This document shows positions 1 to 45,558 of a stretch of 45,558 nucleotides of DNA, piece by piece. Origin of the DNA: Verrucomicrobiaceae bacterium (GTDB taxonomy: Bacteria > Verrucomicrobiota > Verrucomicrobiia > Verrucomicrobiales > Verrucomicrobiaceae). The translations under genes were made by a program, and so were the position numbers. Where the stretch lies: NCBI GenBank assembly GCA_947471905.1, contig CANIZT010000002.1, positions 1 to 45,558 of the forward strand. Reading direction: 5' to 3'. The notes beneath the pieces are model-generated. The model searched no databases. It was not told the DNA's origin and was given only the letters and a program-made list of their open reading frames with translations. Each line of letters opens with the position of its first letter. Position 1 is the stretch's first letter.

Positions 1-615
1 GCGATTGATGTGCCAGCCAAAAGCAGCGCGCTCGCCTCGCTCGACAGCAGCTTGAAACTCAATTCATCGACCACGCCAGCGCCGCTTTCAGCCTGGAGCT
101 TTGATTTCACCAGCACGGTGCCACCGCGTGACTGGCGCGGCGTCTGGCACGATACCGCTGAAGGTGGCCGTATGGTGTCGAGCCCTTACATCGCGTCACG
201 CAGACCAGCGGAAAACATGATCACGCACTTCGGTGTCTCCGTGCGCACCGGCATGCTCAATCCACCGCTGACACTCACCGCGACGGACACCAGTATTGTG
301 CGCTATCGGCTCAAACAGGATCAGCCATCACCTCTGCAGGTCATGCTACTCACCAGTGTGCCGAAAAAAGGTTATTACGGTGGCAATTTTGAATGCGTCA
401 TCGCTGCGGATGAGTTGAAGCCCGACACCAATGGCTGGTGCGACATCGAGATTCCTGTCTCTCGTTTCAAACCCGTAGATCAACGTCAGCAAATCCGCGA
501 GCGCCATCCATCGCCTGTGGGAAACATCCTCACGGCGGTGTTGCTCTCGTCGTTTCAAAAAGATACGAAGCTCACGGTGGCCCGCTTTGAATTGAGCGCC
601 ACTTCCGCCCGATGA
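1..615 (+). CDS. C-terminal part of an unrecognised protein, 5' end outside the window
   Basis: The reading frame is open from the first base to a TGA at 613-615. The GTG at position 10 is only an internal codon, so the real start lies upstream. About 204 residues are visible. They are polar and look beta-strand rich, with aromatic motifs such as WRGVWHD near residue 43 and no membrane segment or catalytic motif that I recognise. The overall look, a beta-sandwich-like tail after a longer missing region, resembles the ligand-binding or laminin-G-like C-terminal modules of large verrucomicrobial surface or FecR-type proteins, but this is a weak inference. It ends 36 bases before the DUF1552 gene and reads in the same direction, so it may be the upstream member of that transcription unit. 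Confidence 0.6.
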   Translation, partial: AIDVPAKSSALASLDSSLKLNSSTTPAPLSAWSFDFTSTVPPRDWRGVWHDTAEGGRMVSSPYIASRRPAENMITHFGVSVRTGMLNPPLTLTATDTSIVRYRLKQDQPSPLQVMLLTSVPKKGYYGGNFECVIAADELKPDTNGWCDIEIPVSRFKPVDQRQQIRERHPSPVGNILTAVLLSSFQKDTKLTVARFELSATSAR

Positions 616-651
616 GTTGGCAGAACCTTCACCTCCATCCCAACACCGAAC

Positions 652-2136
652 ATGCACACGCCGCTTGCTCCTCTTCACCGCCGCACTTTTATCCGCGGAT
701 TGGGCGCGATGATTTCACTGCCATTCCTTGAAGCGATGACGCCGCTCACGGCGGTCGCGGCTCAGGCGGGATCTAAGTCGCCGTTGCGCTTCATCGCGGT
801 CGGGTTGGAAGGCGGGATGTGGACGGGCGAGGATGGTTTGTTTCCCTGGAAGGACGGCGCAAGTGCGGAGCGCACGAAGGAGTGGGGGCGCAAGGGTGTG
901 CTCGCCGGCGGTGCGATGGCGGACACGGGGGCGAACTATCGGATGACAAGCACGCTGAAGCCGCTGGAGGCGTTTCGAAAGGATCTGCTCGTGCTCAGCG
1001 GGCTGCATCATCCGAATGACGACAAGCCAAACACGGTGGTGAATGCGCACGGTCAGGATTTGGGCACGCTGCTCACGGGCACGAATATTTCCGGCACGCC
1101 GGGCGTGGCCTTGAAGAACGGGATTTCCTTCGACCAATACCTCGCGGCGAAGATTGGCGAGCAGACGCGGTTCCCCTCGCTGGAGCTGGCGGTGGGTTCT
1201 TCGAGCTACAACACGAAGGAGGCGACGGGGCTCGGCTACATGGGCTTCCTCAGCTACGACGCGGATGGCTACGCGATGCCAGTCGAGGGCGATCCGGCTG
1301 CGGTGTTCGATCGTTTGTTCACCAGCGGCAGCGCACGAGACCAAGCCGCGCGCGACGCGCAGCGCCGGAGAAACAAGAGCGTGCTCGACGCCGCGCTAGA
1401 CGACATGAAGCGCATCACGGGCCGAGTCGCGGCAGACGACCGACGCAAGCTCGATGAATACTTCAACACGGTGCGCGAGCTGGAGAAACGCATCGAACGC
1501 GCGAAGCAGTGGGAAGGCATTCCCGTGAAGCTGCCGCCGGGTGCGAAGCGGCCTGAAGTCGCGAAGGGCGGCGCGTATGGCAATGACGGCTCGGGGCGCG
1601 TGGAGCAGATGCGCCTGATGCTCGATGTGCTGGCGCTCGCGATGCAGGCCGACGTGACGCGTGTGGCGTCGATCAAGCTCGGCGGTTACTACGGCGGTTT
1701 CGGCTTTCTTGGCTTTCCGGAAGACCCGCACGGCGTCTATGCGCACAATGGCGGCGATCCCAAGAAGATCGCGGGCGCGAAAGCCATCGACCGCATGCAC
1801 ATGGAGCAGCTCGCGTATCTGCTGGGCAAACTCTCGGAAGCGAAGGAAGACGGCGGCAGCGTGCTCGATAACTCGATCGTGCTCTGCGGCGCCGGTCTGA
1901 GCAACGGCCCGAATGGCCGCGCGAGCGCGAACGCAATCTCCTTCGATGCGCATGGCCAGCACAACCAGCCGCTGCTCATCGCGGGACGCGCCGGTGGCCG
2001 GCTCAAGACGGGCCAGCACGTCAATTACGATCACGGCACGCGGCTCTCGAATCTCTTCGTCACGACGCAGCAGCTCATGGGCGTGAACGAAACGAAGTTC
2101 GCAGACGCCACCGAGCCGCTGGCGGGACTTGTTTGA
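652..2136 (+). CDS. DUF1552 (HXXSHH family) Tat-exported protein, motif degenerate
   Basis: This 494-residue protein starts with a Tat signal (RRTFIRG near residue 10, then a hydrophobic stretch ending in an AVAAQA-like cleavage site), so it is probably exported folded. The body matches DUF1552: an early SGLHHPND segment, a central charged helix with RRKLDEYFNTVRELEKRIER, and a C-terminal block with a GNxMxxG-like loop. The family's signature HXXSHH is altered here. Residues 360-366 read HGVYAHN, so the serine is replaced by alanine and the last histidine by asparagine. The biochemical role of DUF1552 is unknown. The DUF1592 gene follows 22 bases after the stop, and pairing of the two families is the rule in this window. 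The ATG at 652 places the twin arginine at a normal distance from the N terminus. Confidence 0.9.
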   Translation: MHTPLAPLHRRTFIRGLGAMISLPFLEAMTPLTAVAAQAGSKSPLRFIAVGLEGGMWTGEDGLFPWKDGASAERTKEWGRKGVLAGGAMADTGANYRMTSTLKPLEAFRKDLLVLSGLHHPNDDKPNTVVNAHGQDLGTLLTGTNISGTPGVALKNGISFDQYLAAKIGEQTRFPSLELAVGSSSYNTKEATGLGYMGFLSYDADGYAMPVEGDPAAVFDRLFTSGSARDQAARDAQRRRNKSVLDAALDDMKRITGRVAADDRRKLDEYFNTVRELEKRIERAKQWEGIPVKLPPGAKRPEVAKGGAYGNDGSGRVEQMRLMLDVLALAMQADVTRVASIKLGGYYGGFGFLGFPEDPHGVYAHNGGDPKKIAGAKAIDRMHMEQLAYLLGKLSEAKEDGGSVLDNSIVLCGAGLSNGPNGRASANAISFDAHGQHNQPLLIAGRAGGRLKTGQHVNYDHGTRLSNLFVTTQQLMGVNETKFADATEPLAGLV

Positions 2137-2158
2137 TCCATCGAATCGCACGCATCGT

Positions 2159-4564
2159 ATGAGCACTCGCGTTCTCTTATTCATCAGCCTGCTTGCAGCA
2201 GGATCGGCCTCCGCGCAGACGATTGCCGCACACGCGTCGGCGGTGGAATTTCTCCGCACTCATTGCATCGAATGCCACACGGCGGACAAGCACAAGGGAG
2301 ACTACGACATCGAGCCGCTGCTAAAAACCGCTTCGATGAAGGAGCGCACGGACGACTGGGAGGACGCTCTGAAGCAGATCGTATCCGGCGAGATGCCGCC
2401 GAAGAAGGCGAAGCTGCATCCTGCGCCGGAGCAGGTGAAGGCGCTCACCGGCTGGGTGGAACAGCAGCTCATCGCAGCGTCTGCGACGGCAGGCACGCTC
2501 GCTCGCCGCCTCAACCGTGCGGAATACAACAACACGATGCGCGACCTCCTGCTGGTCGATGCGCGGCCCGCGGATGTGTTTCCGCAGGACCTCGGGCGCA
2601 ACGGCTTCGACAACGTGGCGGAGGCGCAGAGCGTCTCGCCGCTGCTGCTGGAGAAATACGTGCGTGCGGCCCGTGGGGCGTTGGATGCGGCCATCGTCAT
2701 GAAGCCCGAGCCGGAGCGCATCAACGCGAGCTTTTTCATGCTGAATCGCGATCAATACAAACACCCTGAATCGCTGAAGCCTGAGGCGGCGGAGTTGGCG
2801 AAGTTGATCAGCAAGGGCAACAACGAATGGCGCACCGCGAAGGGCGCGGTGCAGTTCATGCGTCTGGACTGGAGCAGCGGCTCGCCCGCCGAAAACGGCC
2901 GAGTCAGTCCCGTGCGCGAGGGCAAGGGCCTCCACGGCTACGAGGTCGTGCTGCCACACAGCGAAAGCGGCGGGCGGCGCGGCGAGCTTCCCTTCGACAA
3001 TCCGCTGCCGTATGCGCGCTACCGCGTCACCGCGCGCGCCTATGCGGAGAAGGCGCGTGACCGAAAAACAAACGAGGAACTGGAGCCCGCGGGCGCCTGC
3101 TTGCTCGGGTTCGATGTGAACGGCAAGCGCATGGAAGTGCGCGACGTGCCGCTCGCCACCGAGCCGAAAACTTTCGTCTTCGAGTTCTCGACCACGATGG
3201 CGAAATCGAGCGTCACGCTCGCCGCTGCGACGCAGGTGAACAAAAGCCTCCTCGACCGCGTTCCGCGCCTCGTGCTGTGCGATGCCAAACTCGAAGGCCC
3301 GCTCTACGACACATGGCCGCCCGCGCATCATCGCGAAATCTTTGGCGACGACGGGAAACGCCCGCTGCCCGAGCTTCTCCAGCTCTTCATCAGCCGCGCC
3401 TTTCGCCGTCCCGTGCAACCCGACGAAGTGACGAAGTATCAGCGCATCGCCGAGAGCGAGATTGCCGCCGGAACGAAATACGAGGAGGCCGTAAAGGTCG
3501 CGCTCCAGGCCGTGCTCGTGTCGCCGAACTTTCTTTTTCTCGTCGAGGACTCGAACGCGGACCGCCGCTTGAGCGACTACGAACTCGCCTCGCGCCTGTC
3601 GTATTTTTTGTGGAGCTCCATGCCCGACGCACGCCTCCTTGACCTCGCCGCCAAGGGCAGCCTGCACGACCTCGCCACGCTCAAGGCCGAGGTCACGCGA
3701 ATGATCGCAGACCCGCGCTCCGAGTCTCTCGTGGAAAATTTCGCCGCGCAGTGGATTGGATTCCGGCGGCTCGGCGACATCGCGCCGGACCCCACCGTCT
3801 TCAAATCGTGGGACGAGGAACTGCGCCGCTCGATGCGCGAGGAGAGCGAAAATTTTTTCCGCCACGTGCTGCGCGAGAACCTCAGCATGCTCAATTTCCT
3901 CGACAGCGACTTCGCTTTCCTCAATGACCGCCTCGCGCGTCACTACGGCATCGAAGGCATCGCGAGCGGTGATTTCCAAAAGGTCTCGCTAACGCCCGGA
4001 GTGAACCGCGGCGGTCTCATCACGCAGGGCGGTGTGCTCACGCTCGCCTCGCAGCCCACGCGTTCCTCGCCGGTGTTTCGCGGGAAATTTGTCATCGCCA
4101 ATCTCTTCAACCGCGAGCCTCCCCCGCCACCAGCGAACGTGCCACCCATCGACGAAGCGGGTGCCAAGACTCCGACCAGCCTGCGCGAACAACTCGAGCA
4201 CCACCGCGCCGATCCCAACTGCGCGGCCTGCCACAACAAGATTGATCCGTGGGGCCTCGCGCTCGAAGGCTTCGACGGCATCGGCGTCTGGCGCGATGTG
4301 CCGCAGGCCGACACCACCACGACGCTCGACACGGGCGTGACCATGACTGGCGTCGCCGACTTGAAGAAGGCGTTGCTCGCGAGAAAGGACGACTTCGCCA
4401 TCGGCCTCGCGGAAAAGCTGCTCATCTACGCCACCGGCCATTCGCTCAAGCTGCGTGACCAAAGAGCCGTCACCAAGATTGTCGAGCAGACGAAAACCGA
4501 CGGTTACAAGTTCCAGTCGCTCATCCTCGCGACGGTCCTGTCGCCGAGTTTCCAGGAGCGGTAG
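2159..4564 (+). CDS. DUF1592-type planctomycete cytochrome protein (two haem c motifs)
   Basis: The ATG at 2159 gives an 801-residue protein with a clean Sec signal peptide (MSTRVLLFISLLAAGSASA). An earlier in-frame start at 2129 would bury that signal, so 2159 is preferred. The family's domain order can be followed: N-terminal planctomycete cytochrome C region with CIECH at residues 36-40 and the SGEMPPKKAK segment, DUF1587 at about 115-180 (RRLNRAEYNNTMRDLL), a beta-rich middle, DUF1595 at about 395-470, DUF1592 at about 467-600 (ELASRLSYFLWSSMPD), DUF1588 at about 617-713 with a PPPPP linker and a second haem motif CAACH at 688-692, and DUF1585 at about 730-800. Covalent haem binding is inferred from the CxxCH motifs. 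The catalytic role is unknown. It follows its DUF1552 partner and precedes a second DUF1592 gene by 17 bases. Confidence 0.92.
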   Translation: MSTRVLLFISLLAAGSASAQTIAAHASAVEFLRTHCIECHTADKHKGDYDIEPLLKTASMKERTDDWEDALKQIVSGEMPPKKAKLHPAPEQVKALTGWVEQQLIAASATAGTLARRLNRAEYNNTMRDLLLVDARPADVFPQDLGRNGFDNVAEAQSVSPLLLEKYVRAARGALDAAIVMKPEPERINASFFMLNRDQYKHPESLKPEAAELAKLISKGNNEWRTAKGAVQFMRLDWSSGSPAENGRVSPVREGKGLHGYEVVLPHSESGGRRGELPFDNPLPYARYRVTARAYAEKARDRKTNEELEPAGACLLGFDVNGKRMEVRDVPLATEPKTFVFEFSTTMAKSSVTLAAATQVNKSLLDRVPRLVLCDAKLEGPLYDTWPPAHHREIFGDDGKRPLPELLQLFISRAFRRPVQPDEVTKYQRIAESEIAAGTKYEEAVKVALQAVLVSPNFLFLVEDSNADRRLSDYELASRLSYFLWSSMPDARLLDLAAKGSLHDLATLKAEVTRMIADPRSESLVENFAAQWIGFRRLGDIAPDPTVFKSWDEELRRSMREESENFFRHVLRENLSMLNFLDSDFAFLNDRLARHYGIEGIASGDFQKVSLTPGVNRGGLITQGGVLTLASQPTRSSPVFRGKFVIANLFNREPPPPPANVPPIDEAGAKTPTSLREQLEHHRADPNCAACHNKIDPWGLALEGFDGIGVWRDVPQADTTTTLDTGVTMTGVADLKKALLARKDDFAIGLAEKLLIYATGHSLKLRDQRAVTKIVEQTKTDGYKFQSLILATVLSPSFQER

Positions 4565-4581
4565 CTCCGCAGAGGCAGACC

Positions 4582-7500
4582 ATGAGATTATTCCTTCCAG
4601 CATTGATTGTCGTGTCCGCCCTGCTCGCCGACTCTAGCCTGCAAGCATTCCCAGCGCTCTTTGAGCAGCACTGTTTTAAATGTCACGACGCCACGCAAAC
4701 GGAGGGTGATCTGGATTTGGAGGCCTTTGTCGCGAAGACGTCGAATCTGGCCTCAGTGCCGACCTTGGATGACATCATCACGCGTGTCAGCGAAGGCGAC
4801 ATGCCGCCGAAGAAGGCGAAGAAGAAACCGACGGATGAAGAGCGAAAGGCAATTATCACCTGGGCGCAAAGCCAGATCGATGCGCTGGCGCAGGCAAGCA
4901 TGGATGACCCGGGCGTGGTGGTGATGCCGCGGCTGACGCGGAATGAGTATCGAAATGTCATTCGCGATTTGAGCGGAGGCGTGGTGCCGAAAGCGGGCGA
5001 GTATTTGCCGAATGAAGGCGGCGCGGGCGAGGGCTTCGCGAATGTCGGCGAGGCACAGGCGATGGGCGCGGCGCAGTTCGAGAAATACATCGAGGCGGCG
5101 AAGGGTGCGCTGCATTGCCTGCGCGTGTCGGCGCATGATGGCTTCGTGTGGAGGGCGGTGCCGCGCGAGTCGGTGGATGACCCGAAGGCGGCCATCAAGG
5201 AAGAGGCTGATGACATCATCGCGTGGTATGTGGGGCAGCAGCAAAAATGGGGTGCGGTGCATCGCGCGGAACTGGAGAAGCAATTCGGCTCGGCCCACGC
5301 ACTTTATCTCGAAGAGGCGTGGCGGGCGAAGCACGGACGCTCGGCGCTCACGGAACGGCTCGCGCCGGTCGCGTTGGAAAAGTGGACGCGCCTTTTAAAT
5401 AACACCGACACGAAGTCGCCGTTCGCGGATTGGGCCAAAGCGTGGCGGGCGATTCCGGCGAACGTGAGCGACGCGAAGCTGCGTGCGACGTGCCTTGCCA
5501 TCGTTTCCGGCAAGGCGGATGCGGCAGCCGCGGCCATCGCGGAGAACAAGGGCGACTTTGCGCCGCCTTATGAAACCAGCTTTCGTGAGGCGAAGGAGGA
5601 AGTGCTCGCGGCGGCGAAGAACGAAGGCTGCTGGCCCTTCCGCATCGACATCGGCTACGCGAAGGAGCTGTTCCTCATCATGACCGACGCAGGCGACGGC
5701 GGAGGAGGAGAGTATGGCCTGTGGCGCAAGGGCCGGTTCATTTTCAAGGACGGCAGCGCGAAGCCCTGGCAGGACACGGTGAAGATCGTCGGCGCAAACA
5801 GCGGGCGTGATTTTCCGTGGGGACTCGACGGCGAGAGCCAGCCGAAGCTCGACGCCGATGCCGTGGGCCAGAAGCCGCCGGGCGCGCTGAAGTTTGCCGT
5901 GCCGCAGAATGCCATCGTGTTCGAGGTGGACTTCACGCTCGACAGGAACCGCACCAAGGTCGCGAGCGTGCAGGCGCTCGTGCTCAAGGAGAAGCCAGCG
6001 TCGCAGAGTTTCGTGCCGGGACGTTTCGTTTTCGGCGGACGCGATGCGGTCGCGAAGACTGCGAAGGGCAACACCAAGACCGACGCGAACAAGGAGCGCG
6101 GACAACTGCTGCGCAAACGCAACGTCGCCGAGGCGAACGAGACGAAGCTCGGCCTCAATGCCGAGCGCAATCTCTTCGCCGACTGGACGCGCACGAGTCT
6201 CGAAGCCATCGGCGGTCCGTGGCCCGAACACACGGCGGAGATGGCCGAACCGAACGCGCCGTATTTCTACACCGTCGCCGAGGTGAGGCGAAACGCGACG
6301 CCCGAAGACCTCGCGCAACTGCGCGTGATGGAGGATCGTCTCGTCGCACTCGCACAGCCCGCCACGAAGGACGTGTTGGAACGCAAGGTGCGCGAATGGC
6401 TGAGCGCGTTTGCGACGAAGGCATGGCGTCGTCCCTTGCAGGATCCGGAGTCGGCGAGACTCGTGCAACTTTACCGCGATGCGGCGGCGCAGAACGTGAG
6501 CTTCGATAGTGCGATGAAGGTGCCGCTGCTCACGGTGATGGTGTCACGCGATTTTGTTTTTCGCGGTCGCGAGGCGGATACCTTTGTTCCGTGTGCGCAG
6601 GATTTGGTGGCTGGAAACAAGACTCTCCCTCAAAGCTCGCACGCACTCGCCTCGCGCCTCTCCTTCTTCCTTTGGGCGAGCATTCCTGATGACGAGCTGC
6701 TCCGCCTCGCCGTCGCGGACAAACTGCGCGACCCCGCCGTGCTCGTCGCGCAGGCGAAGCGCATGCTCAAGGACCCGCGCGCCGAATCGCTCGCGACGGA
6801 TTTCGCCGCGCAGCTCTGGGGCTTCGGGGACTTTGAGAGCTTCACCGGCCCCGACGAGAAGCGCTTCGCCGAATTCACGCCCGCGTTGCGTCAGGCGATG
6901 TTCGATGAAGTCACGACCTTCCTCACCGACCTCATCCGCAACGACCGCCCGCTCACCGCGCTGCTCGATGCGGACTACACCTTCGCGGACGCGGAACTGG
7001 CGAAGCACTACGGAGTGAAGACCACGCCCGCAGGCTTCGAGCGCATTGCACTGCCGCCTGACCGCGGCGGTCTGCCGACGATGGCGCTCTTTCTCACCAA
7101 GACCTCGCTGCCGCTGCGCACCAGTCCCGTGCAGCGCGGCGTCTGGGTCGTCGAGCAATTCCTCGGTCGCAAGATTCCCGCGCCGCCGCCGAATGTCGGC
7201 AAGATTTCCGAGGACGAAAAATCCGCCGACGGCCTGCCCATCCGCGACCAGCTCGCGAAGCATCGCGCCGATGCGAACTGCGCCGCGTGCCATGCGCGCT
7301 TCGACGCGATGGGCGTGTCCCTGGAAAACTTCGACCCCATCGGCCGCTTGCGCACCGCCGACCGCAGCGGCGACGCGATTGTGAGCACCGACACCCTGCA
7401 CGACGGCACCGCGCTGAACGGCATCACCGGCCTGAAGAAATATCTGCGCGACCATCAGGACGAAGTCTTCCGCCACTTCACGCGCAAGCTCCTCGGCTAC

Positions 7501-7641
7501 GCCCTCGGCCGCGCCGTGCTCCCCGGCGACCGCGCCCTGCTCGACCGCATGAACACCTCGCTCGAGCAGGACGGCCACAAGTTTTCCTCGCTCGTCGAAG
7601 CCATCGTCACGAGTCCGCAATTCACCACTCGTCGCCAATAA
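4582..7641 (+). CDS. Long DUF1592-type planctomycete cytochrome protein with a ~400-residue insert
   Basis: This 1019-residue protein begins with a signal peptide (MRLFLPALIVVSALLADSSLQA) and the haem motif CFKCH at residues 31-35. A DUF1587-like block (RLTRNEYRNVIRDLS) follows at about 115-180. The C-terminal half has DUF1595 at about 600-660, DUF1592 at about 683-810 (ALASRLSFFLWASIPDDELL), DUF1588 at about 823-920 with CAACH at 900-904, and DUF1585 at about 943-1016. It is the longest of the five family members here. Roughly residues 195-600 form an insert in which I recognise no domain: the first part is charged and helical (HRAELEKQFGSAHALYLEEA), the second looks like a beta-sandwich with EVDFTLDRNRTKVASVQAL. 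It sits directly behind another DUF1592 gene and its stop codon overlaps the next start by one base. Confidence 0.9.
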   Translation: MRLFLPALIVVSALLADSSLQAFPALFEQHCFKCHDATQTEGDLDLEAFVAKTSNLASVPTLDDIITRVSEGDMPPKKAKKKPTDEERKAIITWAQSQIDALAQASMDDPGVVVMPRLTRNEYRNVIRDLSGGVVPKAGEYLPNEGGAGEGFANVGEAQAMGAAQFEKYIEAAKGALHCLRVSAHDGFVWRAVPRESVDDPKAAIKEEADDIIAWYVGQQQKWGAVHRAELEKQFGSAHALYLEEAWRAKHGRSALTERLAPVALEKWTRLLNNTDTKSPFADWAKAWRAIPANVSDAKLRATCLAIVSGKADAAAAAIAENKGDFAPPYETSFREAKEEVLAAAKNEGCWPFRIDIGYAKELFLIMTDAGDGGGGEYGLWRKGRFIFKDGSAKPWQDTVKIVGANSGRDFPWGLDGESQPKLDADAVGQKPPGALKFAVPQNAIVFEVDFTLDRNRTKVASVQALVLKEKPASQSFVPGRFVFGGRDAVAKTAKGNTKTDANKERGQLLRKRNVAEANETKLGLNAERNLFADWTRTSLEAIGGPWPEHTAEMAEPNAPYFYTVAEVRRNATPEDLAQLRVMEDRLVALAQPATKDVLERKVREWLSAFATKAWRRPLQDPESARLVQLYRDAAAQNVSFDSAMKVPLLTVMVSRDFVFRGREADTFVPCAQDLVAGNKTLPQSSHALASRLSFFLWASIPDDELLRLAVADKLRDPAVLVAQAKRMLKDPRAESLATDFAAQLWGFGDFESFTGPDEKRFAEFTPALRQAMFDEVTTFLTDLIRNDRPLTALLDADYTFADAELAKHYGVKTTPAGFERIALPPDRGGLPTMALFLTKTSLPLRTSPVQRGVWVVEQFLGRKIPAPPPNVGKISEDEKSADGLPIRDQLAKHRADANCAACHARFDAMGVSLENFDPIGRLRTADRSGDAIVSTDTLHDGTALNGITGLKKYLRDHQDEVFRHFTRKLLGYALGRAVLPGDRALLDRMNTSLEQDGHKFSSLVEAIVTSPQFTTRRQ

Positions 7642-8318
7642 TGAAGACAGCACTTATCCTCGCCCTATTCATCTCCAGTCTGCCGCTGCACGCTGCCGAT
7701 ACCGCCGCTGAAGCAAAAAGCCTCGGCGGTGAATTCGATGCCGCCACCGGCGCGGTCGTCGTGAAGAAGAACAAGACACCCGACACAGCCGCCATCTCTG
7801 CACTCGCCACCGATGCCAAAGTGAAGTCCATCATGCTCGACGGCTGCACTTTGAAGAGTGATGGAGTCGCAGCGCTCGCGAAGTCGAAGACACTCACCGC
7901 TCTGAAGCTGGAGCACACGATGGTGAACAAGGTGCCTGATTTAAAAGCGCTCGCTGGCATCACCACGCTCGAAGAATTAAACCTCGGAGGTAGCGACTTC
8001 GGCGATGAAGGACTCGCCACCCTCGGTGCGCTCACGAATCTCCGCGTGCTGCATCTCGGTCACGTCGGTCGCAGCGACAAGACCGCCTTCACCACCGAAG
8101 GCCTCAAGACACTTGCGAAGCTGCCGAAGCTCGAGTTGCTCATCATCCATCTCCACAAGCCCGACGACACGATGATCCCTGTGCTCGCCGGATTGAAGAC
8201 ACTGAAGGACGTGAAAGTCGGCGGCATTTCGTCGGACTATCTAAAGAAACTCCAAAGCGCGATGCCGCAAGCCAAGGTCGCCTCACGCGGGCCGACCACG
8301 GATGCAGCGAAGAAGTAG
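7641..8318 (+). CDS. Exported leucine-rich repeat protein
   Basis: The ATG at 7641 shares one base with the TAA of the preceding gene (TAATG), which supports this start. It gives 225 residues with a signal peptide (MKTALILALFISSLPLHA). After a short region there are about five leucine-rich repeats from residue 60 to 200, seen as spaced units such as LTALKLEHTMV, LEELNLGGSDFGDEGLATLG and LRVLHLGHVG. They are of the bacterial type with a DEGLATL-like helix side. It has no enzyme motif, so a binding or scaffold role outside the cytoplasm is likely. Translational coupling to the DUF1592 gene suggests it serves the same module. An in-frame opening exists upstream to 7287, but it lies inside the DUF1592 gene and lacks a signal peptide. 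Confidence 0.85.
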   Translation: MKTALILALFISSLPLHAADTAAEAKSLGGEFDAATGAVVVKKNKTPDTAAISALATDAKVKSIMLDGCTLKSDGVAALAKSKTLTALKLEHTMVNKVPDLKALAGITTLEELNLGGSDFGDEGLATLGALTNLRVLHLGHVGRSDKTAFTTEGLKTLAKLPKLELLIIHLHKPDDTMIPVLAGLKTLKDVKVGGISSDYLKKLQSAMPQAKVASRGPTTDAAKK

Positions 8319-8375
8319 TCCAACTAAGTCTAGAGTTCGCAAAAGCCTTTCCCCCACCATGGACTTCCTTGCCCA

Positions 8376-9554
8376 ATGACAAAGGCCTTCATGACCGCCT
8401 GCCTGCTGCTCCTCACCGCCGCGTTGGCGAAGGCTGAGCCTCAGTTCGAGCGGCGCGCTTTTGCGCTGCCGCAGGCTGTGTGGGGCGTTGGCGCGGCGGA
8501 TGTGAATGGGGATGGCAAACTGGATTTGCTCGCGGCGGCGGATACGCAGGCCGTGGCGTTCATAGCGCCGGATTGGCAGCCGGTCGTGTTGCATGATTTT
8601 GTTGGTGGCCGGTTGCTGCACGCGACGGTGCTCGATTGCAACCGTGATGGCAGGCTCGACTTCGTCGTCGCGAGGATGCTTTCGCCATGGGTGGAGTTTC
8701 GCAAGGCCAAGGCGGCTGGGAAAAGTCCGCCCGAGCCGAAAGGTCCGGACTTCACGCTAGCGTGGACTGAGAACACCGGGCGCGTCGGTGAAGCGCAGCC
8801 GCTGCATGTGCTGGAGACGGATTTTTCGCACATCCACGGCGTCGCCGCAGGCAATGTGAATGGCGACGGCCTCGCCGACCTGGTTGCGGGCAGCTTTGAC
8901 GGTCCGGAGGCCAACAGCATCGCGCTGCATCTCGCGAAAAAGGCCGCGGCGGGTTTCATCGGCAGTCGCATCACGCGGGGAGGGGCGAAAGGCCGCGCTC
9001 ATTATCTGGACATCGCCGATGTGAATGACGATGGCCGCGCGGACGTGCTGCTCGCCGCCTCCGCTGGCAACACCGTCACCGCGTGGATGCAAAACGCGGA
9101 CGGAACATGGACGCCGCAACTCATCGCGAATGAAACCGGAGCGACTCACGCGAAGGCTGCCGATGTGGACGGCGACGGCGTGCAGGACATCATCGTCAGC
9201 AACGGTCACGGCAAAGGCATCTTCTGGTTTCGCGGTCCGCAATGGCAGAAACACCTCGTGGATGGCGACATCACCGAAGCCCACGCGCTCGACCGCGCCG
9301 ACCTCGATGGTGATGGCGACATCGACATCGCCGCAGCCTCCTACGGCGAAAAAATCGTCGTCTGGTATGAGAACGACGGCCACGGGAACTTCACGCGCCA
9401 CGTCATCGACCAAGGCCACGAGCAGGAATCTTACGACCTCAAGATTTCCGACCTCGATGGCGATGGCCGGTCAGATTTTCTCCTCGCCGGCCGTCGCTCC
9501 AACAACGCTGTCTTCTATCGACAACTCCCCGCATCCAAGGACAACCAACCATGA
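8376..9554 (+). CDS. Exported FG-GAP/VCBS repeat beta-propeller protein
   Basis: This 392-residue protein has an N-terminal signal (hydrophobic core MTACLLLLTAALAKA). The second methionine at 8391 is an equally good start. Seven calcium-binding-like DxNxDGxxD units are visible, for example ADVNGDGKLDLL, LDCNRDGRLDFV, GNVNGDGLADLV, ADVNDDGRADVL, ADVDGDGVQDII, ADLDGDGDIDIA and SDLDGDGRSDFL. Seven such units fit a seven-bladed FG-GAP propeller of the integrin-alpha N-terminal type. Its likely role is surface binding or carbohydrate recognition, and no catalytic residues are evident. It lies 57 bases after the LRR gene and overlaps the next DUF1552 gene by four bases (ATGA), implying translational coupling to that protein. 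Confidence 0.88.
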   Translation: MTKAFMTACLLLLTAALAKAEPQFERRAFALPQAVWGVGAADVNGDGKLDLLAAADTQAVAFIAPDWQPVVLHDFVGGRLLHATVLDCNRDGRLDFVVARMLSPWVEFRKAKAAGKSPPEPKGPDFTLAWTENTGRVGEAQPLHVLETDFSHIHGVAAGNVNGDGLADLVAGSFDGPEANSIALHLAKKAAAGFIGSRITRGGAKGRAHYLDIADVNDDGRADVLLAASAGNTVTAWMQNADGTWTPQLIANETGATHAKAADVDGDGVQDIIVSNGHGKGIFWFRGPQWQKHLVDGDITEAHALDRADLDGDGDIDIAAASYGEKIVVWYENDGHGNFTRHVIDQGHEQESYDLKISDLDGDGRSDFLLAGRRSNNAVFYRQLPASKDNQP

Positions 9555-10885
9555 AAACAAACACATCATCCATCTCACGCCGCGCTTTCCTGCGCGGAGC
9601 AGGAGCCACGCTGGCGCTGCCGTGGTTGCCTTCATTCGCATGGGCACAAGGTGGTAAAGCCGCCGAGAATGCCAAAGCACCCGTGCGTTACGGCTCCATG
9701 CTTTTCGCCAACGGCGTGAATCCGCACGAGTGGTGGGCGAAGGGCGAGGGCGAGGCGATGGAGCTTTCGAGCACGTTGCAACCGCTCGCGGCGTTCAAGC
9801 GCGACATCACGGTGATGCGCGAGTTGCACGTCTTCAACAACACCAGCGGACCGCACTGGCCGCTGTTCTCGAATTACCTCAGCGGCGCGCAGTTCAAGGA
9901 GACGCTCATTCCCGAGGGCGGCGAGTCCATTGACCAGCTCATCGCGCGGCACACGGGCAAGGAGACCGCGGTGCCGAGTCTCGTGCTCGCGGTGGAGCCG
10001 GCGGAGAGTGGGCTGCGCAGCGGCGTGCCGAGCGTGTATTACGGCACCGTGTCGTGGTCGTCGAAGAACACGCCCATCGCGCCCGAGGTGTATCCGCGCG
10101 CGGTGTTCGACCGGCTCTTCGACACCAGCGGATTGCTGCGCGACAAGAGCGTGCTCGACGCCGTGCTCGCGCAATCGAAGGACACACGCCGCAACCTCGG
10201 CGCGCAGGACCAGCAGAAGCTCGATGAGTTCATGACCAGCGTGCGCGACCTCGAACAGCGCATCGAGCGTGCGACGAAAGAAGAACGCCTTGAAGGCTGG
10301 CGTCCAACGTTGGCAAAGCCAAACATGAACCGCCCCGCCGCCGAACTGCCGCAGGACGTTCGCGCGCACATGCGCATGATGCTCGACCTCATCCTGCTCT
10401 CCTGGCGCATGGACAAGACCCGCGTCGCCACCCTCATCTTCAACCGCGACGTGTCGCACATGAAGTTCGGCTTCCTCGACGGCGTGCTCAACGAGCAGCT
10501 CCACAGCATTTCGCATCACAAGGAAGACCCGAAGAAGCTCGCGTCGTATCAGCGCATCAATCAGTTCCACGTCGAGCAGCTCGCCTACCTCATGGCGCAG
10601 ATGAAGCAGGTGGACGAAGGCAACGGCACCACGCTGCTCGACAACGTGATGCTGCAATTCGGCAGCAACATGTTCAACGGCGACAGCCACGACGGCCGCA
10701 ATCTCCCGATGATTCTCGCCGGCCACGGCGGCGGCACCATCGCCGGCGGACGAAACATCGACAGTGGCTCACTCCCCGCCGAACGCCAGCGCGCCTGCAA
10801 CCTCTACCTCGCCCTCGCGCAGCGCATGGGCGTGAAGCTGGAAAAATTCGGCGACAGCGTCGAGGCGCTGCAGGGGCTTGCATGA
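9551..10885 (+). CDS. DUF1552 (HXXSHH family) Tat-exported protein
   Basis: The 444-residue product carries a Tat signal (SRRAFLRGAGATLALPWLP). DUF1552 features follow: a RELHVFNNTSGPHWPLFSN segment, a helix with QDQQKLDEFMTSVRDLEQRIER, and the canonical signature HSISHH at residues 318-323. The start ATG overlaps the FG-GAP stop (ATGA), and its own stop overlaps the next start the same way. Unlike the other DUF1552 genes here it is not next to a DUF1592 gene. The nearest candidate partner is the long DUF1592 protein two genes upstream. Function is unknown. Histidine clusters like this could bind a metal, but that is inference. Confidence 0.92.
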   Translation: MKTNTSSISRRAFLRGAGATLALPWLPSFAWAQGGKAAENAKAPVRYGSMLFANGVNPHEWWAKGEGEAMELSSTLQPLAAFKRDITVMRELHVFNNTSGPHWPLFSNYLSGAQFKETLIPEGGESIDQLIARHTGKETAVPSLVLAVEPAESGLRSGVPSVYYGTVSWSSKNTPIAPEVYPRAVFDRLFDTSGLLRDKSVLDAVLAQSKDTRRNLGAQDQQKLDEFMTSVRDLEQRIERATKEERLEGWRPTLAKPNMNRPAAELPQDVRAHMRMMLDLILLSWRMDKTRVATLIFNRDVSHMKFGFLDGVLNEQLHSISHHKEDPKKLASYQRINQFHVEQLAYLMAQMKQVDEGNGTTLLDNVMLQFGSNMFNGDSHDGRNLPMILAGHGGGTIAGGRNIDSGSLPAERQRACNLYLALAQRMGVKLEKFGDSVEALQGLA

Positions 10886-11739
10886 GAACTCTCCTCGTAT
10901 TCGCGTTCATCGCATTTGCCTCACGTTGCTTCGCTGAGGAACCACAAGTCATCCCGCTTTGGCCTGACAAGCCGCCGCAATTTCTCGCCGATGTAGCTGC
11001 AGAGACCTTTGAGAACGGAACGTTTCGTGGTGTGACGATTCCTAGCATCACGCTCTTTGCGCCACCGGCGGACAAGCGCAACGGCACGGCCATCATCGTC
11101 TGTGCGGGCGGCGGCTACGGCGGGCTCGCTTGGAGAATTCACGTCGAGTATGCGGCGCAGGTTTTCAATCCGATGGGCGTCACCGTCATCGGGCTAAAGT
11201 ATCGCCTACGCCCGCCGCACAAACTCGACAACGCCGGCATCCAGGCGCTCACACTGCTGGATGCGAAACGCGCCGTTCGCCTCGTCCGGCATCGCGCCAG
11301 CGAGTGGGGCATCGACCCGCGCAAAATCGGCGTCGCGGGTTATTCCGCCGGTGCGAATCTCGCGATGAATCTCGCCGCAAACTTCGATGAAGGCGACGCC
11401 GCGTCGCCCGACCCCATCGAGCGCCTCAGCAGCCGTCCCGATTTCGCAGTCGGACTCGGCACTTGGCATTGGCGCAAGCCGGGGAATCCCTTCGTTTTCA
11501 AAAAAAACTCGCCGCCCGTCTATCTCGTGCACGCCACCACCGACAAGCCTGTCGAGATTGCCACCAACATCGTCGCCGATTTGAAGAAGATCGGCGTGAC
11601 CGCGCGGCTCGACCTGTTTGAGGAAGGTGGCCACGGCGTCGGCAATCTCATCCCCACTCGGGTGCAGCACGGCTTCCCCGGCGCCCAGTGGCCCAAGCTG
11701 CTTCTGGATTGGCTGAATACCCTGAAAGACCCCCCATGA
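10882..11739 (+). CDS. Exported alpha/beta hydrolase, BD-FAE/acetylxylan-esterase-like
   Basis: The 285-residue protein has a short signal peptide (MRTLLVFAFIAFASRCFA). The oxyanion-hole segment CAGGGYGGLA lies at about residues 74-83, the nucleophile elbow GYSAGA puts the catalytic serine at residue 155, and GGHGVG near residue 250 supplies the histidine. This layout fits small secreted carbohydrate-ester hydrolases related to feruloyl and acetylxylan esterases, often annotated as alpha/beta hydrolase or dienelactone-hydrolase-like in Verrucomicrobiota. Acetyl or feruloyl removal from a polysaccharide is the best guess, and the substrate cannot be read from the sequence. It is coupled by ATGA overlaps to genes on both sides. 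Confidence 0.85.
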   Translation: MRTLLVFAFIAFASRCFAEEPQVIPLWPDKPPQFLADVAAETFENGTFRGVTIPSITLFAPPADKRNGTAIIVCAGGGYGGLAWRIHVEYAAQVFNPMGVTVIGLKYRLRPPHKLDNAGIQALTLLDAKRAVRLVRHRASEWGIDPRKIGVAGYSAGANLAMNLAANFDEGDAASPDPIERLSSRPDFAVGLGTWHWRKPGNPFVFKKNSPPVYLVHATTDKPVEIATNIVADLKKIGVTARLDLFEEGGHGVGNLIPTRVQHGFPGAQWPKLLLDWLNTLKDPP

Positions 11740-13763
11740 GTTTGAAACACACATTTCATCTCTGCATTGCGCTGCTCATTGCTACCTCGTCTGCATTTGC
11801 GCAGGCCGGGAAGAAGCCGGGGAAAATCTCCGACGCAGAGCGGCAGGAACTTGTTGATGGCCTCGCGCAGTTGCAGCGTGAAGTCGGCGCGGCGGAGAAA
11901 GCCGTCGCGGGCAAAGCGGACCTCGTCGCGCTGCTGCCCGACGTGCAGGTGTGCGTGAAGACGCTAGATTGGGGGCTGAACTTCGACGGCGCGATGGAGG
12001 CGAAGATGCTCGGCACGGCGCGTGAGGTTTTGAAAGTGGGACTCGAACGCGCTCAGCAGTTGCAGCGAGGTCGCGCGCCGTGGCTGGCGCAGACGGGCAA
12101 AGTCATTCGCGGCTTCCGCTCGCGGCTCGACTACAGCGTGCAGCCGTATGTCATCAATGTGCCCGCGTCGTGGAAGCCGGACGATGGGACGCCGCGCGCG
12201 CTCTTCCTCGAATGCCCGCATGCGGGACTCGTGACGGAACTCGCGGTCATCAACGCCGGTTTGCATGAGGGCAATGGCTTCGCCGATGACGAGTCGCTGC
12301 ACCTCCGCGCCTACGCGCGCGGCTACAACGCGGCGAAGTTTGCGGGCGAGGTGAACATCTTCGAACAGCTCGCGCACGCGCAGTCGCAATATCCCGTGGA
12401 TGACCGTCGCATCGTGCTGCACGGCTTCTCGATGGGCGGTTCGTGCTCGTGGCATCTCGCCGCGCATCATCCCGACCGCTGGGTCGCAGTGTCGCCCGGC
12501 GCGGGCTTCGCGGACACCGAGCACTTCGTGAAAATCTGGGAGTGGCAAAAGCAACCACCGCCTTGGCACTTCACGCTTTTCCATTACTGCAACGCCACCG
12601 ACGTGGCGGGGAACATCGCGATGGTGCCGACCTTCAGTTACGTTGGCGAGAAAGACGGTCATCGCTTTTCCCACGACGCGATGGCGGCTGCGTGCGCACG
12701 CGATGGCGTGCCGTTGCGCCGCGTGCTCGGCTTAAACACCGGCCACAACTACGAGAAGACCGCGCGCGCCGAAATCGAAGCATGGATGCGCCCCATCGTC
12801 GCCGCCGGTCGTCCGCAATCGCACAACGACGTGCGCTACTCGACCTACGGCCTGCGCTACGACCGCTGCGAGTGGGTGCGCTTAGACTTGCTCGATGAGC
12901 ATTGGAAGCGCGCCGACATCCACGCGCGGATCGAGTCGCCAGAGTTCATCCGCATCAACACCGCGAACGTGAGCGCATTCACGCTCGACAGCGCAGGTGC
13001 CGACCTCCCGCTCGCAAAGGACAAGCCTGTGCGCCTAAGCATCGACGGTCAGTATCTTGACGCTCCTCCCGTCGCCGCGCCATGGCGTGTGAGCCTTCAC
13101 AAGACTTTCAAAGAGTGGCCGAAGGAAAAAGGCAAGGCGCGCTCCCCGACAGAAGTCTGGGAACTCGGCACATTACCGAGCGAAGGCCTGCACAAAGTTC
13201 ACGGCCTCACCGGCCCCGTGGACGACGCCTTCATGGAGCGCTTCCTCTTCGTGCGCTCGACCGGCAAAGCGATGAACGAGAAAGTCGGCGCATGGGTCGC
13301 CGCCGAACTCGACCACGCGCAAAAGATGTGGCGTAAAATCTACCGTGGCGAAGTGCTCATCAAAGACGACCGCGACGTCACCGACGCTGACATCGCGACC
13401 TGCAGCCTCATCCTCTGGGGCGACCCACAGAGCAATACCCTCATCGCCCGCGTGCTGCCAAAACTCCCGCTCACCTGGACCGCCGACAAACTCACGCTCG
13501 CGGGCAACGACTGCGATGCGGCAATACACGCGCCCATCCTCATCTACCCAAACCCGCTCAAGCCACAGCGCTACGTCGTGCTCAACTCTGGCGTCACCCA
13601 ACGCGAGTCCCACCTCGGCACCAGCGCCCTTACCACCCCGAAGCTCCCCGACTTCGCCCTCATCGACCTCGACATGCCGCCCGACGGCGAAGCCCCCGGT
13701 GCTGTCGTCCACGCCGGTTTCTTCGATGAGTCATGGGAACCGAAAGCCACGAACAAACCATGA
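11736..13763 (+). CDS. Exported alpha/beta hydrolase with C-terminal beta-rich region
   Basis: The ATG at 11736 overlaps the previous stop (ATGA) and gives 675 residues with a signal peptide (MSLKHTFHLCIALLIATSSAFA). A longer frame reaching 11688 lies inside the upstream gene and is not used. A helical region at about 25-120 precedes the hydrolase core. The nucleophile elbow GFSMGGS places serine at residue 232, and NTGHNY near residue 343 is a plausible catalytic histidine. This resembles prolyl-oligopeptidase-like or feruloyl-esterase-like hydrolases. The rest, from about residue 370 on, is beta-rich and contains an SPEFIRINTANVSAFTLD stretch also seen in other exported planctomycete and verrucomicrobial hydrolases. 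The substrate is unknown. It is the last gene of the coupled run starting at 652. Confidence 0.82.
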   Translation: MSLKHTFHLCIALLIATSSAFAQAGKKPGKISDAERQELVDGLAQLQREVGAAEKAVAGKADLVALLPDVQVCVKTLDWGLNFDGAMEAKMLGTAREVLKVGLERAQQLQRGRAPWLAQTGKVIRGFRSRLDYSVQPYVINVPASWKPDDGTPRALFLECPHAGLVTELAVINAGLHEGNGFADDESLHLRAYARGYNAAKFAGEVNIFEQLAHAQSQYPVDDRRIVLHGFSMGGSCSWHLAAHHPDRWVAVSPGAGFADTEHFVKIWEWQKQPPPWHFTLFHYCNATDVAGNIAMVPTFSYVGEKDGHRFSHDAMAAACARDGVPLRRVLGLNTGHNYEKTARAEIEAWMRPIVAAGRPQSHNDVRYSTYGLRYDRCEWVRLDLLDEHWKRADIHARIESPEFIRINTANVSAFTLDSAGADLPLAKDKPVRLSIDGQYLDAPPVAAPWRVSLHKTFKEWPKEKGKARSPTEVWELGTLPSEGLHKVHGLTGPVDDAFMERFLFVRSTGKAMNEKVGAWVAAELDHAQKMWRKIYRGEVLIKDDRDVTDADIATCSLILWGDPQSNTLIARVLPKLPLTWTADKLTLAGNDCDAAIHAPILIYPNPLKPQRYVVLNSGVTQRESHLGTSALTTPKLPDFALIDLDMPPDGEAPGAVVHAGFFDESWEPKATNKP

Positions 13764-13813
13764 AATTGCAGGTGTGTGATCCTCTTTGGAGATAGCCTCT
13801 GTTTTCAACGCCC

Positions 13814-14167
13814 ATGCTTTCCCAGCCCTCATCTCCTATCAGCTTCGAAGATTTTTTAAAAGTCGAACTCCGAGTTGGACGAGTTGTAGAAGCCCGGATC
13901 TTCCCTGAAGCGCGGAAGCCAGCCTATGTGCTGAGTGTTGATTTTGGTGCTGAGATTGGAATCAAGAGATCGAGTGCCCAGATCACCGATTTGTATCAGC
14001 CTTCTGGCCTTGTGGGCAAACTCGTGGTCGCAGTGGTGAATTTCCCGCCGAAACAAATCGGCCCGCTCATGTCGGAGTGCCTTGTCACTGGATTTCACAC
14101 GCAAGGCAGCAAGGTTGTTTTGTGCGTGCCGGATGGCGATGTCCCTTTGGGCGCGCGATTACTTTGA
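13814..14167 (+). CDS. csaA: CsaA-type tRNA-binding domain protein
   Basis: The 117-residue protein is essentially one tRNA-binding (EMAP/Myf, OB-fold) domain: FLKVELRVGRVVEARIFPEARKPAYVLSVDFG near the N terminus, the KRSSAQIT segment in the middle, then VVNFPPKQIGPLMSECLVTGF and a VPDGDVPLGARL ending. This matches the CsaA family, small homodimeric proteins proposed to bind tRNA or to act as export chaperones. It lacks a signal peptide and is one of the few cytoplasmic products in the window. It sits alone, 50 bases after the hydrolase gene and 43 bases before the sulfatase pseudogene, so it need not belong to either unit. Confidence 0.9.
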   Translation: MLSQPSSPISFEDFLKVELRVGRVVEARIFPEARKPAYVLSVDFGAEIGIKRSSAQITDLYQPSGLVGKLVVAVVNFPPKQIGPLMSECLVTGFHTQGSKVVLCVPDGDVPLGARLL

Positions 14168-14210
14168 GGTCAGGTTTATTGATGCGCGTTCGTTTTGGAA
14201 TGACCACACG

Positions 14211-15535
14211 ATGACATCATCTTCTACCCATCCATCAAGGCGTCTATTCGCTCTGGCTTGCCTCCTCTCAGTGACACCTCAGCAAAGCGATGCTGCGGAA
14301 CAGAAACCCAATGTCCTCTTCATCATCGCCGATGACCTCACGAAGACGCTGCCGTGTTACGGCTACTTGCTGGCGCAGACGCCGAATGTGGACCGGCTCG
14401 CGGCGCGTGCAGTGCGGTTTGACCGCGCGTATTGCTAGTATCCGGTGTGCAGTCCGTCGCGCACGTCATTCATGAGCGGACGCCGGCCGGAGCACACGGG
14501 GATGTATGGCAACAGCGGCAACTCGCGGACGCCGCTGCTGAAGGACACGGTCTTCATGCCGCAGCATTTTGCGGCGAACGGTTACTTCACCGCGCGGTTG
14601 GGCAAGGTGTTTCACATCGGCAGCGATGTGCCGGAGTGCTGGGACGTGACCGAGGAAGGTTCGCCGGGGACGCGAGCTACTCAATTCTCAAGGGCGGCAA
14701 GGACCAGCTCATCGACGTGCGAAACGGCAAGCGTGCGGTGGAGTTGCTCGAACAAGGCGAGAAGCAGAACGCGGAGGGCAAGCCGTTCTTCCTCGCCGTC
14801 GGGTTCCGTCGTCCGCATCTGCCGCACGTCGCGCCGTTTGATTTCTTCGACCGGTATCCCGCCGAGAAAATGCCGCTGCCGGAAAAGGGCGGGCCGAAAA
14901 TCACCGGCATCAAAAGCGACGTGAGCGCGGAAGATTCGCGCGAGGCGCTGCGCGGCTACCTCGCGTGCGTGAGTTTCATGGACGAGCAGCTCGGTCGCGT
15001 GCTCGATGCGATGGACGCGCAGAAGCTCTGGGACAACACCATCGTCGTGCTCCTTGGCGACCACGGCTACCTCCTCGGCTCACGCGGCGGTTGGTGGGGC
15101 AAAGGCGTGCTCTACAACGAAGCCGCCAGCACCACGTTGCTCGTCGCCGCACCGGGCAAAGCAAAGGGCGTTGGCTGCTCGCGGGTCGTGGAGTTCCTCG
15201 ATTTCTATCCCACGCTCACCGAACTCTGCGGCCTGCCCGCGCCGACCAGCGTCGAGGGAAAGAGCTTTGTGCCATTGCTGACGAAGCCCGACGCGCCGTG
15301 GGACCAAGTCGCCTACACGATGGTCGCAAAAGGTGACAAGCCCGCCGGTCTCGCAGTGAGCAACGAGCGCTTCCGCTACCTCGAAAACGCCGATGGCAGC
15401 GTGGAGCTGTTCGATGTGCAGGCCGACCCGCGCGAGTGGCACAACCTCGCAACAGTTGCCGCGTACGCCCCCGACCTCGCAGCGATGAAGAAGCTCGCCG
15501 ACGACTACAAAGCGAAATTCCGCAATGCGCCTTGA
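14211..15535 (+). pseudogene. Sulfatase (iduronate-2-sulfatase-like) broken by a TAG and a frameshift
   Basis: The start at 14211 leads into a signal peptide and the sulfatase N terminus (KPNVLFIIADDLTKTLPCYG). A TAG at 14436-14438 interrupts the conserved YCxYPVCSPSRTS region, where relatives usually have glutamine, so one CAG to TAG change would explain it. The formylglycine cysteine codon at 14448-14450 and its CSPSR context are intact behind the stop. Near 14666-14669 the frame shifts by one base: adding one G to the GGGG run joins the upstream frame (WDVTEEGSPG) to the downstream frame (DASYSILKGGKDQL). From there the frame is open to 15535, including FFLAVGFRRPHLPHV, VVLLGDHGYLLG and a normal C terminus. 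With both lesions repaired it would be about 441 residues. The few changes suggest recent inactivation or assembly errors. Confidence 0.85.
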
Positions 15536-15673
15536 ACCGCCTCACATCATTTTCATCTTCGTTGAAGATCCAGTTCCACGTTTTCACCTCAATGATTCTT
15601 GCTGTCTTCACCTCGCTGGAATCAGAGCATCAAGTCATCGATGCGTCATTTCCAATCTCTCTTTCCATCCGCA

Positions 15674-16870
15674 ATGAATCCTAATTCCCTCACTCGCCGC
15701 ACCCTCCTTCGTCAGACTTTCGCCATGGGAGGCTGGGCATTGTTAAATCCCTTCTGGCGGGCACTCGCGGCGGACGCTGCAGGACCGCTGAAGGTGAAGC
15801 AGGTGCGCGTCATCGAACTCACTGACGCGGCTGATCCGAACCACAAGAGCCAATACGTCGAGGTCATCTCGGAGTCGGGTTTGGTCGGGCTCGGCGGGCC
15901 GATCTATCCCGAGCAAGACTTCATCATCGCAAAGGATCTCGCGCCCGTGATCAAAGGTCGCGACGCGATGGCCTATGAAGCGTTGTGGGATGCGATGAAG
16001 CTCTCGGACCGGCACAGCCGCGCCGGTCTCTACATGATGGCGATCAGCGCGGTGGACATCGCGCTTTGGGATCTGCGCGGCAAGCATCTCGGTCGGCCTG
16101 TCTATGAACTGCTCGGCGGTCCCACCCGCTCATCCGTCCCGATTTATGGCAGCATGCTGGGCTACGACACCGCGCCGGAGGCGGCGCGCAAGACCGCGCG
16201 CGATTTCTATGATCGCGGCTTCACGGCGCAGAAGTGGTTCTTTGAACATGCGCCGGCAGCGGGCAGCGATGGCTTCAACAAAAACGTCGCGCTCGTGCGG
16301 GCGCTGCGCGAGGAACTGGGACCGGACGCGGAAATCATGTTTGACTGCAAGTGGGCGTGGGACGTGCCCTACGCCGTGCAGTTTGCCAAAGCAGTGCGCG
16401 AGTTTAACCCGAAGTGGCTGGAGGAGCCGGTGCGCTCCGAAAACCTCGACGGCTACACGGCGTTCAAACGCGATGGCGGCGTGCCGGTCGCAGGCGGTGA
16501 GCACCTCTACTCGCGCTGGGAGGTGAAGCAGTATCTCGACCGCGGTCTGCTCGACTACGTGCAGACCGATCCCGAATGGTGCGGCGGCATCACGGAACTC
16601 GTGAAAATCTGCACGATGTGCGAGGTGCATGGCGTGCCGGTGATTCCCCACGGCCATCACATCTGGGCCTCGCTCCACGTAGTCGCCTCACGTTCTGCCC
16701 GCGTGTGCCCGATGGCCGAGTTCCTCTTCCACTGGATGCCGGAGAAGCAGTATTTTCAGGACACGATCATCACGCCGGACAAAGGACGCATCACGCTGCC
16801 AACGAAGCCGGGCCTGGGCTTCGGCATTGATGACTCCAAGGTGGCGTCGAGGCGTGAAATCAAGGGGTGA
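15674..16870 (+). CDS. Tat-exported mandelate racemase/enolase-superfamily dehydratase-like enzyme
   Basis: The ATG at 15674 gives 398 residues with a Tat signal (TRRTLLRQTFAMGGWALLNP). An earlier ATG at 15641 is possible but adds an untypical N terminus. The body has the enolase-superfamily capping domain and barrel. Metal ligands are D224 (FDCKWAW), E250 (WLEEPV) and E276 (GGEHLYS), with QKWFFE at the end of the second barrel strand and PHGHH near residue 322 as candidate catalytic residues. Acid-sugar dehydratases (L-rhamnonate, D-galactonate type) are the closest group by these motifs. The product would be a 2-keto-3-deoxy acid. Export is unusual, because characterised members are cytoplasmic. 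The GH42 gene follows 34 bases downstream and a KdgT permease lies further down the same run. Confidence 0.85.
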   Translation: MNPNSLTRRTLLRQTFAMGGWALLNPFWRALAADAAGPLKVKQVRVIELTDAADPNHKSQYVEVISESGLVGLGGPIYPEQDFIIAKDLAPVIKGRDAMAYEALWDAMKLSDRHSRAGLYMMAISAVDIALWDLRGKHLGRPVYELLGGPTRSSVPIYGSMLGYDTAPEAARKTARDFYDRGFTAQKWFFEHAPAAGSDGFNKNVALVRALREELGPDAEIMFDCKWAWDVPYAVQFAKAVREFNPKWLEEPVRSENLDGYTAFKRDGGVPVAGGEHLYSRWEVKQYLDRGLLDYVQTDPEWCGGITELVKICTMCEVHGVPVIPHGHHIWASLHVVASRSARVCPMAEFLFHWMPEKQYFQDTIITPDKGRITLPTKPGLGFGIDDSKVASRREIKG

Positions 16871-16904
16871 GTCGCGTTAGACAGTGCGCCACTTTGCAGA
16901 CCCA

Positions 16905-19064
16905 ATGAACCGCCGAACCTTCATCGCACAAACCTCCGCCGGGCTCGCGCTCATGGCGCTTCCTCGCCATTCTCTCTTTGGCGCAGCCGCACGGGATGCG
17001 GCACCCGGCTTTCATTTTGGTGCGGTCTATTTTCGCGGGCAGAACAATCCGCCGCGCGAAGACTGGGAGCGTGATCATCGTGTGGCGGCGGAGGATGGGC
17101 ACACGTTGTTCCGGCATTGGGTGTCGTGGAATGTGGTCGAGGTGGCGCCGGGGAAATTTGAATGGGCGGACTATGAACGGATGCTCGATCTCGCGGCGAA
17201 GAACGGCATCCGCGTGGTGTTGGCCGAGATGATCGTAGATTTCCCAGAATTGTTCATAGCCGCGCATCCCGAGGCACCCATCGAGATGGCCAGCGGCGTG
17301 AAGCGCCAAAGCGAAATGCACGGCAGTAGCATGAATGGCGGCCACCGCGCGCTGTGCCTGAATCATGCACCTGTGCGCGAAGCAGCGGAGCGTTTCCTCA
17401 GCGCGATGGCCTCGCGCTTTCGCGGACATTCCGCGCTGCTCGGCTACGACATCTGGAACGAATGCACGGAATACAACGCCGAGCGTCTTTGCTTTTGCGG
17501 GGCATGCCTGCAGGCGTTTCGCGATTGGTTGCGCGCGAAGCATGGCGAGATCGCGGCGGTCGCGAAGCGTTGGCATCGCCCGAGCCTCACTGCTTTTGAC
17601 CAGATCGAACTTCCCCGCGCGCCCGGTTTGTTTCCCGACTTCCTCGACAGCATCCGCTGGCGCAATGAAGACGCGCAGCACTGGATGCGCTGGCGTCGCG
17701 ATGTGATCAAAAAGACCGACGGGCAAGCGCTCATCATCGCTCATGGCAATGCGCGCACTCATGCCGATGCGAGCGTGTGCGTGGGTGATGATTTTCGCGC
17801 GGCGGAAAACTGCGACGTCTTCGGCTACACGCATTACTTCGGCCAGGGCCACCCGCCGCTGCTTTCGGGCGATCTCATCCGCAGCGCCGCGCGCGGCAAG
17901 CCCTTCTGGCGTGCGGAAGCCATCGGCGGCCCGCAGTGGTTTCGCCGCAAACCTGGCGAACCCAAACCGAGCATGGATGAACTCGATGACCCGGCGGCGA
18001 TCCGACTCGACGCGCTCATGAGCATGGCCACCGGTGCCACGGCATACATGAACCCTCGCTGGCGTTCGTTGCTGGATGGGCCGCTCTTCAGTGCCTTCGG
18101 CTGGTATGCAGACGACGGCAGCCGCACCGCGAAGTCGGAGGAAATCAAGCGCCTCGCTCAATGGAGCAAGCAATCCGATGTCCTCGCGCTATGGAAGATG
18201 AAACCCGAACGTGGCGCTGTGGCGCTCGTGCTCGTCGATGAATCGCAAGACTGGTGCTACGCGATGCAAGGCGACACCAACGTCTATGCCGCGTGCGTGC
18301 GCGGTATGCATCGCGAACTGACTGCCGCGGGTCTGTCGTGTGACTTCGCCAAGCCCGACGCCGCCCAGCTTCGCGACCATCGCGCGGCCTATGTGCCGTT
18401 TCCTGTCGCGATGTCCGCCGCCACGATGGACACGCTTATCACATGGGCCAAAGCGGGAGGCCATCTCGTGCTCGAAGCCTGCGCCGGTTATTTCGACGAG
18501 CAGGCCCACGCCTTTTCACATCAGCCGAGTCGCACGCTCGGCGAACTCTTCGGCGCCATCGTCGGACACAGCAGCTTCGCGCTCGATCAACACGATGGAT
18601 TGACGATTCAAACACAGTCCGGCGACCTGCCTTGCGCCATCTACCGGCAAAGCTTCAATCCACAAGCGAAGCACGAAATCCTTGGCCACTTCACCGACGG
18701 CAGTGCGGCAATCATTCGCGCGAAGACTGGCAAAGGCAGCGTCACGTTTGTCGGTTCCAATCCGAGCTATGCCATGCAGAAGCAAGTCACACCGGGCTCA
18801 CTCGCCTGGCTGCGCAGCACGCTGCAAATCCAAGACCCGCCGCCGTGCTCGAATGCCGAATGCATCGTGCTTTACTTCCATGGCGAATCCTCCCGAGCCA
18901 TCTGGCTCATCAATCCCACGAAACAAGCGCTCACAGTGAGTATTGCTGTTTCAGCAGAGCCCAAGGTTCTGCGAGGTAAATTGACGGATTACAACGCAAA
19001 GGTCAACACCGCCCAAGTCATCATTCCCTCCCGAGACGCAGTCATCTTGAAGCTGCCAGCTTGA
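16905..19064 (+). CDS. Tat-exported GH42 beta-galactosidase-like glycosidase
   Basis: The ATG at 16905 (MNRRTFIAQTSAGLALMALP) puts a Tat-type motif at the extreme N terminus of a 719-residue protein. The ATG at 16884 adds seven unlikely residues. The GH42 barrel covers about residues 40-400. DIWNE gives the predicted acid/base E186, the following CFCGAC resembles the zinc-cysteine site of GH42 enzymes, and FWRAEAIGG places the predicted nucleophile at E338. A trimerisation-like domain follows at about 440-650 (GAVALVLVDESQDW, YVPFPVAMSAATMDTLITWA) and then a small beta domain. Galactose-type sugars are the usual substrates of the family, though distant members such as this may act on other sugars. 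It lies between the exported enolase-superfamily gene and the propeller gene. Confidence 0.87.
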   Translation: MNRRTFIAQTSAGLALMALPRHSLFGAAARDAAPGFHFGAVYFRGQNNPPREDWERDHRVAAEDGHTLFRHWVSWNVVEVAPGKFEWADYERMLDLAAKNGIRVVLAEMIVDFPELFIAAHPEAPIEMASGVKRQSEMHGSSMNGGHRALCLNHAPVREAAERFLSAMASRFRGHSALLGYDIWNECTEYNAERLCFCGACLQAFRDWLRAKHGEIAAVAKRWHRPSLTAFDQIELPRAPGLFPDFLDSIRWRNEDAQHWMRWRRDVIKKTDGQALIIAHGNARTHADASVCVGDDFRAAENCDVFGYTHYFGQGHPPLLSGDLIRSAARGKPFWRAEAIGGPQWFRRKPGEPKPSMDELDDPAAIRLDALMSMATGATAYMNPRWRSLLDGPLFSAFGWYADDGSRTAKSEEIKRLAQWSKQSDVLALWKMKPERGAVALVLVDESQDWCYAMQGDTNVYAACVRGMHRELTAAGLSCDFAKPDAAQLRDHRAAYVPFPVAMSAATMDTLITWAKAGGHLVLEACAGYFDEQAHAFSHQPSRTLGELFGAIVGHSSFALDQHDGLTIQTQSGDLPCAIYRQSFNPQAKHEILGHFTDGSAAIIRAKTGKGSVTFVGSNPSYAMQKQVTPGSLAWLRSTLQIQDPPPCSNAECIVLYFHGESSRAIWLINPTKQALTVSIAVSAEPKVLRGKLTDYNAKVNTAQVIIPSRDAVILKLPA

Positions 19065-19090
19065 AACTGTTTACTTTATCCCAACACGCC

Positions 19091-20035
19091 ATGAACCGAC
19101 CATTCCTTCTCACACTCCTTTGCGCCCTTTGTGGGCAAGCTATTGCCGCCGACACATGGGTTGCCGTCGGCTACGGCGGTCGGCGAATGCTTTCCAACGA
19201 CGGCGTGAAATGGGAAATCACAGCCGAGTGGGCCGAGAAGGGTGGCGATGATTCGAACAACCTCATGGGTCTCGCGTATGGCCTCGGCAAATTCGTCGCA
19301 GTTGGCGGTGGCGGATTTTCCAAAGACAAACAAGGCGGGCACATCCTCGTGTCGAAAGACGGGCGCGAATGGAAGGAAGTGCACAGCGAACCTTTCCGCG
19401 TGAATCCCATCGTGTTCAGCGGAAAGCGCTTCGTTGTTGGCGGGCCGGAGCGCACGCTGCTTTTCTCCGACGATGGCGAGAAGTGGACGAAAGGTTCGCA
19501 AGTCTCGGCGGATGGATTCCCCGGCTGGGCGATGTGGTTCCGCAACGGCACCTATGGCAACGGCACGTTCGTCTTCATGGGCGAAGGCGGCGCGAAGAAG
19601 GAGTTCTATTGGTGCATCGCGTCGAAGGACGGCTCGGACGCGAGCTTCCGCCGCGACCTGCCACAATTGCGCTCGCTCGCGTTTGGCAATGGCGTGTTCG
19701 TCGCCGTAGGTGATGGCGTCATCGTTACTTCTCGTGACGGCAAGGAGTGGGCGAAGGAGGAACACACGGGCGACAAGCTCGACTGGATTTTGTGGACGGG
19801 AAAAGAGTTCGTCTGTGGCGGCGGCAAGACCACGCTCGCATCCACCGATGGCAAGTCGTGGCAAGTGCGCGATTTCAAACCGCAAGGCAGGCCGATGTGG
19901 ACGGATGGCACGCGCTTCATCACATCGAGCTGGCCTGGAAAGATGGCTTTCTCGCCAGGTGGCAAGACATGGCAGCAGTCACCGCCACTCACGCCGAATG
20001 GCATCAATAAAGTGGTGAAGGCGGAAACGAAGTGA
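19091..20035 (+). CDS. Exported Asp-box (BNR-like) beta-propeller protein
   Basis: The ATG at 19091 yields 314 residues beginning with a signal peptide (MNRPFLLTLLCALCGQAIAA). A non-ATG codon at 19061 overlapping the previous gene is less likely. The rest consists of repeated units with SxDGxxW-like Asp-box signatures: SNDGVKWEI, SKDGREWKE, SDDGEKWTKG, SRDGKEWAKE, STDGKSWQV and SPGGKTWQQ. Between them come FVAVGGGG, FVVGGPE and FVAVGDGV strands, consistent with a six- or seven-bladed propeller. No catalytic residues are evident, so binding is more likely than hydrolysis. It sits in a run of catabolic genes, 26 bases after GH42 and 76 bases before the SGNH-like gene. Confidence 0.82.
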   Translation: MNRPFLLTLLCALCGQAIAADTWVAVGYGGRRMLSNDGVKWEITAEWAEKGGDDSNNLMGLAYGLGKFVAVGGGGFSKDKQGGHILVSKDGREWKEVHSEPFRVNPIVFSGKRFVVGGPERTLLFSDDGEKWTKGSQVSADGFPGWAMWFRNGTYGNGTFVFMGEGGAKKEFYWCIASKDGSDASFRRDLPQLRSLAFGNGVFVAVGDGVIVTSRDGKEWAKEEHTGDKLDWILWTGKEFVCGGGKTTLASTDGKSWQVRDFKPQGRPMWTDGTRFITSSWPGKMAFSPGGKTWQQSPPLTPNGINKVVKAETK

Positions 20036-20111
20036 ATGCGCTGTTTGAGACCGCCGCACAAAGCTGGTGAATGTCAGTTTTGCGTCGTCAGCTCCGTTGC
20101 ACTTTCAACTC

Positions 20112-21044
20112 ATGCGTCTTCTCACTCTCTTCTTATTCTTTGCATCACTCGCTCAGGCCGATGAAAACGCCCTCACGCTGCTCTTTGCCGGCAGCAGCAG
20201 CACTTATTGGAATGATTTTCCACGCGAGGCGGCGAAGGTCGTTGATGGCAAATACATAGGTCACATCGGAGCAAAGGTTGTTCCTGAGATTGTAGGCCGC
20301 AGCGGGAGCGACATCCGTGTGTATTTGGAACCGGGCTTCAATAAATACGAATATGGCGTGAAGCCGGGACAGTCGTTCCTCGACAAGATTCGCGATGAGA
20401 AGCCGCCGTTTGTCGTGCTGCAAACGGTGTGCCGCTTCATCATGGGCGATGATGATCCGACGGGCACTGGCAAAGCGCACGCCGATGCGGTGACGAAGTA
20501 TTGTGAAGCCATCCGGGCGGCGGGCGGCGAGCCGGTCTTTAACGAAATGGGCTGGGGCAAAACGGAACGCGAGGCGGAAGGTCGCCAGCGTCTCTTCGAC
20601 CTCGCGGTGAAGAACAAGATTCGCCTCTTCGTGCCCTGCTCGACGGCATGGGCGCGTGTCTATCACGAGCGGCCTGACCTTGCCCTGCAACATCCGAAAG
20701 ACAGCTCGCATCCTGGCGACGCGGGCCACTTTCTAAACCTCGCGTGCTTCTATGCCATGCTCGCGCAGCAGAACCCCGTCGGCAAGCTGCCGCGCACGTT
20801 TCCGGTCTGGCCACATGGTTTGCCAAAGGCACAAACCGATGCCGAGAAAAGCGTTGAGGCTGACAAGATGGCGAAGTTCAAACCCGACATGTATCAGGCG
20901 AAGATGCCGAGGTGGATGCATCGAGGAATGGCCGATCAACTCACCGCCACGCTTGATGAATCGACGGCGATTTACCTCGAAACAGTCGCTTGGGAGGTGT
21001 CTCAGGACATGAAGGGCAAACTCAAAGCGGCCATTCAGCCATGA
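20112..21044 (+). CDS. Exported SGNH/GDSL-like hydrolase
   Basis: The ATG at 20112 gives 310 residues with a signal peptide ([16 protein letters not shown]). A start at 20067 would place the signal internally. The first conserved block is [14 protein letters not shown] rather than the classical GDS motif, with a serine in the nucleophile position. A block-III-like stretch (VVLQTVCRF) follows, and the C-terminal [13 protein letters not shown] supplies the aspartate and histidine of block V. This pattern fits SGNH-fold esterases acting on acetylated sugars, but the altered first block lowers certainty. The permease gene starts four bases after its stop, so the two are very probably co-transcribed. 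Confidence 0.72.
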
Positions 21045-21048
21045 CCTG

Positions 21049-22023
21049 ATGAATCTGCCGATCAAACAAACCATCGACCGCATCCCTGGCGGTATGATGC
21101 TGGTGCCGTTATTAATTGGAGCGCTCATCGCCAATCTCGCGCCGGGAACGCCGAAGTTTTTCGGTTCGTTCACCGGTGCGCTGTTCGGCGGAGCGCTGCC
21201 GATTCTCGCGGTCTTTTACGTCTGCATGGGTTCCACGATCACCTTTAGCGCTGCACCTTACATTTTGCGCAAGGGCGGCGTGCAGCTCGGGACGAAGATT
21301 CTCTGCGGGGTGCTCGTGGGAGTCGTCGCTGGTCACTGGCTCGGTGAGTTGCCAGTGGCGGAAGGCGTCTTTGCGGGCTTGTCCACGCTCGCGCTCGTCG
21401 CGGCGATGAATGACACCAATGGAGGACTCTACGTGGCGCTGATGACGCAATACGGACGTCCAAAAGATGCCGCAGCCTATTCGGTCATGTGTTTGGAAAG
21501 CGGGCCTTTCCTCACGATGCTGACGCTTGGCGCGGCAGGTCTATCGACCTTTCCATGGCCGGTGATGCTGGGGGCGATTCTGCCGCTGCTCATCGGCATG
21601 GCCTTGGGCAATCTCGATCCAGCAATGCGCGAGTTCCTCGGCAGTGGTGCAAAGGTATTGATTCCGTTCTTTGCCTTCGCCTTGGGCACGACCTTGGATC
21701 TCAGCAATGTCTGGCACACGGGTTTGCTCGGGCTTGGTCTGGGGCTTTTCGTCACCCTCCTCAGCGGCAGCCTTCTCTTCATCACAGACCGCCTCAGCGG
21801 CGGCAATGGTGTGGCGGGTCTCGCTGCTTCTTCCACGGCTGGGAACGCAGCCGCCGTGCCTGCACTCGTCGCTTCGGTGAATCCCGCGTATGCAGCGGCT
21901 GCGGCACAGGCCACGCTGCTTGTCTCCGCGAGCGTCGTGGTCACGGCCATGGCCACACCTTTGCTCACGGCTTGGTGGGCAGGGCGGATGGAACGCCAAA
22001 GCACTCTTTCGACAACACCATGA
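21049..22023 (+). CDS. kdgT: 2-keto-3-deoxygluconate permease family transporter
   Basis: This 324-residue integral membrane protein matches the KdgT family from its first residues ([20 protein letters not shown]) and has about ten hydrophobic segments. Other family marks are [41 protein letters not shown] and [20 protein letters not shown]. KdgT proteins import 2-keto-3-deoxy-sugar acids with protons. Here the next two genes act on four-carbon acid sugars, so the substrate may be a shorter aldonate instead. The stop overlaps the next ATG (ATGA at 22020), so the transporter and PdxA2-type enzyme are coupled. Confidence 0.92.
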
Positions 22024-23018
22024 ACCTACCCCGCATCTCCGTCACCATGGGTGACCCCGCTGGCATCGGCCCGGAAATCTGTCTGCATTTGCTGAACAAC
22101 GCTGAGATCATGAACCACTGCGTGCCGATCATCTTTGGCGATGCTGGCGTGTTGCGCAGGGTTGCCGAAAAACTCGTGCTGCCATTCACCGCGCCGATTT
22201 TGAACACGACGCAATGGCAGAGCCGATGCCACGAACTGCGCACTCCTGCCGTGCTCGATTTGCAGTGCATCGGCGCGGATGATTTCACGCCGGGAAAGGT
22301 GGACGCGCGATGTGGCGATGCGGCCTTTCGTTACGTTATCGCCAGCATTGAGGCGGGACTCGTCGGTGAAGTGGACGCAGTCTCGACCGCGCCTCTCAAC
22401 AAAGAAGCCATGCACGCTGCCGGGCATAAGTTCCCGGGCCACACCGAGATATTTGCGCAGCGCATGCAGGCGGATCGCTCTTGCATGATGCTCACGTCGG
22501 ATGAACTCACGTGCAGCTTTGTCACGGTGCATGTCGGTCTTTGTGACGTGCCTGGTTTGATCAATGTGCAGCGCGTGGTGGATGTCATCGAACTCACCAC
22601 CGATGCCATGCGACGCATCCGTGAGCGCGAGCCGAAGATCGTCGTCTGCGGCCTGAATCCCCATGCGGGCGAGAACGGCCTTTTTGGTCAGCGAGAGGAG
22701 GAGCGCTTCATCATTCCCGCCATCGAAGCCGCGCGTGCCAAGGGCATCCACATTGAAGGACCGCTGCCACCGGACACGGCCTTCCTCGCGTGGCGGCGCA
22801 AGCAAACTGACGCATTCATCTGCATGTATCATGATCAGGGCCACATCCCGCTGAAAGCGCTCGCCTTTGACTCCGCCATAAATACCACGCTTGGCCTGCC
22901 GGTGATTCGCACCAGCGTCGATCACGGCACCGCCTTTGACATCGCCTGGCAGGGCAAGGCTAACCCCAACAGTCTCTTTGAAGCCGTGCGATTGGCGGCA
23001 AGGATGTGCGCCAAATGA
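22020..23018 (+). CDS. pdxA2: PdxA2-type dehydrogenase (D-threonate/erythronate 4-phosphate)
   Basis: The ATG at 22020 overlaps the kdgT stop and gives 332 residues with the PdxA family hallmarks: [12 protein letters not shown] at the N terminus, GHTEIFA and HVGLCDVPG in the middle, [11 protein letters not shown], and HDQGHIPLK near the C terminus, the last of these carrying metal-binding histidines. Classical PdxA oxidises 4-hydroxythreonine-4-phosphate in vitamin B6 synthesis. The PdxA2 branch, adjacent to DUF1537 kinases, oxidises 4-phosphorylated D-threonate or D-erythronate and the product decarboxylates to dihydroxyacetone phosphate. The immediate overlap with a DUF1537 gene argues for the catabolic PdxA2 role. 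It is a cytoplasmic, NAD-dependent enzyme by family. Confidence 0.9.
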
Positions 23019-24052
23019 TCGCCATCATCGCCGACGACTTCTCCGGTGCCGCTGAACTCGCGGGCATCGCGGAGGCTCGCGGTTTCAAGGCTGAGGTGCA
23101 GACTCAGTTTGATCCCAACAGCGACGCGGAGGTCATCGCCGTGGACACGGACACGCGTCTGCGGACAGAAAGTGAAGCCGTGCAAATCGTCGGCGAAGTC
23201 ACTCGGCAGATCATCGCTGCAACGCCTGTGTGGATCTACAAAAAGACCGACTCGGTGCTGCGCGGTCACATTCGCGCCGAGATCGAGGCCATCCTCGATG
23301 CCACAGGCAAGCGAGATTGCCTATACATCCCCGCGAACCCCTCCAAAGGCCGCATCATCGATGGCGGACTCTATTTCGTAAACGGCGTTCCGCTGAATGA
23401 GACCGTTTTCGCGCACGATCCCGATTATCCATGTCACACCGCCGTCGTGCGCGAGTTGATCGGCGAATCCGAGAGGATTCGAGTGCCTGATGTGACCAGC
23501 ATGGATGATTTGAAGCACCTTATCGACGCCAGCACGCTGACCGCAGGTGCTGCGGACTTCTTCGCAAGTAGCATAGCCTTTCTAGGCTGTGGGCTTCGTG
23601 ACGTCACAAGTCATTCGGCACAGGCTAGAAAGCCTATGCTACTGCTCTGCGGCAGTCTCGCAGCGTGGGACAGCGGACGGGCAGATGAGATGAAGAAGCG
23701 TAGATTCGTCGTCCAGACCCTCGATCAACCCATCTCGCCCGCGATCTGGCAGCAAACTCAGAAAATCATGCTCGCCATCGGTCATCCACAAAGCGCTGAC
23801 ACAGCCATATTGACCGCAAGACTCATCGAAACGGCGCTGCCTCTCATTGCAGCGCAAAATGGTCTCCGCATCGGCCTCGAAGGTGGTGCCACTGCGATGG
23901 CCTTCATTCGGCGCATGGGCTGGACGCGCTTCGAGGTCATCCCAGAGGGCCACACTGGCGTTGGCACCTTGCGCCCGCCGGGCGGACCCATTCTGTGCGT
24001 GAAGCCGGGCAGCTACCCTTGGCCGGAAGGTTGTCTCGAATGTCAGGATTGA
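23015..24052 (+). CDS. dtnK: DUF1537 four-carbon acid-sugar kinase carrying an internal palindrome
   Basis: The ATG at 23015 overlaps the pdxA2 stop and gives 345 residues. The N-terminal substrate domain shows IADDFSGAAELAG at residues 5-17, VDTDTRLR and YKKTDSVLRGH. The C-terminal ATP-binding domain shows GLRIGLEGGATAMAFIRRMG, TGVGTLRPPGG and KPGSYPWPEG. DUF1537 proteins phosphorylate D-threonate or D-erythronate before PdxA2 acts, so this pair forms a two-step route to dihydroxyacetone phosphate. At 345 residues it is on the short side for the family. Residues about 185-210, at the join of the two domains, are encoded by a 77-bp inverted repeat (23567-23643) and look foreign to the fold. 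The frame stays open through it. Whether the substrate is threonate or erythronate cannot be told from sequence. Confidence 0.88.
   Translation: MIAIIADDFSGAAELAGIAEARGFKAEVQTQFDPNSDAEVIAVDTDTRLRTESEAVQIVGEVTRQIIAATPVWIYKKTDSVLRGHIRAEIEAILDATGKRDCLYIPANPSKGRIIDGGLYFVNGVPLNETVFAHDPDYPCHTAVVRELIGESERIRVPDVTSMDDLKHLIDASTLTAGAADFFASSIAFLGCGLRDVTSHSAQARKPMLLLCGSLAAWDSGRADEMKKRRFVVQTLDQPISPAIWQQTQKIMLAIGHPQSADTAILTARLIETALPLIAAQNGLRIGLEGGATAMAFIRRMGWTRFEVIPEGHTGVGTLRPPGGPILCVKPGSYPWPEGCLECQD
23567..23643. repeat. 77-bp palindromic element inside the DUF1537 kinase gene
   Basis: The left arm (23567-23591, starting AGTAGCATAGCC) and right arm (23619-23643) are inverted copies matching at 23 of 25 positions. 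Each arm can also fold alone: AGCCT-TTCT-AGGCT at 23575-23588 and AGGCT-AGAA-AGCCT at 23622-23635. The two mismatches between the arms are one C-G pair swapped for G-C within these small stems, so pairing inside each arm is kept. The centre holds a perfect GTGACGTCAC palindrome. This is REP-like or transposon-derived architecture. No second copy was found in this window. Confidence 0.85.
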
Positions 24053-24080
24053 ACCCGCTGCCACGTCACTGATACAGCGC

Positions 24081-26846
24081 ATGATCCGCCCACTGCTCGC
24101 CTCCATTCTCATCACGACTGCTGCCTCCGCAGCGGACTTCCGCGCCATCCTCGACGCTCACTGCCTCGACTGCCACGACAGCGATGCAAAGAAGGGCGAT
24201 CTCGATCTCTCGTCCTTTACTGACGAAGCCGCCGTGATGAAGGACCGTGAGATTTGGCGCAGCGTTTATGAGAAGATCGAATCGCATCAGATGCCGCCGC
24301 CCAAGCAGAAGTCGCAACCGACCGAAGTGCAGCGGCAGGTGTTGATGACCTGGATCATGGACATCGCCGCGCGGCCTGATTCGTTGCTGGGCGCGCGTGA
24401 TCCTGGTAAGCCGGTGCTGCGACGGCTCACGCGATTGGAATACAACAATGCGGTGCGTGATCTATTCAGACTGGACGTCGATGTGTTCATGTTTCCCGAG
24501 CGACTGCCCATCAGCGACAAGAGCTACTTTCAGCCAGCATCTGGCAAGATGTCGGATACGGTGAAGGTGCCGCTTAGGGAGTATGGCGCGAAATATCCCG
24601 TGCTCTGTCGCCAACTCGGTCTGCCCGGTGACAACCGCGCCGAGCATGGCTATCGCAATCGCGGGGATGCGATGGATTTCTCGCCGCTGCTGCTGGAGAA
24701 ATACCTCGCTGCTGCCAATGACATCGTGAACGCGCCGGACCTGCCATTGCAAAGCGAAGTCGCTGCCGAGTTGTTCGGCATACCGCCGACTCAGCGCAAG
24801 GCCTTGGCAAATGCCAAGCAGGGCAAGGCACCACCGCAGCAAGGTGATCTGACCTTCAACGCTGCGGGCTTGTTCGCCCCGAATGCGAAGGCTTGGAAGA
24901 AAGCCGAAGGCAGCGCCGACAATGTGCCGCAGCGATTCTTTGATGATTTGCGTGAAGGCTACTCTAACAGCATCAGCGGCGTGTTTGATGCGGGTGATTC
25001 GGTGAAGGGCGTGACCACGGTTCTCGGCAAAGGTGGTCTCCTTCGCCTGCGCTACGCTGGCGGTGCCAAGACGCTGACCATCAATCCCAATGCCGATCTG
25101 TGGCTCGCTGGGTTCAGCACCGTGCAGGCGACTTCGGGCGGCAAAATCTTCACCAATCAGATCAAAGGCAGCAAGAGCTTCGAACTGACTTTCAAAGTCG
25201 AAGACGGTGATCAAGACGAAGGCATCACGCGGCTTGGTGTCTTTGTGTTGGGTCGTAAAGCGCAGTCCGGCGCGGTGGCGCTGACCGCGAAGTTCACCGA
25301 CGACACGGAAAGTAGCCTCACCGCCGAAATCGCAGAAGGTGCTGCTGGCACCGCGCTGTTCACCTTTGCCGCCGTTCCCGGCGAGTCAGTCAAGTCGCTC
25401 ACTGTGGATGGCTCGAAGTTCAGCGGGGACTACGTTGTGCTCGATGACCTCGGTTTCATCACGAACGGCCGAGCGATACCCGCTCAGTTGGCATCTAACC
25501 CTGCTGAGAAGGCACCGCAGACAAAGGCGCACGCTCAACGACCTGCCCGCGAAAGACTCGCTACTTTCGTCGAGCAGGCTTTCCGTCGTGCGGTGGCGGA
25601 TGAGGAGGTGAATCGCTTCGATGCGCTGTTTGAAGAAGGCCGAAACCAATCGAAGAGCGAAGAGGAGGCGATGAAGAGCGTGGTCGCGGCGGTGTTGGCG
25701 TCGCCAGCGTTTCTTTATGTCGAAGCCAATGGTATTCCAGGCTCCGAAAAGGTCGTCCCACTTGAAGATGCCGAACTGGCGACACGACTCGCGCTCTTCC
25801 TTTGGTGCTCGACGCCGGATGACGAACTGCTGCAACTCGCGAAGTCCGGCAGGCTGCATGACTCCGCCGTTTTGGAAGCGCAGATACGCCGCATGTTGCG
25901 CCATCCGAAATCTCGTGAACTCAGCGAGTCCTTCGCCACACAATGGCTGCGATTGGATCAACTCTACACCTCGAAACCTGACAGCGACTTGTTCAAAGCC
26001 TTCTACTCGGGACCACAGGGCAAGAGTACGCTGCACGGCGCGATGCTCACCGAGGCGCTGCTGTTGTTCGAGACCGTGCAGGTCGAGGACCGCAGCATCC
26101 TCGACTTCATCGCCGCCGATTACACCTGGCTCAACGGCAGCCTAGGCAAGCTCTACGGCCTCAATGCCACTCCCGATCAGGCCGAACCCACGCAGCAGAA
26201 CACCACGCGTGAAGTGAAGAAAGAGGTGACGGGCGGTTGGCAGCGCGTGAGTCTGACCGATGCGCGACGTGGTGGCTTCATGACCATGGCCGCACCAATG
26301 ACGATCACTTCGCTTCCCTTTCGCACCAGCCCCGTGAAGCGTGGCGCGTGGTTGCTCGAGACCGTATTCAATCGCCCGCCAACGGAGCCCAAGGTCGCCT
26401 TTGCCATTGAGAACGACACCAAGGAAGCCGCGCAACAGATGAGCATCCGGCAGAAGTTCGAAGCGCATCGCAGCAAGGCAGCGTGTTACTCCTGCCACAT
26501 CCGTCTTGATCCCCCTGGCTTCGCCTTGGAGCGCTTCAGTCCCATCGGCCAATGGCGCGAAACCGACGGCACGCAGCCTGTGGATGCACGCGCCGAGTGG
26601 AACGCCCAACCTTTCGATGGCCCTGCCGAATACAAAGCCATCCTCGCCAAGAACCCGCACGAGTTCACCCGTGGATTCATCGAGCACCTGCTCAGTTATG
26701 CCCTCGGTCGTTCGCTCCATGTGTATGACATGCCGGTGGTCGCGCAGATCGAGGATGCGGCGAAAGCGGATGGCTGGAAGTTCAGCCGCGTGATCGTCGA
26801 GATCGCGAAATCGTATCCATTCACCCACACAAGAAGCACACCCTGA
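24081..26846 (+). CDS. DUF1592-type planctomycete cytochrome protein, divergent linker
   Basis: The 921-residue protein has a signal peptide (MIRPLLASILITTAASA) and CLDCH at residues 28-32, followed by KKGDLDL and a SHQMPPPKQK segment. DUF1587 is seen at about 115-210 (RRLTRLEYNNAVRDLF). Residues about 245-460 form a beta-rich insert ending in VVLDDLGFI, which looks like a carbohydrate-binding-type sandwich. DUF1595, DUF1592 (ELATRLALFLWCSTPDDELL), DUF1588 with CYSCH at 802-806, and DUF1585 (FTRGFIEHLLSYALGRSL) complete the protein. The proline-rich linker before the second haem site, PPPPP or similar in the paralogs, is reduced to PPTEPKVAFAI here. It starts 28 bases after the kinase gene and shares one base with its DUF1552 partner. 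Confidence 0.92.
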   Translation: MIRPLLASILITTAASAADFRAILDAHCLDCHDSDAKKGDLDLSSFTDEAAVMKDREIWRSVYEKIESHQMPPPKQKSQPTEVQRQVLMTWIMDIAARPDSLLGARDPGKPVLRRLTRLEYNNAVRDLFRLDVDVFMFPERLPISDKSYFQPASGKMSDTVKVPLREYGAKYPVLCRQLGLPGDNRAEHGYRNRGDAMDFSPLLLEKYLAAANDIVNAPDLPLQSEVAAELFGIPPTQRKALANAKQGKAPPQQGDLTFNAAGLFAPNAKAWKKAEGSADNVPQRFFDDLREGYSNSISGVFDAGDSVKGVTTVLGKGGLLRLRYAGGAKTLTINPNADLWLAGFSTVQATSGGKIFTNQIKGSKSFELTFKVEDGDQDEGITRLGVFVLGRKAQSGAVALTAKFTDDTESSLTAEIAEGAAGTALFTFAAVPGESVKSLTVDGSKFSGDYVVLDDLGFITNGRAIPAQLASNPAEKAPQTKAHAQRPARERLATFVEQAFRRAVADEEVNRFDALFEEGRNQSKSEEEAMKSVVAAVLASPAFLYVEANGIPGSEKVVPLEDAELATRLALFLWCSTPDDELLQLAKSGRLHDSAVLEAQIRRMLRHPKSRELSESFATQWLRLDQLYTSKPDSDLFKAFYSGPQGKSTLHGAMLTEALLLFETVQVEDRSILDFIAADYTWLNGSLGKLYGLNATPDQAEPTQQNTTREVKKEVTGGWQRVSLTDARRGGFMTMAAPMTITSLPFRTSPVKRGAWLLETVFNRPPTEPKVAFAIENDTKEAAQQMSIRQKFEAHRSKAACYSCHIRLDPPGFALERFSPIGQWRETDGTQPVDARAEWNAQPFDGPAEYKAILAKNPHEFTRGFIEHLLSYALGRSLHVYDMPVVAQIEDAAKADGWKFSRVIVEIAKSYPFTHTRSTP

Positions 26847-28081
26847 TGAATCGCCGTCACTTCCTCCGCGCTACAGGCGTCACCTTAGGCCTTCCGTTCT
26901 TCGAAAGCCTGGCCAAAGCCGCTGCACCTTCACCGCAACGCTTTGCCTTCATCTACACGCCCAACGGCTACTACCAGAAGGCATTGCTGCCGGAGAAAAT
27001 GGCACCGGGCGTGAGTCCGCTGCAACTCACGCCAACTCTCGAACCACTGGCGAAAGTCAAAGACGACATCACGCTCATCAGCGGACTTGATCGACAGTTT
27101 GTCCCTGGCACTGGAGTCCATGCGCAGTGCGGTTCATGCTGGCTCACCTCATCCGCGCCTCAGGAGACGCTCGATGGCGGATTCCCCACGAATACTACAC
27201 TCGATCAATTGATCGCGAAACAAATCGGCCAAGACACAGCGCTGCCATCGCTGGAACTGAGCGCGAACGACTTCGCCGACAACAAGGAGACGAAATACTT
27301 CGAGTGCATTTCCTGGTATGGCCCCGGCTATGCCGCGAACACCGAGAAGAATCCACGTGCCGTGTTCCAGCGACTCTTTGGGCAAAGCAAGGGCGGACCC
27401 TCAAAGAGCGTGCTCGATACTATCCTCGCGGATGCCAAGAGCCTGCAAAAGCGACTCGGCAGCGATGATCAAGCGAAGCTCGGCGAATACCTCGAAAGCG
27501 TCCGCGCCACCGAGCAGCGCATCCAGCGTTCTGAAGCCACCGCGAAACGCATGGGCAAACCACCGCTGCCCGAGCCGCATGGCATCCCCGAAAAGCGCGG
27601 CGACTACCTCCGGCTCATGGCGGATCTGTTTGTGCATGCCTTTCAAAATGATCTCACCCGCGTGGCCACCCTCATGATCGACCCCGAACGATGGGACAGC
27701 CCGCGGATGTATCACGACATCTTCGACAAACCGCAGAATCACCACGTCCTCACGCACACCAAAGGCGACGAAGCCAAAGCCAAACTCGCGCAAATCGACC
27801 GCTTTCACATGGAGTTCTACGCCCACGTCGTCGAGCGCCTCAAAGCCACCGACCTTCTCGATAGCACTACCCTCGTCATGGGCAGCGGCATCAGCGACGG
27901 CGACCAACACAACTACGCCGACCTCGAAGTCCTCATCGCCGGGGGCAGTTGGAAGCGCGGCCACTTCCACTACGAAGGCCAGCGTCCGTTGGCAGACCTG
28001 TGGCTCACGATGGCGCACAGTGCTGGTGTGAAACAGGAACGCTTTGCAGACAGCACTGGAATGCTTCAAGAACTCGCATGA
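26846..28081 (+). CDS. DUF1552 (HXXSHH family) Tat-exported protein, motif degenerate
   Basis: The 411-residue protein begins MNRRHFLRATGVTLGLPFF, a Tat-type signal. DUF1552 landmarks include SGLDRQFVPGTGVHAQCGSC, a helix with DDQAKLGEYLESVRATEQRI, and a C-terminal MGSGISDGDQHNYADLEVLI block. Where relatives have HXXSHH, residues 300-305 read HVLTHT, so serine is replaced by threonine and the last histidine by threonine. The start overlaps the DUF1592 stop by one base (TGATG) and its stop overlaps the next DUF1592 start (ATGA), so three genes are coupled. Its immediate partner, the 921-residue DUF1592 protein, is also the most divergent in the linker. Confidence 0.92.
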   Translation: MNRRHFLRATGVTLGLPFFESLAKAAAPSPQRFAFIYTPNGYYQKALLPEKMAPGVSPLQLTPTLEPLAKVKDDITLISGLDRQFVPGTGVHAQCGSCWLTSSAPQETLDGGFPTNTTLDQLIAKQIGQDTALPSLELSANDFADNKETKYFECISWYGPGYAANTEKNPRAVFQRLFGQSKGGPSKSVLDTILADAKSLQKRLGSDDQAKLGEYLESVRATEQRIQRSEATAKRMGKPPLPEPHGIPEKRGDYLRLMADLFVHAFQNDLTRVATLMIDPERWDSPRMYHDIFDKPQNHHVLTHTKGDEAKAKLAQIDRFHMEFYAHVVERLKATDLLDSTTLVMGSGISDGDQHNYADLEVLIAGGSWKRGHFHYEGQRPLADLWLTMAHSAGVKQERFADSTGMLQELA

Positions 28082-30267
28082 GATTCATCGCGCTATTGCT
28101 CTTCAGCCAGGCTGCCCTCGCGGAGATGCCGCCACGGGTCGTTCTTGAGCGTTATTGCGTGAGCTGTCATGACGCAGATGCAAAGAAGGGCGACCTTGAT
28201 CTCGAATCGATGCTTGGCGACGACATCACCAAGCACGCTGACACGTGGGAGTCTGTGGTCAAACAGCTCACCGCTCGCCACATGCCGCCCATCGGCAAAA
28301 AGCGGCCGGATGATGCAGGCTATGCTGAAGTGGTGGCCAAGCTGACGACCGAGTTGGATCAACAGCCACCGAATCCGGGCCATGCGCCGACCTTGCGTCG
28401 GCTCACGCGTGTGGAGTATCAGAATGCCGTGCGTGATCTGCTGGCGGTTGAATTTGATGCAAAGGCGGCTTTTCCCACTGACGAGATCAGCCATGGTTTC
28501 GACAACATCACTGTCGGCGATTTGTCACCCGCGTTGTTGGATCGCTACATCACCGCAGCACAGAAGATTGCACGTCAGGCGGTTGGCACTTCGGACAAAC
28601 CGGAGATCACCACCGTCCGTGTGAGACCGGACATCACGCAGGAGTATCATGTGCCCGGTCTGCCGCTTGGCACTCGCGGTGGCGTGCTGATTCCGCAGGT
28701 GTTTTCGCGTGAGGGCGACTACGACGTGCAAATCCGTCTCCAGCGTGATCGCAACGAACAGGTCGAAGGCATGAGCGGCGAGCATCAGTTGCAGCTCTTG
28801 CTCAATCGCGAGGTGCAGAGCGAGTTCACGATCAAGCCAGCGAAGGACAAGAACTACGAGAAGATCGACGCGCATCTCAAAGCGCGGCTGCACATCCCCG
28901 CAGGCAAGCATGATGTCGGCGTGACCTTCCTGCCCAAAGGATCGCCGGTGCTGGAGCGGCTGCGACAGCCGTATAAGGCCAGCTTCAACCTGCATCGTCA
29001 TCCACGTCTATCGCCCGCCGTTTATCAGGTGACTATCACGGGTCCCTATGATGCCAAGAGCGCTGGCGACACACCCAGTCGTCGTTTGATCTTCGGCATT
29101 GGCTCTACCGATGCCAAAGGGGTGCTCACGCCGATTTTGCGCCGCGCATGGCGTCGTCCGGTGACGGATGAAGATCTCGCGAGAGTGCTGCCTTTCGTGA
29201 ATGAAGCGAAGGACTTTGAAGCGGGCATCGAATCGGCCCTCGCGGCCATTTTGGTGAGCCGTGAGTTCCTGTTTCGCACGGAGACGAAGCTCGACGATGC
29301 CGCGCTGGCGTCACGCTTGTCGTTCTTCCTTTGGAGCAGCATTCCAGACGACGAACTGCTCTCGCAGCAACTTCTCGATGTCGAAGGCCCAGCCCGCCGC
29401 ATGCTGCGCGATCCGCGAGCGAAGGCGCTGGTGACGAACTTCGCCGATCAATGGCTGTATTTGCGCAATCTCGACGCCATCACACCCGATGCGCGCTTGT
29501 TCCCCGACTTCGATCACAACCTGCGCGAGTCGCTGCGCACGGAAACGAGCTTGCTCTTTGAAGACATGGTGAAAAGCGACCGCAGCGTGCTCGAACTCCT
29601 GCGCACGGACCGCACTTGGCTCAATGAACGCCTCGCCGCGCACTACGGCATTCCGCACATCTTTGGCGACCGTTTCCGCGAGGTGAAACTGGAGCATGAG
29701 TGGCAGCGAGGTGGTCTTTTACGCAACGGCAGCATCTTGACGGTGACCTCGTATGCCACGCGGACCTCGCCAGTGATTCGCGGGCACTGGATCTTGAAGA
29801 ATCTGCTCGCCTCTGAGCCACCCCCGCCACCGCCGAATGTGCCCGCGCTCGATGGCGTGATCTCCGAGTCATTGCCCATCCGCGAGCGCCTCGCCAAGCA
29901 TCGCGAAATGGCCGCATGCGCGAGTTGCCACAATCTCATGGACCCCGTGGGCTTCGCTTTGGAAAACTACGACGCCATTGGCCGCTGGCACGCCGAGGCC
30001 GATTCACGTGGCGGTTTCGCCGATGGCAGTGAGTTCGAAGGTGTGGCAGGCCTGGAAGACGTGCTGCTAAAGCGCCCCGAACTTTTTGTCACCGCCCTTA
30101 CGGAGAAACTCATGACCTATGCACTTGGACGTGGCTTGGAGCCCAGCGATGCGTCCGCCGTGCGAAGGATTGTCAAACGGGCCAAAGAGCACGATTGGAA
30201 GTTCTCTGAAATCATTGTCGGCATCGTGACCAGTGTCCCGTTTACCCTGAAATCCTCCGCACTATGA
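28078..30267 (+). CDS. Compact DUF1592-type planctomycete cytochrome protein
   Basis: The ATG at 28078 overlaps the previous stop and gives 729 residues, the shortest member here, with signal peptide MRFIALLLFSQAALA. A much longer open frame upstream lies inside the DUF1552 gene and is rejected. CVSCH is at residues 27-31, with DADAKKGDLDL after it and a RHMPPIGKKRP segment. DUF1587 is at about 105-165 (RRLTRVEYQNAVRDLL), followed by a beta-rich region at about 190-330. DUF1595, DUF1592 (ALASRLSFFLWSSIPDDELL), DUF1588 with the PPPPPPNVP linker and CASCH at 614-618, and DUF1585 (LTEKLMTYALGRGLEP) follow. The stop overlaps the next DUF1552 start, a direct one-to-one coupling. Confidence 0.93.
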   Translation: MRFIALLLFSQAALAEMPPRVVLERYCVSCHDADAKKGDLDLESMLGDDITKHADTWESVVKQLTARHMPPIGKKRPDDAGYAEVVAKLTTELDQQPPNPGHAPTLRRLTRVEYQNAVRDLLAVEFDAKAAFPTDEISHGFDNITVGDLSPALLDRYITAAQKIARQAVGTSDKPEITTVRVRPDITQEYHVPGLPLGTRGGVLIPQVFSREGDYDVQIRLQRDRNEQVEGMSGEHQLQLLLNREVQSEFTIKPAKDKNYEKIDAHLKARLHIPAGKHDVGVTFLPKGSPVLERLRQPYKASFNLHRHPRLSPAVYQVTITGPYDAKSAGDTPSRRLIFGIGSTDAKGVLTPILRRAWRRPVTDEDLARVLPFVNEAKDFEAGIESALAAILVSREFLFRTETKLDDAALASRLSFFLWSSIPDDELLSQQLLDVEGPARRMLRDPRAKALVTNFADQWLYLRNLDAITPDARLFPDFDHNLRESLRTETSLLFEDMVKSDRSVLELLRTDRTWLNERLAAHYGIPHIFGDRFREVKLEHEWQRGGLLRNGSILTVTSYATRTSPVIRGHWILKNLLASEPPPPPPNVPALDGVISESLPIRERLAKHREMAACASCHNLMDPVGFALENYDAIGRWHAEADSRGGFADGSEFEGVAGLEDVLLKRPELFVTALTEKLMTYALGRGLEPSDASAVRRIVKRAKEHDWKFSEIIVGIVTSVPFTLKSSAL

Positions 30268-31592
30268 GCACCTACACCACACGCAAGTCTCTCTCACGAC
30301 GCACGCTGCTGCGCGGCGTCGGTGCCACGCTGTCGCTGCCGTTTCTGGATGCGATGGTGCCTGCCGCTACTGCTGCATCGCGCACGGTTCAACCTGCGAA
30401 ACGACTCAGTTATGTGTTCATCCCCATGGGCTGCGATCAGTCGCGCTGGACGCCTGGGAGCAAGGACTCGCTGGATAAGCTTTCGCCGATCCTGAAGTCG
30501 CTCGATTCGGTGAAACAGCACTGCACCGTTGTTTCCAATCTCGAACTCGAGCCCGCATATCCCGGCACTCACGCGACCTCGAACGCGAGCTTCCTCAGTG
30601 CTGCCCGTGTGAAGCACACCGAGAGCAGCGACTACTACAACGGCACCACTGCGGATCAGATCGCCGCGAAGGCCATTGGTCAGCAGACACAGCTTCCATC
30701 GCTCGAACTCGCGATGGATTTGATGCAGGTCGTCGGCCAGTGCGACAACGGTTTCGCCTGCGTGTATCAAAACAACCTCTCCTGGTCCTCGCCCACCACG
30801 CCGCTGCCGGCTGAAGCGCATCCTCGGCTCGTCTTCGAGCAGCTTTTCGGTGATGGCGGAAACAGAGCAGACCGCGCAGCCGCATTGAAGCGCCGCGCCA
30901 GCCTACTCGACTTCGTCAAAGACGACATGACTCGTCTCTCGAAGCAACTCGGCCCGCAGGATCGTGATCGCGTGAACCACTACCTCGACAGCATTCGCGA
31001 GGTCGAGCGCCGCATCGAAAAAGCCGCTGCCGCCGTTGCTGAAAACGAGTTGCCCGATCTCTCACGCCCCACCGGAGTGCCTGCCAGTTATGCCGAACAC
31101 GCACGGCTCATGTTTGATCTGCAACTCCTCGCTATGCAGGGCGATGTCACCCGCGTGATCACCTTCCAGCTCGCCCGCGAGACCAGCAACCGAACCTACC
31201 CCGAGATCGGCGTCAGCGATCCACATCACCCACTCAGCCATCACGGCAATGATCCCGCGAAGATCGAGCGCATGTCGAAGATCAACGCCTTCCACGTCAG
31301 CCTCTTCGCCGAATACATCGCCAAGCTTGCCGCAACGAAAGAGGGCGATAGCACGCTGCTCGACAACAGCCTCCTCCTCTACGGCAGTGGCATGGGCAAT
31401 CCGAACGTCCACGACCATACGAACCTTCCCATCATCGTTGCTGGCGGAGCCAATGCCGGCGTGAAAGGCAACCGGCACCTCCGCAGCGAGAAGACCGTGC
31501 CACTTGCGAACCTGCACCTGACGCTGCTCGATAAAGCGGGAGTGAAGCTGGAGAAGTTTGGGGACAGCAGTGGAATCATCGAAGTGCTCTGA
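30264..31592 (+). CDS. DUF1552 (HXXSHH family) Tat-exported protein
   Basis: The 442-residue protein has a Tat signal (LSRRTLLRGVGATLSLPFLD) and the family landmarks: NLELEPAYPGTHATSNASFL, a helix with PQDRDRVNHYLDSIREVERRIE, and the intact signature HPLSHH at residues 322-327 followed by GNDPAKIERM. A YGSGMGNPNVHDHTNLPIIV block precedes the C terminus. The start overlaps the DUF1592 stop by four bases. Three bases after its own stop the ankyrin gene begins, so a transcription unit of at least five genes from 24081 is likely. Biochemical function is unknown for the family. Confidence 0.93.
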   Translation: MSTYTTRKSLSRRTLLRGVGATLSLPFLDAMVPAATAASRTVQPAKRLSYVFIPMGCDQSRWTPGSKDSLDKLSPILKSLDSVKQHCTVVSNLELEPAYPGTHATSNASFLSAARVKHTESSDYYNGTTADQIAAKAIGQQTQLPSLELAMDLMQVVGQCDNGFACVYQNNLSWSSPTTPLPAEAHPRLVFEQLFGDGGNRADRAAALKRRASLLDFVKDDMTRLSKQLGPQDRDRVNHYLDSIREVERRIEKAAAAVAENELPDLSRPTGVPASYAEHARLMFDLQLLAMQGDVTRVITFQLARETSNRTYPEIGVSDPHHPLSHHGNDPAKIERMSKINAFHVSLFAEYIAKLAATKEGDSTLLDNSLLLYGSGMGNPNVHDHTNLPIIVAGGANAGVKGNRHLRSEKTVPLANLHLTLLDKAGVKLEKFGDSSGIIEVL

Positions 31593-31595
31593 GAC

Positions 31596-33077
31596 ATGAG
31601 ATTGCACACCGCATTCGTCCTCGTTGCATTATCGCTCAACGTGTGGGCCGACCTGCCCACAGACGCTGAAAAGCAGAACTGGCTCGCAGTTTCGGCGCAA
31701 ATCAGCGCCAAAGCCGATCTCAGCGCTGTGCAGGCCGATGGTACCACAGCGCTGCATTGGGCCGCCTATCATGAGAAGGCGGACATCGTTGCTCAATTGC
31801 TCGCAGCAGGCGCAAAGGCGGATGCGGCGAATCGCTATGGCATCACGCCGCTATTGCTTGCCTGCCAAAACGGCAGCGAAGAGATCGTGCGGTCGCTTTT
31901 GAATGCGGGAGCGGATGCAAACGTGAAACATCGCGGTGATGAAACAGCGCTGATGATTGCCTCGCGCACAGGCAAACTTGGCGCGGTGAAGGCTTTGCTC
32001 GAAAAGGACGCGAAGGTTGATGCGGAGGATCGCGAAGACCAGACCGCGCTCATGTGGGCCGCAGCGGAAGGACACGCGGAGGTGCTCGAGTTGCTCATTC
32101 AAAAGGGAGCAGACGTGAATCATCGACTCAAATCAGGCTTCACCGCGCTGCTCTTTGCCGCACGCGAGGGAAAAGCCGCTGCGGTGCGAATGCTGCTCCA
32201 GCACGGTGCGGATGTGAAGGATGCCATTGTCACGGAAGAAAAAGCGGGAGGCCGTGACGCACCGCATGGCACCAGCGCGGTGCTTTTGGCGATGGAGAAT
32301 GGCCACTTCGAGCTAGCGATGGAGATCATCAAAGCGGGCGCTGATCCGAATGATATCCGCAGCGGCTTCACAGCGCTGCATGCGCTTACCTGGGTGCGCA
32401 AACCGCCGCATGGCGATGATGAATCCGGCCAGCCACCGCCGGACACGCATGGCAAGCTCACCAGCCTGGATTTCATCCGCGAGATCGTGAAAGCAGGTGC
32501 GGATGTGAATGCGCCGCTCGGCCCCAACGCGAGAGCTAAAGGTTTTGGTGCAATCAGTTTCAATAAAGCCACGCCTTTCCTTCTCGCCTGCCGCAATGCC
32601 GATCTGACGATGATGAAACTTCTCGTTGAACTCGGCGCGGACCCGATGCGTCCCAACGCCGACGGTTCCACACCGCTCATGGCCACCGCAGGTTTGGGAT
32701 GTTACGCACCCGATGAGGAAGCCGGCACGGAGGATGAATGCGTTGCCGCGTGCGACTACCTGCTCAGCCTCGGAGCCGACATCAATGCCGTGGATAAGAA
32801 GCACCAAACCGCCATGCACGGCGCCGCTTACAAAAGCCTACCGAAGGTCGCCAAACTCCTAGCCGCCAAAGGCGCGAAGATTGATGTCTGGAATCAGAAG
32901 AACGACAAAGGCTGGACCCCGCTGCTCATCGCGCAGGGCTTTCGCCCTGGAAACTTCAAGCCCAGCGTGCCCACCATCGAAGCCATCAGCCAGATCATGC
33001 TCGCCGCTGGTGTCACACCGCCACCGGCACCGGATCGTGATTCAGTGCCGAAGAAGAAGGGCTACAATCAGCAGTAA
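31596..33077 (+). CDS. Exported ankyrin-repeat protein
   Basis: The 493-residue protein begins with a signal peptide (MRLHTAFVLVALSLNVWA). From about residue 35 there are eight to ten ankyrin units, for example DGTTALHWAAYHEKADIVAQ, YGITPLLLACQNGSEEIV, GDETALMIASRTGKLGAV, DQTALMWAAAEGHAEVLE and SGFTALLFAAREGKAAAV. Two longer, looser units in the second half carry insertions (around GDDESGQPPPDTHGKL and DEEAGTEDECVAAC), and HQTAMHGAAYKSLPKVAKLL follows. It ends in a charged tail. A protein-binding scaffold outside the cytoplasm is the natural reading. It is three bases behind DUF1552, hence probably made with the DUF1592-DUF1552 proteins and perhaps binding them. Confidence 0.88.
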   Translation: MRLHTAFVLVALSLNVWADLPTDAEKQNWLAVSAQISAKADLSAVQADGTTALHWAAYHEKADIVAQLLAAGAKADAANRYGITPLLLACQNGSEEIVRSLLNAGADANVKHRGDETALMIASRTGKLGAVKALLEKDAKVDAEDREDQTALMWAAAEGHAEVLELLIQKGADVNHRLKSGFTALLFAAREGKAAAVRMLLQHGADVKDAIVTEEKAGGRDAPHGTSAVLLAMENGHFELAMEIIKAGADPNDIRSGFTALHALTWVRKPPHGDDESGQPPPDTHGKLTSLDFIREIVKAGADVNAPLGPNARAKGFGAISFNKATPFLLACRNADLTMMKLLVELGADPMRPNADGSTPLMATAGLGCYAPDEEAGTEDECVAACDYLLSLGADINAVDKKHQTAMHGAAYKSLPKVAKLLAAKGAKIDVWNQKNDKGWTPLLIAQGFRPGNFKPSVPTIEAISQIMLAAGVTPPPAPDRDSVPKKKGYNQQ

Positions 33078-33080
33078 TTC

Positions 33081-33136
33081 GGAAGCGACGGTGAAATCAT
33101 CGCAATCTGGGTCGCTTCCCGCCGTTTCATCGTCGC
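33081..33136 (+). promoter_or_regulatory. Leader with two mutually exclusive stem pairings before the sulfatase start
   Basis: The 59-base gap between the ankyrin stop and the sulfatase ATG holds a perfect 9-bp inverted repeat, 33081-33089 (GGAAGCGAC) with 33111-33119. It also holds a 12-bp pairing with one G-U, 33085-33096 (GCGACGGTGAAA) with 33125-33136 (TTTCATCGTCGC). Bases 33085-33089 are shared, so both cannot form at once. The second stem abuts the ATG at 33137 and would hide the ribosome-binding region. No T-run follows either stem. A translational switch is possible, and a decayed palindromic repeat is the alternative. Confidence 0.5.
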
Positions 33137-34600
33137 ATGAAGTCCCTGCTCATCTTCTTATCGTCATCCATCATCGCCGCGTCGTCCTTTGCGGCAAAGC
33201 CGAACATCCTGTTCCTGCTCAGCGACGATCATAGTTACCCATTCCTTAGCGCTTATGGCGATACCAATGTCAAAACGCCGACGCTCGACCAGCTCGCGGC
33301 GGAGGGGATGAAGTTCCACCGCTTCTTCACGGGTGCGCCGCAGTGTGTGCCCTCGCGGGCCACGCTCATGACCGGTCGCTCGCCCGTAGCCGCACGCATG
33401 ACGCGATTCTCCGCGCCGCTGCCTCGCGATGAGATCACGCTCCCGGAACTGCTTCGTGACAAAGGCGGCTACTTCACTGGCATTTGCGGACGCAGCTTCC
33501 ATCTCGATGGAGCGACCAAAATCGGCCAGGGCGCTGCGAATGTCTTCGAAGCGCACCACTTGAAGACCTTCATCGACCGCGTGGACTCGCTGAACACCTG
33601 CTCCGACAACGAAGTGGCCGGACAAGTCGCCGCGTTTCTCGACAAGAAGCCTGCGGACAAGCCCTTCTTCATGTGGGCGAACTTCAGCGACCCTCATCAC
33701 GCGTGGAACGCCCCCGCCGAGTTCCGCCCTGATCCCGCGTCGCTGAAAGTGCCCGCGCATTGGCCGGATCTGCCCGGCGTGCGCGAGCAGTTCGCCGACT
33801 ACTGCGCGGAGGTGAATCGCGTGGACCGCACCGTCGCGGGAGTGCTCGACGTGCTGAAAAAACGCGGCCTCATGGACAGCACGCTCATCGTCTTCTGCGG
33901 CGACAACGGCATGGCCTTCCCGCATGGCAAAGGCTCGCTCTACGATCCAGGCTCGAACGTGCCCTTCCTCGTCCGCTGGCCCGGCGTCGTGAAGCCCGGC
34001 GGCGATTCGCGTGCGCTCATCAGTGCGGAAGATCTCGCGCCCACGCTGCTCGCCGCCGCAGGACTCGAAGCTGGTGCCAAAATGAGCGGCGTGAGCTTTC
34101 TACCGCTGCTCAAAGGTGAAGCGCACACGCCGAGGAAGCATCTCTTCGTCGAGCGCGGCCCTCACGGCTCCGCGCCGGTGCAAGCCGACATGACCAATGC
34201 CGGTTACGACCTAGCCCGCGCCGTGCGCAGCGATCGCTTCAAGTTCATCTACAACTGCACTCCATGGATCCCGTATTCGCCCGTCGATTCCGCCGGAGGT
34301 CAGGCCTGGAAGCAAATGCAGGAGGCCAATGCCGCTGGAAAACTCTCGCCCGGCATGAAGGCGAGCTACTTCACCACTCCGCGCCCGGTTTATGAACTCT
34401 ACGACCTCGAAGCCGACCCCGCCGAGCTGAACAACCTCAGCGGCAAACCCGAACTCGCCGCCACCGAGCGCGAACTCCGCGCCGCCCTCGCCGAAAAGAT
34501 GATCCTCGACTGGGACTACCTCCCGTTGCCCGATCTGATGGAAGGCAAAGTTGGCGAAGGCGGCGGCAGGAAGGGCAAAGGCAAAGGGAAGAAGAAGTAG
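33137..34600 (+). CDS. Exported sulfatase (type I, formylglycine)
   Basis: The 487-residue protein has a signal peptide (MKSLLIFLSSSIIAASSFA). Sulfatase marks are in order: KPNILFLLSDDHS with metal-binding D30 and D31, APQCVPSRATLMTGRSP with the formylglycine cysteine C70, FFMWANFSDPHHAW, VFCGDNGMAFPHGKGSLYDP with the second aspartate-asparagine metal pair, and a C-terminal YELYDLEADPAELNNL block. It resembles heparan N-sulfatase-like S1 sulfatases acting on sulfated sugars, though the exact substrate is not readable. The C terminus is an unusual glycine-lysine tail (GGGRKGKGKGKKK). The gene is preceded by the two-way folding leader described at 33081-33136, which may control its translation separately from the upstream ankyrin gene. 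Confidence 0.9.
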   Translation: MKSLLIFLSSSIIAASSFAAKPNILFLLSDDHSYPFLSAYGDTNVKTPTLDQLAAEGMKFHRFFTGAPQCVPSRATLMTGRSPVAARMTRFSAPLPRDEITLPELLRDKGGYFTGICGRSFHLDGATKIGQGAANVFEAHHLKTFIDRVDSLNTCSDNEVAGQVAAFLDKKPADKPFFMWANFSDPHHAWNAPAEFRPDPASLKVPAHWPDLPGVREQFADYCAEVNRVDRTVAGVLDVLKKRGLMDSTLIVFCGDNGMAFPHGKGSLYDPGSNVPFLVRWPGVVKPGGDSRALISAEDLAPTLLAAAGLEAGAKMSGVSFLPLLKGEAHTPRKHLFVERGPHGSAPVQADMTNAGYDLARAVRSDRFKFIYNCTPWIPYSPVDSAGGQAWKQMQEANAAGKLSPGMKASYFTTPRPVYELYDLEADPAELNNLSGKPELAATERELRAALAEKMILDWDYLPLPDLMEGKVGEGGGRKGKGKGKKK

Positions 34601-34616
34601 CCGTGCTCTAAGATTT

Positions 34617-34629
34617 GGGCACTGTGCCC
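34617..34629 (+). other. Small hairpin before the radical SAM start
   Basis: GGGCA (34617-34621) and TGCCC (34625-34629) can form a 5-bp stem around a 3-base loop, four bases before the ATG at 34634. It has no T-run, so it is not a typical terminator. It may be chance, or it may reduce ribosome access. Confidence 0.25.
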
Positions 34630-34633
34630 GCCC

Positions 34634-36172
34634 ATGCCGGACATCGTCCTCGCCACGCTCAACGCGAAATACATCCACGCCTCCTTCGGGCTCCGCTATC
34701 TCATGGCGAACCTCGGTGAGTTGCGAGATCGCGCTTGCATGGCGGAGTTTGTGATCAATCAGCAACCGCTGGAGATCGTGGAGGTCATCTTGGCTCATGA
34801 GCCGCGCATCGTCGGCTTCGGCGTCTATATTTGGAACGTCGAGCAGACGACCGAAGTCGTGGCTTTGCTCAAACGCATCCGCCCCGAGATGATCATCATT
34901 CTTGGTGGCCCGGAGGTGTCGTATGAGACGGAGGGGCAGGAAATCGTCGTGCTAGCCGATCATGTGATCACGGGCGAAGCGGATGTGAAGTTCGCTGATG
35001 TTTGTCGTGGGCTTTTGAGTGGTGATTTGTCTCCACAGAAGGTTATCGCTGCTGAATTGCCTGCGCTGAACAATTTGGCGTCGCCCTACGACCTTTACAC
35101 GGACGAAGACCTCAAAAACCGCGTCATCTACGTCGAGGCCTCGCGTGGTTGTCCGTTCACGTGTGAGTTCTGTTTGTCATCGCTGGACATCCCGGTGCGT
35201 GCCTTTGCCACGGATGCCTTTTTGGCCTCAATGCAGAGTCTTTTGGATCGTGGGGTGAAGCAATTCAAGTTTGTGGATCGCACCTTCAATCTGCATTTAC
35301 CGACGAGTTCGGCCATTTTGCAGTTCTTCCTCGACCGCTGGCGCGAGGGGCTTTTTTTGCACTTTGAGATGGTGCCGGATCGTCTGCCGGAGCAGCTCCG
35401 CGGGCTCATCCGGCAGTTCCCGGCTGGCGCGGTGCAGTTCGAGGTCGGCATTCAGACTTTCGATGATGCCACGTCGAAGAACATCAGCCGCAGGCAGAAC
35501 CTCAATCGCTTGGAGGACAATTTCCGCTTCCTGCGCGAGGAAACCGGTGTTCACATTCATGCGGATCTCATCGTCGGCCTGCCGGGCGAGGGTATTGAGA
35601 GCTTCGGGCGCGGCTTTGACCGCCTCGTGCGTCTCGGGCCGCAGGAGATTCAAGTCGGCATCCTCAAGCGTCTGCGCGGCACGCCCATCGTGCGGCATGA
35701 TGATGAATACCGCATGATCTATGCGCCGCATCCGCCTTACGAGATTCTTTCCACGCGAGATATTCCCTTCGCCGACATGCAGCGCATGAGGCGCTTTGCC
35801 CGCTACTGGGACATCGTGGCGAACAGCGGCAACTTTGCGGGCACACTGAAGCTTTTGTGGCGCGATGGAGCGTCGCCCTTTGTCGAGTTCATGCGCTTCA
35901 GCGATTGGCTGCACACGACACTGCGGCGCACGCATTTGATCGCGCTCAATGTCATTGCGCAGAGTCTTTTCGATTTCCTCATTCAGGAGAATGCCGTGGA
36001 TCGCGAACTAGCGGCCAGTACGCTGGAAGCTGACTGGCACCGCACGCCGAGTCGTGAGGCGCTGAATCTTCGAGGCAAATCGTCAGTTGCCGAGGCACCC
36101 TCAGCAACAAGGGCGGCCCGCAGGCAATCTAGACACATGCAGTCCAAAGAAAACGACAAGGCAATGGTGTGA
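34634..36172 (+). CDS. B12-binding-domain radical SAM protein (DUF4080-type)
   Basis: This 512-residue protein has no signal peptide and is cytoplasmic. Residues 1-140 form a cobalamin-binding-like Rossmann region ([18 protein letters not shown], then [10 protein letters not shown]). The usual DxHxxG cobalamin histidine motif is not evident, as in many relatives. The radical SAM cluster motif CPFTCEFC provides C173, C177 and C180, and [22 protein letters not shown] and [12 protein letters not shown] follow the core barrel. The C-terminal part (about 370-470) matches the DUF4080-type extension, and the last 45 or so residues are low-complexity and basic. Family members are mostly uncharacterised. 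It stands alone, 33 bases after the sulfatase, and converges with the minus-strand DUF1592 gene. Confidence 0.88.
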
Positions 36173-36175
36173 GGC

Positions 36176-36200
36176 AGTTGAAGTCGCAGCTTTATCAACT
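36176..36200. terminator. Weak hairpin between convergent genes
   Basis: AGTTGA (36176-36181) and TCAACT (36195-36200) form a 6-bp stem with a 13-base loop in the 27-base gap between the radical SAM stop and the stop of the minus-strand DUF1592 gene. There is no clear T-run on either strand. The position is right for a shared terminator, but the structure is weak. Confidence 0.25.
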
Positions 36201-38737
36201 CACCTCGAACGAAACACCTCACTCATCAAGCACTCGACCATCAGCGTCTTCAGGCCTAGGCCTTGTTTCTTCACCTTTTCTTGGAGTGCATCGATCACGA
36301 GGTCATCGTTGAGCTCCATGGTGCGGCCTGTGATGTAGGTGAGGAATTGACGGATGAAATGGCGGGTGAAGTGGTCTTCGCGGGTGGTGAGGATGATGTT
36401 TTTGAAGCTGGCGAAGTCGGTGTAGGCTTCACCGGAGGTGAATTCGCCGGTGGAGTCGATCTTCGGGGCGTCTTTGGCGTTTTTGGGCTTGGGGTAGGTT
36501 TTACGCCAGCGACCCACGGGGTCGAATACTTCGAGGCTGAAGCCAAGCGGGTCGATCTTGCGATGGCATTCGGCGCAGGCAGCATCGGCGCGATGTTTGG
36601 CGAGGCGGTCGCGGATGGTGGTGGCTCCGCTGACATCGGGATCAATGGCGGGCACGACATCGGGCGGCGGTGGCGGCGGGATGCCGAGGATGTTTTCGCT
36701 GACCCACACGCCGCGAGTCACTGGCGAGGTCTCGACGCCGTTCGCACTGACGGTAAGCACGGCGGCCATGCCGAGCAGTCCACCGCGATGCGTGTTGCCT
36801 TTGAGGCTGACTTTTTGGAAGCCGTCGGCAAGGCGCAGTTTGTCCTTCTCCGGCAGGTCGTAGAGTTTGGCGAGTTTCTTGTCCACGAAGGTGTGCTCGC
36901 AGTCGATGAACTGGGCAACGGAGCCGTTGTTCTTGAGAAGACCGCGGAAGAAGACTCGCGCCTCGGTCTTCATCGAGGTGGGCAGATCTTCGGCGTAGTA
37001 GGCGAGGTTCGCATCGCGTGGTGGAGGCATGCCGCCGAGATCGCGGAGGTTGAGCCAGCTATCGAGGAAGCCATTCACGAAGCCGCTGATGCGTTCGTCG
37101 GTGAGCATGCGCTCGATCTGCTTTTTCAGCTCGGCATCCTGCGTGAGCTTGCCCGCCTTCGCGGCGGCGAGCAGCGCTTCATCTGGCGGTGTGGCCCAGA
37201 GGGCAAAGGAAAGACGGGTGGCGAGGTCATAGGGCTTCAGGGCCTTCGCGGATTCGTCGGTGATCTCGCTCAAGTAGAGGAAACTCGGCGAGCAAAGGAT
37301 GAGCTTCACCGCATCGAGCGCGGCCTGTCGTGGCGTGGCTTTTTCGGCGAGGCGTTTGTCATAAAGCGCACGGATGGGCTGGCGGTCGGCGTCGTTCAGT
37401 GGACGACGATAGGCTTTCTCAGCGAAGGAATTCAGTTGATCGAGCGCATGATCCGCTTTGAAACCGTCTTTGCCGAACACGGCGATTTCCTCGGCGCTGC
37501 CACTCTTCTCGGGCACTGGGCCGTGGATTTTGATCTCGCTAATGCGGATATGCGGGAGCTTGCCTTCTTGTAGCAGGACCGTTCGGCTGACATCGGAGGA
37601 TTTGGTTTTGCCTTTGAAGTCGTCTTTGTAGCGCTTGTTGATGGTGATGACCGATGCGCGGGATTCATACGGTCCATTTGGGAAGATGAAGCGCGGTGTC
37701 TGACCTGCTTCGAGCCAGACGCGGAATTTCTGCCAAGTGGGTTTGTCATCCGGCAAGATGGCGCTAGCGAGTAGTGGCTCGATGGGCTGTGGATAATGGA
37801 TGTGGCCTTTGGTGATGTCGCCGGGCACTAGGCCGAGGATGAAGGGTTCGGAGAAATCGATGCCGAAGATTTTGGGATCGTAGTGCGTGTCGCGATGCAT
37901 GGCCTGCGCTTCGACTTCGATGTCGTAGAGTCCGGAGACAGGCACGCCTTCGAGGAAGTCCTCGATGTGGCCATAGCTGCCCTGTCGGGTGTCGGTGTTG
38001 GGCTGCTCGTAGATGTTGAGGTAGCGGTAGTTGAAGGCGGACTTGTGTGGGCCTTGCAGTTCCTCGTATTGCACGAAGTGGCCGTTGAAGCGCCAGTCCT
38101 TCGGCTCCATCGCCGGTTTGCCAAGACGCATCTCGACGAGGCGATTCGCGGACTGGAAGTATTGATCGACGAGGAAGCCCGAGGTCACGAGTGATTTGCC
38201 AATCGTGTCCATGTGCTCGCTCGTTTTCTCTTTCGGAAAATCTGCCGTGAGGCCCAGCGTATCCACACGGCGGCCAAAGAGCACAGCGAGTGTGTTCTCA
38301 TACTCGCGGCTGGAGAGTCGGCGCATGACGGTGCGGCTGCCCGTGCTCTGAAATTTGGCATGAGCGACAACGGTGCCATCGCGTAGCGCACGGATCATCG
38401 CGAGACGCTCATCAGACGATGGTTGGTCCGCCTTTTTTGGCGGCATCTCCTTCAGCGTGAGCTGGTCGATGATGTCGCGTGCCTCGATGAGATCCGGCAC
38501 AGATTTCAAAGGCAACGCGAACTTTTCAAACGAGCGATCGCCCTTCTGCACATCTGCGTCATGGCACTCCAGACAGTATTTGCCGAGGAACTGCTGCACG
38601 AGCTTCGGTGATTCGTCAGCGGCTAGAACCGGGCCGGCCAGGAAATGAAATACAGAGGCACCGAGCACCCAGAGAATTCTCTGTTTAGCTCTCTGTGTGC
38701 TCGGTGCCTCAGTGGTTAAAAAGAAAACTGACATCAC
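36200..38737 (-). CDS. DUF1592-type planctomycete cytochrome protein with repeat-encoded N terminus
   Basis: The 845-residue protein starts at 38737, overlapping the upstream DUF1552 stop (ATGA). CLECH is at residues 55-59, later than in the paralogs, because the N terminus is longer: residues 9-29 are encoded by a palindromic repeat (38652-38713) and supply half of the predicted signal peptide, whose core continues as FHFLAGPVLAADE. The usual domains follow: LKEMPPKKAD segment, DUF1587 (RRLSSREYENTLAVLFG), a beta-rich middle, DUF1595 at about 430-500, DUF1592 (DLATRLSFALWATPPDEALL), DUF1588 with PPPPPPDVVP and CAECH, and DUF1585 (FTRHFIRQFLTYITGRTM). It is the second gene of a two-gene minus-strand unit with its DUF1552 partner. 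Function is unknown. Confidence 0.92.
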   Translation of the reverse strand: MMSVFFLTTEAPSTQRAKQRILWVLGASVFHFLAGPVLAADESPKLVQQFLGKYCLECHDADVQKGDRSFEKFALPLKSVPDLIEARDIIDQLTLKEMPPKKADQPSSDERLAMIRALRDGTVVAHAKFQSTGSRTVMRRLSSREYENTLAVLFGRRVDTLGLTADFPKEKTSEHMDTIGKSLVTSGFLVDQYFQSANRLVEMRLGKPAMEPKDWRFNGHFVQYEELQGPHKSAFNYRYLNIYEQPNTDTRQGSYGHIEDFLEGVPVSGLYDIEVEAQAMHRDTHYDPKIFGIDFSEPFILGLVPGDITKGHIHYPQPIEPLLASAILPDDKPTWQKFRVWLEAGQTPRFIFPNGPYESRASVITINKRYKDDFKGKTKSSDVSRTVLLQEGKLPHIRISEIKIHGPVPEKSGSAEEIAVFGKDGFKADHALDQLNSFAEKAYRRPLNDADRQPIRALYDKRLAEKATPRQAALDAVKLILCSPSFLYLSEITDESAKALKPYDLATRLSFALWATPPDEALLAAAKAGKLTQDAELKKQIERMLTDERISGFVNGFLDSWLNLRDLGGMPPPRDANLAYYAEDLPTSMKTEARVFFRGLLKNNGSVAQFIDCEHTFVDKKLAKLYDLPEKDKLRLADGFQKVSLKGNTHRGGLLGMAAVLTVSANGVETSPVTRGVWVSENILGIPPPPPPDVVPAIDPDVSGATTIRDRLAKHRADAACAECHRKIDPLGFSLEVFDPVGRWRKTYPKPKNAKDAPKIDSTGEFTSGEAYTDFASFKNIILTTREDHFTRHFIRQFLTYITGRTMELNDDLVIDALQEKVKKQGLGLKTLMVECLMSEVFRSR
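38652..38713. repeat. Palindromic repeat encoding part of a DUF1592 signal peptide
   Basis: The left arm 38652-38674 (containing GAGGCACCGAGCACCCAGAG) and right arm 38691-38713 are inverted copies matching at 21 of 23 positions. A perfect AGAGAATTCTCT palindrome lies at 38671-38682, between and overlapping them. The arms have the alternating GAG/CAC/AGAG character of short repeats that I recall being scattered through many environmental bacterial genomes, so copies elsewhere in this genome are likely. It is read through in frame as codons 9-29 of the minus-strand DUF1592 gene. Confidence 0.8.
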
Positions 38738-40002
38738 GCAAACCGTCCTGTGCTGCTACCAAAGGAGTCCGTCTCCACACCCATCTTCTGCGCGATATCG
38801 ACGAAGAGATTGCACAGCGGCACCTTGTTGATGCCTTCACGCGGCACTTCGCGGAATTCACCGTGCTTGTAGCCGCCACCGGCGAGGAGGATGGGCAGGT
38901 CGGAGTTCTTGTGAGAATTGCCATCGCCCATGCCACTGCCAAAGAGCACGGTGGTGGAGTCGAGCAGCGTGCGGTCGCCGTCATTCATCTTCGCGAGACG
39001 AGCCACGAATTTGCCGAAGTGCTCGATCTGATATTTCTCCAGCGTGATGAGGTTCTCGATGGCCTCTGCGTCGTTGCCGTGATGCGAGAGACCGTGCCAA
39101 TCCTTTTTGATGCCAAGATGCTGCGGCATGAAGTCGCCGCCGATTTCCAGCGTGGCAATGCGCGTGCTGTCCGACTGCAAAGCGAGCGCGATCATTTCAT
39201 AGAGCAGCGGCAAATCTTCGACGGCATTGCGATTCGCAGGCTTGTCGAAGGGCGCTTTCGGCTTCGGTTGGTTCGTCCAGCGCTGACGCAGCTCTAGGCG
39301 CTTCTCCACATCACGCACCGAGGTCAGGTATTCGTCGAGCTTGGCCTTATCCTCCTTGTTCACCTGCTTCGAGAGGCGATTCGCCTCCTCCAACACGGAA
39401 TCGAGGATGGATGCCTGCACTTGGTTCTCTTGCATGCGACGCGTCTGCCGCTCCTTCGAGTCGGTCACGAAGAGTTTCTCGAACAACTCCGCCGGATTCG
39501 TCACCGGTGGCACACGCACGCCCGACTTTGTCCAAGCGATCTGACAGCCACCGTGAATGCCGCCTTCCGAACCGACCGTGAGCGATGGGAAACGCGTCTC
39601 AAAGCCCACTTCGTCCGCGAGATACTGATCGATGGTCACATTGCCATCCGGCCGATTTTGAGCCTCAGAGTTCAGCACACCAGAGAGGAATGAATGCACC
39701 GCGAAGTGCCCGCCCTTCACGCCATGGTCGAGTCCACGCAAAACCGTCATTTTATCGCGGAGGTCCCACAGCGGCTCCAGCAGCGTCGTTTTCTCGTAAT
39801 TGCGGCCTTGAGTCGTGGGGAAGAGGCTCTTTGTCTGGTAGCCGAGCAGATTACCGATTGCTACAAAGCGCTTGGCACCCATGCCCGCACCCTTTGCCGC
39901 CTGCACCGAGCCACCGACAGCACCTTTGGCCATAAGCGAGGACATACCCGGCAACGCCAGCGTGGTGCCAAGGGACGAAAGTAGAAAGCGACGACGATTC
40001 AT
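38734..40002 (-). CDS. DUF1552 (HXXSHH family) Tat-exported protein
   Basis: The ATG at 40002 gives 422 residues beginning MNRRRFLLSSLGTTLALPG, a compact Tat signal. An open frame reaching 40146 adds 48 residues that would mask the signal. The family landmarks are LRGLDHGVKGGHFAVHSFLS, a helix with DKAKLDEYLTSVRDVEKRLE, the intact signature HGLSHH at residues 303-308 followed by GNDAEAIENL, and FGSGMGDGNSHKNSDLPILL near the C terminus. Its stop overlaps the DUF1592 start. This is the cleanest isolated DUF1552-DUF1592 unit in the window: two genes, divergent from the next operon, with their own promoter region. Confidence 0.93.
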   Translation of the reverse strand: MNRRRFLLSSLGTTLALPGMSSLMAKGAVGGSVQAAKGAGMGAKRFVAIGNLLGYQTKSLFPTTQGRNYEKTTLLEPLWDLRDKMTVLRGLDHGVKGGHFAVHSFLSGVLNSEAQNRPDGNVTIDQYLADEVGFETRFPSLTVGSEGGIHGGCQIAWTKSGVRVPPVTNPAELFEKLFVTDSKERQTRRMQENQVQASILDSVLEEANRLSKQVNKEDKAKLDEYLTSVRDVEKRLELRQRWTNQPKPKAPFDKPANRNAVEDLPLLYEMIALALQSDSTRIATLEIGGDFMPQHLGIKKDWHGLSHHGNDAEAIENLITLEKYQIEHFGKFVARLAKMNDGDRTLLDSTTVLFGSGMGDGNSHKNSDLPILLAGGGYKHGEFREVPREGINKVPLCNLFVDIAQKMGVETDSFGSSTGRFA

Positions 40003-40264
40003 GAGGGGATTTATAGAGACAAGGAAACAACGACTAAAAAGTCGGAATTGTTGCAGCAAGTAACAGGCCACGGACGCTCCAGATGCTCCTACGCGGCAAT
40101 TAGCCGCAACATTCGGCCTGATCGCCCTGTTCTCAGGCTCCGCCAATCATGAAACGCCTGCTGTTGTTCACTCTTTGTCCTGCGCAGAACCCAAACCACC
40201 ACCATGTTGAAGTAAGTCCCCCAGACCTAGTCTCCTCGCCAATTCCTCCAACCCAGCCACCACC
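40003..40264. promoter_or_regulatory. Divergent intergenic region with promoters and small inverted repeats
   Basis: This 262-base region separates the minus-strand DUF1552 gene from the plus-strand acetylesterase gene, so it must hold promoters for both. On the minus strand TATAAAT (40015 to 40009) is a possible -10 element only six bases before the ATG, which would give a nearly leaderless mRNA, but no convincing -35 was found. Two small perfect hairpins are visible: CGACT-AAAA-AGTCG at 40031-40044 and GCGGC-AATTA-GCCGC at 40093-40107. The second could be an operator. The right half, from 40149, is a short open reading frame. Confidence 0.45.
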
Positions 40265-40268
40265 ATGA
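40149..40268 (+). CDS. Possible 39-residue upstream ORF, signal-peptide-like start
   Basis: An ATG at 40149 opens a 39-codon frame starting MKRLLLFTLCPAQNPNHHHV and ending in a proline-rich tail. Its TGA overlaps the acetylesterase ATG (ATGA at 40265), the same junction used between real genes here. The first ten residues look like the start of a signal peptide, and the rest is low-complexity. The sequence CCACCACCATG occurs twice, at the acetylesterase start and about 70 bases earlier. It may be a leader peptide coupled to the next gene, a remnant of a lost exported protein, or chance. Confidence 0.3.
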   Translation: MKRLLLFTLCPAQNPNHHHVEVSPPDLVSSPIPPTQPPP

Positions 40269-41995
40269 AGCTCGTTCTCAGCCTCCTCCTTCTCGTCCCC
40301 AGCCTGCTCTTTGCGGAATTGAGTGTGCCGCATTTTTTTAGCGACCACATGATTCTTCAGCGCGAGCGAGCTGCCGCCATTTGGGGCAAGGCAAATGCGG
40401 GCGCAGAAGTCAGCGTGGCTTTCAAAGGCAAATCGGCATCGGCGAAAGCGGGCGCGGATGGGAAGTGGCGTGCGCAGATCGAAACTGGCACGGCAGATGC
40501 CAATGGTGCGGTGCTCACGATTTCAGCGGGGGCAGACAAATTGGAGATCAAAGATGTGCTCGTGGGTGAAGTGTGGTTCGCGTCGGGGCAGTCGAACATG
40601 TTTTACACCATGAATCGCTCGCCGGAGTATGCGGGGCTGATCGCGGAGTCGAATCATTCCGCGCTGCGCATGTTCAATGCGCCGCTCGTGACCGCAGCCG
40701 AAAACCAAGAGGACATCGCAGGTGTGTGGGAGTCCTCCACGCCGGAGACGGCACCTAATTTTTCCGCCGTAGCGTTCTTTTTCGCTCGGAAGCTCCACCT
40801 CGAGCTCGGCATTCCCGTTGGCGTCATCAAATCCGCCTGGGGTGGCAAGCCGGTGGAGACATTTACCAGTCGCGAGGCGCTGAACACGCTGCCTGGCACG
40901 AAAGCACTCGTTGATGCGATGCTCAAAGAAGAAGCCACCTACGATCAAGCCAAGGCGCAGGCGGCTTTTGATGCGAAGTTGGCGCAGTGGCAGAGCACCA
41001 TGGCCGCAGCGAAGGGTAAATCAGCCGAAGAACGCAAGCGCCTGCCCAAGAAACCCGATGCGCCAAAGCGCCCGCTGCTCACCGAAGGCAAGCCCGGCGT
41101 GCTTTTCGCCGCGATGATCCATCCCTTCGTAGGTTACACCATGCGTGGGGCGATCTGGTATCAGGGCGAAGGCAACGCGAAGTCCGGAGCCGTGCCTTAT
41201 GATCAAACTCTGCCGCTCATGATTAACGACTGGCGCAAGCGCTGGGCGGACGAGTTCAGCTTTTACTACGTGCAGCTCGCCAACTACCATGCTCCATCCA
41301 CCGCGCCTGGAACAGCGGATGCCTGGGCGCTGTTACAGGATCGAATGCGTTTGGTGCTAGGCACGACACCCAAGACCGGCATGGCAATCATCAACGATGT
41401 CGGTGATGCCAATGACATCCATCCGAAGAACAAGAAAGATCCGGGAGAACGCCTCGCGCGCTGGGCCTTGGCAAAGGATTACGGCAAAGCGCTGATCTAC
41501 TCCGGCCCACTCTTCAGATCGAGCACTGTGAAGGACGACGCGATTCGTGTCACTTTTGAACAAAGCGGCACGGGCCTGAAATCACGCGATGGCGTTGCTT
41601 TGAAGCGCTTCGAGATCGCTGGAGCCGACAAAGTCTGGTATTGGGCTGAGGCGAAAATCGACGGTGCCGACAGCGTTCTTGTCAGCAGCGCCGAAGTAAA
41701 AGCTCCCGTCGCAGTGCGCTATGCCTGGGCCGCGAATCCCGAAGGTGCCAATCTCATCAACAGCGAAGGTTTGCCCGCCTCCGTCTTCCGCTCAGACGAT
41801 TGGGACGATGTGGAGGTCAAAATGGACACCTCAGCGCTTAAAGCCGCTGAAGAGCGTCGCGCTCTGGGTGAAGAAATCCGCGCTCTAGCTGCCGAACGCG
41901 CAAAACTTGACCGCAAGAGCCCAGAGTATCAGGCGCTGACCAAAAAGCACCTGGAGCTCATGGCAAAATTCAAAGAAGGAGCACCGAAGAAGTAG
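40265..41995 (+). CDS. Exported sialate O-acetylesterase-like (SASA) carbohydrate esterase
   Basis: The 576-residue protein has a signal peptide (MKLVLSLLLLVPSLLFA) and a conserved N-terminal beta domain (LSVPHFFSDHMILQRE). The catalytic block FASGQSNM places the nucleophile at S110. SAWGGKPVETFTS, GAIWYQGEGNA and NDVGDANDIHPKNK follow in the order expected for the SASA family, and the aspartate and histidine of the last block complete the triad. A lysine-rich helical linker at about 220-270 and a charged helical C terminus after residue 520 (EERRALGEEIRALAAERAKL) are extra. The family removes acetyl groups from sugars, and in polysaccharide degraders it often acts on plant or algal glycans. 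Two bases separate it from the beta-helix gene. Confidence 0.9.
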   Translation: MKLVLSLLLLVPSLLFAELSVPHFFSDHMILQRERAAAIWGKANAGAEVSVAFKGKSASAKAGADGKWRAQIETGTADANGAVLTISAGADKLEIKDVLVGEVWFASGQSNMFYTMNRSPEYAGLIAESNHSALRMFNAPLVTAAENQEDIAGVWESSTPETAPNFSAVAFFFARKLHLELGIPVGVIKSAWGGKPVETFTSREALNTLPGTKALVDAMLKEEATYDQAKAQAAFDAKLAQWQSTMAAAKGKSAEERKRLPKKPDAPKRPLLTEGKPGVLFAAMIHPFVGYTMRGAIWYQGEGNAKSGAVPYDQTLPLMINDWRKRWADEFSFYYVQLANYHAPSTAPGTADAWALLQDRMRLVLGTTPKTGMAIINDVGDANDIHPKNKKDPGERLARWALAKDYGKALIYSGPLFRSSTVKDDAIRVTFEQSGTGLKSRDGVALKRFEIAGADKVWYWAEAKIDGADSVLVSSAEVKAPVAVRYAWAANPEGANLINSEGLPASVFRSDDWDDVEVKMDTSALKAAEERRALGEEIRALAAERAKLDRKSPEYQALTKKHLELMAKFKEGAPKK

Positions 41996-41997
41996 CC

Positions 41998-43260
41998 ATG
42001 CGCCATTTGCTTGCCCTCATGCTGCTCAGTCACGCTTCGGCAGCTGATCTATCCGTCGCTGCGTATGCTTCGATTCAGGTCGCGTTGGATGCGAATGCGA
42101 ACCGAATGATCTTCGTCCCAGCCGGAGATTACTCAATCACTGAGAAAATTCGCATTCGTGGTGAACGCAGCGGACTGTATGGGCCTGGACGCATCATTCA
42201 GCAGAGCGCCGATCAGCCGATCATCGAGATCGAGAATGCGAATGGCGCTGAGATTCGAGATCTGACACTCACACGTCCAGAAGGGAAGATGGAGACGAAC
42301 AAGGAGGGCATTTTAGCGATCAAGTGCCGCGATCTTGTCATCGAAAATGTGCGCGTGATCGACAATCGCACTCGTTCCGGTGCTATCACGCTGCGCGAAA
42401 GCAAGAATAGCCGTGTAAGTCGCTGCGTGGTGCGGAATTATATGCGCGTGACGATTGATGACCGCACGGCGAGCAAGGATTGGGGCTATGCCTTCAATTG
42501 CACCGATGGCACGGGCATCAGCGTGAGCTACTGCACTGGCACGCTGATCGAAGGCAATCGAATCATTGAAGAGAACCTCATCCCCACGCCCGAGATCAAA
42601 GCGATGCATAAGCTCGGCGACTATGTGCAAAAGAATACAGAGAAAGGGGCGATCATGAGCCAGCAGGCATGGGATGCGAACTACACCGATAACTGGCAGC
42701 AAGGCTCCGGCCTCATTGTTACTGCGCCAGAGGTGAGTGATCTCACCCGCATTCTCGGCAATCACATCGAAAACGCTGCGCAAGGCATCGATCTGCACTC
42801 GGATCACGTCATCGTGGCGAACAATGTCATCGTAAATTCCTTCATGGGCATGAAGGCTATGCACGGCTCGCGCAATGTGATCATCACCGGCAATCAGTTC
42901 GTGAAAAACTGCCTCTGGGCCATCGGCTTGATGCCTGGTGCCGCAGCGCATGCCGAAAACTTCGATGGCGGATCGATCATCGCCAACAACATCATCTCCG
43001 AATTTGGTTATGGCGACGCGCATTGGATTTGGGGCGATGAACGCTCACCCTTTAAGTTCGACACCGGCCAGCAGCCTGACGATCCACCTCTTACCGATGT
43101 CATCGTGCAGGGGAATATCGTTCACTGCATCGGCAAGCCGCGCTACAAATACGCCGTCATCATTGGCGGCGGTCCGAACACACCACGTGGCATGCATTTT
43201 TCGAACAACCTGCTCCACCCTGGCACGCAGGGCATTTCCAACACGGAACTCCCGCCATGA
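41998..43260 (+). CDS. Exported right-handed parallel beta-helix protein
   Basis: The 420-residue protein has a short signal peptide ([15 protein letters not shown]). The sequence starts with a pectate-lyase-superfamily-like opening ([23 protein letters not shown]) and then runs through repeated beta-helix rungs: [82 protein letters not shown] and SIIANNIIS. The fold is shared by polysaccharide lyases, glycosidases and epimerases. I cannot assign catalytic residues, so a lyase or GH activity is possible but unproven. It lies between an acetylesterase and a sulfatase whose start overlaps its stop (ATGA), which points to joint action on a decorated polysaccharide. Confidence 0.85.
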
Positions 43261-44786
43261 AACAACTATTTATTTTTCTCTTCAGCATAACTTCAGCATG
43301 GGCAGCATCGCCGCCAAACATCCTCTTCGCCATCGCGGACGACTGGGGCCCGCATGCAAGCGCTTACGGCACACCTTGGGTGAAGACGCCGAACTTTGAC
43401 CGCGTCGCGAAAGAAGGCCTGCTGTTCAATCACGCCTACACGCCGAATGCCAAGTGCGCACCTTCGCGTGCCTGCATTCTCACGGGCCGCAATTCATGGC
43501 AGCTCAAAGAAGCCGCCAATCACATCTGCTACTTCCCGGCGGAGTTCAAAGGCTGGGGCGAGGCCTTGGCGGAAAAAGGCTGGAACGTCGGCCACACCAC
43601 CAAAGGCTGGGGACCAGGCATCGCACTCGATGTGAATGGCAAGCCACGCCAGATGACCGGCGTGGCCTACAACAAGCGAAAAGCCACGCCACCGACGCCT
43701 GAGATCCTCAACGCCGACTACGCCGCCAATTTCAACGACTTCCTCAACGCGGCGCCCGCAGATAAACCCTGGTGCTTCTGGTATGGCGGAGTCGAGCCTC
43801 ATCGCGGCTATGAATTCGGCAGCGGGGTGAAAAAAGGCGGAAAAAAGCTCACGGACATCGACCACGTGCCCGCCTACTGGCCTGACAACGATGTCATCCG
43901 CAATGACATGCTCGATTATGCCTTCGAGGTCGAGCATTTCGACGCGCACCTCGGCCGCATGCTCGCGGATCTCGAAAAACGTGGCCTTCTCGACAACACG
44001 CTCGTCATCGTCACTGCCGATCACGGCATGCCGTTCCCGCGCAGTAAAGGCAACGCCAATGTGCAGGCCAATCATGTGCCGCTCGCGATGATGTGGAAGA
44101 AGGGTATCTCGAATCCTGGCCGCATCATGAATGATTTTGTGAGCTTCATCGATCTCGCACCCACCTTGATCGAAGTTGCTGACATCAAATGGAGCGAAAC
44201 TGGCATGGCCGAGTCTCCTGGTCGCAGTTTGACCGACATTTTTGCCAATAAGCCAGTCCACACACGAGATCATGTCCTCATCGGCAAAGAGCGCACCGAC
44301 ATTGGTCGTCCGAATGACTGGGGTTATCCCATCCGTGCCATCGTGAAGCACGACAGCGTCTTCATCGAGAATTTCGAGCCCACACGCTGGCCCGGCGGCA
44401 ATCCTGAGACCGGTTACATGGATTGCGATGCGGGAGCGACGAAGAGCTTCATCATCGACGCACATCGAAAGAACCCAACCGATCGTTTCTGGCAGCTTTG
44501 CTTTGGTCTGCGTCCTGCAACGGAATTCTACGACCTCAAAGCCGATCCCGACTTCGTGAAGAATATTTCCATGGATCCGCGAGCTGTCGCTATGCGCGAT
44601 GAATTACATACCGAGCTCAAGCAGCAGGGCGATCCGCGCATGGACGGCAAAGGTGACATCTTCGATAAGTATAAGCATGCTTCAAAAGGCAACGTTGGTT
44701 TCTACGAAAAGTTCATGCTCGGCGAACCAGTGAAGGCCGGCTGGATCAATCAAAGCGACATCGAACCAACAAAACCACTGCCATGA
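43257..44786 (+). CDS. Exported sulfatase (type I, formylglycine)
   Basis: The 509-residue protein has a signal peptide ([16 protein letters not shown]). [13 protein letters not shown] carries metal ligands D28 and D29, and [16 protein letters not shown] contains the formylglycine cysteine C67 in a CxPSR setting. [32 protein letters not shown] and [15 protein letters not shown] complete the family pattern. The long [20 protein letters not shown] stretch is a substrate loop typical of S1 sulfatases of the heparan N-sulfatase-like group. Its start is coupled to the beta-helix gene, making a three-gene acetylesterase, beta-helix and sulfatase operon. It converges with another sulfatase gene 23 bases downstream. 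Confidence 0.92.
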
Positions 44787-44809
44787 TTTGTAGGAATAGG
44801 GGTGTGGTG

Positions 44810-45558
44810 TCACCGCCTTGATCGACCCGCTGCGATGACTTCATCAAGCTTTGTGATCATCTCCTTGAGCTTCTCCGGGTTCTGAGCGCTCACGTCTTTT
44901 GTTTCACCGGCGTCATCGGGCAGATGATACAAGCGATGCAGGCCACCGGAGTCGTCGCGTGTCTTGCGCGTGACTGTGGCTTCTGATTTTCCCTTCGACT
45001 TCATCCGCACGAGTTTCCAGTCGCCCACGCGCAGGCCAAAGTTGGCGCCGCTGTTGTCTTGCTGGAGCAAATGATCGCGGCCTTTGGCACCTGCTTCACC
45101 GAGAAGGGCGGGGAGGACGTTCATGCTATCGAGGCAGGCGCTTTCAGCCAATGGCGTGCCAGTGAGTGCGGCGACGCTGGCGGCGATGTCGATGGTGCAG
45201 ACGACTTGCTCGGACACGCCGGGTTTGATGCGGCCTAACCAGCGCGTGATGAAGGGCGTGCGCGTGCCGCCTTCCAGCACGCTGTATTTGCCGCCGCTGA
45301 ATGGACCCGCGGGTTCGTGTGTGCCGAGTTTTTCCACCGTGCCGTCTTTGTAGCCGTCATCGAGCACGGGGCCGTTGTCGGAGCAGAGCACGATGAGTGT
45401 GTTCTCGGCTAGCTTGAGGCGGTCGAGCGTCTTCATGAGTTCACCGACGCACCAGTCGAACTCCACGATCGCATCTCCACGAAAGCCGAGTGGCGTTTGG
45501 CCTTGGAAACGCTCATGCGGCATGCGCGGCACATGAATGTCATGACTGGCAAAGTAGA
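44810..45558 (-). CDS. Sulfatase, C-terminal part only (5' end beyond right edge)
   Basis: On the minus strand an open frame runs from the window edge to a stop at 44810. The visible start reads FASHDIHVPRMPHERF, the mid-sulfatase helper segment, so the true start with the formylglycine motif is outside the window. Further marks are IVEFDWCVGELMKTLDR, NTLIVLCSDNGPVLDDGYKDG with the aspartate-asparagine metal pair, GGKYSVLEGGTRTPFITRW and a C-terminal LYHLPDDAGETKDV block. This is a type I sulfatase of an arylsulfatase-A-like kind. About 249 residues are visible. The GTG at 45532 is an internal codon, not the start. Confidence 0.9.
   Translation of the reverse strand, partial: YFASHDIHVPRMPHERFQGQTPLGFRGDAIVEFDWCVGELMKTLDRLKLAENTLIVLCSDNGPVLDDGYKDGTVEKLGTHEPAGPFSGGKYSVLEGGTRTPFITRWLGRIKPGVSEQVVCTIDIAASVAALTGTPLAESACLDSMNVLPALLGEAGAKGRDHLLQQDNSGANFGLRVGDWKLVRMKSKGKSEATVTRKTRDDSGGLHRLYHLPDDAGETKDVSAQNPEKLKEMITKLDEVIAAGRSRR

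Follow-up and report, generated by a model that had tools for sequence, protein, structure and literature searches.

A probable intragenic REPIN in the linker of a DUF1537-type kinase gene of a Verrucomicrobiaceae bacterium, and REP-type repeats in one sbcC loop of related genomes

Introduction

Within the 45,558 nt of DNA analysed here (the window; contig CANIZT010000002.1 of assembly GCA_947471905.1 from a Verrucomicrobiaceae bacterium), a long inverted repeat is located inside a gene for a sugar-acid kinase and is read through in frame. This raises the question of what the palindrome is and how it came to be part of a protein. A sequence-only reading had proposed an inserted element of 77 bp, comparable either to the REP/BIME units moved by RAYT transposases or to the palindromic elements of Rickettsia. 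Intragenic REPINs represent a natural experiment on mobile hairpins entering coding sequence.

Results

The two arms of the inverted repeat (positions 23567-23591 and 23619-23643) comprise 25 nt each, are separated by 27 nt and are 92% complementary, which agrees with the 23 of 25 matching positions described before; by chance, no match to an inverted repeat like 23567-23643 is expected within the window. On its own strand, in the 5' to 3' direction, each arm consists of GTAG and CATAG(C/G)C-TTTCTA-G(G/C)CTGTG, i.e. a 7-bp stem with the loop TTTCTA, and the stems of the two arms differ in a single flipped C-G pair, as had also been noticed. The conserved unit, reaching from GTAG to CTAC, is a head-to-head dimer with GTAG on the outside (positions 23568-23642, plus strand). 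Its 75 bp correspond to 25 codons; the arms are thus located where they had been reported, but the extent of 77 bp counts one flanking base on each side. The left REP (23568..23591, plus strand; GTAG tail and hairpin, GTAGCATAGCCTTTCTAGGCTGTG) and the right REP (23619..23642, minus strand; GTAGCATAGGCTTTCTAGCCTGTG on that strand) belong to one repeat family, designated family A. The spacer between them (23592..23618) is not common to the other family-A copies of the same genome. The isolated REPIN folds into one long hairpin (z-scores of -6.75 as RNA and -7.36 as DNA). A search of the window against Rfam found nothing.

The host gene (23006-24052, plus strand) encodes a DUF1537-type sugar-acid kinase with an SBD_N domain (PF07005) at residues 5-164, and it is related to solved chains such as 4xfm, which we take to be DUF1537-type proteins. 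As proposed, the REPIN lies in frame within this ORF; it encodes residues 188-212 (linker ..SSIAFLGCGLRDVTSHSAQARKPML..) ahead of the GSL motif. In the AlphaFold model of the kinase (mean pLDDT 89.9), a helix (residues 183-192) and a strand (residues 211-215) are connected by a stretch of low confidence (block 201-210, mean pLDDT 61). Since residues 188-212 span the end of the helix, this loop and the first residues of the strand, the position that had been assigned to the element between the two kinase domains is right. A pdxA-like ORF ends at 23018 and shares ATGA (23015-23018) with the kinase gene, overlapping one of its ATGs, as in coupled genes.

A pattern search of the own genome (4.49 Mb in 465 contigs; assembly 78% complete) revealed eight family-A arms at ≤3 mismatches, and none with the reversed control. 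Inverted pairs were found on contigs C2 and C75, and a looser pattern completed pairs on C131, C153 and C462. The incomplete genome therefore contains at least five family-A pairs, i.e. at least four (C75, C131, C153 and C462) besides the window element, which is a low copy number in comparison to classical REPs. Family A was present in 18 of the 39 genomes of the genus that were searched, the reversed control being zero throughout, and 20 arms were listed for the relative G031. When a genome collection was scanned for exact matches, 51 family-A stretches were obtained, from MAGs named Verrucomicrobia, Verrucomicrobiales, Verrucomicrobiaceae, Prosthecobacter or Akkermansia. Together with the own copies these gave 63 elements, namely 56 dimers, 55 of them head to head, and seven singles. 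GTAG stands beside an imperfect palindrome in both arms of the window element and in most family-A copies, and most REPINs looked at are located outside genes. The compensatory base-pair swaps, which had been read from the two arms, recur throughout the family: 17 two-sided changes to a standard pair were counted, whereas 1000 shuffles gave 2.35 on average and never more than 8; this comparison ignores the relatedness of the copies.

Some of the other copies also touch coding sequences. In one dimer of the own genome (L012:1022), GTAG seems, as judged by eye, to supply the TAG stop codon of the preceding ORF. More in-frame family-A copies or remnants occur in large ORFs (L104, L078 and L126), with coding-like composition on both sides. 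A low-scoring DUF1537 match in G004 (contig C235) turned out to be another family-A REPIN and not an ortholog of the kinase.

In three relatives (G004, G037 and G031), a RAYT gene has family-A repeats to its left and right. On contig C12 of G031, family-A REPs at 38565, 38628 and 39404 surround a RAYT match (38741-39388) that is interrupted by one internal stop. The RAYT protein of G004 matches PF01797, and its NF047646 score is 67.5 versus a cut-off of 80. In addition, repeats of a second family (family B, GTAGTTTGGGCTTTAGCCCAAA) adjoin RAYT matches in G016 and G028, and repeats resembling a further family (family E, see below) adjoin RAYT at the loci L157 and L149, so that several REP families of Verrucomicrobiaceae with adjoining RAYTs are at hand. 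Because the repeats flank RAYT genes in the relatives, family A is a GTAG-REP/REPIN family whose cognate RAYTs occur in the genus, and the comparison to a REP/BIME unit with its RAYT is supported. A search for a RAYT gene had been suggested as a check. RAYTs do exist, but the sole Y1 transposase match found there, a RAYT according to NCBIfam NF047646 (83.6 bits, cut-off 80), has neither family-A nor family-B repeats in the 6 kb read around it, in an assembly that is 78% complete. Orthologs of this RAYT show 90% identity in G032 and 82% in G011. As a conserved ortholog in a repeat-free 6 kb, it is not supported as the cognate enzyme.

Orthologs of the kinase were obtained from seven of the 39 genomes of the genus first searched, the own genome (G000) included and weak matches excluded. 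The ortholog of G032 (84% identity) possesses the same REPIN with decayed arms and a homologous spacer. In G053, which is placed in another genus, the same REPIN is more decayed and its spacer more distantly homologous. Since decayed copies stand at the same site in G032 and G053, the family-A insertion predates the common ancestor of the three kinase genes and is old and vertically kept. In agreement with the earlier expectation for close relatives, the kinase orthologs outside the G000/G032/G053 clade do not contain the family-A element.

The linker from FFx to LLxCGS comprises 24 residues in the own genome, G032 and G053. Among orthologs without a recognisable REP it has 18 residues in G004, G031, G019 and G135 and 24 in G007. 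The insertion of about 26 residues that had been proposed is therefore in frame, with 25 codons, but the linker of 24 residues falls within the 18-24 of the REP-free orthologs; the REPIN stands in place of linker sequence rather than adding its full length. A clean empty site was not found among the orthologs. Removal of the 75 bp leaves FFA-M-LCGS, a linker shorter than in any ortholog seen, and a simple precise insertion of 75 bp was therefore rejected. From this comparison we infer that either the REPIN was exchanged for a piece of the linker or the linker became shorter after the insertion. At three sites of the arms, G032 and G053 share a non-consensus base where the own genome has the family-A consensus, a thin hint that the arms of the own kinase gene may have been rewritten to the consensus.

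The same linker contains a family-B dimer of 57 bp in G016 as well as in G080 and G126, which belong to another family of the order (loci L177, L178 and L041). In the kinase gene tree, whose backbone is unresolved, genes with family A and genes with family B are not intermixed. In G016, a RAYT match flanked by family B is located about 10 kb from the DUF1537 kinase gene.

Following the other in-frame REP copies led to orthologs of sbcC (loci L193-L222, L097, L098 and L223-L227). The NCBIfam SbcC models were the best matches to these proteins but scored below their cut-offs; the Pfam model SbcC_Walker_B scored above its cut-off. E. coli SbcCD cuts DNA hairpins, which makes sbcC a notable host gene for such repeats. 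Inverted repeats were detected in 18 of 32 orthologs, and all 18 found in these ORFs (91 kb) fall within a single stretch of 35 residues, a loop 82-117 residues past the CPLCG motif. With five further genomes the loop is occupied in 20 of 37 orthologs, which come from different Prosthecobacter-type genomes, in one of them by a single short palindrome. When the whole locus of G028 was considered, a second inverted repeat, not listed in the scan of the 32 ORFs, was found where the open frame terminates; as read, this place is beyond the conserved gene body. At L194 and L202, a second family-C dimer (near 983-1042, plus strand of the locus) is found some 1.1 kb away from the loop, where the open frame of sbcC ends or close to that point.

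The repeats in the sbcC loop belong to at least five sequence families: family A, family C (GTAGCACGAGTTTTCTAACTCGT), family D (TGGAGTGGCGACGA-TCGTCGCC, without a clear GTAG), family E (GTAG-CAGTTGC..GCAACTG) and family F (GTAGGCGCAGTCGCCAGA). Among the stretches examined, families A, C and E also occur outside sbcC, family F is represented there by single arm-like matches, and family D was seen in sbcC only. On the sbcC tree the five families require at least nine changes, and A, C, D and E each do not form one group. The sbcC flanks of the close relatives G016 and G028 are almost the same, and yet the former genome carries family E and the latter family C, with different adjacent loop bases. 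The left junction coincides between family A (G021 and G035) and family C (G028 and G047); junctions between other families differ by some bases. As judged by eye, the family-E cassettes of G016 and G031 seem to be more similar than the genes that surround them. The loop is also variable in sequence in orthologs without REPs. The pattern could be due to tolerance of one loop or to turnover in place, and REP-type elements appear to occupy the same intragenic places repeatedly, namely the kinase linker and one loop of sbcC.

Discussion

The window element is, with high confidence, an intragenic REPIN, i.e. a head-to-head pair of GTAG REPs that was presumably moved in trans by a RAYT and that entered the kinase linker before the genes of the own genome, G032 and G053 split. 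The dimer structure of family A, its dispersal, its linkage to RAYT genes in relatives, the covariation in its stems, the old insertion common to the three genes and the reading frame carry this conclusion. The enzyme mobilising such a non-autonomous element would have been a REP-associated tyrosine (HUH, Y1) transposase, with a single-stranded hairpin as the probable intermediate. In the lineage that led to the three kinase genes, it presumably displaced part of the former inter-domain linker, in the sole frame that the left arm leaves open, and since then it would have served as an ordinary linker peptide, presumably tolerated without a change in function. An ordinary linker or chance palindrome without any mobile origin can practically be dismissed. 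It would fit nothing but the near-normal protein lengths, and exact copies elsewhere in the genome and the genus, with zero control matches, as well as the z-scores of the fold, contradict it. It is also improbable that selection on the mRNA or the protein of the kinase gene maintains the hairpin. The arms of the own genome do match the family consensus perfectly where those of G032 and G053 are decayed, and the three sites mentioned above point in the same direction, but the relatives keep the gene despite much lost pairing; moreover, the number of such sites is small, and the same pattern would arise if the arms had been copied from another member of the family.

Two further explanations concern the repeated use of the same sites and are both compatible with the identity as a REPIN. 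We lean slightly towards a filter by permissive sites, in which REPINs land everywhere without targeting and survive in genes only in frame and in tolerant loops. The kinase site is a protein linker, the sbcC loop varies even where no REP is present, and most of the REPINs looked at are not inside genes. This explanation would need just one tolerant place in the whole of sbcC, since 18 of 18 inverted repeats share one stretch of 35 residues, and the scatter of the families on the tree speaks against it too. Turnover in place is a serious but somewhat doubtful candidate: a resident REPIN would mark the site and later be replaced by another family, either through a RAYT that acts on the GTAG ends of the old element or through recombination of loop cassettes between species. 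The flanks of G016 and G028, the common left junction of families A and C and the similar family-E cassettes of G016 and G031 fit this process, but the junctions of other families are offset, several independent insertions would explain the data equally well, and no intermediate was seen. That the DUF1537 linker and above all the sbcC loop are standing docking sites, at which one REPIN family succeeds another, either because a RAYT acts on the resident element or because cassettes are exchanged, is rather unlikely; the element in sbcC could then even tune a hairpin-attacking enzyme. As the sbcC and DUF1537-linker series each show a single site in many different states within one genus, targeting, replacement and tolerance become separable by experiment.

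With regard to known systems, the palindromic elements of Rickettsia resemble the window REPIN in being palindromic and in frame inside genes and in encoding a short peptide. They occur in a different phylum, and the likeness considered is one of description; the window element is taken to be a GTAG REP/REPIN rather than one of them. Closer counterparts are REPINs and RAYTs, for which the doublet as the unit, conserved ends and a variable spacer (Bertels and Rainey 2011, PMC3116915) and copies of the repeat on either side of the RAYT gene (Nunvar et al. 2010, PMC2817692; PMC3116915) were described. Family A shares all these features. According to the passages used here, the REPINs of those studies are mainly extragenic, in Pseudomonas and other bacteria, whereas the window element is coding.

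The GTAG REP families of Di Nocera et al. 2013 (PMC3733652) are likewise close. In the passages of that paper considered here, these repeats have a short stem with alternative complementary stem bases and form head-to-head dimers whose members mostly lie 20-100 bp apart; dimers inside genes code for 20-30 residues, often in repair genes, intragenic repeats are most numerous in the verrucomicrobium Opitutus terrae, and different REPs occupy about the same site of recB in two Xanthomonas species. Family A agrees in the GTAG tail, the short stem with complementary variants, the head-to-head arrangement and the intragenic coding dimers. Opitutus terrae is the sole member of the Verrucomicrobia named in these passages, which mention neither the kinase linker nor the sbcC loop, and a limited search of the open-access literature found nothing on REPs of Prosthecobacter or on sbcC loops. 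Intragenic REP dimers and the idea of a shared site, as in recB of Xanthomonas, are thus already known from that paper. New here are family A, which was compared with its 24 families by description only and may be one of them, the host of this family, and the extent of same-site turnover, whose scale in sbcC is the part that a specialist would look at.
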